This document shows, in pieces, positions 1 to 64,000 of a DNA stretch of 64,000 bases. The position numbers were made by a program, and so were the translations under genes. The stretch's first letter is position 1. Every line of letters begins with the position of its first letter. The DNA lies in NCBI RefSeq assembly GCF_900205865.1, contig NZ_LT906662.1, positions 62,001-126,000 on the forward strand, read 5' to 3'. The notes under the pieces are model-generated. The model did no database searches. It saw nothing but the letters and a program-made list of their open reading frames with translations, and was not told the DNA's origin. The DNA is from Thermoanaerobacterium sp. RBIITD (GTDB lineage Bacteria > Bacillota > Thermoanaerobacteria > Thermoanaerobacterales > Thermoanaerobacteraceae).

Positions 1-293
1 CCATCGACTAAATCAGCGATTTCTTGTCCAAACTCACCTTTTAAGTCATCGTATGCAACCGCTGTATCTTCTATAACATCATGAAGAAGCCCACCAGCAA
101 TCGTTGGAAGGTCCAGTTCAAGTTCTGCCAATATATATGCTACTTCTACAGGATGAACAATGTATGGTTCTCCTGAATTTCTATATTGGCCTTCATGGGC
201 TTTTAATGCAAAATTATATGCCCTTACTATTAAGTTAACATCAACATCTGATTTGTTATACTCTTTAATTTTGTCTATAACTTTTTCAATCAT
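1..293 (-). CDS. relA: RelA/SpoT (p)ppGpp synthetase/hydrolase, N-terminal part, cut by window edge
   Basis: Only the first 97 residues are inside the window; the rest continues past position 1. The reading frame gives the N-terminal HD hydrolase region typical of bifunctional RelA/SpoT: a KAHEGQYRNSGEPYIVHP segment followed by LLHDVIEDT, whose HD pair binds the Mn2+ used for ppGpp hydrolysis. The protein makes and breaks the stringent-response alarmone in the cytosol. The ATG at 293 has an AAAGGTGA ribosome site about 9 bases upstream. It follows apt on the same strand with 35 bases between them, the apt-relA order common in Firmicutes. Whether the synthetase half is intact cannot be seen. 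Confidence 0.93.
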   Translation of the reverse strand, partial: MIEKVIDKIKEYNKSDVDVNLIVRAYNFALKAHEGQYRNSGEPYIVHPVEVAYILAELELDLPTIAGGLLHDVIEDTAVAYDDLKGEFGQEIADLVD

Positions 294-328
294 TATAACA
301 TTTCACCTTTAAATGCAATTATACCACA

Positions 329-850
329 TTAAAACTTAATTAATGAAATTATATCATATCCGTCAAGCTTCTTACGACCATCGAGGAATGTTAATTCCGT
401 CAAAAATAAAATGCAATCAACGATACCTCCTAATTCTTCTATTAGTTTTGCAGCAGCAAAAATAGTACCACCTGTTGCAAGTAAATCATCGACTATTACA
501 ACTCTTTTCCCTTTTTTTATAGCATCTTTGTGTATTTCTAATGAATCCATTCCATATTCTAGCTCATACTCATACTTAATTGTTTCCGCAGGAAGTTTTC
601 CTGGCTTTCTTACAGGTATAAAGCCAATTCCCATTTTATAAGCTAATGGTGCTCCAAATAAAAATCCTCTTGCCTCTGGTCCGGCAATCAAATCAACATT
701 TCGTCCTTTTAATGCATCTGCAAGCATATTTACTGAATACGAAAATGCATCTTTGTCCTTTAATACAGGTGTTATATCTTTAAAACCTATCCCTTTCCTT
801 GGAAAATCTGGTATTTCCCTAATTAACGACTTTACATCATCAAGTTTCAT
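329..850 (-). CDS. apt: Adenine phosphoribosyltransferase
   Basis: Salvages adenine by condensing it with PRPP to AMP and pyrophosphate. The 173-residue length is normal. The PRPP-binding signature VVIVDDLLATGGT lies at residues 117-129 and the N-terminal FPRKGIGFKDITP segment is typical of the family. The ATG has AAGGAGG upstream. Its first bases overlap the stop of recJ by 4 bases (ATGA), so the two are probably translationally coupled, and relA follows on the same strand. Confidence 0.96.
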   Translation of the reverse strand: MKLDDVKSLIREIPDFPRKGIGFKDITPVLKDKDAFSYSVNMLADALKGRNVDLIAGPEARGFLFGAPLAYKMGIGFIPVRKPGKLPAETIKYEYELEYGMDSLEIHKDAIKKGKRVVIVDDLLATGGTIFAAAKLIEELGGIVDCILFLTELTFLDGRKKLDGYDIISLIKF

Positions 851-3306
851 GCTGTTTCCTCCTTAAATTTTATTTTTAATATTGTATTAGCAAACTTTAA
901 AAAATTATCTTTAGCAACATATATGCTTTTAAGATTCTCATTTTCTTGTAAGTCTATTTTTTCGTCCATATTATTTCTACCTAACACAAAAATATTATCA
1001 CTTTCTTTAACATTTATCAATCCGGTTTCATTGAGAACTTTTATGCAATATAGCACTTTTACAGTATTAATATTAAATTTGCTATATATTTGATCCTTAA
1101 ATAAAATATCGTTACTGTTTTTACTGATATTTTTATATATTTTGACAAAATCACTCCTTCTCGGCAATATCTCTTTCAAATCTTTAAAATTTGATAACAA
1201 ATCATTATCACCAAAAAGTAAATGGATTTTTACATCTCCATTATTCTGTGCTAATATATTATAAAACATTTTCGCATTAAATGGTATATCATAAAATAAT
1301 ATATTTTTAAACCTATTTATTAAATTAGCATTATTGATGTTCCAAAATATAACTCTTTGTTCATAAATTTCCCCTTGGCTTAATTTATAATCAAAAAAAT
1401 TATTCCTTTTAAGATATTTTAAAAGTTTTTGTAATTGAAATCTTGTGTTTACTATCACCGCTACATCTTCGTCGCTTTTGAAAGTTTTTAGGACATATTC
1501 ATTTTTATCGCTGATTCCCCTCATATCTATCATATTATTACAACATATATCTTTAATTTGTACATCTTGAAGATCCATCATAGTCTTTAAAAGGTTTTTA
1601 AAATATTCGATATTTCTCTCTTTAATCTTTATATCTTTAGCAATTACCTCAATTTGTTCCACATTATTCCATTCATTGATTTTAATATATCCCGCTACAT
1701 CTATGAGATCATTCACTTTTAATTTATTTATTTCGCTTCCCATATCAAACGCTATTATATCATAATCAACACCATCTTTATGCGCGCAAAGTTTTAAATG
1801 TCGATTTCCCTTGACAGTACTTATATTCTTAATAACCAAATTGTCAATACTATAAATCGGAGCAACATTGCCATTGCCAAATGGCTCTAACAGATTAATT
1901 TGTTTAACTGCATCAGCGTTAATTTTTTCATCCTTTATGTGTGACTCTATTTCTATAATCGGTACTAAATCAACATCATTCAGGCAGTCATTTGCATAAT
2001 TATTTATTTTCTCTTTAAACGCTTCTATATTTTCGCTTTTTATAGTTATACCGGCAGCCATCTCGTGGCCACCATATTTAATAAGATATTCACTTGAATA
2101 CTTTAAAGATTCATATATATTGAATCCCTTTATACTTCTTCCTGATCCCTTTCCGATTCCATCTTGGACGCTTATCAGGATAGAAGGTCTCGAATATATT
2201 TCTGTTATCCGTGATGAAACTATTCCTATAATACCAGGATGCCAATTATTACTATATAAAACAATAAATTTTTCTGTACTTAAATCAATATTATTTTCAA
2301 CCTGCATTATCGCTTCATCAAGAATTTTCTTTTCTAATTCTTGCCTTAAAGTATTTTCATTATTTAGGTAATTGGCGATTTTATTTGCTTCATTTTCATC
2401 TTCTGTAGTAAGCAATTTAACACAAGATATTGCACTTTTAAGTCTTCCAGCTGCGTTCAAACGTGGAGCTAATATAAATCCTACATGATGTGTATTAATG
2501 ACCATATTTTCAAGTCCTGATACCTTGATTAGAGCCCGTAAGCCCTTATTTTTTGTTGTAATAAGTCTTTTTAAACCTTCTTTTACGATTATACGATTTT
2601 CACTTGTTAAAGGTACTATGTCAGCAATTGTCCCAATAGAAACTATATCAAGATATTCCAATGCTTCCTCATCGATAAGAGCCGAACATAACTTAAATGC
2701 GACACCAACACCTGAAAGGTCTTTGAATGGGTATTTACTATCTTTAATATGTGGGTTTATTATACATAACGCATTTGGTAAAATATCAGGAACCTGATGA
2801 TGATCTGTTATAATGATATCCATACCATAGCTCTTTGCCATGCTGACTTCTTTAATTGATGTTATACCACAATCTACAGTTATTATGAGATTTGTTCCTG
2901 ATTCATGTATCCTGTTTATTGCATCACTGTTAATACCATAACCCTCCTGCAACCTATCAGGTATGTAAAAATCAACATTTGCTCCTAATTTTTTTAAAGT
3001 TCTATATAATATTGATGTGCTTGTTATTCCATCAACGTCATAATCACCATATATAGTGATTTTATTATTTTTATTAATATGTTCTTTAATAATTAAAACA
3101 GATTCTTTTATACCGTCTAATAAAAATGGATCATACAGCATACTTAAATTTGGATTTAAATATTCATTTATTTTATTTAAATCATCATAACCTCTATTAA
3201 CAATTGTTTTTGCTATAAAATATTTTAAATTAAATCTTTTTCTAACTTCTTCAACAAAATCCTCATTAAGACTTTTTTTTGTCACCCACCTATAAGTCTT
3301 TGTCAT
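847..3306 (-). CDS. recJ: Single-stranded-DNA-specific exonuclease RecJ
   Basis: 5'-3' single-strand DNA exonuclease of recombination and mismatch repair. The 819-residue protein has the DHH phosphoesterase motifs in order: GDYDVDG at 87-93, VDCGITS near 144-150, TDHH at 167-170, then the DHHA1 glycine-histidine motif GGHEMAAG around 415. An OB-like region and a long C-terminal extension of about 250 residues follow; this longer RecJ form is common in clostridia and Bacillus. The ATG follows a GAGGTGG site. It is upstream of apt with a 4-base overlap and downstream of the UbiB-like kinase gene. All metal-binding aspartates I checked are present, so it looks functional. Confidence 0.95.
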   Translation of the reverse strand: MTKTYRWVTKKSLNEDFVEEVRKRFNLKYFIAKTIVNRGYDDLNKINEYLNPNLSMLYDPFLLDGIKESVLIIKEHINKNNKITIYGDYDVDGITSTSILYRTLKKLGANVDFYIPDRLQEGYGINSDAINRIHESGTNLIITVDCGITSIKEVSMAKSYGMDIIITDHHQVPDILPNALCIINPHIKDSKYPFKDLSGVGVAFKLCSALIDEEALEYLDIVSIGTIADIVPLTSENRIIVKEGLKRLITTKNKGLRALIKVSGLENMVINTHHVGFILAPRLNAAGRLKSAISCVKLLTTEDENEANKIANYLNNENTLRQELEKKILDEAIMQVENNIDLSTEKFIVLYSNNWHPGIIGIVSSRITEIYSRPSILISVQDGIGKGSGRSIKGFNIYESLKYSSEYLIKYGGHEMAAGITIKSENIEAFKEKINNYANDCLNDVDLVPIIEIESHIKDEKINADAVKQINLLEPFGNGNVAPIYSIDNLVIKNISTVKGNRHLKLCAHKDGVDYDIIAFDMGSEINKLKVNDLIDVAGYIKINEWNNVEQIEVIAKDIKIKERNIEYFKNLLKTMMDLQDVQIKDICCNNMIDMRGISDKNEYVLKTFKSDEDVAVIVNTRFQLQKLLKYLKRNNFFDYKLSQGEIYEQRVIFWNINNANLINRFKNILFYDIPFNAKMFYNILAQNNGDVKIHLLFGDNDLLSNFKDLKEILPRRSDFVKIYKNISKNSNDILFKDQIYSKFNINTVKVLYCIKVLNETGLINVKESDNIFVLGRNNMDEKIDLQENENLKSIYVAKDNFLKFANTILKIKFKEETA

Positions 3307-3328
3307 TAAACCACCTCACAAATCAGCC

Positions 3329-4999
3329 TCATTTTTTTCTTTTTTCGACAAATATTATATTATAAACAATACTTAAACATAATACAAATGATACAATAAA
3401 ACCCAACAGCCCAATTACATTATATCCATATAACTTATATCCACCATCTGATGACAAAATAAGCGAAGAACCAATTATAAGAGAAGATGCTATAATGCTT
3501 ATGATGATTTTATTTATCATCAAATTTAAGTCATATTTCATTTTTTCAGTTTCTTCAATATTCAGCTTTACCTTAACGTCATCTTTTACTATTTTAGTAA
3601 GGATGCTCTGCAATTTTCTTGGAAACTTCCTAAATTGAAGCGATATTTTATGGAGGTCTTTTAAATTAACTTTTACTGTCTTTGATAAACTAAAATTCTC
3701 TATATAGATCTTATGTATAAAATCCTTTGCTATATCAGAAATACTAAAATCGGGGTCAAGCTCTTTTCCAACACCTTCAATTGTGGCAAGAGATTTTAAT
3801 AGCAGTGTAAACTCAGCAGGCATCATTAATTTGTACTTATAAATTATGGTCATTATCTTTCTAACTGAATCCTCTATATTAATATTTTTTAAAGGTGTAT
3901 TATAAAAATAACTTATTACATTGCTCAAATCATACTTTAAATTTTTAATGTTTGTATCACTTCTTATTGCGTCCATATCAGATAAAATACTTATAACTTC
4001 ATCTGTATCATTATCTGCAAATGCTTTAAAAAGTTCTATTATCATCTCTCGATTTGACTTGTCGATATAACCAACAATACCAAAATCAATATACGAAATC
4101 GTGCCATCATATCTCACAAGTATATTACCTGGATGTGGATCACCATGGAAAAACCCATACTCAAATATTTGCATTAATATTGACATTGCACCATCATATG
4201 CTATTTTTTTTAAGTCATATCCCTTTTCTATCAGTAAATTTTTATTTTTAACACTAATTCCATCTATGTACTCCATTGTAAGTACTTTTTTCGTAGTATA
4301 ATTCCAATATATTTCAGGTATGTATACATAATCCTCATTTATAAAGTTTTCTTTAAATCTAGCAGCATTATTACCTTCAAGGGTATAATCTAATTCATTC
4401 AAAAGAGATGTAGATAATTCATTAACAACATCTACAAAATCAATCGGTGAGTCAGTTAATCGCTCATTTAGGATTCTCGCAATACTTTTAAGAATAGTTA
4501 AATCGCCAACAATTTTATCATATATCCCAGGTCTCTGTACTTTTACAACTACGTCATATCCTTCTATAGTACGAGCTCTATATACTTGTCCGATTGACGC
4601 TGATGCAATAGGTCTATCATCAAACATTTGAAATAACACTGATATTGATGACCCTAATTCATCTTCGATTATCTTTTTTATGATATCAAAATCAACAGGT
4701 GGAACACCGTCCTGCAATTTAGTCAATTCTTCAATAACGTCATGTGGCAATAAATCAGGTCTCGTGCTTAATAATTGACCCATTTTAATGAACGTTGGTC
4801 CCAATTCTTCAAGAGTTATCCTAATTCTCTCTGGAAGAGAAATAGATACATAATTCTTTTTAATAAATATAAATGGTATCCGCTTATTTTTAGATAAAAC
4901 TTCAGCGATAAAACCAAAACCATTTTTAGTAAGCACTTTTAAAATTTCTTTGTACCTAATGATATATTTTTTATTTGACAAAATACTGAGAAATCTCAT
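3329..4999 (-). CDS. ABC1/UbiB (AarF) family atypical kinase, membrane anchored
   Basis: Atypical protein-kinase-like ATPase of the UbiB/ADCK family, 556 residues. Family landmarks are visible: KMGQ at 72-75, the alanine/serine-rich loop ASASIGQVY at 132-140 that replaces the P-loop, the ATP lysine in VVKVQRPG (K153), the catalytic loop HGDPHPGN at 285-292 and the metal-binding DFG at 305-307. Two hydrophobic segments at the C-terminus (about residues 497-550) should anchor it in the membrane. Members elsewhere support ubiquinone or isoprenoid lipid metabolism. This organism type lacks ubiquinone, so the substrate is unknown. The start has a GAGGTG site. It sits between recJ and a phasin-like gene. 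Confidence 0.9.
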   Translation of the reverse strand: MRFLSILSNKKYIIRYKEILKVLTKNGFGFIAEVLSKNKRIPFIFIKKNYVSISLPERIRITLEELGPTFIKMGQLLSTRPDLLPHDVIEELTKLQDGVPPVDFDIIKKIIEDELGSSISVLFQMFDDRPIASASIGQVYRARTIEGYDVVVKVQRPGIYDKIVGDLTILKSIARILNERLTDSPIDFVDVVNELSTSLLNELDYTLEGNNAARFKENFINEDYVYIPEIYWNYTTKKVLTMEYIDGISVKNKNLLIEKGYDLKKIAYDGAMSILMQIFEYGFFHGDPHPGNILVRYDGTISYIDFGIVGYIDKSNREMIIELFKAFADNDTDEVISILSDMDAIRSDTNIKNLKYDLSNVISYFYNTPLKNINIEDSVRKIMTIIYKYKLMMPAEFTLLLKSLATIEGVGKELDPDFSISDIAKDFIHKIYIENFSLSKTVKVNLKDLHKISLQFRKFPRKLQSILTKIVKDDVKVKLNIEETEKMKYDLNLMINKIIISIIASSLIIGSSLILSSDGGYKLYGYNVIGLLGFIVSFVLCLSIVYNIIFVEKRKK

Positions 5000-5065
5000 T
5001 TTTACACCTCAATAAAAATATAGCGGCAATATACCTTGAAAGTATTATGCCACTAATAATGAAAT

Positions 5066-5377
5066 TTACATGTTTTGATTTGTTGAATTTAACTGGTTTA
5101 ATCTGCTCTCAAGTTCTACAACTCTTTGAAGCAATGAATTATACTCATCCTTAGTCACCAAATTAGCTTCTTTGGCAAATTGCTCAACATTTTCGTACGC
5201 CTTGCTTTTAAGCATTTCCTTTTGCTTTTTTACAGAATTCATTGCACTGCTTATAAAATTATTTTTTTCTTCAGCAGTAATTTCTCCTCTTTTTATGAGT
5301 TCCTGAGCTATTTCCTCTATCTTATCCTTTGTTAGTGAAACAGCTCCGAGCCCTGCGAGAAACATCTCTTTAAGCAT
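5066..5377 (-). CDS. Phasin-like (PhaF-type) coiled-coil protein
   Basis: A 103-residue protein resembling the polyhydroxyalkanoate granule-associated (phasin, COG3937) family: an N-terminal hydrophobic MLKEMFLAGLGAVSLTKDK segment, then acidic/basic amphipathic helices and a C-terminal heptad-like stretch LLQRVVELESRLNQLN typical of a coiled coil. I start it at the ATG at 5377 because GGAGGTGAT lies 5-7 bases upstream; a longer frame to 5395 has no such site. It lies just after secF on the same strand. I see no PHA synthase gene here, so a role in granules is unsupported. It may instead be a membrane-associated scaffold. Confidence 0.72.
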   Translation of the reverse strand: MLKEMFLAGLGAVSLTKDKIEEIAQELIKRGEITAEEKNNFISSAMNSVKKQKEMLKSKAYENVEQFAKEANLVTKDEYNSLLQRVVELESRLNQLNSTNQNM

Positions 5378-5391
5378 GTTATCACCTCCAA

Positions 5392-6330
5392 TCATGCCCT
5401 TTGCGGTTTATTACCTGTCTTATTTCCTACTCTATTTTTTCCTTCCTTGTCCTTAAATATAACCCATAATGGACTTGCAATGAATATTGACGAATATGCA
5501 CCACTTGCAATACCTATTAAAAGTGGTAGTGCAAAGCTCTTTATTGACGCTGGTCCAAAGAAGTACATGAGTATAAGCATCAATAAAACTGTCATAACTG
5601 TATTTATAGAACGGGTCATCGTTTCATTAATACTGACATTTGCAATTTCTGCATAACTTGACTTTCTCATTAGTTTTATATTATCTCTAATTCTATCAAA
5701 TATAACTATTGTATCATTTATAGAATAACCAAAGACTGTTAGTATTGCTGCAACAAACGGTGTATTTACGACAATTCTAAGTAATGCATATGCTGCAAGC
5801 ATAATTAATATATCATGTATCAATGCTAAAACTGCTGCAGCACCCATTTCAAAATTGAATCTAAAACCAATATATATGAGCATTAAAGCAGCAGCAACTA
5901 ATGATGCAAAGATTGTTCCCACTTGCATTTCTTTTCCCAGTGCTGCGCCAACATTTTGTGAAGATACTAAGTCTTTGTCAGTTAATTTATATTTTGATTT
6001 TAAATCATCAATAACCTCTGTCCTTGTTTTATCATCAAGGCTTGGTGTTGAAATTGATACATGTGTGTTGTTAGTTCCAATAGCTTTTACTTGTGATTCT
6101 TTCACACCGTGGGACTTCAATAAATTTGTAATCTCAGTGTTTGTACTTGTTGTTACTGTCTTATGCAAATCAAATTCCATAACAGTACCACCTGTAAAAT
6201 CTAGACCCCAGTTAAGACCCATGGTAAACATCGCAATCAATCCAGCTAATATTATTATTCCAGATATTGTAAACCATACTTTTGTTTTACCGATAACATC
6301 AATATTCCATTTAATGTTATTCCATCTCAT
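5392..6330 (-). CDS. secF: Protein translocase subunit SecF
   Basis: Membrane subunit of the SecDF complex, which uses the proton gradient to pull exported proteins out of the SecYEG channel. The 312-residue form starts at the ATG at 6330 behind GGAGGTGA; the upstream 20 codons lack a ribosome site and read back into secD. It has the N-terminal membrane helix, the GLDFTGGTVMEF signature, an extracytoplasmic domain, and C-terminal helices with the conserved FGYSINDTIVIFDRIRDN motif. It follows secD by 13 bases, the usual separate secD-secF pair of Thermoanaerobacterales. Confidence 0.96.
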   Translation of the reverse strand: MRWNNIKWNIDVIGKTKVWFTISGIIILAGLIAMFTMGLNWGLDFTGGTVMEFDLHKTVTTSTNTEITNLLKSHGVKESQVKAIGTNNTHVSISTPSLDDKTRTEVIDDLKSKYKLTDKDLVSSQNVGAALGKEMQVGTIFASLVAAALMLIYIGFRFNFEMGAAAVLALIHDILIMLAAYALLRIVVNTPFVAAILTVFGYSINDTIVIFDRIRDNIKLMRKSSYAEIANVSINETMTRSINTVMTVLLMLILMYFFGPASIKSFALPLLIGIASGAYSSIFIASPLWVIFKDKEGKNRVGNKTGNKPQRA

Positions 6331-6343
6331 GTTTTTCACCTCC

Positions 6344-7585
6344 TTACGCTCCGTACACTTTAATATTTTTTGTAAACTCTGTTTCAACAACTGCTTTTAG
6401 CAAGAACCTAGATACAGTTATAGCAGTAAACATACTTGCAAGAACACCTATTATAAGCGTTAATGCAAAGCCTTTGACAGTACCTGCGCCCATAAAGAAC
6501 AGAACAAACGCTGCGATAAGTGTTGTCAAGTTTGAATCAAATACGGCAACAAATGCCTTTCTAAATCCAGCGTCTAAGGAAGCTCTGATAGATTTACCTG
6601 CTCGCATTTCTTCTTTCATTCTTTCAAATATAATTATGTTAGCATCGACTGCCATACCTATTGACAATAGCATACCGGCAATACCTGGCAAATCAAGCGT
6701 AACATGAAGCAGTGAAAATACAATAAAGTTTATAAGTATATATATTCCGAGTGCAATATCTGCAATAAGACCCGGCAACCTATAGAATGCTATCATAAAT
6801 AAAAGTACTATTATTAAACCATATAAACCTGCCTCTTCACTGGCTTTCAATGCACTTGGTCCAAGTGTTGCACCTACAGAATTATATTCAACCTGTTTTA
6901 ATGTCACAGGTAATGAACCCGCTCTTATGAGATTAGCCAAATTTTTGGCTTCATTGAAATCCTTCATACCTTGTATTACAGCATTTCCATCAGTTATTTC
7001 CGCATCAACACGTGGTGCTGAAATAACTTTATTATCAAGGTAAATAGATATTATTTCATGATTAGGATAATATTTTTTTGTTGCGTCAGCAAATGCCTTC
7101 GTACCCTTGGCGTTAAGTACAAGCGTTACAACAGGTTGTTGAACTCCACTTTGGTCTGTTTGATAAACGGCTTTTGAGTCTTTTACATCTGCACCAGTCA
7201 ATATTACCTTGCCGTCAGGTCCAACAAATTTAAGCTGTGCCGTCTGTCCTAAATACGAGATAACCTGATCTGGATTACTTACATCTGGTATTTCAATACG
7301 TATCCTATTTGATCCTTGTTGAACAATTAGTGGCTGTGCAACACCAAGAGAGTCAACCCTATTTCTTATTATTGCAATCGCCCTTGTCATTGCATCCTGC
7401 GTTACATTTCCTTCCGCCTGCTCTAAAACATACACACCGCCTCTCAAATCAAGACCAAGTCTTATGTTCTTTTGTACAGGAGTAATTGAATAATTGCCTG
7501 CATTAATGCCAAAAAAAGCTATATAGGCTATAATAGCGGCAACAACTATTACAGTTAAAAATTTAGCAATACCTCTTGACTTCAT
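6344..7585 (-). CDS. secD: Protein translocase subunit SecD
   Basis: Partner of SecF in the Sec-dependent export motor, 413 residues. The N-terminal helix is followed by RLGLDLRGGVYVL, then the large extracytoplasmic P1 domain, and five C-terminal membrane helices carrying GMAVDANIIIFERMKEE, which includes the conserved proton-path aspartate region. Two adjacent ATGs exist at 7588 and 7585; I prefer 7585, which puts AAAGGAG six bases upstream. secF follows 13 bases downstream. yajC, the accessory protein that joins this complex, lies about 3 kb upstream in the same gene block. Confidence 0.96.
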   Translation of the reverse strand: MKSRGIAKFLTVIVVAAIIAYIAFFGINAGNYSITPVQKNIRLGLDLRGGVYVLEQAEGNVTQDAMTRAIAIIRNRVDSLGVAQPLIVQQGSNRIRIEIPDVSNPDQVISYLGQTAQLKFVGPDGKVILTGADVKDSKAVYQTDQSGVQQPVVTLVLNAKGTKAFADATKKYYPNHEIISIYLDNKVISAPRVDAEITDGNAVIQGMKDFNEAKNLANLIRAGSLPVTLKQVEYNSVGATLGPSALKASEEAGLYGLIIVLLFMIAFYRLPGLIADIALGIYILINFIVFSLLHVTLDLPGIAGMLLSIGMAVDANIIIFERMKEEMRAGKSIRASLDAGFRKAFVAVFDSNLTTLIAAFVLFFMGAGTVKGFALTLIIGVLASMFTAITVSRFLLKAVVETEFTKNIKVYGA

Positions 7586-7646
7586 CATAATCTCCTTTCT
7601 TTTGTTCACTATTTTTTATTATATTACTTTTATTGTAAACGGTCAA

Positions 7647-8159
7647 TTATATAAATGTCTTGAATTGCAATTTTGCCAATTCCACATAATGCCTATATGA
7701 CAAGTCAAGGCTATTTATCTCATCTTCTGACAGCTTTCTAATAACCTTTGCCGGATTCCCAAATGCCATATGTCCTTCTGGTATAACTTTCCCGCCAGTT
7801 ACGAGTGCACCTGCACCTATTATACAATTGTCTTCGATTACTGCATCATCGAGAATAATAGCTCCCATACCAATAAGAACATTATTTCCAATCTTTGCTG
7901 AATGTATTATGGCATTATGTCCTATCGTACAGTGTTTGCCTATTACACAAGGATGACCTTCTGTAACATGTATTGTGCAGTTATCTTGAATATTTGTTCC
8001 TTCACCAATCGTAATTTCATCGATATCACCTCTTATTACTGCTCCATACCAGATGTTAACATTTTTTTCAATTATTACTTTACCTATTATCTCTGCAGAA
8101 GAAGCTATGAGTGCACCACCATCAATTGCTGGCTGTATTTCTCCAAAGTTCTTTATCAT
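7647..8159 (-). CDS. Gamma-carbonic anhydrase family left-handed beta-helix protein
   Basis: A 170-residue hexapeptide-repeat protein of the gamma-CA/YrdA type. Repeats such as IGEGTNIQDN and IGKHCTIGHNAI form the left-handed beta-helix. The three potential zinc ligands are present: the His in CTIHVTEG and the two in GHNAIIH (spacing H-x4-H), so a metal site is likely. Known members are carbonic anhydrases, or paralogues of uncertain function. The start at 8159 follows AAGGGTGAT and lies inside the 3' end of the maturase gene (38-base overlap), implying translational coupling. Contrast with the beta-helix protein at 39271-39825, which lacks these histidines. Confidence 0.88.
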   Translation of the reverse strand: MIKNFGEIQPAIDGGALIASSAEIIGKVIIEKNVNIWYGAVIRGDIDEITIGEGTNIQDNCTIHVTEGHPCVIGKHCTIGHNAIIHSAKIGNNVLIGMGAIILDDAVIEDNCIIGAGALVTGGKVIPEGHMAFGNPAKVIRKLSEDEINSLDLSYRHYVELAKLQFKTFI

Positions 8160-9525
8160 CTTTATCACCCTTCATTATCTGATATATTTTTATTGCTATA
8201 GCACATTCAAATCTTTTTTTCTGCATTTCACATGCCAGTTTATATGGTTTATTTATATCACCATTGATATTATAATTATTTGCATAACAGCCACCACTAC
8301 AGTAAAATCTTGCCCAACATTCCGAACATTCTTTCCTTTTATATATATCGCTATCTAAAAATAATTTTTGTAATGCGGTATTTACTATACCAGTATTTAA
8401 ATTTCCAAGCTTATATTCATCATTTCCGACAAACTGATGACACGGATATATGTCACCATCAGGAGTTATGGCAACATACTCAAAACCGGCACCACAGCCT
8501 TGAAGTCTTTTTCTTATACATGGTCCATTATCAAGACTTATCTTAAAATGATAAAAAGAAAAAGGCCTTCCTTCGTCTATTCTTTTTATATACTCTTCCG
8601 CTAGCTTATCATATTCTCTTAATATCGTTTCAAGATGATTTTCATTTAAAGCATAATCCGTTTTATCTTTTTCTACTACAGGTTCTACTGAGACTTCATT
8701 AATTCCCATATCTGCTATATGTAATACATCATTCGTAAAATCGAGATTTTGGGCTGTAAAAGTGCCTCTTACATAATACTCTCTATTTCCTCTAATATTA
8801 ACAAACTTTTTGATTTTAGGCGCAATAACGTCATAAGAACCGCTATTGTCAACTCTCTTTCTCATCATATCATTGACTTCTTTTCTCCCGTCCAAACTTA
8901 AAACAACATTTGAAAAATTCTCATTTAAATATTTAATTTTGTCATCATCAAGCAAAACTCCATTTGTAGTAATTGTATATTTAATAGTTTTGCCAAATTG
9001 CGCTGATTGTTTTCTACCATAGTCGACTAATTTTTTAATAACATCGAAATTCATTAAGGGTTCTCCACCAAAGAAATCTACTTCAACAACTTTCCGATTT
9101 CCCGAGCCTTTTATAAGAAAATCAATTGCTTTTTTTCCAACATCATATGACATAAGTTTCCTTCCGCCTTTAAAATCGCCAGTGGATGCAAAGCAATATC
9201 TACATCTTAAATTGCAGTCATGCGCAACATTAAGGCACAATGCTTTTATTACAGAGTTTGTCCTATTTATAGCTAAATTTCTATACTTGTCTTCAGTAAA
9301 TAAAAGACCTTGTTTTTTAAGAGCACTTATTTCATTATATGCATCTATTATATCTTCTTCTGAAAATTTATATCTCAATAAATTAACTATATCGTCAAGT
9401 TTATTTTTCTCAAAATAATCAAGAATTTCGTATGTTATATCGTCAACAACATGTATCGCTCCGCTGACAGGATCTAATACAATTAACATATTTAATTGTC
9501 TAAATTTATGTATAGAATTGTTCAT
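8122..9525 (-). CDS. scfB: SCIFF radical SAM maturase (thioether-forming peptide maturase)
   Basis: Radical SAM enzyme that installs cysteine-derived thioether crosslinks in the six-cysteine SCIFF peptide encoded just upstream. The 467-residue protein has an N-terminal peptide-recognition (RRE-like) region, the radical SAM cluster motif CNLRCRYC (Cys 104, 108, 111), a GGEPL motif for SAM contact, and a C-terminal SPASM region with cysteines in CIRKRLQGCGAG, YPCHQF and CSECWARFYCSGGC for auxiliary iron-sulfur clusters. The peptide gene lies 94 bases upstream with a strong hairpin between them. The AAGGAAT site sits about 11 bases before the ATG. Every cluster-binding cysteine group I looked for is present. 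Confidence 0.95.
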   Translation of the reverse strand: MNNSIHKFRQLNMLIVLDPVSGAIHVVDDITYEILDYFEKNKLDDIVNLLRYKFSEEDIIDAYNEISALKKQGLLFTEDKYRNLAINRTNSVIKALCLNVAHDCNLRCRYCFASTGDFKGGRKLMSYDVGKKAIDFLIKGSGNRKVVEVDFFGGEPLMNFDVIKKLVDYGRKQSAQFGKTIKYTITTNGVLLDDDKIKYLNENFSNVVLSLDGRKEVNDMMRKRVDNSGSYDVIAPKIKKFVNIRGNREYYVRGTFTAQNLDFTNDVLHIADMGINEVSVEPVVEKDKTDYALNENHLETILREYDKLAEEYIKRIDEGRPFSFYHFKISLDNGPCIRKRLQGCGAGFEYVAITPDGDIYPCHQFVGNDEYKLGNLNTGIVNTALQKLFLDSDIYKRKECSECWARFYCSGGCYANNYNINGDINKPYKLACEMQKKRFECAIAIKIYQIMKGDKDDKELWRNTASN

Positions 9526-9572
9526 TTCAACAGCATTCCTTTCATTTTCTCACTCAATTTTTTACGTCATTT

Positions 9573-9609
9573 TAAATGGCAGTAATACTTTTGTTATTAC
9601 TGCCATTTA
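9573..9609 (-). promoter_or_regulatory. Perfect 15-bp inverted repeat between SCIFF peptide and maturase genes
   Basis: Bases 9573-9587 and 9595-9609 are exact reverse complements with a 7-base loop, beginning 10 bases after the scfA stop. In the direction of transcription the stem is followed by AAAATGACG rather than a run of T, so it is not a textbook terminator. It could be an attenuator or an mRNA-stabilising 3' structure that keeps peptide mRNA more abundant than maturase mRNA. The structure is seen directly; the role is inference. Confidence 0.75.
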
Positions 9610-9619
9610 CCTATGTAAA

Positions 9620-9757
9620 TTAATTTTGGCATTCCTGATTTGCAACGGTGCATGATGTTTTGCATGCTGATTGGCATGATGCTTGACATTCACCGCATCC
9701 AGGTTTTTTAAGACTTTCTTTTAATGACGGTTTATTAATTGTAACAATATGTCTCAT
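9620..9757 (-). CDS. scfA: SCIFF six-cysteine ranthipeptide precursor
   Basis: A 45-codon gene, too short for most gene callers. The product begins MRHIVTINKPSLKESLKK (leader) and continues with a core holding cysteines at positions 21, 24, 28, 32, 36 and 43, the 'six cysteines in forty-five residues' pattern of the SCIFF family. It is the substrate of the radical SAM maturase next door, which links cysteine sulfurs to residues of the core. GAGGAGGT lies 7 bases before the ATG. The family is almost universal in clostridia and its biological job is still debated; signalling has been proposed in some species. Confidence 0.97.
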   Translation of the reverse strand: MRHIVTINKPSLKESLKKPGCGECQASCQSACKTSCTVANQECQN

Positions 9758-9812
9758 TTTGCATACCTCCTCTTCCAATTCGATTATATCATATTATCTA
9801 CCATAATAAAAG

Positions 9813-10205
9813 TTAAAGATTGATACCAATCATACCACCGATTGCTCCAAGAATTACACCCCATAATAGCTTTAGTGCCCAAGCAGATGTTGGACCAACA
9901 TCTTTTACAAAAAAGACTCCAAGTAACAGCATTATTATGGCATACAATAAACCTGCTAACCCACCGTTTAGCCAACCTTTGCTTTTCGTATTCCGTGCGG
10001 ACAAAGCACCTGCCACAACTATTCCTATTATTGTTATTAACATTGTAAGTGTAGGAAGAGTTAACTCTGAAAGAGATGTAAATGTTAATGCAATTGCATA
10101 CATTATAAAAAATGCTAAAGTGATTATGTAACCTATAAGTATTCCCGTAATTATCCCTGGTATATTCAAAACTTTATTGTCATATTCCTGATATTTGCTT
10201 TTCAC
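9813..10205 (-). CDS. TIGR04086 family membrane protein
   Basis: A 130-residue hydrophobic protein with four predicted membrane helices: around the GIITGILIGYIITLAFFIMY segment, a LPTLTMLITIIGIVVAGAL segment, a GLLYAIIMLLLGVFF segment and a C-terminal glycine-rich helix. It matches my recollection of the TIGR04086 family found next to SCIFF genes in clostridia. I place the start at a GTG (10205) with GGGGGTG eight bases upstream; a GTG at 10214 is in frame but too close to the site. It lies 55 bases upstream of the peptide gene. Function is unknown; a link to peptide export or sensing would be speculation from position. Confidence 0.8.
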   Translation of the reverse strand: MKSKYQEYDNKVLNIPGIITGILIGYIITLAFFIMYAIALTFTSLSELTLPTLTMLITIIGIVVAGALSARNTKSKGWLNGGLAGLLYAIIMLLLGVFFVKDVGPTSAWALKLLWGVILGAIGGMIGINL

Positions 10206-10300
10206 ACAAGACACCCCCTTTTATTCATCAATAAATTTTATGCCTTATAAATAATCTATAGTACATTTTTTATGTACACAAAGTATCTCCATAGATATAC

Positions 10301-10325
10301 ATAAAAAAATGCGGTTTCCCGCATT
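10301..10325 (-). terminator. Rho-independent terminator after yajC
   Basis: Stem 10308-10314 / 10319-10325 with a 4-base loop, followed on the minus strand by a run of seven T. It overlaps the yajC stop codon and separates yajC from the TIGR04086/SCIFF unit. Confidence 0.85.
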
Positions 10326-10608
10326 ATTTCTTTTCTTCTGCTGAATTTATTACTTTTCCAACAGACCATTTTGCAATCTTTAATTTGACTCTATCGGCGC
10401 CTACTTCTATAGTAATAGATTCGTCCTTTATATTTAATATCTTTCCGTAAATGCCACTTTTCGTCAGTATTTCATCGCCAGGTTTTAATGCTTCAATCAT
10501 TGCTCTTTCTTTTTTATCTCTTTTTTGCTGTGGTAAAATCAATAGAAAATAGAAAATTGCTATCATAACTACGATTTCACCAATTAAATAAATAGTTGAA
10601 TTTGGCAT
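10324..10608 (-). CDS. yajC: Preprotein translocase subunit YajC
   Basis: Small single-pass membrane protein associated with SecDF. The 94 residues contain an N-terminal hydrophobic helix (IYLIGEIVVMIAIFYFLLI), the family motif LPQQKRDK right after it, and the conserved LKPGDEILTKSGIYGKI segment of the cytosolic domain. The ATG at 10608 has AGGAGGAG upstream and begins 2 bases past the tgt stop; the longer open frame to 10659 runs backwards through tgt and is not used. Confidence 0.95.
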   Translation of the reverse strand: MPNSTIYLIGEIVVMIAIFYFLLILPQQKRDKKERAMIEALKPGDEILTKSGIYGKILNIKDESITIEVGADRVKLKIAKWSVGKVINSAEEKK

Positions 10609-10609
10609 A

Positions 10610-11743
<1,134 letters not shown>

Positions 11744-11749
11744 CTATTT

Positions 11750-12775
11750 CTATATGATTAGCATTGCATCACCAAAACTATAAAATCTGTATTTATTTTC
11801 TATAGCTACTTTATATGCATTCATAACATTATCTCTACCAGCAAAAGCAGATATCATCATTATCAATGTGGATTCAGGCAAGTGAAAATTTGTTATAAGG
11901 CCATCTATCGCCTTATATTTATATCCTGGATATATAAATATATCTGTCCATCCGCTGCCTGGTTTAATTACTCCATTCTCATCAGCAACAGATTCTAATG
12001 TTCTTGTTGATGTTGTTCCAACAGAAATTATACGTCCCCCATTCTTTTTAACATTATTTATAGTTTCTGCAGCATCCTCTTTTACAACATAAAATTCAGA
12101 ATGCATCTTATGCTCTTCAATTATTTCTTCCTTAACAGGTCGAAATGTACCAAGACCAACATGAAGGGTTACAAATACTATTTTAACGCCTTTTTCTTTT
12201 ATTTTTTCAAGAAGCTCATTTGTAAAATGAAGCCCCGCCGTTGGTGCTGCCGCAGATCCTTCATGCTTCGCATAAACTGTCTGATACATATTCTTGTCCT
12301 TTAATTTTTTCTTTATATATGGTGGTACAGGCATTTCACCAAGTTTATCAAGCACTTCTTCGAAAATGCCTTCGTAGCTGAATCTTACAATTCTACCACC
12401 AACTTCTGTAGTAGAAAGTACTTCTGCTTTTAACTCACCATTTCCAAACAAAAAAGTTGACCCAATTTTTGCACGCCTACCGGGCTTTACAAGTATTTCC
12501 CATTCATTATTTTTTAATCTTCTAAGAAGTACAAACTCAATCTTTCCGCCTGTATCTTCTCTGACACCAATAAGTCTCGCTGGTATTACCTTTGTATCAT
12601 TTAATACTAAGCAATCATTATGATTTAAATAATTTATTATATTTTTAAAAATATCATGCTTTATTTCACCCGTCCTTCTATTTAGTATCATAATTCTCGA
12701 TTCATCTCTATTTAAAAGAGGTTCTTGTGCTATCAGTTCCTCAGGTAAATCGTAATAAAATTCATGTAAATTCAT
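11750..12775 (-). CDS. queA: S-adenosylmethionine:tRNA ribosyltransferase-isomerase
   Basis: Transfers and rearranges the ribose of SAM onto preQ1 in tRNA to form epoxyqueuosine. The 341-residue protein starts [20 protein letters not shown] and carries the hallmark segments [23 protein letters not shown] and [15 protein letters not shown] precedes the ATG. It is 15 bases upstream of tgt on the same strand. Confidence 0.97.
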
Positions 12776-12822
12776 TTAAATGCCTCCATTATTTACGTCA
12801 ATGTATTTTGATTTATACCAAT

Positions 12823-14403
12823 TTATAAAGATTTATTATTGATTGTATCATACACATCAATACCTTTATAGTAGTATTTTAATATATCTATATAATTATA
12901 CCCATGATCTGCCATACCACGTGCGCCATACTGGCTTAAGCCAACACCATGACCATACCCACTTCCATTTATCGTATAAGTATTAGCAGCTGATTTACTT
13001 ATATTTATTTGCTTTATCCCATTTCGTCCCACCACATAAATATCATTGTTTGTAATAGGAGATATACCCTTTGGTGATATTACACTGATTCCGCCTAAAA
13101 CTTTTTTAATTGTTGCAGTTACTGATTCTACATATACATCACTATCAGAGTTTGAACTATTTTCATTAATTGTCAGCATTGTGCTTTTTGTCCCGAAAAA
13201 GTTTCTTATTGCATCTTTTTCAAGTACATAATTTCCTTTATCACCGTATATTGTTACTTTTACAGCTCGACCTGTCCAACTTTTATCAGTAACTTTTACG
13301 TCGTTGACATTGCCTATATCATGACCAGTATCCCTTAATTTCTGCTCTATCATTTCCTTTGTAAAATACAATACCCAATTATCAAGTGATTTACTGTATC
13401 CAAATACGTATTTATCCTCAACACCTCTTAAATATGGAACTCTATTTACATAGACATTCTCACTATCTTCTGTGAATCCACCACTATGTGAATGAAATAT
13501 TGCATCTATGGGTTTTCCATCGTATATAGCAACAACGCCTTTTGTATCATCGACAGCCTTTGTAGAATTAGAATATTCTCCATCAAATCCATTGTATGCT
13601 TGACAATTGGTATCATTTGTCAAATCAAAACCATACTTACTATATTTACCGATATTATATAAAGCATATGTTCTTGCTGCAACAGCCTGAGCTTTTAATG
13701 CTTCTATATTCCATGAACCTGGCATCTCAGACGGCACAACACCATATAGATATTCTTCTAATGGTAATACGTTTATAGCAGTTATATCACTTCCTGCTTG
13801 TCTTAAAAATTCAAAAAATCCTCTATAGCGTTTACCATCAATGGACATTGGGTTATCACCAGATAAATTTGTCAAATATATAAAGTTATCAGCTTTGTAC
13901 AAAAATACATTTTTATTATTTTGTGTTAATAAAATATTTTTATCAGGTAAAACTAATGTTATGTCAGAAAATTTTGATGCGAGATTTTTCATTGCCGATT
14001 GAGCATCAGATTGACTTAAATATGGTCCAATATAAATATGATAATTACCATCATATCCTACAAGAGAATTTGGAACATTTGAAGCAACCTTTGATAGTTC
14101 ATTATCTAAAGTCACCTGATCGTTGAAAGAACCCATTGAAAGATAATAATTATCATCTTTATTTACTGATATATTATTTTGTGTTAAATTGTATATATAT
14201 TTTATATTTCCAGTATTATCCTCTGATCCAATTTTAAAGCCATTAGTAGCAGATATGACATATGATGTTTTAGAAGTTGTCCCATAGAAAAGCCCAATTT
14301 TAATTAATTTCGGAATATCTACACTTGCTTTAACATAACTTACCGTAGATATGATTATTAAAGAAAAAATTAAAACAAATGTAAAATACTTTCTAAGCCT
14401 CAC
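12823..14403 (-). CDS. SpoIID/LytB domain protein with SPOR-like repeat
   Basis: A secreted or membrane-anchored 526-residue protein of the SpoIID/LytB type. The N-terminus is a signal or anchor helix (YFTFVLIFSLIIISTVSYV). Residues about 90-170 resemble a SPOR peptidoglycan-binding domain (DNYYLSMGSFNDQV, YHIYIGPYLSQSDAQ). The SpoIID domain follows, with LPLEEYLYGVVPSEMP, AQAVAARTYAL, SHSGGFTEDS and the C-terminal GYGHGVGLSQYGARGMA motif. SpoIID itself cuts denuded glycan during engulfment; this SPOR-bearing version may act at septa or in spore formation. I chose the GTG at 14403 with AAGGGG eight bases upstream; a longer frame to 14442 overlaps the previous gene. Confidence 0.88.
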   Translation of the reverse strand: MRLRKYFTFVLIFSLIIISTVSYVKASVDIPKLIKIGLFYGTTSKTSYVISATNGFKIGSEDNTGNIKYIYNLTQNNISVNKDDNYYLSMGSFNDQVTLDNELSKVASNVPNSLVGYDGNYHIYIGPYLSQSDAQSAMKNLASKFSDITLVLPDKNILLTQNNKNVFLYKADNFIYLTNLSGDNPMSIDGKRYRGFFEFLRQAGSDITAINVLPLEEYLYGVVPSEMPGSWNIEALKAQAVAARTYALYNIGKYSKYGFDLTNDTNCQAYNGFDGEYSNSTKAVDDTKGVVAIYDGKPIDAIFHSHSGGFTEDSENVYVNRVPYLRGVEDKYVFGYSKSLDNWVLYFTKEMIEQKLRDTGHDIGNVNDVKVTDKSWTGRAVKVTIYGDKGNYVLEKDAIRNFFGTKSTMLTINENSSNSDSDVYVESVTATIKKVLGGISVISPKGISPITNNDIYVVGRNGIKQINISKSAANTYTINGSGYGHGVGLSQYGARGMADHGYNYIDILKYYYKGIDVYDTINNKSL

Positions 14404-14423
14404 AATAATGACCCCTTTGCATT

Positions 14424-14636
14424 TTATCTTCTTAATAGCCATAAAATAATAGTAAATATTAAACTTAATATAATTGATGTCATAAGTGGAAAATAAAAAG
14501 TAAAATTGCCCTTTCTATAAATAATATCACCAGGTAAATGGCCTATGCCAAATTTTCCACCAAACATAAATAAGACACCTACCACGATTAACACTATCCC
14601 CGTAAATATCAATATCTTACCAAAGCTCTGAAACAT
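14424..14636 (-). CDS. DUF2905 family small membrane protein
   Basis: A 70-residue protein with two membrane helices flanking the conserved GKFGIGHLPGDIIYRKGNFTF loop of the DUF2905 family. It lies between ruvB and the SpoIID-like gene on the same strand with short gaps (9 and 20 bases), a position also seen in other Firmicutes. Function unknown. Confidence 0.88.
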   Translation of the reverse strand: MFQSFGKILIFTGIVLIVVGVLFMFGGKFGIGHLPGDIIYRKGNFTFYFPLMTSIILSLIFTIILWLLRR

Positions 14637-14645
14637 ATATACCCC

Positions 14646-15641
14646 TCATTCAGGAATATTATAGTTTAGATATTTATAAGCCAATTTAGTAGCGACTCTT
14701 CCTCTTGGAGTTCTACTTAAAAAGCCGATTTGCATCAGGTACGGTTCATAAACATCTTCGATGGTTTCACTTTCTTCACCAATTGATGCGGCAATCGTGT
14801 CTATTCCAACGGGTCCACCAGAAAATTTTTCTATGATGGATTTAAGCATTTTTCTATCGATATATTCAAGCCCCATATCATCTACGCCTAATAAATCAAG
14901 TGCATCTTTTGCAGTCACATAATCTATGAATCCATTACCCTTTACCTGTGCAAAATCTCTCACTCTCTTTAAAAGTCTATTAGCTATTCTCGGTGTTCCT
15001 CTCGACCTTCGGCCAAGCTCGTATGCCGCCTCATCGTTTATCCCAATATTTAAGATTGAAGAAGACCTTTTGATAATCTTGCTTAAATCATCAACGGAAT
15101 AAAATTCCAGCCTCATAATTACGCCAAACCTATCTCTTAAAGGTGATGTCATAAGACCTGCTCTCGTTGTTGCACCTATAAGAGTGAAATGTGGTAAATC
15201 AAGTCTTAGCGACCTTGCGCTGGGGCCTTTTCCTATAATGATATCAAGTTCAAAATCCTCCATAGCAGGATATAAAATCTCTTCTACACTTCGATTAAGT
15301 CTATGAATCTCATCAATAAAAAGTATATCATTTTCCTGCAGATTAGTAAGAATTGCCGCAAGGTCCCCTGCTCTTTCTATAGCCGGCCCAGATGTAATCC
15401 TTATTCCAACACCCATTTCATTAGAGATAATATTTGCAAGAGTTGTCTTGCCTAGTCCAGGTGGTCCAAAAAGCAGAACATGATCAAGTGGTTCATTTCT
15501 CATCTTCGCTGCTTCTATATAAATATTTAATTCTTCTTTTACTTTTGACTGTCCTATGTATTCTGTTAATTTTCTTGGTCTCAATGAATATTCGGAGGCA
15601 TCTTCCTGTATAAAATTTTGTGTTAAAATCCTATCCTCCAT
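14646..15641 (-). CDS. ruvB: Holliday junction branch migration ATPase RuvB
   Basis: Hexameric AAA+ motor that drives branch migration of RuvA-bound Holliday junctions. The 331-residue protein shows Walker [10 protein letters not shown], Walker [10 protein letters not shown], sensor 1 [10 protein letters not shown] and the C-terminal winged helix with [19 protein letters not shown] precedes the ATG. It follows ruvA by 9 bases. Confidence 0.98.
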
Positions 15642-15650
15642 ATGATCACC

Positions 15651-16214
15651 TTATTTCATTAGCTTTTTTAATGCCTGTTTTAATGCATTTTCAGCATCTG
15701 TACAATCTATACCAGATAATGCAGATAATGATTCCTGTTTTGTATAGCCGAGCGATAATAATGCATTCAATACATCACTTGAAGAATCATCGCCATTTAT
15801 GTTATACGCATCATTTATTAGCTTATCTTTTAGCTCAAGTATTATCCTCTGTGCTGTCTTTCTACCGACTCCGGGTGATTTTTCTATAATTTTATAATCG
15901 CCAGTTTTTATGGCAGTATATAATTCATCAAGTGTTATAGTAGATAAAATAGATACTGCCGCTTTAGGCCCTACACCATTTACCGCAACCAATTTTTCAA
16001 ATACATCTATTTCATTATTCGTCAAAAAGCCATATATTTGAAATCCATCATCTTTTATATGTAGATATGTATGAAGCTTTATTGTCTCGCCTATATGTGG
16101 TAATTCTCTCAATGTGCTAAAAGGCACAATTATTTTAAATCCTATCCCTGATGTTTCTATTATTACATAGTCCTTTCCTATTTCTGCTATATATCCTTTT
16201 ATGTAAGCTATCAT
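15651..16214 (-). CDS. ruvA: Holliday junction binding protein RuvA
   Basis: Tetrameric junction-binding partner of RuvB. The 187 residues include the N-terminal OB domain ([12 protein letters not shown]), tandem helix-hairpin-helix motifs ([13 protein letters not shown] and [13 protein letters not shown]) and the C-terminal domain III that contacts RuvB ([15 protein letters not shown]). Its first bases overlap the ruvC stop by 4 bases, indicating coupled translation. Confidence 0.97.
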
Positions 16215-16708
16215 TTTATGGACTCCAATTTCATATTCATAATATTGCTATTGCTGTGACAAAGGGCAACAGCAAGAGCATCTGCCACATCATCCGGCTT
16301 TGGTATGTCTTTTAATCCTAGTATTGCCTTCACCATTATCTGCACTTGCTTTTTTTCAGCTCTCCCATATCCTACGACTGACTGTTTAACTTGAAGTGGT
16401 GTATATTCAAAAACATCTATTCCGCTATTTATTGCTGCAAGAATTGCTACACCACGAGATTCGCCTATTGTTATAACTGTTTTAGCATTTTTATAAAAGA
16501 ATAATTCCTCTATTGACATTACATCAGGGTCGTATTTTTTTATTATTGAAATTATACCGTCATAAATATCTTTTAATCTCGAACTTTTTTTAACACCAGC
16601 ATTTGTAGTAATTGCACCATATTCTAAAACTGAATATTTACTTTTATTATAATCAATTATACCATAACCCATTATTGCAATTCCAGGGTCAATACCTATA
16701 ATCCTCAT
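16211..16708 (-). CDS. ruvC: Crossover junction endodeoxyribonuclease RuvC
   Basis: Dimeric resolvase that cuts Holliday junctions. The 165 residues contain the four acidic active-site positions: Asp in IGIDPG near residue 7, Glu in SIEELF near 67, and the C-terminal aspartate pair in [15 protein letters not shown]. It heads the ruvCAB group with a GGGGGG site before the ATG. A terminator from the upstream bofC-like gene separates it, so ruvCAB probably has its own promoter in 16709-16751. Confidence 0.97.
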
Positions 16709-16749
16709 TCAAAAACCCCCCACGTAATATTTTAACATCTATATTATAT

Positions 16750-16786
16750 ATAAACAAGAAAAAGTTCCCTAAATTTTAGGGAACTT
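16750..16786 (-). terminator. Rho-independent terminator after the bofC-like gene
   Basis: Stem 16762-16773 / 16775-16786 (12 bp, nearly a perfect palindrome), followed on the minus strand by TTTTTCTTGTTT. It overlaps the stop codon of the bofC-like gene. Confidence 0.85.
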
Positions 16787-17345
16787 AGCTACTTAGATTT
16801 GCAAGTATTGAATATGCTTCATTAACATCTTTTACTACGATATTTTTTAATATCCTTTCTTTATCATTAGGATTCAGGTTATTGATTGAAATATCGGTTT
16901 TTTCTATAAGTGATTTTCCTCCATTTCCATCGCTTTTATAAAGTGTCACATATCCATCAGAATTAGATATTATATAATAGTCTGGCGGCAAACCACTTTT
17001 TTCTTTGTACAAAACAATTTTATCAGGATCAAATTCTTTGATATCCCATCCACTATAAATTTTTGCTATTTCATCTCTGCTTTTACCATATAGGGATGGC
17101 CCAATTTTTTGCTCTTCCTTTATTATTTCACCATTTCCAGTATATAATGTCTCAAACATTAGTTTTCCTTCTGATTTTGCCATTTCTTTAACAAGCACAT
17201 CGCTTTTTGTATTTACCTTTGTATACTGTGGCATTTTAGATGGATAGCTTTTATATATTCTTGTATAATATACATATCCAGCAATAAAACCTATTACTAA
17301 GAATATGACGATGATCGATAATAATCTTTTCCTACGTACTTCCAT
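16785..17345 (-). CDS. BofC C-terminal domain protein, membrane anchored
   Basis: A 186-residue protein with an N-terminal membrane helix (LLSIIVIFLVIGFIAGYVYY) and an exported domain whose C-terminal half resembles the BofC C-terminal fold (LPPDYYIISNSDGYVTLYKSD, GKSLIEKTDISI). In Bacillus, BofC restrains the SpoIVB protease of the pro-sigma-K checkpoint. Clostridial homologues share only this domain, so that role is not assured. The ATG at 17345 follows GGTGG by eight bases; an in-frame GTG at 17357 is less well placed. It ends in a strong terminator. Confidence 0.72.
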   Translation of the reverse strand: MEVRRKRLLSIIVIFLVIGFIAGYVYYTRIYKSYPSKMPQYTKVNTKSDVLVKEMAKSEGKLMFETLYTGNGEIIKEEQKIGPSLYGKSRDEIAKIYSGWDIKEFDPDKIVLYKEKSGLPPDYYIISNSDGYVTLYKSDGNGGKSLIEKTDISINNLNPNDKERILKNIVVKDVNEAYSILANLSS

Positions 17346-17479
17346 TATTTCGTCCACCTACCTTTTTACTACTTTTTTGTAATTATACCCAATAAAAATT
17401 TTTTTATACATCTAATATACATTTTGAAGGATTTTGTAAAATTATATCGAATAATATCATTTGAGAGGAGATGAATAAT

Positions 17480-17926
17480 ATGTTAAACCAAATAGTTATA
17501 TTTAAATTAAATAATGAGGAATTTTGCGTTGACATAATGCAGGTACTTGAAATTATTAGAATGCAAAACATAACAAAAGTACCAGATGTACCAGACTTCG
17601 TAGAAGGTATTATCAATTTGAGAGGTACGGTCATACCGATAATTGACCTCAAAAAAAGATTAAAATTAAAACTAGTTGATTACGATGATGATACAAGAAT
17701 AATAATAATTAAAATTGGCAATAAATCTGTTGGTTTTATTGTTGATTCAGTTACGGAAGTATTGCATGTTGATAATGATTCAATAAAAGAAGCACCAGAC
17801 TTTATTGCCGGAATAGGTAAAGAATACATAGAATCCGTTGTTAGTTATGATGATCGTTTAATAATCAATTTGAATCTAAACAGAGTACTTACAGAAAGTG
17901 AAAAAAAAGAAATAGAAGAAATGTAA
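17480..17926 (+). CDS. cheW: CheW-like chemotaxis adaptor
   Basis: A 148-residue stand-alone CheW domain with QIVIFKLNNEEFCVDIMQV, the strongly conserved INLRGTVIPIIDLKKRL loop and the VDSVTEVL segment. CheW links receptors to the CheA kinase in chemoreceptor arrays. No other chemotaxis gene lies nearby, so this is a solitary copy. ATG at 17480 is nine bases after GAGAGGAG; the ATG at 17471 abuts that site. It converges on yebC with a shared hairpin. Confidence 0.92.
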   Translation: MLNQIVIFKLNNEEFCVDIMQVLEIIRMQNITKVPDVPDFVEGIINLRGTVIPIIDLKKRLKLKLVDYDDDTRIIIIKIGNKSVGFIVDSVTEVLHVDNDSIKEAPDFIAGIGKEYIESVVSYDDRLIINLNLNRVLTESEKKEIEEM

Positions 17927-17940
17927 TAACATTTCTTCTA
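17913..17940. terminator. Hairpin between convergent cheW and yebC
   Basis: A perfect 12-bp inverted repeat (17913-17924 / 17929-17940) with a 4-base loop spans both stop codons. Reading forward it is followed by a T/C-rich stretch, TTCTTCTTC, so it may terminate both genes. The stem is seen; the activity is inferred. Confidence 0.6.
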
Positions 17941-18672
17941 TTCTTCTTCATCTGGCACATCTACATTATGGTAAACTTCTTGTACATCGTCGTTCTCTTC
18001 TATTTTTTCTATAAACCTTTCAAATCTTTCATAATCGCTATCATTTAGTTTTACAGTATTTTGAGGAATCATTGTAACTTCTGCCGACGATAACTCGTAA
18101 CCAGCATTTTTGAGGGCATCCTTTACAGCTTGAAAATTAGCAGGATCTGTTAGTATCTCATATTCATCACCATCTGATGAAAAATCATCTGCACCGGCAT
18201 CTATTACAAGCATAGCTAATTCATCTTCATCTATATTTTCATTCTTCTCAATAGTTATTAAGCCTTTTTTGTCAAACATCCATGCTACACAACCTGAAGA
18301 TCCAAGACTGCCTCCACTTCTATCAAATATATGCCTTATGTCACCAGCAGTCCTGTTTTTATTATCTGTTAAAGCTTCTACTATTATAGCTGATCCAGCA
18401 GGGCCATAACCTTCGTAGATAACTTCTTCAAGATTACCTCCGCCGATTTCACCAGTTCCTTTTTTTATTGCCCTTTGTATATTGTCATTCGGAAGATTAT
18501 TAGCTTTAGCTTTTTCTATCGCATCCCTAAGTTTACTATTTGTTTCAGGATCGCCGCCTTCTTTAGCAGCCATAATTATATCTTTTGTAAGTTTTGTAAA
18601 TATTTTGCCCTTCTGTGCGTCCATCTTTTCTTTTTTGTGCTTTATATTTGCCCATTTTGAATGTCCAGACAT
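17938..18672 (-). CDS. yebC: YebC/PmpR family protein
   Basis: A 244-residue member of the YebC/TACO1 family, starting [18 protein letters not shown], with [14 protein letters not shown], the [16 protein letters not shown] loop and the [15 protein letters not shown] segment. Annotated for years as a transcription regulator; recent work on the family links it to translation of proline-rich stretches. AAAGGAGG precedes the ATG. Monocistronic and convergent with cheW. Confidence 0.96.
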
Positions 18673-18882
18673 AAAAAACCTCCTTTACTTTGTGCCAAAA
18701 ATATTTTATCAAAAATCATTGGATATGTAAAATTAACATTCATTGATATTAATCAAAAACTAATAATTTTACAAATTCCATTTTTTTATTTTAATTTCTC
18801 CACATAAAGATTTTAAACCTATACATATCTTATGTCAATTAATATAAGAATATATTATAAATTAGTTTTTGCAGGTGATGTA

Positions 18883-19239
18883 ATGACAATATATGTTAAA
18901 TTAGCTATGTTAGGTTTTATTACAGGAATCTTGAATGGTTTATTTGGTGCTGGCGGTGGTACTATAATAGTACCTTTTATGGTTTTTTTACTTGGCATAG
19001 AAGATCATAAAGCACATGCAACAGCCATATCAATAATATTGCCACTTACCATACTGAGTTCATTAATATATATTAAAAATGGGATTGTGGATATTCCATT
19101 AACATTAAATGTGACGATTGGTAGTGTTATAGGTGGTTATATAGGAGCACTGCTGCTAAATAAAGTGCCTATAAAAATATTGAGAAAATTATTTGGAATA
19201 ATAATGATTATTGCATCTATAAGGATGTGGCTTACATAG
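18883..19239 (+). CDS. Half-size TauE/SafE family transporter subunit (first)
   Basis: A 118-residue membrane protein equal to one half of a TauE/SafE (DUF81) permease, a family that moves sulfite, sulfoacetate or related anions. It has four predicted helices and the repeat motif GFITGILNGLFGAGGGTIIVPFMV close to its start, with the conserved GAGGG turn. The start at 18883 follows AGGTGAT. The next gene encodes a second half of exactly the same length, 32 bases downstream, so the two probably pair as a heterodimer. Full-length members (about 250 residues) carry both halves in one chain. Confidence 0.85.
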   Translation: MTIYVKLAMLGFITGILNGLFGAGGGTIIVPFMVFLLGIEDHKAHATAISIILPLTILSSLIYIKNGIVDIPLTLNVTIGSVIGGYIGALLLNKVPIKILRKLFGIIMIIASIRMWLT

Positions 19240-19271
19240 AAATTTTTATAGGAAACGAAAGGAAAGTTATA

Positions 19272-19628
19272 ATGAAATTATTCATAATCGGATTATTAGC
19301 TGGTGTGATAGGCGGCATGGGTATTGGCGGTGGTACAATATTAATACCGGGGCTCACAATATTTACAGGTACAGAACAACACCTTGCACAAAGTGTAAAT
19401 TTATTATCATTTATACCAACTGCTTCCGTTGCACTTCTGTATCATCTGAAACATAAAAATATAAAAACAAAAATTATACTGTACATAATCATAACCGGTT
19501 TAATTGGTAGTTTCATTGGTTCTTTTGCATCAATTTATATAAGTTCAAATATATTAAAAAAAATGTTCGCTTTATTTTTGCTGCTTATGGGAATATATGA
19601 AATTGTTTCTAAGCAAAAAATAAAATAG
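19272..19628 (+). CDS. Half-size TauE/SafE family transporter subunit (second)
   Basis: A second 118-residue TauE/SafE half with LLAGVIGGMGIGGGTILIPGL, the counterpart of the GAGGG motif in the preceding gene, and four predicted helices. The ATG at 19272 follows AAAGGAAAG; an in-frame ATG at 19227 would lie inside the first gene. Two half genes side by side suggest an obligate pair. The substrate is not evident. Confidence 0.84.
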   Translation: MKLFIIGLLAGVIGGMGIGGGTILIPGLTIFTGTEQHLAQSVNLLSFIPTASVALLYHLKHKNIKTKIILYIIITGLIGSFIGSFASIYISSNILKKMFALFLLLMGIYEIVSKQKIK

Positions 19629-19641
19629 GAGAAAAAATAAA

Positions 19642-19764
19642 ATGAAAAAATATAAATTTAAAAAGATACATAAAAAATTCAAAAAAAATAAAATAAATAT
19701 GGAAATATGTGAAAATTACTATGTTACAGACGATGTAAAATATGATGGAAGAGGAGAATTTTGA
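19642..19764 (+). CDS. Small basic protein, unknown
   Basis: A 40-codon frame starting 13 bases after the second TauE/SafE gene, with AGGAG about 10 bases upstream of the ATG. The first half is very lysine-rich (12 of the first 17 residues are Lys, Arg or His); the second half is acidic and ends DDVKYDGRGEF. It may be the third gene of the transporter unit. Its stop abuts that of the convergent CoA-binding protein gene. I do not recognise it. A chance frame in AT-rich DNA remains possible. Confidence 0.5.
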   Translation: MKKYKFKKIHKKFKKNKINMEICENYYVTDDVKYDGRGEF

Positions 19765-20154
19765 TTATTTTCTCTTATCGCTTTCTATCATAACACAAGT
19801 ATTGTAAACTACATTAAGTCCTAGATTCTTTGCTTTATTCACGAGCTCTTCGCTTTCAGCACCTGGTTGAAACCATATTATGTCCACGCCTAATTTTGCT
19901 GCTTCTTCAACAAATTTGTCACCGATTTTTGGCGACACAACCATATCAACTACTTCTGGTAGTACAGGAAGTTTCAATAAAGATTCATAACAAATATCTC
20001 CATCAACAGATTGATAATGTGGATTAACAGGATAAACCGTATACCCACTAAGTTTTAAATTTTTATAAATTTTGTATCCAAACTTCTCTTTTGTATCTGT
20101 TGCTCCAACGACAGCCCAGACTTTTCTTTTTAGAGCTTCTTCAACATAGTCCAT
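19765..20154 (-). CDS. CoA-binding domain protein (YccU type)
   Basis: A 129-residue Rossmann-fold protein with the VWAVVGATDTKEKFGYKIY nucleotide-binding turn, GYTVYPVNPHYQSV and the central VVSPKIGDKFVEEAAKLG segment of the CoA-binding domain that is also found in succinyl-CoA synthetase alpha. The small stand-alone form is widespread; the ligand is CoA but the physiological role is unknown. It probably follows the 82-residue unknown gene at 20170 in one transcript. Confidence 0.9.
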   Translation of the reverse strand: MDYVEEALKRKVWAVVGATDTKEKFGYKIYKNLKLSGYTVYPVNPHYQSVDGDICYESLLKLPVLPEVVDMVVSPKIGDKFVEEAAKLGVDIIWFQPGAESEELVNKAKNLGLNVVYNTCVMIESDKRK

Positions 20155-20169
20155 TTTATCATCCTCCTA

Positions 20170-20418
20170 TTATTTATAAAAATTAAAACCAAGATATTTA
20201 TTTACCCTTTCTTGATATTTACCATCAATATATGATAGCTCATCAATTGGTTCAACTAGCAAAACTGCTGTGTGTGAATGTTTTCTCTTTGCCCTAGGCA
20301 TGCTGTTCCCGCTTTCAAAAGCCTCTACAATATTTTTTGCTTTAAAGTACCTTGCTATTGTTATTTCTTTTGAATTGCCTACATGGCCACAAGATATTAA
20401 AACTTTATAATAATTCAT
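20170..20418 (-). CDS. Uncharacterised protein with conserved CGHVG motif
   Basis: An 82-residue protein with MNYYKVLISCGHVGNSKEITIAR at its start, a basic middle (MPRAKRKHSH) and a hydrophobic-acidic end. I recall similar short clostridial proteins sharing an N-terminal Cys-Gly-His-Val-Gly motif, but know of no assigned function. Cys10 and His12 could bind metal. The ATG at 20418 follows GGGGGTG; a longer frame to 20481 lacks a site. It lies between the CoA-binding protein and the YigZ gene on the same strand. Confidence 0.7.
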   Translation of the reverse strand: MNYYKVLISCGHVGNSKEITIARYFKAKNIVEAFESGNSMPRAKRKHSHTAVLLVEPIDELSYIDGKYQERVNKYLGFNFYK

Positions 20419-20493
20419 CTGAAACACCCCCATGAAAATCTTAAGGCAATCCAAAATTGGTTTTATTAAATTTATATACAAGGTACAAACTGT

Positions 20494-21141
20494 TTATACT
20501 AAATATTTATCATCTTTTTTATATAAATAAATCTCCTCACCTTCTTTTATAATTGATCTTGAATTTGTTAAATTAATTATATAATTTATGAATTCTTTTT
20601 TATTTTGGTATTCTACACATACATTCAATTTTACTTTATCCATATACTCTATGTTTGCTATTATATATTTATTTTTTATCAAATCATTTTGAACAGTACC
20701 AAGCAATGTATAATCAATAATAATTATCATCTTTTTAAATAGAATCTTTTCAACTATTTTAGCCGCATCTATTCCTATCTTAGCACCTTTTACATATGCT
20801 CTTATAAGACCACCCGCCCCAAGCAAAATACCACCGAAATATCTTGTAACAACAACGGCAACATTTTTTAGACCTTCATTTTTTATCACGTTTAAAACAG
20901 GTATACCTGCTGTTCCAGCGGGCTCTCCATCATCACTATACCTCTGGATTTCATCTCTTTCACCCAAAATGTATGCATATACATTATGTGTTGCATCATT
21001 ATATCTTGATCTTATATCATCAATGAATTTAATAGCATCCTCTTCAGATGATATCTGTTTCGCATGGCCTATAAACTTGGATCTTTTAATGTCCACTTCT
21101 TGGCATCCATATTCATATAGTGTTTTATATTTATAAAGCAA
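20494..21141 (-). CDS. YigZ/IMPACT family protein
   Basis: A 215-residue member of the UPF0029/IMPACT family. The N-terminal domain carries KRSKFIGHAKQI, ATHNVYAYILG and the signature YSDDGEPAGTAGIPVL, then VVVTRYFGGILLGAGGLIRAY; a C-terminal ferredoxin-like DUF1949 domain follows. Eukaryotic IMPACT modulates Gcn2, but the bacterial function is not settled. Confidence 0.93.
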   Translation of the reverse strand: MLYKYKTLYEYGCQEVDIKRSKFIGHAKQISSEEDAIKFIDDIRSRYNDATHNVYAYILGERDEIQRYSDDGEPAGTAGIPVLNVIKNEGLKNVAVVVTRYFGGILLGAGGLIRAYVKGAKIGIDAAKIVEKILFKKMIIIIDYTLLGTVQNDLIKNKYIIANIEYMDKVKLNVCVEYQNKKEFINYIINLTNSRSIIKEGEEIYLYKKDDKYLV

Positions 21142-21176
21142 ATTACCACCCCTAGATAATTATATCAGAATATCTC

Positions 21177-21207
21177 ACAAAAAATAAAAGCCATTACGGC
21201 TTTTATT
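21177..21207 (-). terminator. Rho-independent terminator after the Nudix gene
   Basis: Stem 21183-21192 / 21198-21207 (10 bp, 5-base loop), followed on the minus strand by a run of T. Confidence 0.85.
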
Positions 21208-21218
21208 AGTAATTTTTA

Positions 21219-21647
21219 CTATGCTATTACCTTATCAAAGGTTTTGTATTTGTAATAAGAAACGTTTACTAAGGCCCTATCCTGACTATAGGTAATAAGC
21301 TCTAATGCCTTATTGATTGGATAAAATCCTCCATCTGAAAAGCCATCTTCACTACTAATATTAAATTCTTGATCGTCAGTGGACATAAGATACCATGTGA
21401 TTTTATTGTAAACAGGACGTTGACGTGTTACAGAATAGAATTCATAGCTGGTTTCTCCAGCAGTCGATAAGACATTTAATGATCGTAAGCCGGTTTCGGC
21501 TCGTACCCTTCTTAAAGCAGCATCAACTGATAACTCATTATTTCTTATTGCGCCTTTTGGTAAAACCCATTCTCCTTTTTCATTTTTCAGGAGAAATACA
21601 TCATCTCCTCTGAATACAACTCCTCCAGAGCAATCCCTAATCAACAT
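21219..21647 (-). CDS. Nudix hydrolase-fold protein with altered Nudix box
   Basis: A 142-residue Nudix-fold protein: EWVLPKGAIRNNE leads into the box. The canonical pattern G-x5-E-x7-R-E-x2-E-E-x-G reads here as G32, E38, R46, R47, A50, E51, G53, so two of the acidic metal ligands (expected at 47 and 50) are replaced by Arg and Ala. Activity on nucleoside diphosphate derivatives is therefore doubtful; it could use other ligands or bind without cleaving. The start at 21647 has AGGGGG seven bases upstream. The gene ends in a strong terminator. Confidence 0.82.
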   Translation of the reverse strand: MLIRDCSGGVVFRGDDVFLLKNEKGEWVLPKGAIRNNELSVDAALRRVRAETGLRSLNVLSTAGETSYEFYSVTRQRPVYNKITWYLMSTDDQEFNISSEDGFSDGGFYPINKALELITYSQDRALVNVSYYKYKTFDKVIA

Positions 21648-21886
21648 ATATAAGCCCCCTAAGCTTTTATATTTATTGTGATTTTGTATCACAATATTCC
21701 CTATATAATATATTATTCTTTATAAATTTTTAAATTCCTTCTTAAAAATTTATTAATTTTATAAATTATTATATACTGTAATATGAAATTTATGTATAAA
21801 ATTTTTAAAATTTCCTTAATTGGTTTTTAAATTTTGAATAATATATTAGCTTTTATAAAAAATATATTTTGAAAGGAGAGATTTTT

Positions 21887-22369
21887 ATGCATATAATTTA
21901 TCATTGCTATGGCGGTACACACACTTCTGTTGTAGCATCATATATACACATAGGAGTTTTACCTACAGATAGAATCCCAACTAAAGAAGAGATTGAAGGT
22001 ATTCCTATGTTTGATAAATTAAATGGGCAGAACGATACAGGTCACATTGTATCTGTCGGATCAGATGAATACGGAAATATTATATATTCCCTTGGTGTAA
22101 AGAGCGGAAAAAAATTAATCGAATCCGCACTAAAGGATTTGTATTACCATCTATTCAATAATAATAATGGACTACTTATTATTGATACATCATCAGCAAC
22201 TAACTGGATAATGAAAATAGGCGGATTTACTTCTATCGCTTTAAAAATGCCAATAATAGGGAGACCATTGGTAACATATGGCGTTAGAAAAGCATACAAA
22301 AATATTGTTCAAATAGTAAAAAATATAAAAGCACAAGAAAGTGCTGAATACAATGCTATTAAGAGATAA
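21887..22369 (+). CDS. DUF3189 family protein
   Basis: A 160-residue protein beginning MHIIYHCYGGTHTSVVASYIHIG, the pattern of the DUF3189 family of Firmicutes, with glycine-rich loops and a basic C-terminus (VTYGVRKAYKNIVQIVKNIKA). Function unknown. AAAGGAGAG precedes the ATG at 21887. The gene converges on hflX and the two coding ends overlap by 11 bases. Confidence 0.82.
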   Translation: MHIIYHCYGGTHTSVVASYIHIGVLPTDRIPTKEEIEGIPMFDKLNGQNDTGHIVSVGSDEYGNIIYSLGVKSGKKLIESALKDLYYHLFNNNNGLLIIDTSSATNWIMKIGGFTSIALKMPIIGRPLVTYGVRKAYKNIVQIVKNIKAQESAEYNAIKR

Positions 22370-23597
22370 TAAAGTCTTTTAATATATTTTTTTCAACTAC
22401 ACCTACTTGTGCTTTTATTTTTATTCCTGCCTCAGTATACTCTTCATTTATTATTTTTGAATTTCTCTTTAAATAAATAAATTGTTTTTCCTTTTCATAT
22501 GGAATATAAAAATCCAAAATCACTAAATTTTCATATGCCACCTTGTCAATTGCATCAAGCAAATCATCAAAACCCCATCTTTTTTTTGCGGATATATAAA
22601 TATTATTTCCATTATTATTTGGAACAAATTCTACTATGTCAGCCTTGTTATAGACGTTAATAATAGGCTTATCAGCTGCCCCAAGTTCTCTTAAAACTTT
22701 CTCTACAACCATTATTTTATCTTTCATATCTTTTGATGTTATATCAATTACATGAAGAAGTACATCTGCATACTTCGATTCTTCAAGTGTAGATTTAAAT
22801 GCTTCAACTAGATCATGTGGCAACTTTCTTATAAAACCAACTGTATCGATAATTATAACTTCTCTTCCTGATGGGAGAATTAGCTTTCGTGCGGTAGGAT
22901 CAAGTGTTGCAAAGAGCTTATCCTCTACATATACACCTGAGTCTGTCAAAGCATTCATCAAAGTAGATTTTCCAGCATTAGTATACCCTACTATCGCTAC
23001 AACTGGAATTTCGCTTTTCATTCGACGCTCACGCTGCAATTCTCTATGTTTTTTTATTTCTTTTAATTTATCCTCAATGGATTTTATTCTTTCTCTTATA
23101 TGCCTTCTATCTGTTTCAAGCTTTGTTTCACCAGGTCCCCTTGTGCCTATGCCACCACCTAATCTCGAAAGCTCATTGCCCAAACCCAAAAGACGTGGTA
23201 ACCTATATTTTAACTGTGCAAGCTGCACTTGGAGTATTCCTTCACGTGATTTAGCTCTCATGGCAAATATGTCAAGAATAAGATTCGTTCTGTCAAGAAC
23301 TTTTACACCAATTACATCTTCTATATTTTTAAGCTGACTACCAGAAAGTTCGTCATTAAATATCACTAAATCTATATCCATGTTTTTGACATATTCTTTT
23401 AACTCATCAAGCTTTCCTTTGCCTATATAGTAATTTTTATCTATACTAAAACGATTTTGTGTAATAACCCCTACTACTTCTGCACCGGCAGTTTTTGCAA
23501 GTTCTTTCAACTCTTCTATTGTTTCATTATCTTTGTTGTCTATCATAATACCTACTAAAATAGCTCTCTCTTTTTCATTATTAATTATTTCTTCCAT
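22359..23597 (-). CDS. hflX: GTPase HflX
   Basis: Ribosome-associated GTPase that splits stalled or heat-damaged 70S ribosomes. The 412-residue protein has the N-terminal nucleotide-binding-like domain, the glycine-rich linker LSRLGGGIGTRGPGETKLE, a coiled-coil helix, and the G domain with GYTNAGKST (G1), DTVGFIRKLP (G3) and NKAD (G4). I start at the ATG at 23597, which follows GGTGA; the 10 extra codons to 23627 have no site. Its 3' end overlaps the DUF3189 gene by 11 bases on the opposite strand. Confidence 0.95.
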   Translation of the reverse strand: MEEIINNEKERAILVGIMIDNKDNETIEELKELAKTAGAEVVGVITQNRFSIDKNYYIGKGKLDELKEYVKNMDIDLVIFNDELSGSQLKNIEDVIGVKVLDRTNLILDIFAMRAKSREGILQVQLAQLKYRLPRLLGLGNELSRLGGGIGTRGPGETKLETDRRHIRERIKSIEDKLKEIKKHRELQRERRMKSEIPVVAIVGYTNAGKSTLMNALTDSGVYVEDKLFATLDPTARKLILPSGREVIIIDTVGFIRKLPHDLVEAFKSTLEESKYADVLLHVIDITSKDMKDKIMVVEKVLRELGAADKPIINVYNKADIVEFVPNNNGNNIYISAKKRWGFDDLLDAIDKVAYENLVILDFYIPYEKEKQFIYLKRNSKIINEEYTEAGIKIKAQVGVVEKNILKDFIIS

Positions 23598-23650
23598 TAA
23601 ATTCACCAGCCTTATTATTACATACATATATATTATACTGAAATAATTTA

Positions 23651-23806
23651 TTAATCAATATTTTTCAAATGAATATTGAAATTTATCATTTTATATCCTG
23701 ACTTTTGCAGTTGAAAAAGTGAAAATGCAGCCTTAAACCCTTGTAAATACTGGGTAATGGAAAGATAAATCCGACCGGAGTTCCGCCTGCTTTTCTTGAG
23801 ATACAT
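23651..23806 (-). pseudogene. Truncated IS4/IS1634-type transposase N-terminus
   Basis: A 51-codon frame with a perfect GGAGG ribosome site begins MYLKKSRRNSGRIYLSI, which resembles the extreme N-terminus of IS1634-like (IS4 superfamily) transposases. After about 19 codons the similarity stops and the frame runs into the sequence of the element's other end. No DDE catalytic core is present. I read it as a remnant left by internal deletion. The family call rests on remembered N-terminal consensus and needs a search. Confidence 0.55.
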
Positions 23807-23965
23807 AAACGTTCCTCCCTTGCCATGATATGTATGTTATACCATAGCCCATAACATTCCGCAGCAAAAATATGTATAATTTTAAAAATAAAAATACCCG
23901 AAATTATTAGTATATTAAATATTTTCGGGGTTTTAATCATTTATATATGCTGCAAAACTAGGGAG
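23695..23965. mobile_element. Internally deleted insertion sequence (MITE-like remnant)
   Basis: Two ends carry imperfect terminal inverted repeats: CCTGACTTTTGCAG near 23697-23710, and CCTAGTTTTGCAG when the sequence at about 23949-23961 is read on the minus strand. Between them lie the 5' end of a transposase gene with its ribosome site and a terminator upstream of it, all within about 270 bases, far less than a full element. Exact ends and a target duplication were not resolved by eye. The stretch 23598-24178 has no other gene. Confidence 0.5.
23880..23929 (-). terminator. Terminator inside the IS remnant, downstream of amrS
   Basis: Stem CCCGAAA / TTTCGGG (23897-23903 / 23923-23929), extended by A-T pairs, followed on the minus strand by TATTTTTATTTTT. 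It could stop transcripts coming from the AmmeMemoRadiSam pair, or shield the transposase from outside promoters. Confidence 0.7.
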
Positions 23966-24035
23966 GGTCAGCCTGTGAAGTGAAACATAGCAATGCTGAG
24001 ACGCAGTACTTGCCCTTGACCGATGAGCATATGAG
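23955..24035. other. Unexplained, relatively GC-rich, possibly structured segment
   Basis: Between the IS remnant and amrS lies a stretch of higher GC than its surroundings, with GGTCA (23967-23971) able to pair with TGACC near 24016-24020, enclosing further short complements. It contains no convincing gene. It may be the edge of a transposon or a structured RNA. The remainder, 24036-24178, is plain AT-rich DNA in which I see nothing. Confidence 0.3.
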
Positions 24036-24178
24036 ATGTATATTCATTTTACTGTATTCTTCAAGATATAATTTTTCCTATTTATATGATCTAAAAAACC
24101 TCTCTATTCTTTGATTATATTAAGCTCTACGCTTTCCATCAATAGATAATTGATTATTTTAAAAATTTATATAAAAAT

Positions 24179-25159
24179 TTAAACACAACCATAAAAACTA
24201 TAGCCACATTTTCGACATTTGTTGTTTTCTATACCAAGCACATAAATTCCATTATTTCTTCTTATTAATAGATTCCCGCAATTCGGGCAGTAAGTATTAT
24301 TATCAAAGCCTAAAATATTTCCTACATAAACATAATTTAGATATTTTTTGGCAATATCATAGGCATCTTTTAATGTTCCATAAGGTGTTTTTGGATTTTC
24401 CATTTTATATTGAGGAAAATATCTTGAAAAATGTATTGGGATATTCTTATCTATATCTGAAAGCCATTTACTGAGTTTTTCAATTTCCTCATGATCATCA
24501 TTTTCTCCCGTCACTAATAATGTTGTAATTTCTACATGGCAATGCTTTATGGCTTCCTCAACTACTTTCAATACATTCTCTAACTTTCCGGAACATAACC
24601 TTTTATAATAATCCTCTGTAAATGCTTTAATATCAATATTCATTGCATCAATATATGGTAAAAGTTCTCTTAATGGATTAATATTGATAAATCCGTTTGA
24701 TACAAAAACATTTTTTAATCCATTCTTTTTTGCAAGCTTTGCTGAATCTAGTACATATTCGTACCATATTGTTGGTTCATTATAAGTATATGCTATGCCA
24801 ATATTCATCTCCTGTTTCTTAGCAATTGTTACAAGTTGCTCCGGTGATAAGTATCTGCCTTCTAACCTTTGTTGAGATATCTCCCAATTTTGGCAGAATG
24901 AACATCTAAGATTGCATCCGTATGATCCAGCAGACAATATATAACTTCCTGGATAGAAATGAAATAGTGGTTTTTTTTCTATTGGGTCCATTGCTAGTGA
25001 CGTAATAATACCGTAATTTTCCGAATATAGAATTCCATTTTCGTTTTTTCTTGCTCTGCAAAATCCATGTTTTGTATCGCTTATTTTACAATCCTGTGGG
25101 CATAGCAAACAATGTAACATACTATTATTTATTTTTTCATAAAACATTGCTTCTTTCAT
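24179..25159 (-). CDS. amrS: AmmeMemoRadiSam system radical SAM enzyme (AmrS)
   Basis: A 326-residue radical SAM enzyme of the PflA-like AmrS group. The N-terminal cysteines ([18 protein letters not shown]) precede the SAM-cluster motif [11 protein letters not shown] (Cys 82, 86, 89). The C-terminus carries a zinc-ribbon-like CPNCGNLL / CRKCGYSF pair. It overlaps the MEMO-AMMECR1 fusion gene by 4 bases (ATGA), so the two are translationally coupled. The system is known only from genome co-occurrence and its reaction has not been established to my knowledge. Confidence 0.92.
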
Positions 25160-26562
25160 TTATGTCTCACAACCTCAAATCTTTCTAGTGAATATTTTTC
25201 ATTGGGATTTATTCCAGCTTTTTTAAGTGCAATAGATATTTGTTCGTCAATAGTATTTACACCATCAAGGTCCGGTAATAACACCCCACTTCTATAACCA
25301 CTTTTTACAATTACACCATATTTTTTAGGATCAAGTTCTTCTTTTGATGTAATTGGTTCCGGCTCCGTTAGTACATCAACTGAATATACTATATCATCAA
25401 GCTCATCAAGTTCTACTGGATAAAACCTTGGATCGTCTATACCGGCACTTATGGCATTCCTTATTATTTCATCTGCAATATCCTTCCCCTGTGGATATAT
25501 CGTACCTATGCAGCCTCTCAATTCTCCATCTTTATGCAATGATACAAATACACCAGCCCTTCTATTTAACATTTCCTCGGGCAAGTCTATTGGTTTATCC
25601 ATTCTCTTTCCATTTTTCAAATAATACTCAAGGCTTTCTCTCGCAAGTTTTACATATGAATCTTCTTTTTCTCTTATCACATTCATTTTTTCTTTTTTAA
25701 TTTTATATAAATCTTCTAACAAACTTTTACCTGTATAATTTTCTGGTATGAATTCAGCAACTCCATAGCCGACGCCAAATGGACCCTCATGTGATAATAT
25801 ATCTGCTTTAACTTTGTAGCCGTCTAATACACCAAGCATTACACATATGGATCTGAATCCACATTCTGCAGCGTCTTCTATCAAAGCTTTATCCATCCCT
25901 ATTATTTCTTTAATTTTCATATCCTTAAGCAAATTTAATATTAGTTCATCAAAAACTTTCCCGTTTGGCGTATAACCATTAGGACTATCTTGTGTTAATT
26001 TGTGCGAAAGATCTCCACTTGCTATAAATGTTACGTTTTTATCGCTATCTCTAATTGATTTAGCTATTGCCATTCCGAATTCATAAAGCTCTTCAAAAGA
26101 TAAAAATCCATATGACATACGGATTAATTTAAAATTCTCGCTATGCTTTTTTACAAAATACAGGGGAACTATAGTTCCGTGATCTAATTCTTTTGACAGA
26201 TGAAATTTTTTTATCATTTTATTGTCAATTTCGGCAATTGGTATTCCTTGTTCTTTCGTATTATTCACAATGCTTTTAGCAAGATTTAAATCATTATCAT
26301 ATTCCATTTTCACACTATATGCTCCAAATTGACTTAAATCACCGTTTAAATGTTCTTGAAAATCTATAGAAACAGCATCTCTAAAAACATATGCATGTGG
26401 TGAAATAACTATTATAGTATTAGGATCTTGTACTTTTATATTTTGAGATACCTTGTTTAAGGAATCTATAGTCTTTTGTATCTTATTTTCCTCACCGTGT
26501 CCTACCTCATGTACAATGATAGGTGGATGTGGCATTAAATAAGCTGACAATAACTTACCCAT
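25156..26562 (-). CDS. AmmeMemoRadiSam fusion: MEMO-like (AmrB) plus AMMECR1-like (AmrA)
   Basis: A 468-residue two-domain fusion. Residues 1 to about 275 form a MEMO/LigB-like extradiol dioxygenase fold, with [19 protein letters not shown] and a [10 protein letters not shown] segment. Residues about 300-468 form the AMMECR1 domain, with the invariant LRGCIGTI at 348-355. In other genomes the two parts are often separate genes. It is followed with a 4-base overlap by amrS. GGAGG precedes the ATG and a TATAAT-like -10 sits at 26605-26610. Both domains look complete. The joint function with AmrS is unknown. Confidence 0.93.
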
Positions 26563-26682
26563 TTTCTATTACCTCCATAATGGTTATAATTACCTTTCAA
26601 GTATATTATACCGCAATTTTAAAAGATTAAAATGATTAAAAAGATTAAATTTTAAATACAATATAAGTTTTATAAATTTTTT

Positions 26683-26710
26683 ACATTAACATTGACGTTA
26701 AGGTTAATGT
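26683..26710 (+). promoter_or_regulatory. MerR-type operator dyad upstream of the merR relic
   Basis: Inverted repeats ACATTAAC (26683-26690) and GTTAATGT (26703-26710) surround TTGACGTTAAGG, much like the overlapping promoter-operators of MerR regulators that control drug pumps. It lies 30 bases upstream of the merR start, just before an intact GGAGG ribosome site. Confidence 0.55.
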
Positions 26711-26740
26711 GTATTAAGATTTTTCTTTGGAGGTCGTATA

Positions 26741-26806
26741 ATGGATAAAGCATACTATAAAATAGAAGATGTAAAAAAAGGGCAATTTGTTATTATGAGA
26801 ATTTAA
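26741..26806 (+). pseudogene. MerR-family regulator relic (first 12-13 codons)
   Basis: A well-placed GGAGG and ATG start a frame reading MDKAYYKIEDVKK, the normal beginning of a MerR helix-turn-helix, but it then turns into QFVIMRI and stops after 21 codons. The DNA-binding and effector domains are missing, apparently lost in a deletion that joined this start to later sequence. Confidence 0.65.
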
Positions 26807-26861
26807 AGCTTATTACACTAAAAAGAACAGAATCAGGCTTTTTTCTGCTTTAAACTGTAGT

Positions 26862-27390
26862 ATGCTTTTAATCGCATTATCAGATATCATGAAAGGTTTA
26901 AATACAAATATTGGAATAATTATGTGGATAGTCATGGGGTATATATTAGCACTCACTATATTAGTTCCATCAATCGATAGGATAGCAGACATGTTTGCAG
27001 AGGTTTTGTGAAGTTATCTCCCAATACATCATTGATTGAATTAATTATCTGGATGTCAATAATAGGCTTTGGTTCTGGTATGTTCTTCTCACCATATACA
27101 AGTGAGATAATGGGCTCTTTTCATCTGATAGAAGAAGAATAGCAGCCGGGACAAGGACAATGATGAATAATGCTGGAACTTTGATAAGCATAGCATTATC
27201 TATGGCTATTGTCTCATCAAGCATATTACCAGAAGCAATGCAGGCATTATTTGTTGGAACACAAGTTGGCTCAGAAGGTATTGCCATTGCACAATTTATT
27301 TCAGGATTAAGAGAAGCATTTTTAATATCAATGATATTCAGTCTTATCGCAGCTTTAATATCATACCTTAGAGGCCCGAAGCCAAAATGA
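26862..27390 (+). pseudogene. MFS drug:H+ antiporter (DHA2-like) relic
   Basis: Fragments of a 14-helix MFS transporter in three frames. The first (26862-27011) reads SDIMKGLNTNIGIIMWIV and LALTILVPSIDRIADMF, the first helices and motif A region of DHA2 permeases. The second (from about 27015) reads MSIIGFGSGMFFSPYTSEIM from a late helix. A single-base loss near 27122 shifts the frame, and the last part (to 27390) reads RRIAAGTRTMMNNAGTLIS through the final helix. Roughly 900-1000 bases of the middle are missing. It stands behind the broken merR gene, which probably once regulated it. Confidence 0.8.
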
Positions 27391-27427
27391 TATGAAGATG
27401 TCCATAAAGTAAGAACTGAAGAAACTT

Positions 27428-27465
27428 AAAAGAGGTTACAATATGTAACCTCTTTTATTTTTATT
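27428..27465 (+). terminator. Rho-independent terminator after the MFS relic
   Basis: A perfect 12-bp stem (27428-27439 / 27445-27456) followed by ATTTTTATT. It marks the original end of the transporter gene. Confidence 0.88.
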
Positions 27466-27518
27466 ACGCATGAAAAATTTGATTATTTCTTAATTACCAA
27501 GGTGAATTTAACTTATTT

Positions 27519-30500
27519 TTATCTAAAATATTGGACGCCTGCTTCAAATATCTTTTGATCTTTATTGCCCTCTACATTTATTGCCACATTCGGCCCTATT
27601 CTTTCAGAATGACCCATTTTGCCAAGTATCCTTCCATCAGGGCTTGTAATACCTTCTATAGCCCATGCAGATCCATTGGGATTATATGGCATTTCCATTG
27701 TTGGATTGCCATATAAATCAACATACTGTGTCGCTATTTGGCCTTTGTCCTTTAATTTATTTAATACATCTTCATTAGCAATAAATCTTCCTTCCCCATG
27801 TGAAACTGCTATTGTATGAATATCACCACATCTAACATTATTAAACCAAGGCGAAAGTGTAGAAGCAATCTTTGTCCTTACCATACATGAGACATGACGT
27901 CCTATTGTATTAAATGTAAGTGTTGGACTATCTTCTTCAATATCACGTATCTCACCAAAAGGTAATAATCCTAACTTTATTAAAGCTTGGAATCCATTGC
28001 ATATACCGAGCATTAACCCATCGCGATTTTTTAATAAGTCCATAACAGCATCTTTTATAAATGGATTTCTAAATACAGTCGCAATAAATTTTCCGGAACC
28101 GTCAGGTTCGTCGCCGGCACTAAATCCACCAGGTAACATTATTATCTGTGAATAATTTATAGCTTTTGTCAACTCTTCAATAGATTCCTTTATATCATTA
28201 ATTGATAAATTTTTAAATATTTTAATATCAACTATAGCACCGGCTTTTTCAAATGCTTTCTTGCTATCATATTCACAATTTGTACCCGGAAATACTGGTA
28301 TTAATACCCTTGGTTTAGCAAATGATGTTGCCGGCTTATGACTATATTTTTTTTCATATTTTATATCCACAACTTTATCATTATTGTTTCTGACTCTCGT
28401 TGGGAATATATTTTCAAGAGGTTTTTCCCAGCTTTTTAATGCTTCATCTAAACTAATTTCAAAATTATTTACATAAATAATATTATCATCAGTCGTTTTA
28501 CCCAATACAGTATATTCAATATCTTTTAATTTATTTTCAATGTCAAATCCATCTTTCACTTCAAGGACTATTGAACCGTAATCAGGTGTAAATAAGTCCT
28601 TTGCGCTTAAATCAAGATCAAATCTAAAACCAATTTTATTTCCAAAAGCCATTTTAGTTATACATTCAGCAAGTCCACCATATTTTACAGATGATGCTGC
28701 GACTACAAAACCCTTTTTGATTAATTCATTTATCTTAGAAAAATTTTTATGCAATGAATTAAATTCCGGTAATTCCGTTTCATCTCTTTTAGCCTTTATT
28801 AATATTACTGTATGACCGCTTTTTTTAAATTCTGATGATATGACATTATTAACGTCAATAACATCAAGTGCAAAAGCAACAAGTGTCGGAGGAACATCCA
28901 TATCCATAAATGTACCTGACATGCTGTCTTTTCCACCTATCGCGGGTATGCCCATAATTTTTTGAGTGTACAAGGCACCAAGAAGTGCACTAAATGGCTT
29001 ACCCCATCTCAACGGATCGTTACCTAGTTTTTCAAAATACTCTTGCAGCGTAAGTCTAATTCTTTTATAATTACCACCCATTGCAACTACCTTAGCAACT
29101 GCCTCTATAATTGCGTAAACAGCACCGTGAAAAGGACTCCACTTTGCTAATTTTGGATTATATCCAAATGCCATCAAAGTTCCCGTACTTGTATCACCAT
29201 TTAAAACAGGAATCTTTGCAGCCATTCCCTCTGATGGTGTATTTTGATATATACCGCCAAAGGGCATCAATACTGTTGCTGCACCAATTGTTGAGTCAAA
29301 CCTTTCAGAAAGTCCTATTTGACTGCACACATTTAAATCTTCAAGATTTCTAAGCCATAATTCTTTAATGTCATTGCCAACTATTCTTTTATAGGCATTT
29401 TCAAAATAGCTATTATCATCCGGACATTTTACTACAACATCTGTTTCTTGTGTAACTCCATTTGTATTAAGGAAATCTCTACTGATATCAACAATTGTAT
29501 TGCCTTTCCATATCATTTTTACTCTTCTCTCGTCTGTTACAACAGCAACTTTTGTGGCTTCCAAATTTTCCATATGTGCAAGTTCTATGAACTTTTCAAC
29601 ATCTTTTGAATCTACTAAAACAGCCATTCTTTCCTGTGATTCGGATATAGCAAGTTCAGTTCCATCAAGCCCTTCATATTTTTTCGGGACTGCATCTAAA
29701 TTTATTTCTAATCCATCGCTTAATTCACCTATCGCTACAGAAACACCACCAGCGCCAAAGTCATTACATTTTTTTATCAGTTTAATAACTTCTGGTTTTC
29801 TGAATAATCTCTGTATTTTCCTTTCTGTTATAGGATTACCTTTCTGTACTTCCGCGCCACAAGTTAATAAAGATTCTCGTGTGTGCTCTTTTGATGAACC
29901 TGTAGCACCACCACATCCGTCTCTACCCGTTCGTCCACCTAAGAGGATAATTGCATCACCTTTGCATGGTTTATCTCTTAAAACATTTTTTTTAGGCACA
30001 GCACCTATTACAGCGCCGATTTCCATTCTCTTCGCAACATATCCATCATCGTAAATTTCTGTTACCTGTCCTGTTGCAAGACCTACTTGATTCCCATACG
30101 AACTATATCCGTGTGCCGCTTCAACAGTTATTTTTCTCTGCGGAAGTTTTCCTTGGATGGTATCTTCAATTGGTATTCTTGGATCACCAGAACCCGTGAC
30201 ACGCATTGCCTGATATACATAAGCTCTTCCTGACAACGGATCTCTAATTGCACCTCCAAGGCATGTTGCTGCACCACCATACGGCTCTATCTCTGTTGGA
30301 TGGTTATGTGTCTCATTTTTAAACATTACAAGCCATTTCTCAATTTTACCGTCGATATTAACATCAGCAACTATGCTACACGCATTATTTTCGTCAGACT
30401 CATCGAGATTATCTAATATTCCCCTTTTCTTTAATTCTTTCATGCCAATAGTTGCAATATCCATAAGACACATATCTTTTTTATTCGATTCATATATAAA

Positions 30501-31286
30501 CTCTCTGGATTTTTTATATTCTTCAAATGCTTTTTTGACAGGTATATTAAATTTACCATCGATAATATGAATATTATTAATTTTTGTAAGAAATGTAGTA
30601 TGGCGGCAATGATCTGACCAATAGGTATCTATTACCCTTATTTCTGTGATTGTAGGGTTCCTTTTCTCGGTACTTTTGAAATATGATTGACAAAATTTGA
30701 AATCTTCAAAACTCATGGCAAGTCCTAAACAATCATACATTGTTTTTAAATCCGATTCATTTAATTCAATATAATTTTCTAAAATATTTACTTTATCAGG
30801 ATATTCTATTTGAAAATCAAGTTTTTCCGGTTTTTCAAGTGATGCTTCACGGGAATCTACAGGGTTAATACAGTATTTTTTTATTTTAAGAAATTCATCA
30901 TCTGTAATATCTCCGCTTAATATTATTACTCTTGCAGTCATTATTATTGGCTTTTCACCTTGTGTAAGAATCTGCATACATTGTTCAGCCGAATCAGCTC
31001 TTTGGTCATACTGACCTGGCAAATATTCTATGGCAAAAATTTTGTCACCTTTGTCTATGTCTATTTTTTCGACAAATATGTTATCGACAGTAGGTTCTGA
31101 AAAAATAGTTCTAAGTGATTTGTTAAAATTTTCTTGCGAAACACCAGAAATATCATATCTATTTAATACTCGTACATTTTTAAGTCCTTGAATATTTAGA
31201 TTAATCTTTAAATCGTTAAAAAGATTTTGAGCCTCAATGTTAAAAGAAGGTTTTTTTTCTACAAATATTCTTCTTACAATATCCAT
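27519..31286 (-). CDS. purL: Phosphoribosylformylglycinamidine synthase (large, single-chain)
   Basis: Converts FGAR, glutamine and ATP to FGAM in purine synthesis. At 1255 residues it is the long form with all three parts: an N-terminal PurS-like region, the tandem AIRS-type synthetase domains (GGAATCLGGAIRDPLSGRA, GGRTGRDGCGGATGSS, and IGGKDSMSGTFMD) and a C-terminal glutaminase with the nucleophile in LGICNGFQALIKLG and SHGEGRF. Most Bacillus relatives instead use separate purL/purQ/purS. The ATG at 31286 has GAGGAG nine bases upstream; the frame extends to 31451 but those 55 codons look noncoding. No other purine genes adjoin. Confidence 0.95.
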   Translation of the reverse strand: MDIVRRIFVEKKPSFNIEAQNLFNDLKINLNIQGLKNVRVLNRYDISGVSQENFNKSLRTIFSEPTVDNIFVEKIDIDKGDKIFAIEYLPGQYDQRADSAEQCMQILTQGEKPIIMTARVIILSGDITDDEFLKIKKYCINPVDSREASLEKPEKLDFQIEYPDKVNILENYIELNESDLKTMYDCLGLAMSFEDFKFCQSYFKSTEKRNPTITEIRVIDTYWSDHCRHTTFLTKINNIHIIDGKFNIPVKKAFEEYKKSREFIYESNKKDMCLMDIATIGMKELKKRGILDNLDESDENNACSIVADVNIDGKIEKWLVMFKNETHNHPTEIEPYGGAATCLGGAIRDPLSGRAYVYQAMRVTGSGDPRIPIEDTIQGKLPQRKITVEAAHGYSSYGNQVGLATGQVTEIYDDGYVAKRMEIGAVIGAVPKKNVLRDKPCKGDAIILLGGRTGRDGCGGATGSSKEHTRESLLTCGAEVQKGNPITERKIQRLFRKPEVIKLIKKCNDFGAGGVSVAIGELSDGLEINLDAVPKKYEGLDGTELAISESQERMAVLVDSKDVEKFIELAHMENLEATKVAVVTDERRVKMIWKGNTIVDISRDFLNTNGVTQETDVVVKCPDDNSYFENAYKRIVGNDIKELWLRNLEDLNVCSQIGLSERFDSTIGAATVLMPFGGIYQNTPSEGMAAKIPVLNGDTSTGTLMAFGYNPKLAKWSPFHGAVYAIIEAVAKVVAMGGNYKRIRLTLQEYFEKLGNDPLRWGKPFSALLGALYTQKIMGIPAIGGKDSMSGTFMDMDVPPTLVAFALDVIDVNNVISSEFKKSGHTVILIKAKRDETELPEFNSLHKNFSKINELIKKGFVVAASSVKYGGLAECITKMAFGNKIGFRFDLDLSAKDLFTPDYGSIVLEVKDGFDIENKLKDIEYTVLGKTTDDNIIYVNNFEISLDEALKSWEKPLENIFPTRVRNNNDKVVDIKYEKKYSHKPATSFAKPRVLIPVFPGTNCEYDSKKAFEKAGAIVDIKIFKNLSINDIKESIEELTKAINYSQIIMLPGGFSAGDEPDGSGKFIATVFRNPFIKDAVMDLLKNRDGLMLGICNGFQALIKLGLLPFGEIRDIEEDSPTLTFNTIGRHVSCMVRTKIASTLSPWFNNVRCGDIHTIAVSHGEGRFIANEDVLNKLKDKGQIATQYVDLYGNPTMEMPYNPNGSAWAIEGITSPDGRILGKMGHSERIGPNVAINVEGNKDQKIFEAGVQYFR

Positions 31287-31328
31287 TTTAAAATTCTCCT
31301 CACATAATAAAATTACGAACTTTATTTT

Positions 31329-31358
31329 ATTATAATATAGATTAATAACCCAAATCAA
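31329..31358 (-). promoter_or_regulatory. Probable sigma-A promoter for purL
   Basis: Read on the minus strand: -35 TTGATT (31353-31358), an 18-base spacer, -10 TATAAT (31329-31334), about 40 bases before the purL ATG. Confidence 0.5.
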
Positions 31359-31533
31359 CAATAATTTTTTTGCAAAATACGAACATTTTATAATTAATTT
31401 ATTATATCGTCTTATTTTATATGACATATTACTTATTATCAATAGCTGCATATTATATATTAAAAGTAATAAATAAAGAAAAATTTATACTTCACTATGC
31501 ATAATAAAAATCTAAAAAAATATAAATTTTATA

Positions 31534-31562
31534 TTGAAATCTAAAAAAATATATCTTATAAT
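31534..31562 (+). promoter_or_regulatory. Sigma-A promoter for the decarboxylase-family gene
   Basis: -35 TTGAAA (31534-31539), a 17-base spacer, -10 TATAAT (31557-31562). The predicted transcript start near 31569 leaves a leader of about 100 bases. The rest of the 31287-31661 gap is AT-rich with no gene. Confidence 0.75.
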
Positions 31563-31598
31563 AAATTGAAAACAAAAAAAGCAGTATATTCGCTCTGC

Positions 31599-31634
31599 AA
31601 AGGCCCGAACCGATTGCAACGAGGTTCAGGCTTT
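31599..31634 (+). promoter_or_regulatory. Terminator-like hairpin in the leader of the decarboxylase-family gene
   Basis: Bases 31599-31611 pair with 31623-31634 (11 pairs and one mismatch), and the stem runs into TTTTATTCT. It lies between the promoter and the ribosome site, so it could attenuate transcription. I see no leader peptide or known riboswitch upstream. Confidence 0.55.
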
Positions 31635-31673
31635 TATTCTGAGCTAAACTTATGAAAGAGGGTGTTTATCAAG

Positions 31674-33161
31674 TTGGAAAAGCTAAATCATTTTGAAACT
31701 CCATTATTTGATGCATTAATGGAGTATGTCAACAACAACACCATACCATTTCACGTCCCAGGCCATAAAAAGGGAAGGGGAATGGCAAAGAAATTTTTAG
31801 ACTTTGTTGGTAAAAATGTGTTATCTATGGATGTTACTGTTTTCGAGCAAGTTGACAGCCTTCACAGGCCTACCGGTCCCATAAAAAAAGCCCAGGAATT
31901 AGCTGCCGATGCATTTGGTGCTGACGCTACATTCTTCTGTATTCATGGGACATCGGGAGCTATACAGGCTATGATTTTAAGCGTTATGGGAGAAAATGAA
32001 AAAATTATAGTCCCAAGAAATATTCATAAATCTGTTACATCAGGTATCATTTTAAGTGGTGCAATTCCGGTTTATATGCAACCAGAAGTTGATAAAAACA
32101 TAGGTGTAGCTCTTAATGTTACTCCAGAAACTGTCGAGTTAGCATTAAGAAATAATCCTGATGCAAAGGCTGTTTTAATTATAAATCCGACTTATTATGG
32201 AGTGTCGGCAGATATCGTAAAAATAGCTGAAATAGTTCATGACTACGGCGCAATACTAATGGTTGATGAAGCACATGGGCCGCATCTTAAATTTAATGAA
32301 AAGTTACCAATATCTGCTATGGAAGCAGGTGCCGATATATGTGCACAAAGTACGCATAAAATAATAGGTTCTATGACACAGAGTTCTATGCTTCATGTAA
32401 AATCAAAAAGAATAGATATAAATAGGGTTAAGCAAGTCATGAGTTTATTACAAACAACAAGTCCCTCATATATATTGTTAGCATCACTCGATGTTGCAAG
32501 AATGCAAATGATGACTGAAGGTAAAGAGTTACTTGACCAAACAATAGAACTTGCTGAATATGCTCGTAAGGAAATAAATAATATAAATGGCTTATATTGT
32601 TTCGGCAATGAAATTGTTGGACGCGATGGTGCATATGATTTTGATCCTACAAAAATCACGATAACAGCAAAAGGTCTTGGAATAACTGGTCATGAGCTTG
32701 AAGATATCCTTGCGAAAAAATATTATATTCAACCGGAACTGGCTGATATGTATAACACGTTATGCGTATTTTCTATCGGTGATACAAAGGAAAATGTAGA
32801 TTATTTATTAAGAGCATTAAGAGAAATTAGCAATAGATTGTATAAAGAAGACATAGAAATGACAAAAGCTTTAGATATACCTGAAATACCAGAAATGATT
32901 ATTTCTCCAAGATATGCATTTGAATCTTCATCAGTTGCTTTACCTTTAGAAGAAAGCATTGGCCAGATTAGCTCAGAATTTTTAATGGCGTACCCTCCAG
33001 GCATACCGGTTTTATGCCCTGGCGAAAGAATAACAAGAGAAATTATAGAATATGTTAATGAAATGAAAAATGCAAATTTGAGTATACAAGGTACCGAAGA
33101 TCCTAATGTTGAGTATATAAAAGTAGTTAATGATCTACAGATTTTGAATATAACTGCATAA
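31674..33161 (+). CDS. PLP-dependent Orn/Lys/Arg decarboxylase family protein
   Basis: A fold-type I PLP enzyme of about 495 residues in the basic amino acid decarboxylase group (SpeA/Cad/YaaO-like). It has PFHVPGHKKGRG near its start, the PLP-contacting VDEAHGPHLKF segment, and the Schiff-base lysine in STHKIIGSMTQSS. Such enzymes make agmatine, cadaverine or putrescine; the specificity cannot be told by eye. GTG at 31662 abuts the GAGGG site, so I prefer TTG at 31674. Promoter and leader hairpin lie upstream and a strong terminator follows. Confidence 0.88.
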   Translation: MEKLNHFETPLFDALMEYVNNNTIPFHVPGHKKGRGMAKKFLDFVGKNVLSMDVTVFEQVDSLHRPTGPIKKAQELAADAFGADATFFCIHGTSGAIQAMILSVMGENEKIIVPRNIHKSVTSGIILSGAIPVYMQPEVDKNIGVALNVTPETVELALRNNPDAKAVLIINPTYYGVSADIVKIAEIVHDYGAILMVDEAHGPHLKFNEKLPISAMEAGADICAQSTHKIIGSMTQSSMLHVKSKRIDINRVKQVMSLLQTTSPSYILLASLDVARMQMMTEGKELLDQTIELAEYARKEINNINGLYCFGNEIVGRDGAYDFDPTKITITAKGLGITGHELEDILAKKYYIQPELADMYNTLCVFSIGDTKENVDYLLRALREISNRLYKEDIEMTKALDIPEIPEMIISPRYAFESSSVALPLEESIGQISSEFLMAYPPGIPVLCPGERITREIIEYVNEMKNANLSIQGTEDPNVEYIKVVNDLQILNITA

Positions 33162-33172
33162 ATATATAGTAG

Positions 33173-33205
33173 AAAGCTCTATAGAAATATAGAGCTTTTA
33201 TTGTT
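33173..33205. terminator. Terminator between convergent genes
   Basis: A perfect 11-bp stem (33173-33183 / 33188-33198) with a GAAA loop, followed on the plus strand by TTATTGTTTT. It ends the decarboxylase-family transcript and may also serve the opposite gene. Confidence 0.85.
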
Positions 33206-34106
33206 TTGTGTATACATCAATTATTTGTCCGTTTGTTACTATATGTATTGTACCATCTTTATCTGTCCTAAATATTTTAATGCCCTTCGCATTTAATTTG
33301 TCAATCGTTTCCTTATTAGGAAGGCCATAATCATTATTTTTTCCTACCATGATAATGGCATACTTGGGATTTACCATTTCTAAAAATTTATTTCCAGTTG
33401 ATGTAATACTTCCATGATGCCCGACTTTCAATACATCGGCTTTCAAATCATAACCCCTTTGCAACATCTCATACTCCGAAGGTTTTCCAGCATCACCTTC
33501 AAATAAAAATGCTTTTTTACCATATGTCAATCTTACAACAGCGCTGTAATCATTTAAATCATCATATTTGCTCCTATTAGGCGCAAGCAAATCAATATCT
33601 ACCCCTTTCCCTAACTGTATCTTCATACCGCCTTTTGCATATATTGCTCTTATATTATTTTGTTGCAAAGTCCTTAACATATTTTCAAATGTTTTTGTAT
33701 TTGTGGTCACTTTTGGCATATAAAATGACCCTATATCAAAAGTTTTGATTATTTGTGCCATCGCACCTATATGATCTTCATGAGGATGTGTCGCTATAAC
33801 AACGTCGAGTTTTTGTATTCCAAGTTTTTTAATGTAATTTACTATAAAATTGCCATCTTCACGGTTTCCTGCATCAATAAGCATGGATTTGTTATCAGGA
33901 GTGTTTATGAGAATACTATCCGCTTGCCCAACATTTAAGTAATAAATATTAAGTTTATTTCCTGCTTTATTTGCAGGTGTATTATTTGCATTTGTCGTAG
34001 ACGCTGTATTTGTATTATTTGTTAAACCTACTTTTGTCGTATTGCATGCGGTAATTGAAATTACTAATATAAGTAAAATTGTTATAAATGCCAAAATTTT
34101 TTTCAA
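33198..34106 (-). CDS. ComEC/Rec2-like metallo-beta-lactamase lipoprotein
   Basis: An exported 302-residue metallo-hydrolase. The N-terminus is a lipoprotein signal (ILAFITILLILVISITAC; the lipobox Cys follows ITA) and then a Thr/Asn-rich linker. The catalytic domain resembles the MBL domain of ComEC, with NVGQADSILI, the metal motif THPHEDHIGA and VLKVGHHGSITST. Stand-alone versions are common in Firmicutes; extracellular DNA or phosphodiester cleavage is plausible but unproven. Start is a TTG at 34106 behind GGGGTGG. Confidence 0.88.
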   Translation of the reverse strand: MKKILAFITILLILVISITACNTTKVGLTNNTNTASTTNANNTPANKAGNKLNIYYLNVGQADSILINTPDNKSMLIDAGNREDGNFIVNYIKKLGIQKLDVVIATHPHEDHIGAMAQIIKTFDIGSFYMPKVTTNTKTFENMLRTLQQNNIRAIYAKGGMKIQLGKGVDIDLLAPNRSKYDDLNDYSAVVRLTYGKKAFLFEGDAGKPSEYEMLQRGYDLKADVLKVGHHGSITSTGNKFLEMVNPKYAIIMVGKNNDYGLPNKETIDKLNAKGIKIFRTDKDGTIHIVTNGQIIDVYTKQ

Positions 34107-34133
34107 AATACCACCCCACGTCAATATTATAAC

Positions 34134-34166
34134 ATAAAAAAGAGCCTTCATTTGTCATAAAGGCTC
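34134..34166 (-). terminator. Terminator after the SHOCT gene
   Basis: Stem GAGCCTT / AAGGCTC (34142-34148 / 34160-34166) followed on the minus strand by a run of T. It ends the regulator-kinase-SHOCT unit. Confidence 0.8.
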
Positions 34167-34173
34167 ATAAAAT

Positions 34174-34416
34174 TTATTTTTCTTCAAGATTTTTTTTACG
34201 CTCTAAGTATTCTTCTTCACTTATTTCTCCTCGTGCATACCTTTCACGCAATATCTCCATAGCATCATTTTTTCTATATCCACCTTTATTGTTTTGAAAA
34301 AGTGATACTATAAAGTATATCGCGCCAATTACAAGACCTATTTCCACAATCATCCATATGAGGCCCCATATGAAATTTCCTCCGTAGCCCCATCCATTCA
34401 TCATTCCCCACATCAT
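34174..34416 (-). CDS. Small SHOCT-domain membrane protein, Met/Trp-rich N-terminus
   Basis: An 80-residue protein: MMWGMMNGWGYGGNF, then one membrane helix (LIWMIVEIGLVIGAIYFIVSL) and a C-terminal SHOCT motif (DAMEILRERYARGEISEEEYLERKK). SHOCT tails act as small oligomerisation or tethering modules. It follows the histidine kinase gene by 55 bases and ends at a terminator, so it is probably part of that unit. The methionine-rich outer end could contact a soft metal, which is inference. Confidence 0.85.
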   Translation of the reverse strand: MMWGMMNGWGYGGNFIWGLIWMIVEIGLVIGAIYFIVSLFQNNKGGYRKNDAMEILRERYARGEISEEEYLERKKNLEEK

Positions 34417-34471
34417 ATTATCATCCTCCTTAACTTATATTTTACAATGATGTTATGAAGAATTTATGAAT

Positions 34472-35821
34472 TTAATCATCAATCGGTATTTTTACCGTAA
34501 ATTTTGTACCTTTATTTAAAATACTGTCAACACTTATTGTTCCATTATGTGCTTTTATTATAGCTTTAGAAATTGAAAGACCTAAACCACTTCCACCTAA
34601 TTTTCTGTTTCTCGATTTCTCACCTCTATAAAACTTTTCGAAAATAAATTGCATATCATATTTTGAAATTCCTATTCCATTATCCTCTATGATAAATACG
34701 ACATTATTTCCTTCTTTATATAGTTTAATTTTTATATTGCCACCTATCTGTGTATATTTATTAGCATTTGTTATTAAATTTATTATAACCTCAGATATCC
34801 TATCTTTATCAGCATATATCAAAATATTATTATCAATATCTTTCACGATAGTTTGTTTTTTATCATAAAATATTGCTTCATAATTTATAAGAATGTTTTT
34901 TACAACTTCAGAAAGATTAAATTTAATTTTTTTTATACCCAAAATATCTGATTCTGCTTTATTTAATAGTTCAAGGTCATTTATGAGATTCGATAATCTT
35001 GTAACCTCTTCATGAAGGCTTATTAATCTTTCGTTAGTAGGTTCCCATATTCCATCAATCATTGCTTCTAAATGGCTTTTAAGTGTAGTTAATGGTGTTC
35101 TTAATTCATGCGCTATATTATGTGTCATCTGTTTTCTTATCATTTCCTGATTTTTTAAAGATTCGCCAAGATGATTTATAGCAGCTGTTAAATTAAAAAG
35201 CTCTTCTTCTTTAGGAATATCATTTACTTTTTCATTATAATTGCCATTTTCAAGTTTTTTTGCTACAGCCGTAATATTCAAAATTGGTTTTGTAAGATAT
35301 TTCGAAATATAAATGCTTATTAAAAAAGCTATTAAGATAGCTAATATAGTAATAAAAATATTATATTTATTAATATCATATAAAAATTTAAAATCCAATT
35401 CATTCATCGGCATTGTACCAATATACGTAATATCAACATAACCTACTTTTTTCCCATCTAAAACAACCGGAAGTGTTTTGGTCGTAGTTTTACTAAAATT
35501 TCTTAATCCCATCATATTCATCATTGATGAGAAGTCCAAAATAGTCTTTCCATTTAAGTCTTTTACTTTAAGTCCATATCCTTTCATCATAACATTGTGG
35601 GATATTTCCAAACCAGCTTCGTTCCAATTTCCACTCGCTTTATAGGCTTCAGCAAGCGATGTTGCTATGTCTTTAAAATCCTTGTATGTTGATTGTTTTA
35701 TATAGTTGCCGAAATTTGTGATTATTGCAATATTTGTTATCACGCTAAATATTATTATTGATATCAGTGCAATTGAGACAAAAGCTATAGCAGTTCTTGT
35801 TCTTATATCATTTTTAAGCAT
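34472..35821 (-). CDS. Sensor histidine kinase (HAMP-HisKA-HATPase)
   Basis: A 449-residue membrane kinase. Two helices (near residues 10-33 and 150-172) bracket an external sensor region that contains a Met-rich patch (FSSMMNMMGLRNF). A HAMP linker, the phosphoacceptor box THNIAHELRTPLTTLKSH, and the ATPase motifs N (LITNANKY), G1 (EDNGIGI) and G2 (GGSGLGLS) follow. It overlaps the response regulator gene by 8 bases, with GGTGA before the ATG at 35821. Signal unknown. Confidence 0.94.
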   Translation of the reverse strand: MLKNDIRTRTAIAFVSIALISIIIFSVITNIAIITNFGNYIKQSTYKDFKDIATSLAEAYKASGNWNEAGLEISHNVMMKGYGLKVKDLNGKTILDFSSMMNMMGLRNFSKTTTKTLPVVLDGKKVGYVDITYIGTMPMNELDFKFLYDINKYNIFITILAILIAFLISIYISKYLTKPILNITAVAKKLENGNYNEKVNDIPKEEELFNLTAAINHLGESLKNQEMIRKQMTHNIAHELRTPLTTLKSHLEAMIDGIWEPTNERLISLHEEVTRLSNLINDLELLNKAESDILGIKKIKFNLSEVVKNILINYEAIFYDKKQTIVKDIDNNILIYADKDRISEVIINLITNANKYTQIGGNIKIKLYKEGNNVVFIIEDNGIGISKYDMQFIFEKFYRGEKSRNRKLGGSGLGLSISKAIIKAHNGTISVDSILNKGTKFTVKIPIDD

Positions 35822-36503
35822 TTTCTTCACCAAATTTATATCCTATTCCATACACAGTCTTTATATAGACTGGATTTTTAGTATCATCCTCTATTTTTTG
35901 CCGTAAATTTTTTATATGTGCATCAATTGTTCTATCATATCCCTCATAATCGTATCCCATAACTTTTGTCACGAGTTCATCACGTGTAAATGCTTTATTA
36001 GGATTTTGAATAAGCACCATAAGAAGTTTATACTCGTTAGGTGTGAGATTAATTAATTCATCCTTTTTTTTAACTTCGTGTGACCTTGTATTAATGATAA
36101 GGTCATTATTATTAAATGAAAACACATCTTTTAATGGTATTTCATCTTTCGCACGCCTTAGTATCGCCTTTACTCTCATAACTAACTCTCTTGGGCTGAA
36201 AGGCTTTGTTAGATAATCATCAGCACCTATTGAGAATCCATTTACCTTATCTTCCTCTTCTACTTTTGCAGTTAACATAAGAATTGGTACTTTTGATATA
36301 TTTCGTATTCTTTCGCAAATTTCTTCACCTGATAATCCAGGCAACATAAGATCAAGAATAACTAAATCAGGATTTTCTTTCTTAAATATATTTAATGCAT
36401 TGGCCCCATCTGTTTCGGTAATAATGGTAAACCCCTCATGCTCTAAGTATGATTTAACTACATCAAGAATCTTTTTTTCATCATCTACAACAAGTATCTT
36501 CAT
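35814..36503 (-). CDS. OmpR/PhoB-family response regulator
   Basis: A 229-residue regulator. The receiver domain has the acidic pair in VVDDE, the phosphoacceptor Asp in LVILDLMLPG and the Lys in YLTKPFSPRE. The winged-helix DNA-binding domain ends with TVYGIGYKFGE. ATG at 36503 follows GGGGTG. It forms a translationally coupled pair with the kinase downstream. Confidence 0.95.
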   Translation of the reverse strand: MKILVVDDEKKILDVVKSYLEHEGFTIITETDGANALNIFKKENPDLVILDLMLPGLSGEEICERIRNISKVPILMLTAKVEEEDKVNGFSIGADDYLTKPFSPRELVMRVKAILRRAKDEIPLKDVFSFNNNDLIINTRSHEVKKKDELINLTPNEYKLLMVLIQNPNKAFTRDELVTKVMGYDYEGYDRTIDAHIKNLRQKIEDDTKNPVYIKTVYGIGYKFGEENA

Positions 36504-36549
36504 TTGTAAACACCCCATATTTATTATAACTTAAAAAAATGAAAAATAT

Positions 36550-36582
36550 ATGAAAAAGGATACCATTTAAAGTGTGGTATCC
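36550..36582 (-). terminator. Terminator after thioredoxin
   Basis: Stem GGATACCA / TGGTATCC (36558-36565 / 36575-36582), followed on the minus strand by TTTTTC. Confidence 0.8.
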
Positions 36583-36596
36583 CAAAATATATATTT

Positions 36597-36929
36597 TTAT
36601 ACTTCTGCATTTAGATATCTTGATAATCTGTATTCTAATTGTTCTTTTGGCATAAAACCAATTACTTTATCAACTAATTCACCATTTACAAAAACTCCTA
36701 GTGTAGGAATACTCATAATCCTATACTGTGATGCTATCATAGGATTTTCATCAACATCAAGTTTAACAACCTTTATCCTATCAGAATATTCTTCAGCAAA
36801 TTCTTCTAAGACTGGAGCCATCATTCTGCATGGCCCACACCATTTTGCCCAAAAATCAACTAAAACAGGTTTGTCAGAATTATATACCTCATTATCAAAA
36901 TTCATATCTGTTACATTTAATGGTTTCAT
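36597..36929 (-). CDS. trxA: Thioredoxin
   Basis: A 110-residue classical thioredoxin with the redox centre WAKWCGPCRMMAP, the cis-proline in SIPTLGVFVNG and the buried-Asp region KPVLVDFW. It reduces protein disulfides in the cytosol. No thioredoxin reductase gene is nearby. It is a single-gene unit with a consensus promoter, an unusual dyad in the leader and a terminator. GGAGG precedes the ATG. Confidence 0.96.
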   Translation of the reverse strand: MKPLNVTDMNFDNEVYNSDKPVLVDFWAKWCGPCRMMAPVLEEFAEEYSDRIKVVKLDVDENPMIASQYRIMSIPTLGVFVNGELVDKVIGFMPKEQLEYRLSRYLNAEV

Positions 36930-36945
36930 ATTTTCATCCTCCTTA

Positions 36946-36964
36946 TATACTATCCCCCTGTATA
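36946..36964 (-). promoter_or_regulatory. Candidate CsoR-family-like operator in the trxA leader
   Basis: A dyad TATAC-9-GTATA encloses a run of five C (plus strand), giving a G-tract flanked by ATATAC/GTATAT on the other strand. CsoR/CstR-type repressors bind sites with A-T flanks around G/C tracts. It lies between the predicted transcript start and the ribosome site, so a bound protein could block the polymerase. The binding protein is a guess. Confidence 0.4.
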
Positions 36965-36983
36965 TGGGACTCTTACTAAATAA

Positions 36984-37012
36984 AATATATCACCTTTTTC
37001 CCATTCTGTCAA
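36984..37012 (-). promoter_or_regulatory. Sigma-A promoter for trxA
   Basis: On the minus strand: -35 TTGACA (37007-37012), a 17-base spacer, -10 TATATT (36984-36989). Confidence 0.8.
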
Positions 37013-37054
37013 TAGCTACTTTGAAGTTATATTTTATTTAAAAATATAAACAAC

Positions 37055-37085
37055 ATAAAAAAGCTATAGACAAAGCCTATAGCTT
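37055..37085 (-). terminator. Terminator after the nagB relic
   Basis: Stem AAGCTATAG / CTATAGCTT (37061-37069 / 37077-37085) followed on the minus strand by TTTTTT. Confidence 0.85.
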
Positions 37086-37102
37086 AAACTGTTAAAAATT
37101 TT

Positions 37103-37615
37103 TTACACCACTAACTTATTTATATCAATCATAAATGCAGCATCTTTATCTATTATAACAGTTACGTCAGGATGCAACGATAATACCGTTGAAGGAACAT
37201 CTGTTGTCAAATATCCCTTTAAAGTTTCTTTAATTGCCATAGCTTTATTTTTCCCCGAAGCTAGAAGTATAATCTTTTTTGCCTTCATTATAGTCCCAAG
37301 TCCCATTGTAATAGCTTTTCTCGGCACTTCATCAGCACTTTTGAAAAATCTTTTGTTTGAATTAATAGTTTCCTCAGCAAGTTTTACAATATGTGTCTTT
37401 GTATTTATATAATCATCTGGCTCATTAAATCCTATATGTCCATTTACACCAAGCCCCAAGATTTGAAGATCTATCTCACCAAATTTCTCTATCTCCTCAT
37501 CATACAATTTGCATTCCTTATCAAAGTCATCTAATACACCTTCGGGGATATGAATGTTCTCTTTTTTAATGTTTATATGGTTGAATAAATTCTCGTACAT
37601 GAAATAATGATAACG
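37103..37615 (-). pseudogene. nagB: Glucosamine-6-phosphate deaminase, C-terminal two thirds only
   Basis: About 170 codons match NagB from [13 protein letters not shown] onward, including the catalytic loop [13 protein letters not shown] and the conserved end. NagB is normally about 240 residues; the first 70 or so, including the MDEY aspartate that starts ring opening, are absent. Immediately upstream, in another frame, is the head of a ROK repressor, so a deletion fused the two genes. A start at the internal ATG (37600) would make a protein without the first Rossmann strands, probably inactive. Confidence 0.85.
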
Positions 37616-37748
37616 TGGATTTGCTCATATTAAGTACTTTTGATATTTTTATACGTGAAATCGGCTGCATTTTCTTAATTACGCCCAATACATTAGCAGT
37701 ATTAATATTTTTGATAAGATAGTTTGTACCTTTTTTATACTGTGACAA
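37613..37748 (-). pseudogene. ROK-family (NagC/XylR-like) repressor, DNA-binding head only
   Basis: From a TTG start with GGTGGTGAT upstream, the frame reads a typical ROK winged helix: NYLIKNINTANVLGVIKKM, then [18 protein letters not shown], and breaks in the recognition-helix region where nagB sequence begins in a different frame. The sugar-binding ROK domain is lost. The fused frame would run on to 37566. Confidence 0.82.
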
Positions 37749-37761
37749 ATCATCACCACCA

Positions 37762-37784
37762 TTTAGTTCACTGCCCGAACTAAA
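37762..37784. promoter_or_regulatory. ROK operator dyad 1
   Basis: TTTAGTTC-7-GAACTAAA, a perfect 8-bp inverted repeat between the promoter and the ROK start. The pattern resembles NagC/XylR-type sites. Confidence 0.7.
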
Positions 37785-37796
37785 TGCTTTAAAAAA

Positions 37797-37817
37797 TTAG
37801 TTCGGGCATCGAACTTA
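37797..37817. promoter_or_regulatory. ROK operator dyad 2
   Basis: TTAGTTC-7-GAACTTA, the same half-site as dyad 1 with one mismatch, 12 bases away. Two tandem sites downstream of the -10 element fit a roadblock repressor. Confidence 0.68.
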
Positions 37818-37829
37818 TCTTGCAATATT

Positions 37830-37859
37830 ATTATACCATAAATTATGAAGTTTTGTAAA
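37830..37859 (-). promoter_or_regulatory. Sigma-A promoter of the rok-nagB scar
   Basis: On the minus strand: -35 TTTACA (37854-37859), an 18-base spacer, -10 TATAAT (37830-37835). It looks intact although the genes it drove are broken. Confidence 0.7.
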
Positions 37860-37907
37860 TAATATAATTGAGATTTATTATATACTAAGAAAGGATTATT
37901 AATTTAC

Positions 37908-39266
37908 ATGATTAAGCGAAAAAAATATATTTTGATAACCCTAGTCCTCTTTGTCTTATTATTTTTGACTTTTGAAATGAAATATTATTACTATGGCAGT
38001 AAGACGCCATTAAAAAAAGAAGTACCTAAAAAAAATTTATATGATAGGGTGCTTGTCATAGCTCCACACCCGGATGATGAATCACTAGGTGCCGCAGGTA
38101 TAATTCAAAATGCAATTAAAAACGGTGGGAAAGTCAAAGTTGTAGTTATAACAAACGGCGATGGTTTTACACGTGCCGTTATGAAGAATTACAATATTTC
38201 ATTTCCAAAACCGCATGATTATATAAAGATGGGATATGAAAGGCAGAAGGAAACATTAAATGCGCTTTCATTTCTCGGGGTGAAAAAAAATGATATAATT
38301 TTTCTTGGATACCCTGATAAGGGACTTTCTTATTTGTGGGGTGATTATTGGAATACTCCTTATAAGAGTTTTGGTCCGAAAGTTACACATAGCCCATATG
38401 ATAATTCATTTGACAAAAATGTTGAATATGAAGGTAAAAAAGTAGTAAAAGATTTAACTAAAATTATCAATGATTATGATCCTACACTTGTGGTTTACCC
38501 ACACCCGAATGAGGTCCATCCAGACCACTGGGGAACTAATAGTTTTACAAAATATACATTATTTACATTGAAAAAAAATGATATACCACAATATTTATAT
38601 ATAATACATAGAAGCGATTGGCCTTTGCCATTTGGGAAACATACTTATTTAAATTTAAATCCACCTCCTAATCTATTAAATACAGGAACCAATTGGCATC
38701 TCTATCCACTAACAAATCATCAAATTGATAAAAAAGGAACCGCACTTTTGATGTACAAAACGCAAGTAAAAGTAATGAAAGACTTTTTATCGGCATTTTG
38801 CAGAAAAACAGAACTTTTTGGCGATTATAAGGATGGAATAATAAAAAATTACACTGGTGGAAATTTAGATAATTATAAAGCAATCATTGATCCTTTTAGG
38901 GATAATTTAAGAGATTATGAAAATAGCGCAGCAGATATTACTTATGTATATGCATACACTGAAAATAATAAACTAAATATTTATATTAAATGTAGGGAAA
39001 AAGCTAATAGTGATTACGAATATTTATTTTATGGAATATTTTTTAAAGACAATAAAGAAATTGGTAGAATAAAAGCAAGAGTTATATCGGGAAAAATGAA
39101 AAACATGAATTTTGGTTATGCATCGATCAAAAATGGAATAGTACATATAACTATCCCTTTTGATAAATACAAGGGCTTTGATTACATTTATATAGCAGTA
39201 GATTCACTTGCTAACAAAAGGCTTATAGATAAATCAGCATGGCATATGTTAAAAAGGGCTAAGTAG
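37908..39266 (+). CDS. PIG-L family deacetylase, membrane anchored
   Basis: A 452-residue protein. Residues 7-22 form a signal-anchor helix. The LmbE/PIG-L domain carries the zinc motif APHPDDESLG (53-61) and the distal HPNEVHPDHWGT histidines; family members remove N-acetyl groups from sugars such as GlcNAc conjugates. A C-terminal region of about 120 residues (ENNKLNIYIKCRE and onward) looks like an added beta-sandwich. The outside location suggests action on cell-wall or extracellular glycans. The site AAAGGA is somewhat far (12 bases) from the ATG. Confidence 0.88.
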   Translation: MIKRKKYILITLVLFVLLFLTFEMKYYYYGSKTPLKKEVPKKNLYDRVLVIAPHPDDESLGAAGIIQNAIKNGGKVKVVVITNGDGFTRAVMKNYNISFPKPHDYIKMGYERQKETLNALSFLGVKKNDIIFLGYPDKGLSYLWGDYWNTPYKSFGPKVTHSPYDNSFDKNVEYEGKKVVKDLTKIINDYDPTLVVYPHPNEVHPDHWGTNSFTKYTLFTLKKNDIPQYLYIIHRSDWPLPFGKHTYLNLNPPPNLLNTGTNWHLYPLTNHQIDKKGTALLMYKTQVKVMKDFLSAFCRKTELFGDYKDGIIKNYTGGNLDNYKAIIDPFRDNLRDYENSAADITYVYAYTENNKLNIYIKCREKANSDYEYLFYGIFFKDNKEIGRIKARVISGKMKNMNFGYASIKNGIVHITIPFDKYKGFDYIYIAVDSLANKRLIDKSAWHMLKRAK

Positions 39267-39272
39267 CCCTTT
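39253..39272. terminator. Hairpin between convergent genes
   Basis: AAAGGGCT / AGCCCTTT (39253-39260 / 39265-39272) spans both stop codons. No strong T run follows on the plus strand, so activity is uncertain. Confidence 0.5.
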
Positions 39273-39825
39273 ACATTCCCATGAATTTATAACCTGTAAC
39301 AAGATTAATGCTATTTGTTATTATTTTTTGCGACATTTCGTTTATATCTTTTGTAATAGGCTTTAACAACTTCGACACATTATCACCGTTTATGACTGCT
39401 CCGTGTTCAACCATCATGCCATTCATAATTTTCGCATTTTCAACAATGGAATTTATTCCTATATAACAGCCATCATCAATATTTGAATTAAAAACTATAC
39501 TTTTTATTCCAAGTGTTGAAAAATTGCCTATAGAACAATTACCTTTTATTATAGCTCCATTAAAAACAACAACATTTTTACCGATTTCTATATTAGAATT
39601 TCCTATGGTATTTATATTGACTCCATCTTGTATACTTACTCCATCGCTAATTACTATACATCCAGTTCTGTAGTTTTCATCAACTTCATCAGCTCTTATA
39701 ACAACATTTGGACCTATATAAACATTGTCTTTTATCACTATGTTCCCTATCAATATAGCAGAAGTATCAATATATGCTGTATGGGATATCACGGGAGCAT
39801 TCCCATATATATCTTCCCTAACCAA
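39271..39825 (-). CDS. Left-handed beta-helix protein, gamma-CA-like without zinc histidines
   Basis: A 184-residue hexapeptide-repeat protein with the same opening pattern as gamma-carbonic anhydrases (ILIGNIVIKDNVYIGPNVVIRADE). At the positions where the paralogue at 7647-8159 has its three metal histidines, this one has Asn (GVNINTIGN) and FNGAIIK, so the metal site is gone. It may be a scaffold or an acyltransferase-like relative. GGAGG precedes the ATG. Confidence 0.82.
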   Translation of the reverse strand: MVREDIYGNAPVISHTAYIDTSAILIGNIVIKDNVYIGPNVVIRADEVDENYRTGCIVISDGVSIQDGVNINTIGNSNIEIGKNVVVFNGAIIKGNCSIGNFSTLGIKSIVFNSNIDDGCYIGINSIVENAKIMNGMMVEHGAVINGDNVSKLLKPITKDINEMSQKIITNSINLVTGYKFMGM

Positions 39826-39915
39826 TGTATTACCTCCTTATTATAGTTGCTTTTTATACCTACTCATATTACCTATTTATATTATATTCAGTTTAATCAA
39901 ATTTATCAATATATA

Positions 39916-39944
39916 TTGACACATTTTTCAAATTACTTTATAAT
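39916..39944 (+). promoter_or_regulatory. Consensus sigma-A promoter upstream of the Mn riboswitch
   Basis: -35 TTGACA (39916-39921), a 17-base spacer, -10 TATAAT (39939-39944): a perfect match to consensus in both boxes and spacing. Confidence 0.85.
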
Positions 39945-39996
39945 ATATTAAGTATTTTTTATTTTTTAAAGGGATATTGATTTATCAACTTTTTAT

Positions 39997-40085
39997 ATAA
40001 AGGGGAGTAGTTCACATATATACTATGTGGTAAAGTCAACATGCTGGTTTTTACCTGGCTTTATCTTAAAGAATGAGACCTTTAT
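39997..40085 (+). ncRNA. Manganese riboswitch (yybP-ykoY), aptamer
   Basis: The leader has the hallmarks of the yybP-ykoY family: a P1 stem formed by ATAAAGG (39997-40003) and CCTTTAT (40079-40085), AAGTCAACATGCTGG in the first conserved internal loop, ACCTGGCTTTAT, and GAATGAGACC before P1 closes. The family binds Mn2+ and turns on Mn exporters. Here it precedes a TMEM165/UPF0016 gene, a frequent partner. Confidence 0.93.
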
Positions 40086-40132
40086 GTAATATGTTTTGCA
40101 TATTATGTAATAGGTTTTATTTTTTTGGCACA
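40079..40132 (+). terminator. Riboswitch-controlled terminator
   Basis: Bases from CCTTTATG (40079) pair with the stretch ending about 40114 around a TTTTG loop, followed by TTTTATTTTTTT. The left arm is the 3' side of riboswitch P1, so ligand binding should prevent the terminator, giving Mn-induced expression. Confidence 0.8.
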
Positions 40133-40156
40133 CTAAAATATGAGGAGGCAGAATTG

Positions 40157-40720
40157 ATGAGTGCATTGTTCACATCATTTATTTTAGTTTTTGCATCTGA
40201 AATGGGTGATAAATCACAGTTGATGGCGATGGCATTTGCTACATTCATAAAAGCCAGAACTGTTTTAATAAGTATTTTAATTGCTGCTCTTTTAAATATG
40301 GGAATTGCAGTTTTATTCGGATCATTTATTACAGAGTACATACCAATAAAATATGTGAAATTGTTAGCTGCCATATCTTTTTTGATTTTTGGCTTAATTA
40401 CGTTGAAGAACGGTCACATGGAACATGAAAAAATCAGAAAATCTAAATATGGCCCAGCTTTTACAATTATAAGTACATATTTTATATCCGAATTCGGAGA
40501 TAAAACACAGTTGTCTACATTAGCACTTACTGCTACATATAAAAATCCTGCACTAGTTTTGATTGGTGCTACAGCAGGGATTTTTGTAGCAGATGTCATA
40601 GGAATTGTTGTTGGTGTATATCTTGGTAAAAAATTACCTACAAAAGTATTGCACTTTATCTCAGCATTTATATTTATAATATTCGGTTTTATAACATTGT
40701 ATGAAGCAAAAACTCTATAA
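40157..40720 (+). CDS. TMEM165/GDT1 (UPF0016) family Mn2+/cation exporter
   Basis: A 187-residue membrane protein with six predicted helices in two repeats, each bearing the family motif: SEMGDKSQ in the first and SEFGDKTQ in the second. Members move Mn2+ or Ca2+ in exchange for H+. The Mn riboswitch immediately upstream strongly supports Mn2+ efflux. The ATG at 40157 follows GAGGAGG. It ends at a strong hairpin. Confidence 0.93.
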   Translation: MSALFTSFILVFASEMGDKSQLMAMAFATFIKARTVLISILIAALLNMGIAVLFGSFITEYIPIKYVKLLAAISFLIFGLITLKNGHMEHEKIRKSKYGPAFTIISTYFISEFGDKTQLSTLALTATYKNPALVLIGATAGIFVADVIGIVVGVYLGKKLPTKVLHFISAFIFIIFGFITLYEAKTL

Positions 40721-40721
40721 A

Positions 40722-40756
40722 GCAAAATGGATACCTTTCGGTATCCATTTTGCTCC
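40722..40756 (+). terminator. Terminator after the Mn exporter
   Basis: A perfect 14-bp stem (40722-40735 / 40740-40753) with a 4-base loop, followed by TCCTCTTT. Confidence 0.75.
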
Positions 40757-40798
40757 TCTTTACCTCTCATATTTGCATCATTTATTTTACATACTATC

Positions 40799-41617
40799 TT
40801 ATCTTGCATAAGAAAATACCATATTGTCTATTCTTGCGGCAACAGGCAATGACCATAACCATTGATTTGTAGCACTATCATCAAAATAATAAAGCGCTCC
40901 ATTTGTAGGATCATTGCCACTCAAGGCTTCCCTTGCGGCATTAATTGAATCTGTCGTAGCTGGTTTATTGATCCAACCATTTTCAACAGGCGTAAATTGA
41001 TAATAGCCATTGTTGTCAACCTGATATATTACATCTTTTATAGAATTCGGAAACTTATTACTCTTTACTCTATTAACTATTACAGCACCAACGGCTACTT
41101 TTGCTTTATACGATTCACCACCTGCTTCTGCATTTATAAGCCTTGCAAGAAGGTCCAATTCTTCATTTGTATATGATATTACACCTCTACTTATTGAACC
41201 TCTGTTTACTTCTTGATAATTCTTTGTAGCTGAAGCAGTTGAGCCTGTCCCATTCCCAGGTATTACAAAAACTTGTCCTGGATATATCATATCACCTGTT
41301 AAACCATTGACAGATTTCAATGCATCAACAGCTGTACCAAATTTTACGGCAATTAAGTATAGACTATCACCTTTTTGAACTGTGTATGTGTTGTCATTTC
41401 CTGGTACTACTAATACCTGACCTGGATAAATGACTGTATCATTAAGATTGTTTAATTTTATGATCTGATTATATGTTGTACCATAATTCAGACCGATTTT
41501 ATACAGGCTGTCACCCGGCTTTACAGTATATGTTGCTGCAAAAGCAGACTGTGACAACATTAAGGTAACTGCGACTGATGCAATGAGAGGTTTTACCTTA
41601 ATACATTTTTTAAACAT
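40799..41617 (-). CDS. LysM-SleB cell wall hydrolase
   Basis: A secreted 272-residue enzyme. Signal peptide to about residue 27 (SAFA-A), two LysM peptidoglycan-binding repeats (YTVKPGDSLYKIG and YTVQKGDSLYLIA), a linker, and a C-terminal SleB/CwlJ hydrolase domain (LDLLARLINAEAGGESYKAKVAVGAVIVNRV) with its catalytic Glu in NAEA. Spore cortex or vegetative wall turnover are both possible; the c-di-AMP riboswitch in the leader argues for turgor-linked wall remodelling. AAGGGGG precedes the ATG. Confidence 0.92.
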   Translation of the reverse strand: MFKKCIKVKPLIASVAVTLMLSQSAFAATYTVKPGDSLYKIGLNYGTTYNQIIKLNNLNDTVIYPGQVLVVPGNDNTYTVQKGDSLYLIAVKFGTAVDALKSVNGLTGDMIYPGQVFVIPGNGTGSTASATKNYQEVNRGSISRGVISYTNEELDLLARLINAEAGGESYKAKVAVGAVIVNRVKSNKFPNSIKDVIYQVDNNGYYQFTPVENGWINKPATTDSINAAREALSGNDPTNGALYYFDDSATNQWLWSLPVAARIDNMVFSYAR

Positions 41618-41630
41618 TAGTTTTCCCCCT

Positions 41631-41735
41631 TTGCCTCCGAGGTTAGTTGACGGGTTCGGACAAAGGGCCGCCCTACCACATAATGGATTCACCCCAATAT
41701 AAATCCCCCGTACCCCTTTTTGGGGATTCGGCATA
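41631..41735 (-). ncRNA. Cyclic di-AMP riboswitch (ydaO-yuaA)
   Basis: Read on the minus strand, the leader shows the conserved blocks of the ydaO class in order: GCCGAATCC, TTGGGGTGAATCC, GGTAGGGCGG, CCTTTGTCCGAACCCGTCA and ACTAACCTCGGAGGC. The class binds c-di-AMP and usually switches off wall hydrolases and K+ transporters. The aptamer segment CCCTTTG can pair with CAAAGGG at the ribosome site just downstream, suggesting control of translation initiation. Confidence 0.93.
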
Positions 41736-41745
41736 TTTTACTTTA

Positions 41746-41774
41746 ATTATAATGGGAATAGGCTAATGTGTCTA
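41746..41774 (-). promoter_or_regulatory. Promoter of the c-di-AMP riboswitch transcript
   Basis: On the minus strand: -35 TAGACA (41769-41774), a 17-base spacer, -10 TATAAT (41746-41751), just before the riboswitch begins. Confidence 0.75.
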
Positions 41775-41809
41775 TATTAAATTGGTGGGAATACAGGTAT
41801 TTAGTGGCA

Positions 41810-41947
41810 TTAACTGTATCCGCAGAAAGGACAATAAATACACCCACTTTCATGTACTAACTTTGCACCACAATCAGGACAAATATATACTTTTAGCGAT
41901 TCTTTAACTTCCACCTTTTTTTCGGTTATAACCTCTTGTTTTAACAT
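41810..41947 (-). CDS. Free-standing zinc-ribbon microprotein (NrdJ-tail-like)
   Basis: A 45-codon gene with GGAGG six bases before its ATG and its own promoter. The acidic/basic N-terminal half (MLKQEVITEKKVEVKESLK) leads into a zinc ribbon, CPDCGAKLVHESGCIYCPFCG, with Cys 23, 26, 39 and 42 as ligands and an extra Cys36. The ribbon closely resembles the C-terminal tail of class II (B12-dependent) ribonucleotide reductases. Whether it works in trans with such an enzyme is unknown. Too short for standard gene calls. Confidence 0.82.
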   Translation of the reverse strand: MLKQEVITEKKVEVKESLKVYICPDCGAKLVHESGCIYCPFCGYS

Positions 41948-41983
41948 TTTTATCCTCCAATATATAGTTTCTATTGTATTTTT

Positions 41984-42012
41984 ATTATACTATATATTGT
42001 GGTTATTGTCAC
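41984..42012 (-). promoter_or_regulatory. Sigma-A promoter for the zinc-ribbon gene
   Basis: On the minus strand: -35 GTGACA (42007-42012), a 17-base spacer, -10 TATAAT (41984-41989). Confidence 0.7.
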
Positions 42013-42060
42013 TAAAAAGTTACAGAGTTCACTACAATAAATACAGTAAATCCCGAATTC

Positions 42061-43434
42061 TTATCTATTTGGGATTGTTATCGTAAACTCTGAGCCTTTA
42101 TTTATTTCGCTTTCCACGTCGATTTTCCCACCATGCAAATCAACTATTAGTTTTGCTATAGAAAGTCCAAGCCCAGTACCGCCTGTTTCTTTGTTTCTGG
42201 CCTTATCAACTCTATAAAATCTATCAAATATATATGGTAAATCTTCCTTTGGTATCCCCATACCATCATCTTTTACACTTATTTTAATATTTTTGTCTAA
42301 ATTAAATGTAGAAATTTTTATATTGCCATTATCTTCAGTATATTTGCAAGCATTGTCAATAATTATTCTTAAAAGTTCCTTTATAAGGCTCCTATCAGCT
42401 TTTAATAGAAAATCTTCATTTTCTTCGATATCAAAGTTCTTCTTATTATAAATCATTTTTACTTCTAAGATAACTTCTTTTATTAATTCATTCATATAAA
42501 ATGTTTCTTTATTTAATTTTATAGTTTTATTATCACCTTTTGCTAGCATTAAAAGTCTTTCAATCAATCTTTCCATGTCCTGTTGCTCTTTTTTTAATGC
42601 CTCAATTGATTCTTCTAACACATCCTTATTGTCTTTACCCCATCTATCTATAAGCTCTATATATCCTTTAAAAACTGATAAGGGTGTTCTTAATTCATGG
42701 GACACATTTGAAATAAATGCATTTTGTCTTTTGAAATAGTCTTCTAATCTATCAAGCATATCATTAAATGTAAATGCAAGTTTTGAAAGTTCATCATCTT
42801 TACCATTTATCTTTAATCTTTTGTTAAGTTTCTTTGCATCAATTTCGCGGACTTCCTTAACCATGTAATCAACAGGTTTTAAAGCTCTGCCCGTCACAAA
42901 ATACCCAACCAAAAAAGATATTAAAACTCCAATAATATCTGAAATTGCCATCAATAAAAATAAAAGTTTCAAAAAGATATATTGACTTCTCATATTTTCA
43001 ACTACTTGTATATATAAAATATTTTTATTTACTGCATATTTTCTGTTTATATATGTGATATGCGTATCATCCTTTTCAACCTTTGTTGGTGTATTAAAAT
43101 TTGTATTATACGGTATACTAGTCTTTTGTTTCAATGATGACTCATAAATTACATTGCCATTGTTATCGACAATTTTTATATACATGTTTTCTCCAATAGC
43201 AGATGTAAAAATTAGGTTTTTATTAATATTGTCAATGTCGCCATTTACTTCAATAAGATTCTTTATTAATGCGTCGGATTGGTTTTCTACATCATTGAAT
43301 GCCTGATATATTAAATAGTATTTGAGTCCATATAAAACAGATGCATTTAATATTATCAAAATTATTGAAAATATTATTGAATACAGCAATGCTATTCTTA
43401 GTTTTATCGATAATCGAAAATATTTAATCTTCAT
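42061..43434 (-). CDS. Sensor histidine kinase (HAMP-HisKA-HATPase)
   Basis: A 457-residue membrane kinase with two helices (about 13-35 and 160-185) around an external domain, a HAMP linker, the H-box ISNVSHELRTPLSVFKGYIE and ATPase motifs IIDNACKYTED, KDDGMGIP and GTGLGLSIAK. It resembles ArlS/CssS-type kinases. It overlaps the response regulator gene by 11 bases and ends the aro-regulator transcript. Confidence 0.94.
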   Translation of the reverse strand: MKIKYFRLSIKLRIALLYSIIFSIILIILNASVLYGLKYYLIYQAFNDVENQSDALIKNLIEVNGDIDNINKNLIFTSAIGENMYIKIVDNNGNVIYESSLKQKTSIPYNTNFNTPTKVEKDDTHITYINRKYAVNKNILYIQVVENMRSQYIFLKLLFLLMAISDIIGVLISFLVGYFVTGRALKPVDYMVKEVREIDAKKLNKRLKINGKDDELSKLAFTFNDMLDRLEDYFKRQNAFISNVSHELRTPLSVFKGYIELIDRWGKDNKDVLEESIEALKKEQQDMERLIERLLMLAKGDNKTIKLNKETFYMNELIKEVILEVKMIYNKKNFDIEENEDFLLKADRSLIKELLRIIIDNACKYTEDNGNIKISTFNLDKNIKISVKDDGMGIPKEDLPYIFDRFYRVDKARNKETGGTGLGLSIAKLIVDLHGGKIDVESEINKGSEFTITIPNR

Positions 43435-44110
43435 TATTACCTTCCCTTAGTGAATAACCAACACCTCTTATAGTTTGTATTAATTTTTTGTCAAAAGGGT
43501 CATCGATTTTGCTTCGTAAATATCTAATATACACATCAACAATATTTGTTTCTCCAAAATAGTTATAATCCCAGACGTTTTCTAAGATCTTCTCACGTGA
43601 CAATACAATCCCAGCATTAATAATAAGATATTTAAGTAAATCAAATTCCTTTTTTGTAAGTTCAACCTCTTTTCCATCTCTCGTAACTTTATATGTAGAT
43701 AAATCCATTGTAATTCCAGCATAACTTAATTTTTTAGTATTTACTTTATTATGTTTTCTTAAAGCATTTCTAACCCTTGCCATTAATTCCTCAATTGAAA
43801 ATGGTTTTGTAAGATAATCATCTGCTCCTATATCAAGCCCTGTAACTTTATCCTTAACTTCATCTTTTGCTGTAAGGATTATTACTGGAACATCAGATTT
43901 CTTTCTAATTTCACTTAATATTTCAAATCCATTTAAACCCGGTAACATAATATCCAATATGATCAAATCAAATTTCTCTTCAAAAGCCCTTTTAAGCCCA
44001 ATATCGCCATTATATTCAATTACGACTTTATATCCTTCATGTTCAAATTCTAATTGTAAAAAACGTGCTATCCGCTTTTCATCCTCAATAACTAGTATTT
44101 TTTCTTTCAT
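43424..44110 (-). CDS. OmpR/PhoB-family response regulator
   Basis: A 228-residue regulator with receiver motifs VIEDE, LIILDIMLPG and YLTKPFSIEE, and a winged-helix output domain ending TIRGVGYSLRE. ATG at 44110 follows GGTGAT. It begins only 17 bases after aroA, so the two-component pair may be co-transcribed with the aromatic genes, though a separate promoter inside aroA cannot be excluded. Confidence 0.95.
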   Translation of the reverse strand: MKEKILVIEDEKRIARFLQLEFEHEGYKVVIEYNGDIGLKRAFEEKFDLIILDIMLPGLNGFEILSEIRKKSDVPVIILTAKDEVKDKVTGLDIGADDYLTKPFSIEELMARVRNALRKHNKVNTKKLSYAGITMDLSTYKVTRDGKEVELTKKEFDLLKYLIINAGIVLSREKILENVWDYNYFGETNIVDVYIRYLRSKIDDPFDKKLIQTIRGVGYSLREGNNED

Positions 44111-44127
44111 CAATATCACCAATGTTA

Positions 44128-45399
44128 TTATAACACATTGAGTGTTTTATAAAAATCTGGATATGAAATATTAGTACATTCCGCATTTTTTATCGTTGTA
44201 ATTCCCTTCGCTCTTAAAGCTGCTATACTTAATGACATTGCCACTCTGTGATCATTATGGCTATTGACTACTGCTCCATTTAAATATTCTTTCCCATATA
44301 TAACCATTCCATCATTTGTTTCAGTTATGTCTGCTCCCATTTTCTTTAATTCTGACACCATGGTATTTATCCTATTGCTCTCTTTTACTTTTAACTCTTC
44401 CGCATTTTTTATTACCGTTTTACCATCGGCAAATGCGGCTGCAACAGCGATAATTGGTATCTCATCTATAAGCCTTGGTATTATCTCCCCACAGATCTCT
44501 ATACCTTTAAGATTAGATGATTTTATGATAATGTCTGCAATAGGTTCACTGTTTAATACCCTTTCATTTTCAATTAATATATTGCCACCCATTTTTTTTA
44601 TAACATCGATTATCCCAGTCCTAGTATAGTTTATGTTGACATCTTTTATCATAACTTCTGATTGTGGTAATATACTTGCAGCAACTATAAAATAAGCCGC
44701 AGATGATATATCTCCTGGAATACAAATCTCACGGCCATATAATTTTGAAACCGGGCGACATATTATTCTATTATTATCAACCGCAAAATTTCCACCGAAA
44801 TAATTAAGCATAAGTTCACTGTGATTCCTCGACTTATATGGTTCTTCAATTATTGTTTCACCGTCAGCGTAAAGACTTGCGAGCATTAAACATGATTTTA
44901 CCTGCGCACTTGCAACCTTAGTTTTATAATAAATACTCTTAAGCTTGTTACCTTGTATTGTCAATGGTGCATAATTATTATCAATGGCAGATATTTTTGC
45001 TCCCATCTCAGTAAGTGGTTTAATAACTCTATTCATTGGTCTTCTTTTTAATGATTCATCACCAGTTAAAACGGTCTTAAATTTCTGGCCAGCTAATATG
45101 CCCATTATAAGTCTCATTGTCGTACCTGAATTACCAGCATCAAGAATATCATGACTTTCGTTAAGATATAGGCCCTTTCCTTTAACAATAACATTTTTGT
45201 CAACTACTTTTATATCAACACCAAGTTTTTTCATACATTTCATTGTTGAATAGCAATCATCACTTTTTAAAAAGCCTTTAACTAATGTATCTCCTTCTGC
45301 AATAGAGCCGAATATTATAGCCCTATGTGTTATAGACTTATCACCTGGTACATTTATTATACCTTTAATACACCTTTTCTCATTTATTACCATATCCAT
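44128..45399 (-). CDS. aroA: 3-phosphoshikimate 1-carboxyvinyltransferase (EPSP synthase)
   Basis: Joins shikimate-3-phosphate and PEP on the way to chorismate. The 423-residue protein has [11 protein letters not shown] near its start, [24 protein letters not shown] and the late [11 protein letters not shown] motif. It lies 25 bases after tyrA in the aroF-tyrA-aroA series. Confidence 0.96.
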
Positions 45400-45424
45400 G
45401 TAGCAAATTCATTCCTTTCGCATT

Positions 45425-46270
45425 TTAAAGAGATATGCTCTTTCGAATTTCCCTTGCTGTATCGAAAAATCTACATATTGATTGGATATCATTGCTATCA
45501 ATGAATGAAATAAATTCATTAAGCATTTTTTCATAATTTACAAGAAGTTCCCTTATTATATCTTTATTGCTAATAACTATATCTTTCCACATCTCTGTCT
45601 GAGACATAGAAATCCTTGTTGTATCTTTAAATCCGCCTGCGGCAAATTTTATTGCATGCAAATCTTCTTTATATGCAAAATTAGTCAATGTCGCAGATAG
45701 TATATGTGGAACATGACTAATAATCCCTGTTATTTTGTCATGTAAGACATCGTCAATAATAACAGGCTTGGCACCTATTTTTTTAATTATATCATCAATA
45801 AACATATTTACAATCTCTGTAGGAGTGTTTTTATGTGGCACTATAAAATAGCTGTTGTCTTTAAAAAGATTAACATCACTTGCATAAAAGCCAGACTTTT
45901 CAGAACCAGTCATTGGATGTCCACCAATAAAATAAGTGTTCTGCGTTAATACTTTATCAATCATATCCATTATAGACTTTTTAGTACTTCCGACATCGGT
46001 AATAATACATCCATCTTTCAAGTAAGGAATTACATTTTTTATACAGTTTATTATTTCACCAACAGGTGAACAGATAAAAACAACATCTGCGTCTAAAGTT
46101 GATTGAATATTTTTAATTCCTTTATCTATTATGCCTTCTCTAATTGCTTCATGAATATAATTTTCATCTATATCAACACCGATTATTTTAATATTTGTAT
46201 ATTCTTTGATTGCTTTTGCCAGCGAACCTCCTATAAGTCCAAGCCCAATTATTGACACTTTTTTAATCAT
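45425..46270 (-). CDS. tyrA: Prephenate dehydrogenase
   Basis: Oxidatively decarboxylates prephenate to 4-hydroxyphenylpyruvate for tyrosine. The 281-residue NAD-binding protein begins with the dinucleotide turn [15 protein letters not shown] and has the substrate histidine region [13 protein letters not shown]. No ACT domain is attached. It overlaps aroF by 4 bases. Confidence 0.95.
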
Positions 46271-47283
46271 TCAAAATCACGTCCTATAGCATTAGCAATA
46301 GATAAGATTTCCTTAGTCAACATGTCAAATTCCATTGGTGTAAGTGATTGAGCACCATCTGATAAAGCATTTTGGGGATCTGGATGCACTTCAATGATAA
46401 GACCATCGGCACCAGCAGCTATTGCGGCTTTTGCCATTGAATTTACAAGAAACGATTTTCCGGTTCCATGACTTGGATCTACTATTATCGGTAAATGGCT
46501 CAGTTTTTTAATTACAGGAACTGCACTTAGGTCTAAAGTATTCCTTGTGTATGTTTCAAATGTCCTTATACCTCTTTCACAAAGTACCACATTTTCATTA
46601 CCTTCACTTAAAATATATTCAGCAGCATTTAACCATTCTTCAATAGTTGCTGCAATACCTCTCTTTAAAAGAACAGGCATATCAGACCTACCAATTTCTC
46701 TAAGCAATGAGAAATTCTGCATATTCCTTGCACCTATCTGAAGTACGTCTGCATATTTTGAAACAACATCTATTGAATGTATATCCATTACTTCAGTTAC
46801 AATTTTAAGACCAGTATATCTTTTTGCTTCATAAAGCATTTTAAGACCTTCTTCTTCAAGCCCTTGAAAAGAATATGGAGACGTCCTCGGTTTATATGCA
46901 CCGCCTCTTAAAAACTTTGCTCCTGACTTTTTCACCGCTTCTGCACTTTCAAAAAGCTGCTCTCTGCTTTCAACCGCACATGGACCTGCCATAATAACTA
47001 TATTTTTATCTCCAATTAAAACGCCATCGACATCAATAACAGTTGATACAGGGTTAAATGTACGACTTGCAAGTTTGTATGATTCTACTATAGGTACAAC
47101 TTTTTCTACACCATCCATTAATTCGATAGGTTTATCATGAAGTTTTTTCTTATCTCCAATAACGCCTATTACAACTCGCTCTTCACCTTTAGAAATGTGT
47201 GCTCCAAGATCAAGAGATGACAAAAGATTTGACACATCAGAAATTTGCTTTTCTGTAGCATTTGGTTTCATTACAATTACCAT
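46267..47283 (-). CDS. aroF: 3-deoxy-7-phosphoheptulonate synthase (DAHP synthase)
   Basis: First enzyme of the shikimate pathway. The 338-residue type I-beta protein has an N-terminal regulatory domain of about 70 residues (starts [14 protein letters not shown]), followed by the barrel with [29 protein letters not shown] and [10 protein letters not shown]. The regulatory domain suggests feedback control by aromatic amino acids. It overlaps tyrA by 4 bases. Confidence 0.96.
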
Positions 47284-47308
47284 ATTAAATTTCCTCCATT
47301 CTACCGTT

Positions 47309-48133
47309 TTACTTATATTTGGGATATGATCCTAATATTTTCAAAAAATCCGTTTTACCATTTAATACATTTAAAACTTTGATAATATGATTATCGCACC
47401 TATGGCCTTCAATGTCAACCCAAAAAACATATTCTCCAATTTTTCTTCTTGATGGTCTAGACTCTATCTTAGTCATGTTTATGTTCTCATTTGCAAAAAC
47501 TTCAAGTATTCTATATAAGCTTCCCGGTTCATTTGGTACTGAAAAAACTAATGATGTTTTATCGTAACCTGTATACATAGAATCTTTATGTGCAAGTACA
47601 ATAAATCGTGTAAAATTATTCTTTATGTCTTGTATATCTTTATCTATTATTTTTGCATCATATATTTCAGCCGCTCTCGCATTTCCAATGGCAGCCGCAT
47701 CGTATTTGTGCTTTATCTCAGCAACTGCTTTTGCTGTACTGTCAGAATTTATAATATTTGCTTGCGGAAAATTGTCTTTAATATATTTTCGACATTGTGC
47801 CAATGCCTGCGGATGTGAAATGATTGATTTTATATCATTAAAATCAATCATTTTGTCCGCAATAAGACAATGGGAAATTGGCAGTACTATTTCATCTTTT
47901 ATTTTCAAACCTTCAGCATCGTTAATAAGCATATCCAATGTCACATTTACAGAACCTTCTATAGAATTCTCTATAGGAACTAAAGCTTCATCGCCTATAT
48001 TGTTGCTAATACGCATAATAATATCGGGTATGGTTTTTACCTCTTCGACGCAATAGCCTTCTTTCCCTTTTATATATGTCAAAAGAGCCTGCTCAGAAAA
48101 TGTACCTTTAGGGCCGAGATAATATATGTTCAT
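47309..48133 (-). CDS. pheA: Prephenate dehydratase
   Basis: Converts prephenate to phenylpyruvate. 274 residues with [12 protein letters not shown] at the start, [14 protein letters not shown], the TRF motif in [10 protein letters not shown], and a C-terminal ACT domain ([31 protein letters not shown]) that binds phenylalanine for feedback inhibition. The ATG at 48133 follows AAAGGGGTG; the 19 upstream codons overlap the acyl-CoA ligase gene and are unlikely. Confidence 0.95.
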
Positions 48134-48186
48134 ATGACACCCCTTTATGATATTTTCTGATATTTTAATACTTTCTAATGATAAAG

Positions 48187-49815
48187 TCAAGAAAAATTTA
48201 ATTCAGAAATAGCCATTTCTCTTAAGCGATATTTCTGCACCTTACCACTTGTTGTCGTAGGAAATTCACTTATTATCTTCACATACTTTGGTATTTTGAA
48301 TCTCGCTAATTTTTGTTTTGCATATTCTATAATGTCATCTTCCGCTAAATGATAGCCTTCCTTTGGTATCACATATGCCATTATTTCCTCACCGTATTTC
48401 TCATCGGGTACACCTATAATCTGTACATCTTTAACACCAGGATGGTGGTATAAACATTCTTCGATTTCTGTCGGAGAAATATTTTCACCACCTCTTATGA
48501 TCATATCTTTTAATCTGCCTGTAATTCTCAAATATCCTCTTTCGTCAATTTTTCCAATATCACCTGTATGGAGCCAACCATCAGGTTCTATTACTTTTTC
48601 TGTTTCTTCTTTCATTTTGTAGTAACCTTTCATTATGTTATAACCTCGAGCTATAATTTCTCCTTCAACACCTATAGGTAATTCATCTCCAGTTTTGGGA
48701 TCAACGACCTTCATCTCAATTTCTGGAAAAACATATCCAACTGTCGAAACCCTATCTTCTAAAGAATCATCAACACTTGTCTGTGTTATACCCGGCGATG
48801 CCTCCGTTAACCCATATACACTGGTAATTTCTCTCATGTTCATCTTTTCTACAACGGCTTTCATAACTTTTATAGGACATACAGAGCCTGCCATGATACC
48901 TGTACGCATATTTGAAAAATCAAATTTATTGAAATCTTGATGGTTAAGCATGGTTATAAACATAGTGGGAACACCGTGTACTGCAGTACACTTTTCCTTA
49001 TCCAAAACTTCCATAACTGTTAATGGGTTAAAATGATCAACTAATACCATTGTCGTTCCTTTTGATAGGCACGCCATTACTGAAAGAGTATATCCGAAAC
49101 AGTGAAAAAGCGGTACAGTAATACAAAGTTTATCATTTGTTGTAAACTTCATTCGTGTTGCTATGGCATCACCATTATTTAAAAGCCCATAGTGTGTAAG
49201 CATCGCACCCTTAGGAAAGCCTGTTGTTCCTGATGTATATTGAATGTCAATTACTTCATCGGGTTTTAAAGAGTTTTGTATTTCATAGACTATATTATCA
49301 TCTTGCATATTGCCAATTTCTAATATTTCATCAAAATTATACATTCCGGGATATATATTCTTACCGATATTTATTATATAATTAAGATTAGGAAATTTTT
49401 CAGAATGAAAATTATCCTTTTGAGATCTCTTAAGATTAGGCATTAAATCATAGATTGTTTTAACATAATTTAATTTTTTATATCCATCTATTAATATAAT
49501 AGCTTTAGAGTCTGATTGCTTAAGAATATATTCCACTTCGCTGTCCTTATATTCTGTATTCACTGGAACGAGAGGACAACCAATTTTTGCAGTTGCAAAA
49601 AGTGTTATTATCCATTCTGGTACGTTAGATGCCCATATAGCTACATGGTCACCTTTTTTTAAACCTATTTTCAGAAGACCTTTTGCTAATCTATTTGCAA
49701 TATTTTTTAGTGTTTTGTAAGAATATCTTAATTTACCTGATACAACAAGGGCATCCTGATCTGGATATTTGCTTGCAATATGGTCAAGGTATTGCCCTAA
49801 CGTCATATTAATCAT
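48187..49815 (-). CDS. AMP-forming acyl-CoA synthetase (FadD-like)
   Basis: A 542-residue ANL-superfamily ligase that activates a carboxylic acid via acyl-AMP to acyl-CoA. It has the P-loop IQYTSGTTGFPKGAMLTH, the YGLTEASPG motif, GWLHTGDIGKIDERGYL and the C-terminal GGENISPTEIEE hinge and lysine region TTTSGKVQKYRL. Medium- or long-chain fatty acids are the usual substrates. It precedes pheA with a 53-base gap; whether it shares the aro transcript is unclear. GGAGTGG precedes the ATG. Confidence 0.88.
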   Translation of the reverse strand: MINMTLGQYLDHIASKYPDQDALVVSGKLRYSYKTLKNIANRLAKGLLKIGLKKGDHVAIWASNVPEWIITLFATAKIGCPLVPVNTEYKDSEVEYILKQSDSKAIILIDGYKKLNYVKTIYDLMPNLKRSQKDNFHSEKFPNLNYIINIGKNIYPGMYNFDEILEIGNMQDDNIVYEIQNSLKPDEVIDIQYTSGTTGFPKGAMLTHYGLLNNGDAIATRMKFTTNDKLCITVPLFHCFGYTLSVMACLSKGTTMVLVDHFNPLTVMEVLDKEKCTAVHGVPTMFITMLNHQDFNKFDFSNMRTGIMAGSVCPIKVMKAVVEKMNMREITSVYGLTEASPGITQTSVDDSLEDRVSTVGYVFPEIEMKVVDPKTGDELPIGVEGEIIARGYNIMKGYYKMKEETEKVIEPDGWLHTGDIGKIDERGYLRITGRLKDMIIRGGENISPTEIEECLYHHPGVKDVQIIGVPDEKYGEEIMAYVIPKEGYHLAEDDIIEYAKQKLARFKIPKYVKIISEFPTTTSGKVQKYRLREMAISELNFS

Positions 49816-49965
49816 ATAATCCACTCCATTCATTATAATAATTAGTAGCTGGTATTATTATTTTATTATAGCACTATGTCATATAAAATTAAAAGTCTAA
49901 AATTTTTAATCATTCTTAAATAATTTTCAAATAAAACATTTACTATAGTTTTTTTGTGTTATTCA

Positions 49966-49992
49966 CATAAAAAAAGCAGGTTAAACCTGCTT
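49966..49992 (-). terminator. Terminator after spoVR
   Basis: Stem AAGCAGG / CCTGCTT (49974-49980 / 49986-49992) with a 5-base loop, then TTTTTTT on the minus strand. It overlaps the spoVR stop. Confidence 0.87.
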
Positions 49993-51358
49993 ATGCGTAT
50001 GAAATATTTTTTTCTTCATCACATATTATATCGGAAGATTTCCCATTAATATTTGTTTTTAATATTACTCTGTGTCCCCATAATTCAACCGCGTATTTTA
50101 AAGTTTCCTCAGCATATTTTACATTTAACTCTCTACCATCAAAAACATGTTCCAATGTCAATGTTTTATCTTTTTTAGACATATCAATTACTCTTATATA
50201 AGGTATCATTCCCATTCCTGCTGAATCGCTCAATGTATTTCTTATTTTCTCAAACCCCTCTTTATCAGGTACTTCCGTTATAATATAGTCATTTCCGAAT
50301 TTCCCATATTCAAATAAATTTAATTTATTGCATAATTCTTCAGTGAGGTACCTTCTTATAAATGTTTGATCTCTATCGAGAAGCCTTACTTCAAATAATT
50401 TTTTAACGCCATGTTTTTTTTCTAAATCTTTATATATTTCAAAGCCTAGATAATAAGGGTTGATACTTCCACTTACGGGTGCAACAACATCATTATGCCT
50501 TTTAATAAATTCAAGGTGTAAATTTGTTGGTAATTCAAGTCTATTTAAGATTCTATAGTGCCAAAAACTTGCCCAACCTTCATTCATTATTTTTGTTTCT
50601 ATTTGTGGTATGAAATATTCCGTCTCCTCACGAACTGTTTCCAATATATCTTTTTCCCATTCTGATAAATCAGAATATTTTATTATAAAGTATAACAAAT
50701 CATCCTCTGGTTGAAGTGGTATTTTACTTAGATCAGGTGGTTCCAATTGTATCTTTGGTTCAATAAGGCTATGCTTTGATGTTTTTTCTTTGTAATCTTC
50801 AATTAATCTTTTTTTGAGTTCTTCATCGCTTATTCTTTTTTCACCGATTGCTCTTGATATTTGATATCTTAATGCATGTGCAGCATTTAAAATCTTTTCC
50901 ACATTTTCATAACCTATGCTTGGATCATTAATATAGCTCCTTATTCGGCTACCATGGTTCTTAAACATTTCAACAGTATATGATGCATTTGTACCTATCC
51001 TAAATAGTCTGTTATTCTTAAAAAAATCGTTATGCCCATATACATGTGCCATAGTTAAAATTTGAAGAAGCAACGTATTATCTTTGACAAGGTATGCTAT
51101 ACATGGATCAGAATTTATTACCATTTCATAAGGAAGACCTGTTAGATTGTATCTATAAAGCGATTTAATCCTTTCATATGATTTGCCAAAACTCCAGTGG
51201 GGATACCTTGAAGGCATTCCCACATATGCTTCATATGCAATCATATCATCGTAACTTATTATCTCAAACTCTTGTGGATAATAATTGAGCCCTTCATCAT
51301 TTGCTATTTTTTCAATTTTTTTATTCCATTCTTCAAGCTCTTTAATTGTATACTCCAT
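49991..51358 (-). CDS. spoVR: SpoVR family protein
   Basis: A 455-residue SpoVR protein with YPHWSFGKSYERIK, LTMAHVYGHNDFFKNN and the MNEGWASFWHYRIL motif, conserved histidines that could bind metal. In Bacillus, SpoVR affects spore cortex formation. It is the last gene of the prkA-yhbH-spoVR group. I start at the ATG at 51358, 11 bases after AAAGGA; the ATG at 51370 touches that site. Confidence 0.94.
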   Translation of the reverse strand: MEYTIKELEEWNKKIEKIANDEGLNYYPQEFEIISYDDMIAYEAYVGMPSRYPHWSFGKSYERIKSLYRYNLTGLPYEMVINSDPCIAYLVKDNTLLLQILTMAHVYGHNDFFKNNRLFRIGTNASYTVEMFKNHGSRIRSYINDPSIGYENVEKILNAAHALRYQISRAIGEKRISDEELKKRLIEDYKEKTSKHSLIEPKIQLEPPDLSKIPLQPEDDLLYFIIKYSDLSEWEKDILETVREETEYFIPQIETKIMNEGWASFWHYRILNRLELPTNLHLEFIKRHNDVVAPVSGSINPYYLGFEIYKDLEKKHGVKKLFEVRLLDRDQTFIRRYLTEELCNKLNLFEYGKFGNDYIITEVPDKEGFEKIRNTLSDSAGMGMIPYIRVIDMSKKDKTLTLEHVFDGRELNVKYAEETLKYAVELWGHRVILKTNINGKSSDIICDEEKNISYA

Positions 51359-51362
51359 ATTA

Positions 51363-52532
51363 TCACGCATCCTTTAAATCTTTTTGAAGCATTGATTTGA
51401 GCGACGGCCATAAATCCTCTTTGCGTTCTATAGTAGCAATTACAAAATTTCTATATTTTATTTGTTCTAAATACTTTTTCTTTATAGTACTAGAATAAAA
51501 CCTTGGCATTATTTCTCCATAGCCGAAAAGGTTACATACTTCACAAAGCTTTTTGGCCATTTCTATTGCCTTTACATCATCTTCATTCCAGTTATCACCA
51601 TCACTTAAATGAAAAGCATAAATATTCCAGAATTTTGGACTATACCGTTGCTCTATAATTTCTAAGGCTTTGTTATATCCACTAGAAATATAAGTTCCTC
51701 CTGATTCAACTTTATGAAAAAATTCATTTTCATCTACTTCTTTTGCAACTGTCGAATGTGCAACAAATACTATTTCCACATTCAAATAACGCATTCTTAA
51801 AAATTGATAAAGAAGGAAAAAGAAAGACCTTGCAAGGTATTTCTTTGTTTGGTCCATCGACGCGGATGTATCCATGATGCAAATAACAACTGCATTAGAC
51901 TCTCGCCTCTTAGATTCTTTTATCCGATAAAATCTTAAATCATCATTTTTGAATGGAAATCTCTGTATCTTCTCATCCAAATCTGCTTCTTTTAAGGCTC
52001 TTTTCATAGACTGTTTTCTTTTTAATTTCTCTAAAACTGTTCTCTTCTTTGCAAGTCTTGGAGGTATTCCATTTCTTTGATATCCTGACCTCTTATTGGA
52101 GTTCTCTGACAAAATTTCAGAAAACTTTTTTCTATCAAGATATGGAAGGTTTAGGTCTTCGAAAAGGAAATATATCAAATCCTCTATTGTAACGTCAGTT
52201 TCATAAATATCTTCTCCTTCTTCATTGCCAGCGCCTAAATTACCCTTTCCTTGACCATTTTCACCAACACTTCCTATCTTATCTCCTCTTTTTTCAGTAC
52301 CATCACCACTTCCAATACTGGGGATATTTCGCCCATAAATAAATTGATATTCTTTAAGCCCTCTTATCGGTATTTTTATCTTTTTGTCCTTGCTTTGCCC
52401 TATTATGCTTTCTTCTGATATTATATCAACAAGATTTTTTTTGATTGATTCTTCCACAAGCTGACGGTGTCTTCTTCTATCTTCAACAGCCCTATCATGT
52501 TCTATTGGATTGAATTCCCTAAAAATTGCCAT
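51363..52532 (-). CDS. yhbH: YhbH family (DUF444) sporulation protein
   Basis: A 389-residue protein with a C-terminal von Willebrand A-like domain bearing the metal-binding [14 protein letters not shown] motif, and a basic N-terminal half. The middle holds a glycine-rich linker around residues 80-100. It always travels with prkA and spoVR. ATG at 52532 (MAIFREF) is used; an ATG two codons upstream is equally close to the AAGG site. It overlaps the end of prkA slightly or abuts it. Confidence 0.92.
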
Positions 52533-52537
52533 AGTCA

Positions 52538-54460
52538 TCAATCCTTCCAAAGATTATTTGCAGCATATTTTAATACAACGTCACAGCAGTAGTCGCAATA
52601 TCCATTTGCTTTCATCTCTTTGACCATAGCATTATATTTTTCATCTTGATCTTTATCTCTGACTTTTGATTTTGTAATTATTCTTGAAAGTTCTTTTACA
52701 GAAGCTGTTAATTTCTTTTCTATAGCCTCTTTCAATGGTTCATATGCAGTATAATCGATTTTGCCCCCGTTTCTAATTAGATAGAACATATACGATGTTA
52801 CATCTAGTCTGAAACCTTTTGCAGAGCTTTCTGTTATACCTATCTGCTCCTCTATAGACCTCATAAATTTCTCGTCTGGTTCTAACTGTTCCCCTGTTGC
52901 CCTATCTTTAATTCTCGTTTTATTTACATATGCTTCGGCATGGTCAAGATAGTTATTAAATAAGCTTTCAGCTTGTTCTTTGTAGCTCATGATAAATGCC
53001 TTTGTAATTTCCTTTTCAAGCATTTTATTGTATTCTTTACGAATGGTATCTTGTAAAAATGCTAAATATTTCTTTTTTTCATCATCTGATATATCAAGTT
53101 CTTTTACAGATTTTATCATATTCTCCATAACACTTAAAGGATTGATACAGTCATATTCAGAATTTGAAAGTGCATTATCAATAGCTTTTATTATAAATCT
53201 TGTGGATATACCTGACATTCCTTCCCTTAAACCTGCTTCTTCTCTCAGCTCCATGATGTCAATCTTTTTCGTTGTTCCTTTTTCGACTATTTCTTCTCCA
53301 TTATAGATTTTCATTTTTGTCAATGGATCCACTTTATTTGATGGTAATAGTCTTGATAATATGGCAAACATTGCTGCAACTTCTATTGTGTGTGGTGCTA
53401 TATGTGCTTTAAAGTTACTCTTTTTCAAAATCTTTTCATATATTTTTATTTCTTCATTTAATTCAAGACAATAGGGAACTTCTATTTTTACTATTCTATC
53501 GAGAATTGCCTCATTTGTATGATCTGATTTAAATTTGTTCCATTCTGCTTCATTTGAGTGTGCTAATATGACGCCGTCAAAATATATCATTGATCCTTTT
53601 CCAGGTGAAGGTATCGACTTTTCTTGTGTTGCTGTAATAATTGTATGAAGGTATTCTACATCATTTTTAAATACTTCTATAAATTCAACTATTCCCCTAT
53701 TTCCTACGTCGAATGCTCCATTAAGTGAAAATACACGCGGATCATCTTCTGAATATAAATCCATCTTTGAAATGTCTACACTTCCTATTAAAACGGATGT
53801 ATCCTGGTTATTTGGATCTACAGGTGGTACAACGCCAATTCCTTTTCTTGATCTTATAGAAAAATCTGTTGAAACTACAGGAAATTTTTCGTATTCACCA
53901 TGATATTCATTTTTAAGCCTGTATCTGCATATAGGGCACAGATCTCCTTCAATTTCTACACCAAGTTCTTCCTCAAATTCTTTTCTCAAATGCTTAGGAA
54001 CAAGATGCAATGGCTCTTCTCTAAGTGGACAGTCTTTTAATGCATATATTGGTTCACTATTTTCAAGTGCTTTTTTAAGTGCTTCCATAATTGAAGATTT
54101 ACCTGAACCAACAGGTCCAACAAGATACAATACTTGTCTAGACTCTTCACCCTTCATAGCAGCAGCATAAAAATAGTTCACAAGCTTCATTATAGTCTTA
54201 TCAATACCATAAAAATCATCTTTAAAAAAATTATACTTTTTAATTGTTTCATTTCCATAAAGCCTTCTTATGCGAGGATTTTCTTCTGGCTTTAGAACTT
54301 CAAATCCCTTTTCGATAATTATGTCATACAATCTTTTATGAGCAAGCTTAGCTACTTCGGGATTTTTTTTAACTATATCAAGGTAATCCAAAAACGTACC
54401 TTCAAAATCATATACCTTTTTATTCTCTCTATCTTTCTTTATCAACTCCTCAAACTTCAT
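52538..54460 (-). CDS. prkA: PrkA serine kinase / AAA+ protein
   Basis: A 640-residue PrkA protein. The AAA+ core has Walker [10 protein letters not shown] and a downstream acidic region ([15 protein letters not shown]); a CPLREEPL / CPICRYR cysteine pair suggests a small zinc site; the C-terminal part is the PrkA kinase-like domain. Described as a kinase and more recently as an ATP-dependent protease in sporulation control. AAAGGAGG precedes the ATG. The 302-base region before it contains a promoter and a long leader. Confidence 0.94.
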
Positions 54461-54687
54461 TCAAATCTCCTCCTTTAATTATCACAAATATAACTATAAA
54501 TAACTTGTCTTTATATTTCTTTATATATTTATGAAATAAAATATGGTTTTAAAACATCAAAAGTGGAAATTATATCTCTTAATTTATAGCCAGAATGGTT
54601 TTTTTATATTTAAAACTCTTTAGTCGAATATAAATTGTGAAATTTTAAATAAATATGCTTGCAAAAGTAAAAATATTAGTTTAATTT

Positions 54688-54716
54688 ATTATATCAGAAT
54701 TTTTATTTTTATTCAA
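54688..54716 (-). promoter_or_regulatory. Sigma-A-type promoter upstream of prkA with a long leader
   Basis: On the minus strand: -35 TTGAAT (54711-54716), a 17-base spacer, -10 TATAAT (54688-54693). This predicts a leader of about 220 bases before prkA; in 54461-54687 I see only AT-rich sequence and no known riboswitch. Sporulation sigma sites could not be assigned with confidence. Confidence 0.55.
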
Positions 54717-54727
54717 GAATTTATGGG

Positions 54728-54763
54728 CAAAAAAATAAGGGATATTTCTGGATAACCCTTATT
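54728..54763 (-). terminator. Terminator after aroB
   Basis: Stem AATAAGGG / CCCTTATT (54734-54741 / 54756-54763), extended inward with one bulge, followed on the minus strand by TTTTTTT. Confidence 0.88.
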
Positions 54764-55833
54764 TAATTAAGAATATTTAATATCTCATCTTCTGTAACAT
54801 CAAAAATATCGACTTTACCAGGACATTTAGGCAATATAAATTTTATTTTACTTTCACGATTTTTCTTATCGTGTTTTATAAGATTAACGATATCATTCTT
54901 ATTTAAGTTGCCATAATTAATTGGCAATCCGGAAGCTTTAAGGAGTGACTTAATTCTTTCATAGTAACTTACATCAATATACTTTCTATTTAAAGCAATT
55001 TTTGCTGCACAAACCATCCCTATTGCAACAGCTTCTCCGTGTATATATTTTTTATATCCGGTTAATGCCTCTATTGCATGTCCAATCGTATGTCCATAAT
55101 TCAAAATTGCCCGTAGATTGTTTTCTTTTTCATCAATTGAAACTATTTCACCTTTGATTTCACACGACCTTTTAATCAAATGTGAAATCATGTCATCATT
55201 TAAATTAAGTATTTCGCTAAGATTATATTCAATATAATTAAATAAATCTGCATCCCTAATAATACCATATTTAATTATTTCTGAAAGACCGCCTCTTATT
55301 TCTCTTTTATTTAAAGTTTTAATCACCCCTGTGTCTATAAAAACTGCTTTCGGTTGATGAAATGCACCAGCTATATTTTTCCCATTTTTTAAGTTTACGC
55401 CTACTTTCCCTCCGACACTGCTATCTACTTGTGCAAGTAGTGTTGTAGGAACTTGTATAAAATCTATGCCTCTCATATATGTAGCAGCAACAAAACCTGC
55501 TATGTCCCCTACTACTCCCCCACCTAATGCTATTATTGTGCTATCTCGTAAAAGTTCGTGCCTATAACACTCTTCTAGCAGTTCTTTGATCGTTTCTAAA
55601 TTTTTGCTCTCTTCACCAGCCTTAATGATTGTATGAAAAGTATTATTACCACTAAGCTCCAATGACTTTTCTAATATGTTTAGATATAAATTGGAAACAT
55701 TGGAATCGGTAATTATAAAAATTTTATTACTCCTTAAATGTTTTTCAATATAGCAGCTTAAGTTATTTAGCATCCCCTTTGATATGTATATAGGATATGA
55801 ATGTTCTTTCAAATTAATATTTACGATTTGCAA
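54763..55833 (-). CDS. aroB: 3-dehydroquinate synthase
   Basis: Second shikimate-pathway enzyme, closing DAHP to 3-dehydroquinate with NAD+ and a metal. The 356-residue protein has GGGVVGDIAGFVAATYMRG, VPTTLLAQVDSSVGGKVG and the metal histidines in LNYGHTIGHAIE and YIHGEAVAIGM. It starts at a TTG with AAGGAG eight bases upstream, a weak start that may limit expression. Unlike the other aro genes here it stands alone, with its own terminator and a TATAAT-like -10 near 55885. Confidence 0.95.
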   Translation of the reverse strand: MQIVNINLKEHSYPIYISKGMLNNLSCYIEKHLRSNKIFIITDSNVSNLYLNILEKSLELSGNNTFHTIIKAGEESKNLETIKELLEECYRHELLRDSTIIALGGGVVGDIAGFVAATYMRGIDFIQVPTTLLAQVDSSVGGKVGVNLKNGKNIAGAFHQPKAVFIDTGVIKTLNKREIRGGLSEIIKYGIIRDADLFNYIEYNLSEILNLNDDMISHLIKRSCEIKGEIVSIDEKENNLRAILNYGHTIGHAIEALTGYKKYIHGEAVAIGMVCAAKIALNRKYIDVSYYERIKSLLKASGLPINYGNLNKNDIVNLIKHDKKNRESKIKFILPKCPGKVDIFDVTEDEILNILN

Positions 55834-55959
55834 TGTATCAGCTCCTTTACGATTTGTACAAATAATGATTATTTATGCATATATTATAATAGAAAATTAA
55901 ATAAAATAAAACAATTTTAAACCTCTTTGCGAGGTTATGCCGATATTTTTATATAGGTT

Positions 55960-55995
55960 AAATTAAAATGGCTTATCCAACGTAAAGGATAAGCC
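55960..55995 (-). terminator. Terminator after sdaAA
   Basis: Stem GGCTTATCC / GGATAAGCC (55970-55978 / 55987-55995) followed on the minus strand by ATTTTAATTT. A smaller hairpin (55920-55925 / 55931-55936) lies between it and aroB. Confidence 0.78.
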
Positions 55996-56001
55996 TCAAA
56001 T

Positions 56002-56880
56002 CTATTTTTTAAAAAATTCATTTTTAAATTTTATCCCTGTAAGCGTTTTGGCAAGTCCACCTTCTGCAGTTTCCTTTAACGCACACGGAATCATCCTGCC
56101 AACCTTTCCCATTGCATCAACAACTTCATCAAAGGGTATAAAACTTTTAATACCTGATAAAGCCATATCTGCGCATATCAATGCATTTGCAGTTCCTATA
56201 GCATTACGTGTCATACAAGGTATTTCAACAAGCCCAGCAACGGGATCACACACAAGTCCGAGTAAATTCATTATTGCAAAAGATGCAGCATTAAACGCTT
56301 CTTCTGGTGTCCCACCCATTAATTCAACTAATCCAGCCGCTGCCATGGCAGATGCAGAACCAACTTCAGCTTGGCATCCACTTTCAGCACCTGACAATGA
56401 AGCATTCTTAGCAATGATAATTCCTATACCAGAGGCTGTAAATAAAGCATATGCCAATTCCTCATCGCTTTTACCAAATTTTTTTCCAATGGTAATAAGA
56501 GCTCCGGGTATCACACCACTTGAGCCTGCTGTAGGTGCCGCTACAATTTTACCCATCGATGCATTGACCTCGGAAACTGCAATAGCTGATGCTACAGCCT
56601 TCGAAACTGTTTCACCTGATATTGTAAAATTATTGATAATTTTATCATACAGTTTTTTTGCATCGCCGCCTATTAAGCCGCTTACTGATTTCACATCATC
56701 TTTAAGCCCCTTTTCAACAGATCTTTTCATTATCTCAAGAATCTTAATCATATCATTAAAAATAGATTCTTTGTCTTTTCCAGTCATTTCATTTTCAAAT
56801 AGTAAAACCACTTTTGATATTGGTAAATTATACTTCTTTGTGAGTTCTATTAGCTCATTTCCATGGTTAAATTGATACAA
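56002..56880 (-). CDS. sdaAA: L-serine ammonia-lyase, alpha subunit (iron-sulfur)
   Basis: Catalytic subunit of the two-chain [4Fe-4S] serine dehydratase that turns serine into pyruvate and ammonia. The 292 residues contain cluster cysteines in GAESGCQAEVGSA, LVCDPVAG and EIPCMTRNAIG. GTG at 56889 overlaps the GGGGTGA site, so the TTG at 56880 (MYQFNHG) is the likelier start. It follows the beta subunit gene. Confidence 0.94.
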   Translation of the reverse strand: MYQFNHGNELIELTKKYNLPISKVVLLFENEMTGKDKESIFNDMIKILEIMKRSVEKGLKDDVKSVSGLIGGDAKKLYDKIINNFTISGETVSKAVASAIAVSEVNASMGKIVAAPTAGSSGVIPGALITIGKKFGKSDEELAYALFTASGIGIIIAKNASLSGAESGCQAEVGSASAMAAAGLVELMGGTPEEAFNAASFAIMNLLGLVCDPVAGLVEIPCMTRNAIGTANALICADMALSGIKSFIPFDEVVDAMGKVGRMIPCALKETAEGGLAKTLTGIKFKNEFFKK

Positions 56881-56906
56881 ATTTTTCACCCCAGATTATC
56901 ATGTTA

Positions 56907-57575
56907 TCATATACTATTTATGATAATAGCCTTTTCAATACCGTCAATATCTTCGATGACCATTCGTGCATCGTCAGGTATATTTTGATCTGATTCTATC
57001 ACCATAATCGCGTTATCACCTTTTAACTGTCTATATACCCTCATAAAGGCAATATTTATCTCATAATCAGATAAAACTTTTGTAACCTTTGCTATAATAC
57101 CTGGTTTATCTACGTGTTTTGTAATCAAGGTCTCATACTCACCAGTAAATTCTACATTCATGCCATTTATCTCTTTCAATACTACATTACCACCACCTAT
57201 TGAAGAGCCTAGTATGTTTGTCACATTGCCAGTTTTACCTCTTATTATAATCCTTACTGTATTAGGATGTGGCGCTTCCTCATTGCTTTCAATAAAAGTA
57301 AAAGATATATTTTGCTCCTTTGCAAGTTCGAAAGACCTAGGCAACCTATCATCATCTGGGTCGAGACCCAATATACCTGCTACAAGTGCTTTCTCTGTAC
57401 CATGGCCTTTATATGTATGTGCAAATGATTCAAAAAGTACAAATTGTACATCCTTGATATCATCACCAGCTACCTGTCTTGCTATTTTAGATAGCCTTGC
57501 AGCACCTGCAGTATGAGAACTGCTGGGTCCTATCATTATAGGACCCATTATGTCAAATACACTATATTCTCTCAC
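56907..57575 (-). CDS. sdaAB: L-serine ammonia-lyase, beta subunit
   Basis: Regulatory partner of SdaAA, about 222 residues, with the serine-binding GPIMIGPSSSHTAGAARL segment and a C-terminal ACT domain (TLITKHVDKPGIIAKVTKVL). I take the GTG at 57575, five bases after AGGTGA; a GTG at 57584 is also in frame. The gene follows pepF by about 18 bases and precedes sdaAA by 26. Confidence 0.94.
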   Translation of the reverse strand: MREYSVFDIMGPIMIGPSSSHTAGAARLSKIARQVAGDDIKDVQFVLFESFAHTYKGHGTEKALVAGILGLDPDDDRLPRSFELAKEQNISFTFIESNEEAPHPNTVRIIIRGKTGNVTNILGSSIGGGNVVLKEINGMNVEFTGEYETLITKHVDKPGIIAKVTKVLSDYEINIAFMRVYRQLKGDNAIMVIESDQNIPDDARMVIEDIDGIEKAIIINSI

Positions 57576-57593
57576 TTTTATCACCTATTATAT

Positions 57594-59390
57594 TTATATT
57601 ATTAAGCCATCTATTTCATCGAGTAGTGATTTAAATACATTTAATGCATTTAAAATGGGTTCTTTAGTTGTAAGGTCTACACCAGCTTTTTTAAGAAGGT
57701 TCAATGGATAGTCTGAACCCCCACTCTTTAAAAATTCCTTATACCTGTCTACAGCGGGTTTTCCTTCGTTTAAAATCATTTGTGACAATGCTATTGCGGC
57801 AGAAAATCCAGTTGCATACTTATATACATAAAAACTTGTGTAAAAATGCGGTATCCTTTCCCATTCATAATCAATACCGTCATCAACTACTATATCATTA
57901 CCATAATAATATTTGTTTAGCTCATGATATTTTCTGCATAATTTTTCAGGTGTTAAAGACTCACCTTTTTCAGCTTCTTCATGTGTGAACTTCTCAAACT
58001 CAGCAAACATAACCTGCCTATATATTGTCCCTTTAAATTCCTCAAGGTAGTGATTTAATAAATATAATTTCTCATTTTTATCAGTAGCATTTTCAAGTAA
58101 GTAGTTCATCAAAATTGCCTCATTGCAAGTTGATGCGACTTCTGCAACAAATATTCTGTATTGTGAATTTATATACTGCTGTGTTTTATTCGAATAATAT
58201 GTGTGTAGCGAATGTCCCATCTCATGTGCAATTGTAAATACATCATTTAGTTTACCTTGATAATTCAATAACACATATGGATGTGTCCCATATGCTCCCC
58301 ATGAATATGCTCCAGAGGTTTTTCCTCTATTTTCATAAACATCTATCCAATGTGAGTTAAACCCATCTTTTAAGATATTAATGTATTCATCCCCTAAAGG
58401 ACTTAAACCTTTAATTACAATCTCTAATGCATCTTCGTACTTGTACTCTTTATCATAATCTTTTACAAGTGGTACATAAAGGTCGTACATATGTATTTCA
58501 TCAAGTTTAAGCATTCTTTTTCTTAATGCCACATATCTATGAAGCAAATCAATCTTTTCATGTATAGTATTTATTAAATTATCATATACCTCTTTTGGTA
58601 CATTATCATCAAAAAGTGATGCTTCAAGTGATGACTTATGATTTCTCATCCTTGAATAAAATATATCTTTTTTAACATTAGAATCTGTTGTAGATGCATA
58701 AGTATTTACAAAACTTTTATATACACTGTACAATGCATTAAATGCATTCTTCCGCACTTCTCTGTCTTTACTTTCCATAAATTTTATATAATTCCCATGT
58801 GTTATCTCAACTTCATTACCATCTTCATCTTTAATCACAGGAAATCTAATATCTGCATTGTCAAGCATTCTAAATACATTGCCTGGTGCTTCAGCCATAA
58901 TTCCACTTTCAGCAAGTATCATTTCTTCACTTTCTGATAATGTATGCGGTTTATATCTTAAAAGATCTTCTAAAAAATGTCTATATACGCTGAAATCTTT
59001 ATTTTTATCAATATAACTTTTCAGTGTACTCTCGTCAATTGATAATATTTCTGGGACAATAAAAGATGTTGCACTCGATACCTCGATACTAAGTCGCATT
59101 GCTTTATCTGCCAGTGCTTGATATTTTCCATTGCCATTGTCTTCATCCCTTTTCATTCTTGAAAAGACAAATAGCTTTTCCGTAATCATGCTAATTTCTT
59201 CATTTAATTTAAGTACATCTAAAAGGGCATTTTCATCTTTTATCTTTCCTTTATAATTTAAGATGTCATTTATTAATTTCTTAACATTGTCATAATCTTT
59301 ATTCCAATCTTCATCATTTGCATATATATCCTCAAGCCTCCATTTATATTTATCATCAATATCCTTTCTATCTTTAAGCTTTTTATCCAT
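57594..59390 (-). CDS. pepF: Oligoendopeptidase F
   Basis: Cytosolic M3-family zinc peptidase that trims medium-length peptides. The 598-residue protein carries the zinc motif IAHEMGHSLHTYYS with a downstream Glu (FVAEVASTCNEAI), and the usual PepF N-terminal helical domain. The ATG at 59390 follows GAGGAGG; a nearby upstream ATG at 59405 lies before that site and is not used. It precedes the serine dehydratase genes on the same strand. Confidence 0.94.
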   Translation of the reverse strand: MDKKLKDRKDIDDKYKWRLEDIYANDEDWNKDYDNVKKLINDILNYKGKIKDENALLDVLKLNEEISMITEKLFVFSRMKRDEDNGNGKYQALADKAMRLSIEVSSATSFIVPEILSIDESTLKSYIDKNKDFSVYRHFLEDLLRYKPHTLSESEEMILAESGIMAEAPGNVFRMLDNADIRFPVIKDEDGNEVEITHGNYIKFMESKDREVRKNAFNALYSVYKSFVNTYASTTDSNVKKDIFYSRMRNHKSSLEASLFDDNVPKEVYDNLINTIHEKIDLLHRYVALRKRMLKLDEIHMYDLYVPLVKDYDKEYKYEDALEIVIKGLSPLGDEYINILKDGFNSHWIDVYENRGKTSGAYSWGAYGTHPYVLLNYQGKLNDVFTIAHEMGHSLHTYYSNKTQQYINSQYRIFVAEVASTCNEAILMNYLLENATDKNEKLYLLNHYLEEFKGTIYRQVMFAEFEKFTHEEAEKGESLTPEKLCRKYHELNKYYYGNDIVVDDGIDYEWERIPHFYTSFYVYKYATGFSAAIALSQMILNEGKPAVDRYKEFLKSGGSDYPLNLLKKAGVDLTTKEPILNALNVFKSLLDEIDGLII

Positions 59391-59401
59391 TATAAACCTC
59401 C

Positions 59402-59629
59402 TCATTTATTCTCTTTAATTTTTAACTTTTTTAACATGTTTCCATTTGAGAGTGCGTTTTTAAAAGCATCTGCATCATTTTGCCCATTTTCACGGTTTTT
59501 AAGCACTTCTCTTAAAGTATTTTCTCCATACTTTTCTATAAGTAACACTACCAACTGGTTAACATCATCAATATTTATATTAGTATTACCTACTATGAAA
59601 TTCCCTATATTATACATATTTAATTTCAT
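59402..59629 (-). CDS. Small unknown protein
   Basis: A 75-residue, mostly helical, charged protein (INIDDVNQLVVLLIEKYGENTLREVLKNRENG, followed by a Lys-rich tail). AAGGAAG precedes the ATG nine bases upstream. It sits between the cyclase gene and pepF with short gaps, as a member of the zwf-cyclase-pepF run. I do not recognise a family. No cysteines or membrane segment. Confidence 0.65.
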   Translation of the reverse strand: MKLNMYNIGNFIVGNTNINIDDVNQLVVLLIEKYGENTLREVLKNRENGQNDADAFKNALSNGNMLKKLKIKENK

Positions 59630-59633
59630 ATCA

Positions 59634-60257
59634 CTAATCTTCCTTTAACAGTAACGCTCTGGCTGGTGCTGCCTCTGCTCTATCTATCTTCAATGGAGCT
59701 GCAAATAATGTATATTCTCCTTCTTCGATGTCTTTTAATCTCAATCCTTCAAGTATTGTTATATTATTGTTGAGCAAAATTTTATGTGTTTCATGGTTCT
59801 CTTGCGCTCTTTCAATCCCTAGAGAATCTATACCAACACCTATAACACTCTTTTCCTTAAGATATTCTGCGCCACTCATTTCAAGATATATAAACTCTAA
59901 GTTAAAAACCTCGTCAAAAGAATTTTTCGTCTTTAGTAAAATAAATTCGCCACTTTTTATATCCTTATTTTTTAAATCATCTACGGTGATTTTTTCATTT
60001 ACATTTGTCATATCAAGAACTTTACATTTTGAAATAGCCTTATTTATATCATAGTTTTCAATTGTATCTCCACCCTCTATCATGTGAAGTGGTGCATCAA
60101 AATGTGTCCCTGTATGCATGTCCATACAAATTCTCGACTCATGAACTTTATCAGCAGGAAAATCCTTATTCACAATTAGATTAGGCCTTTTATCTAGTTT
60201 ATTTTTATATACAGGCATATAATGGTTTATATTCATTGATATGTCATAAATTTTCAT
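59634..60257 (-). CDS. Cyclase / kynurenine formamidase-like metal hydrolase
   Basis: A 207-residue protein of the cyclase (KynB-like) family with the metal motif HTGTHFDAPLHM near residue 48-59 and the GVGIDSLGIERAQ segment. Family members hydrolyse amides such as N-formylkynurenine or isatin; no tryptophan degradation genes are nearby, so the substrate is open. It overlaps the end of zwf by 14 bases, with GGAGG before the ATG. Confidence 0.9.
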   Translation of the reverse strand: MKIYDISMNINHYMPVYKNKLDKRPNLIVNKDFPADKVHESRICMDMHTGTHFDAPLHMIEGGDTIENYDINKAISKCKVLDMTNVNEKITVDDLKNKDIKSGEFILLKTKNSFDEVFNLEFIYLEMSGAEYLKEKSVIGVGIDSLGIERAQENHETHKILLNNNITILEGLRLKDIEEGEYTLFAAPLKIDRAEAAPARALLLKED

Positions 60258-61722
60258 TATTAGAGCCTCCTATATTCCACCATTTAAAGTTGTCTTTTAA
60301 GATAAGCTTATCTGCCTCTATTGGTCCCCAAGTACCAGCTTCATAATTTGGAAAATTCGGTTTTTCATTTCTCCACACTTCTGCAATTTTATCAACGTAT
60401 TTCCATGAGTACTCAACTTCATCCCATCGTGTAAAGAGTGTTGAATCACCTCTTAGAGCATCATATATCAATCTTTCATATGCTTCAGGTGAATTGCTGC
60501 CTACTTGGCAGTTCTGACAAAAATCCATTTGAACTGGAATTATTTTGTTAGAAGTGCCTGGCTTTTTGGCATTAAACTGTAAAAATACACCTTCTTCTGG
60601 TTGAATTTTTATAACTAATAAATTTGGTGTCAATCCACCATTTTCTTTAAAAAACAATATGCCCGGAAGAGGCTTAAACTGCACTATTATCTCCGTAGAT
60701 TTAACCGGAAGTCTTTTCCCTGTTCTAATATAAAAAGGTACACCGGCCCACCTAAAGTTTTCTATATATATTTTTAAAGCGACATATGTTTCTGTATCTG
60801 AGTTAGGTTTGACCTTTTCTTCTTCTCTATATCCCTTGTATTGCCCTCTTATAGCATTTTTTAATACAAGTTCTGGGGTAAGTTCTTGTAGTGATTTTAA
60901 CACTTTTACCTTTTCATCATGTATAGATTCAGTTGAAAGGTCTACAGGCGGTTCCATGGCTGTCAGTGTTATAAGCTGTAACATATGGTTTTGTACCATA
61001 TCCCTTAATGCTCCGGCTTTTTCATAATAACCACCCCTATTTTCAATACCAACGGTTTCACTTGAGGATATTTGAATATTATCTACATACTTGTTATTCC
61101 AAACAGGTTCAAAAAAAACATTTGCAAATCGTATAACCATAATATTCTGGAGCATTTCTTTGCCGAGATAATGGTCAATCCTATAGGTATTTTTTTCTCT
61201 AAAAACTTCAGTTATCTTTTTATTAAGGTATTTAGCCGAATTCAAATCCTTCCCAAAAGGTTTTTCTATCATAACCCTCTGCCAGGACCTATTATTTTCA
61301 ACCATGCCATGCTCATTTAATTTTTCGACTATAAGTTCAAAATACTCTGGTGCAACAGCCAAATAAAATATTCTATTACCATTTGTATTGTAATTATCAT
61401 CCAGTTCACTTAATAATCCTTTCAAATGTGTATAACCATTATCATCGTGAAAGTCAAACTTTTGATAATAAATTTTATTCTTTAATACTTTCCAGACATT
61501 TTCATCTAATTCTATCCTTGAAAAATTCTTTATTGATTCGTAAACTTCATTGCGATATGACTCATTAGTTTTATCGCGTCTGCCAACTGATACAATACAA
61601 AAATTTTCTGGGAGGTTTTTTTCAAATAACAAATTATACAAAGCTGGCATTAACTTTCTATGTGTCAAGTCGCCAGTTCCGCCAAATATAACCATAATAC
61701 TTGAAAACTCATTTAATGACAT
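60244..61722 (-). CDS. zwf: Glucose-6-phosphate 1-dehydrogenase
   Basis: Oxidises glucose-6-phosphate to 6-phosphogluconolactone with NAD(P)+. The 492-residue protein has the dinucleotide turn IFGGTGDLTHRKLMPALY and the substrate motif RIDHYLGKEMLQN. The ATG at 61722 is eight bases after AAGG; an in-frame GTG at 61731 overlaps that site. gnd lies 15 bases upstream and the cyclase gene overlaps its end. Confidence 0.96.
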   Translation of the reverse strand: MSLNEFSSIMVIFGGTGDLTHRKLMPALYNLLFEKNLPENFCIVSVGRRDKTNESYRNEVYESIKNFSRIELDENVWKVLKNKIYYQKFDFHDDNGYTHLKGLLSELDDNYNTNGNRIFYLAVAPEYFELIVEKLNEHGMVENNRSWQRVMIEKPFGKDLNSAKYLNKKITEVFREKNTYRIDHYLGKEMLQNIMVIRFANVFFEPVWNNKYVDNIQISSSETVGIENRGGYYEKAGALRDMVQNHMLQLITLTAMEPPVDLSTESIHDEKVKVLKSLQELTPELVLKNAIRGQYKGYREEEKVKPNSDTETYVALKIYIENFRWAGVPFYIRTGKRLPVKSTEIIVQFKPLPGILFFKENGGLTPNLLVIKIQPEEGVFLQFNAKKPGTSNKIIPVQMDFCQNCQVGSNSPEAYERLIYDALRGDSTLFTRWDEVEYSWKYVDKIAEVWRNEKPNFPNYEAGTWGPIEADKLILKDNFKWWNIGGSNNENL

Positions 61723-61737
61723 ATTTGCCACCTTCTT

Positions 61738-62634
61738 TTACTTCTTTTCTACTGCGTGACCACCAAATTCATTTCTCAGTGCTGCAACAACTTTGCCAGC
61801 AAATGTATCATTTTCTTCTGAACGATATCTCATAAAAAGGGACTCTGCAATAACAGGTACTGAAACTTTTAGCTCTAAGGCTTCCTGAACAGTCCATAAC
61901 CCTTCACCAGATGAATGCATAACGCCTTTTATTGCCTCTAATTTAGGATCTTTTTTGAATGCATCTATCATTAACTCCATTAACCAACCACGAATGACGG
62001 ATCCATGATTCCATACTCTAGCTATCTCTTTATAATCAAAATCAAATTGACTCTTTTCAAGAACTTCAAAACCTTCCCCTATCGCTTGTAGCATTCCGTA
62101 TTCAATCCCATTATGAACCATTTTAACAAAATGTCCTGTACCATTTTTTCCAGTATGTAAATAACCATTTTTTATACTAATATCTTTTATAATCGGTTCT
62201 ATATATTTGAATACTTCATCTTCTGCGCCGACCATAGTACATGCACCATGTCTTGCTCCTTCTATCCCACCGCTTGTTCCAACATCAACAAAATCTACTC
62301 CTTTAGATTTAAGCATTTCATATCTTTTTAATGTATCTTTATAATATGAATTGCCACCATCAATTATAATATCATGTTCCTGTAAATGTGGTAAAATTTT
62401 ATCAATCATTTCATCAACAGGACTGCCAGCTGGCACCATAAGCCATATAACTCTTCTTCTATCTAATTTATCTACTAATTCTTTTACACTATAAGCACCA
62501 GTAATGCCCACTTTTTCTGCTTCTTTTACTCTTTCTAATGTCCTGTTGTATGCAACAACCTCATGTCCATGGTCTCTCATATTTAATGCAAGATTATACC
62601 CCATTTTGCCAAGTCCAACAAGTCCTATTTTCAT
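61738..62634 (-). CDS. gnd: 6-phosphogluconate dehydrogenase, short (YqeC-type) form
   Basis: Oxidative decarboxylation of 6-phosphogluconate to ribulose-5-phosphate. At 298 residues this is the short, often NAD-preferring form rather than the 470-residue NADP type. It has VGLGKMGYNLALNMRDHGHEVVAYNRT, the GTSGGIEGARHG loop and the catalytic KMVHNGIEYGMLQA. AAGGAG precedes the ATG. Together with zwf it gives the oxidative pentose phosphate branch. No separate lactonase gene is visible. Confidence 0.95.
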   Translation of the reverse strand: MKIGLVGLGKMGYNLALNMRDHGHEVVAYNRTLERVKEAEKVGITGAYSVKELVDKLDRRRVIWLMVPAGSPVDEMIDKILPHLQEHDIIIDGGNSYYKDTLKRYEMLKSKGVDFVDVGTSGGIEGARHGACTMVGAEDEVFKYIEPIIKDISIKNGYLHTGKNGTGHFVKMVHNGIEYGMLQAIGEGFEVLEKSQFDFDYKEIARVWNHGSVIRGWLMELMIDAFKKDPKLEAIKGVMHSSGEGLWTVQEALELKVSVPVIAESLFMRYRSEENDTFAGKVVAALRNEFGGHAVEKK

Positions 62635-62719
62635 AAAATCACTCCTTAATAATAATTATTTTATGATATAATTTTTCTAAATAATATTATACTACTTTTT
62701 CCTAATTAAATAAAATATT

Positions 62720-62750
62720 AAAAGAAAAAGTAAGGTTTTAACCTCACTTT
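62720..62750 (-). terminator. Terminator after the anchored unknown gene
   Basis: Stem 62728-62737 / 62741-62750 (10 pairs, one G-U), followed on the minus strand by TTTTCTTTT. Confidence 0.8.
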
Positions 62751-62760
62751 TAGTATTCTC

Positions 62761-63792
62761 TTAATATTTCTTTAATATAATATTATCTCCATTTCTATAT
62801 TCAAAATAATTTTCGTTATAAGTAATAAATTCACCTGGTCCGTATATTTTTTTATTACTAAATAAATTTATTAAATCTCTTCCATTATCTATTTTATAAA
62901 GATTATCATCCTTAGGGGCTAAGAATATCTCATCTGGTTTTATAGGATTATCAATGTCTATTGGATGCCAGTCCTTTAAAGGATCATCGGCCTTCCCATA
63001 ATAAATTTTTACTATCAAATTGTTTTTCAGTTTACCAACATATATATAATCACTGCTGTCGATACCAATTAAAGAATACTTTTCTTTGCTTAAATATATA
63101 TCATTTTTACCATTCTTTATAATATGCACAATATTATTGGATGATTCATATATAAGGTTGTCTGTTTTTTGTGTTTCATACATCTTTTCAATCTTACTTA
63201 CAGGTAACTTTATCTCTTTTACTTCTCCCATAATATTTATTTGAAATAGTTTATCATCTACGTTATTACCAGCTACATTAATATATATAATATTAGTTAA
63301 AGGAGAAACTGTCAAATCCGTTACATGGCTCTTATATGAATTATAAACAGTTTTATTTACACTATTGCTTTGGTCATTGTCAACATCATATGTTTCTATA
63401 TTTAAATTTTCTACCTTTTTAATTAATTCTTTATGCAAATATAATACCCTATTTCTATCGCTAAGCCATTTGTAATAATCGATATCATTACCATCTATAT
63501 ATATAGATTTGACTATTTTAGAAGTTTTTGTATCTAAAATTATAAGTTCATTATTTAGAATATACGACAAATATTTTCCATCATATGAAGGTTTTATATT
63601 AGTAGCATTAGAAGGAATATTTACCTTTATCTCGTTTATTTCATTGCTATTGCTCGTATTTGTTGTAACAATCTTTTTAGTCTTAACCATTGCAGAATCT
63701 GTTAAAAAATAATTATTAACATAGAATAAAACTACAAATTGTAGCACAAATGATATTACTATCCAAATAGCAATTTTTCTTAGTATTTTCAT
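62761..63792 (-). CDS. Membrane-anchored beta-propeller-like protein, unknown
   Basis: A 343-residue protein with an N-terminal anchor (IAIWIVISFVLQFVVLFYVNNYF) and an extracellular region of repeated beta units, such as YDGKYLSYILNNELIILD and NDIDYYKWLSDRNRVLYL, reminiscent of WD/TolB-like propellers. No catalytic motif is evident. It follows a phosphodiester glycosidase gene by 12 bases with GGAGG before its ATG, so the two form a unit that ends in a terminator; both probably act at the cell surface. Confidence 0.72.
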   Translation of the reverse strand: MKILRKIAIWIVISFVLQFVVLFYVNNYFLTDSAMVKTKKIVTTNTSNSNEINEIKVNIPSNATNIKPSYDGKYLSYILNNELIILDTKTSKIVKSIYIDGNDIDYYKWLSDRNRVLYLHKELIKKVENLNIETYDVDNDQSNSVNKTVYNSYKSHVTDLTVSPLTNIIYINVAGNNVDDKLFQINIMGEVKEIKLPVSKIEKMYETQKTDNLIYESSNNIVHIIKNGKNDIYLSKEKYSLIGIDSSDYIYVGKLKNNLIVKIYYGKADDPLKDWHPIDIDNPIKPDEIFLAPKDDNLYKIDNGRDLINLFSNKKIYGPGEFITYNENYFEYRNGDNIILKKY

Positions 63793-63804
63793 ATTATCCT
63801 CCTA

Positions 63805-64000
63805 TTACTTGACAATGAACGTTGTAGGAACAGACCTTTCACCAAGTGTATCTGACGGATTATTAATTACTTTACCATTATAATACATAGTTGTCGATGA
63901 ACCACCATCGAGATTTGCAGCGTTATATGCGTCGTAATTAAGCATTATCTCTTGTATGTCTTTCAATGTTGCTCCAATACTTTTTACTGTTCTTCCATCT
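63805..64000 (-). CDS. Phosphodiester glycosidase (NAGPA) family protein, C-terminal part, cut by window edge
   Basis: The last 64 codons of a gene entering from beyond 64000. The frame includes NAANLDGGSSTTMYYNGKV and ends NPSDTLGERSVPTTFIVK, the characteristic end of NAGPA/exopolysaccharide-type phosphodiester glycosidases, which cleave sugar phosphodiester bonds, usually outside the cell. Start and signal region are not visible. It is upstream of the anchored propeller-like gene in one unit. Confidence 0.85.
   Translation of the reverse strand, partial: DGRTVKSIGATLKDIQEIMLNYDAYNAANLDGGSSTTMYYNGKVINNPSDTLGERSVPTTFIVK

Follow-up and report, generated by a model that had tools for sequence, protein, structure and literature searches.

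Deletion pseudogenes and gene remnants are ordinary in bacteria. ROK-family repressors of the NagC/Mlc/XylR type regulate their own operons. For genes that are replaced by a relative's version, the closest described process is xenologous gene displacement, for which PMC1274311 describes what we also see here: a sister-type copy is present and the native orthologues have been lost. PMC3082293 concludes against displacement in its own case. No paper on the rok–nagB scar locus treated here was among the matches listed. At this locus the native orthologues are broken at their ancestral place and a second, intact copy is present elsewhere in the genome, which looks like a clear case, of an ordinary kind, of a gene cluster displaced by a relative's version. 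We consider it highly probable that the native rok-nagB-ccdA-tlpA cluster was displaced in trans by a sister-type xenolog and that the redundant native genes were deleted.

The window, by which we mean the whole 64,000-nt stretch of DNA that was analyzed, corresponds to positions 62001–126000 of a genome assembled as one contig of 3.40 Mb (99.99% complete). The features of the scar and its surroundings are collected in Table 1. When the scar was aligned with the second copy from the same genome, one clean gap appeared at the rok–nagB junction. An earlier note on this DNA, made from the sequence alone, had described a deletion scar joining the head of a ROK repressor to the tail of NagB, with an out-of-frame passage from the rok helix-turn-helix (HTH) into nagB behind an intact promoter and two ROK-like dyads; all of this was borne out. 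The note missed a second deletion outside its span, between ≈37061 and 37012, which removed ccdA and tlpA. NagB, which it had taken to be short by 70 residues, in fact lacks ≈80–85.

Table 1. Features of the rok–nagB scar and its flanks (positions in the window).
Feature	Position	Strand	Remarks
trxA, intact	36597–36929	-	own promoter at 37012–36984
Deletion 2 zone, ccdA and tlpA missing	37012–37061	-	≈1.4 kb missing; junction placed only to within the zone
nagB terminator hairpin, retained	37061–37085	-	z -4.94; similar hairpin after nagB in the second copy and 7 sister loci
nagB remnant, codons ≈81 onward	37103–37612	-	N-terminal third gone; early stop at 37103
Deletion junction 1	37609–37616	-	≈1.26–1.27 kb gone relative to intact loci
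rok remnant, first ≈45–47 codons (HTH)	37614–37748	-	out of frame, the ORF ends at 37566
Dyad 2, putative ROK operator	37763–37780	-	exact to GTTCGNNNNNYGAACTAA here; one pattern mismatch in 5 of 8 sisters
Dyad 1, putative ROK operator, near transcript start	37797–37814	-	exact to GTTCGNNNNNYGAACTAA; conserved letters present in 10 of 10 aligned loci
Promoter TTTACA-18-TATAAT of the former rok–nagB operon	37830–37859	-	11 of 12 consensus positions; alignable with the second copy and 8 sisters
PIG-L family deacetylase gene, ancestral neighbor	37908–39266	+	
Hexapeptide-repeat protein gene, ancestral neighbor	39271–39825	-	

The rok remnant starts with TTG, and its HTH is 85% identical to residues 2–49 of the intact ROK protein, with nucleotide identities of 79–81% to the eight intact copies compared. 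Only ≈47 N-terminal codons are left, and the fragment failed a test for the combination of an HTH and a ROK domain. The nagB remnant, in another frame than that of rok, keeps 165 open codons between 37600 and 37103 and ends ≈8 codons earlier than in intact copies. Its product matched the NagB profile TIGR00502 at E 6.4e-59, but with 199.4 bits it fell below the curated cut-off of 236.9, and it failed as a whole-profile NagB, covering only profile positions 89–248 of 259.

Across the scar region, nine promoter-like sites were found compared to 6.4 ± 2.6 in shuffled sequences, which is no regional excess; the scar promoter, however, can be aligned with nine other loci. That alignment comprised the window, the second copy and the eight sisters (10 loci), and its pattern matched none of the four outgroup loci in which the promoter region was searched. 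Dyad 1, which is followed by a run of T, also has a terminator-like appearance in the leader (37799–37815), and these letters are likewise kept in the sisters.

The size of deletion 1 becomes 1253–1262 nt if the short rok–nagB spacer is excluded. The earlier note had placed the junction in a short shared stretch, as in a microhomology deletion. The 8-nt sequence at 37609–37616, ACGTTATC, was absent from both the rok side and the nagB side in all eight intact loci, where ACNGTATC stands on the rok side and AAAGYTAYC on the nagB side, with at most TATC in common. Since the true parental sequence is gone, an 8-nt microhomology cannot be demonstrated, and microhomology is no more than a possible mechanism.

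The second deletion is evident from spacing. In all eight sisters, nagB and trxA are separated by ≈1.5 kb; trxA comes immediately after nagB in the window. The trxA promoter of the sisters starts just past the tlpA stop codon, and the window retains both this promoter and the nagB terminator, so the loss of ccdA and tlpA spared trxA. Between the nagB remnant and trxA, leftovers of ccdA and tlpA amount to short matches of 12–24 nt, some of which map to the tlpA–trxA gap of sisters G001 and G005, the site of the trxA promoter. The possibility that ccdA and tlpA had never been present at this locus was rejected, as outgroups G014 and G015 carry both ahead of trxA (G012 is without them in the stretch examined); most simply, their loss is derived. 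In the sister loci L149–L155, a C-rich/G-rich dyad that resembles CsoR/CstR-type operators precedes both ccdA and trxA (36930–37012 in the window), suggesting possible shared redox or sulfur control. In sister G004, ccdA and the response regulator (RR) gene are each split over two frames (L155 9352–10015 and 11106–11811), perhaps through sequencing errors or decay.

Gene order indicates that the window holds the ancestral position of the cluster, since its flanks match those in the sisters on one side and in outgroups of the same family on the other. In all seven sister loci fetched, rok-nagB-ccdA-tlpA-trxA is followed by RR and a kinase gene (HK), and the series goes on to purL; on this side the window agrees with them from trxA-RR-HK as far as purL. 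Family outgroups G011, G012 and G015 have hexapeptide–PIG-L–rok–nagB in the same order and orientation as in the window, G014 has a PIG-L fragment beside rok–nagB, and G013 has hexapeptide–PIG-L–nagB without rok. The PIG-L and hexapeptide genes are absent from the rok–nagB flank in the seven sister loci. Behind nagB, ccdA-tlpA-trxA was found in G014 and G015 (in the latter after ≈5 kb) and ccdA-tlpA in G011 and G013; in G012, ccdA-tlpA was not found in the stretch fetched. G012 and G015 carry the RR–HK pair at the other end of the cluster. The genome G008, which has a short contig here, was left out of the sister gene-order set, the identity table and the rok, ccdA and tlpA gene trees, and G004 was left out of the RR and ccdA identity rows because of its split frames. 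The recurrence of a PIG-L deacetylase and a hexapeptide protein beside rok–nagB or nagB (37908–39825; L191, L192, L193 and L194) hints that these proteins are functionally linked to amino sugars.

An intact rok–nagB pair was found at 2538380–2540319 of the same contig (G000:C1), as part of a rok-nagB-ccdA-tlpA cassette spanning 2.538–2.542 Mb and equipped with the promoter and both dyads. By coordinates, the cassette is 2.44 Mb from the window; on a circular contig the opposite route would be ≈0.96 Mb. Its NagB scored 335.5 bits against TIGR00502, above the cut-off of 236.9, and in its ROK protein an N-terminal winged HTH precedes the ROK domain (PF00480). There was no further ccdA match elsewhere in the genome at E 0.001. 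Left of the cassette lies a repeated element (L091 740–2509), which recurs at 3.07 Mb with 99% identity and at 1.95 Mb with 93%, and which gave a weak integrase-core match below the curated cut-off. To the right, a gene pair that by eye is MutS-like occurs twice in tandem at 78% DNA identity (L091 13885–16807 and the start of L157).

The earlier note had suggested a search for a second nagB and had supposed that amino sugar use was either lost or supplied elsewhere. The search succeeded, and at the gene level the second supposition stands and the first is rejected: in addition to the intact rok–nagB, nagA is present at 653092–654207, as it is, above cut-off, in all nine genus genomes including the host. 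With both nagB and nagA intact, amino sugar use has probably been kept, judging from gene presence. What the note missed is that the intact copy is of the type found in the sister species.

Over 3451 nt the second copy is 91.4% identical to G005, uninterrupted and in the G005 gene order, compared to 82–86% over 3.4–3.5 kb for the other seven sisters and 79% for the window remnant. The window itself is 71–79% identical to G005 in all eight matching pieces, remnants included. For nagB, identity to seven sisters is 84–92% for the second copy and 76–78% for the remnant, and the window core genes trxA, RR, purL and a lysine-decarboxylase-like gene stand at 71–85% to the sisters. Synonymous differences gave the same picture: 0.08 to G005 for tlpA of the second copy, against 0.61–0.73 to G005 and 0.59–0.81 to the sisters for the four core genes; for nagB, the remnant differs by 0.75–0.82 from all eight loci compared and the second copy by 0.27 from G001. 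Across ≈10 nt at the right edge of the cassette, the match with G005 weakens from 96% to 76% identity, and it continues at 0.75 Mb of G005 instead of 1.61 Mb. In a nagB tree that included eight of the 13 family- and order-level loci (L011–L023), the window remnant fell outside a group of the second copy and the eight sisters (support 96/96).

The cassette is a mosaic. In gene trees its whole rok, ccdA and tlpA fall with G005, and its nagB is closest to G001; over the rok-HTH and nagB columns, analyzed with four of the five longer outgroup loci (L194 is without rok), a clade of the second copy with G005 was rejected (AU p 0.012). G005 itself is odd in ccdA and tlpA, which are 78 and 81% identical to its closest sister G001, compared to 89–94% in six other genes. 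The ccdA-tlpA part of the cassette may thus have passed from the host lineage to G005. Because of the AU tests, the mosaic cassette and this oddity of G005, our claim is limited to an apparent exchange with the sister radiation, with neither a named donor nor a firm direction.

One version of such an exchange runs partly in reverse: ccdA-tlpA at the second locus would be native, moved there, perhaps with the help of an IS, and passed to G005, and only its rok–nagB would be of sister type. It would account for the identities of G005 to the other sisters, which are just 78–79% in ccdA and 74–81% in tlpA, and the IS-like sequence left of the cassette, weak and below curated cut-offs, would fit a move. 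However, G005 purL too stands at 75–76% to four sisters, and a single event is simpler for one unbroken 3.45-kb block in the G005 gene order, which makes this version unlikely. Duplication of the cluster within the host lineage, with later decay of the original, is improbable. In AU tests on the short remnant columns, a clade uniting the remnant with the second copy was not rejected (p 0.072; 0.195 for DNA and 0.084 for protein), but such a duplicate should not have a nagB so much closer to the sisters than the remnant or the core genes are, nor a tlpA so little diverged from G005 at synonymous sites, and the remnant has no clear acceleration in its amino acids.

In the favored reading, displacement by a sister-type xenolog, a deep-branching Thermoanaerobacterium would have started with a native locus of hexapeptide gene-PIG-L-rok-nagB-ccdA-tlpA-trxA. 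An intact rok-nagB-ccdA-tlpA cassette, of the kind common to the sister species, would then have inserted elsewhere in the chromosome. If the cassette arrived first, as we infer, the four native genes would have become redundant and selection on them relaxed, after which one deletion would have taken most of rok and the 5' third of nagB and another ccdA together with tlpA. The distant cassette is presumably functional.

On this scale the inactivation seems to be recent, since the remnant bears no clear trace of a period without selection. Its dN/dS ratio is uninformative, as synonymous sites were saturated in all seven sister comparisons, and invariant positions were used instead. Only one of 69 positions invariant among 22 relatives had changed; the same treatment of the 22 gave 0–2. 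The ratio of dN to the sisters over dN among the sisters was 4.4 for the remnant nagB (0.096 vs. 0.022), 4.7 for trxA (0.071 vs. 0.015), 4.0 for the lysine-decarboxylase-like gene (0.032 vs. 0.008), 3.5 for RR (0.174 vs. 0.050) and 2.1 for purL (0.174 vs. 0.083), so that the remnant keeps pace with trxA, the lysine-decarboxylase-like gene and RR and lies above purL.

It is hardly conceivable that selection keeps either the short NagB or the HTH peptide as a functional product. No stop interrupts the 165-codon frame, and 68 of the 69 invariant positions are retained in it, but such conservation is expected anyway after a recent inactivation. N-terminal parts are gone, among them the GSTPL loop and the aspartate of DEYVGL, both of which have catalytic roles in NagB; the frame also stops early, and by eye its internal ATG has no ribosome site ahead of it. 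The earlier note had named conservation of the short form in relatives as what would speak against a scar; in all eight genus relatives, nagB is a full-length open frame of 256–264 aa from stop to stop, and a conserved short form was rejected for them. An assembly artefact is scarcely credible in a single-contig genome of this completeness, with two separate junctions and flanks in ancestral order.

The scar is probably without function, because the NagB fragment lacks its N-terminal third and because trxA, downstream of the retained terminator, has a promoter of its own. The exact pattern of the dyads occurs at 15 sites in the nine genus genomes, all upstream of rok or the rok remnant; four are in the host genome, two at the scar and two at the second copy. 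When up to one mismatch was allowed, 31 sites were found in the nine genomes, compared to 49 for a backwards control, which shows that their number is not above chance. The evidence is therefore one of placement, as 24 of the 31 are at rok promoters or the scar. Based on the HTH identity, the immigrant ROK protein probably still recognizes the orphan dyads. It is a highly improbable idea that the orphan promoter and its two exact dyads are kept because the immigrant ROK binds them, either as an operator decoy tuning induction of the cassette, where the genome would offer four exact sites instead of two, or as a cross-regulated promoter from which a short RNA would run to the retained terminator.

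Compared to the known systems, the second copy shares with ROK repressors of the NagC/Mlc/XylR type a ROK domain with a winged HTH, dyads by the promoter and an adjacent nagB. It differs in that exact dyads occur only at its own promoter in the nine genomes, and its ROK protein, at 136.5 bits, is far under the cut-off of 650 for the NagC equivalog. With ordinary deletion pseudogenes, the scar shares a frame-breaking internal deletion in a sequence that is otherwise well kept; unlike them, it has two deletions in one locus, taking just the genes that are present at a second locus. The suspicion that the host had lost amino sugar use is corrected by that second locus. Relative to xenologous gene displacement as PMC1274311 describes it, the displacement here would be in trans and of a four-gene cluster, and the native remains, promoter and dyads are still visible. 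The locus thus appears to be a cluster displacement caught half-finished, with native regulatory DNA and gene stubs in place and a sister-type cassette elsewhere, and it lets one examine whether native operators come under the control of an immigrant repressor.
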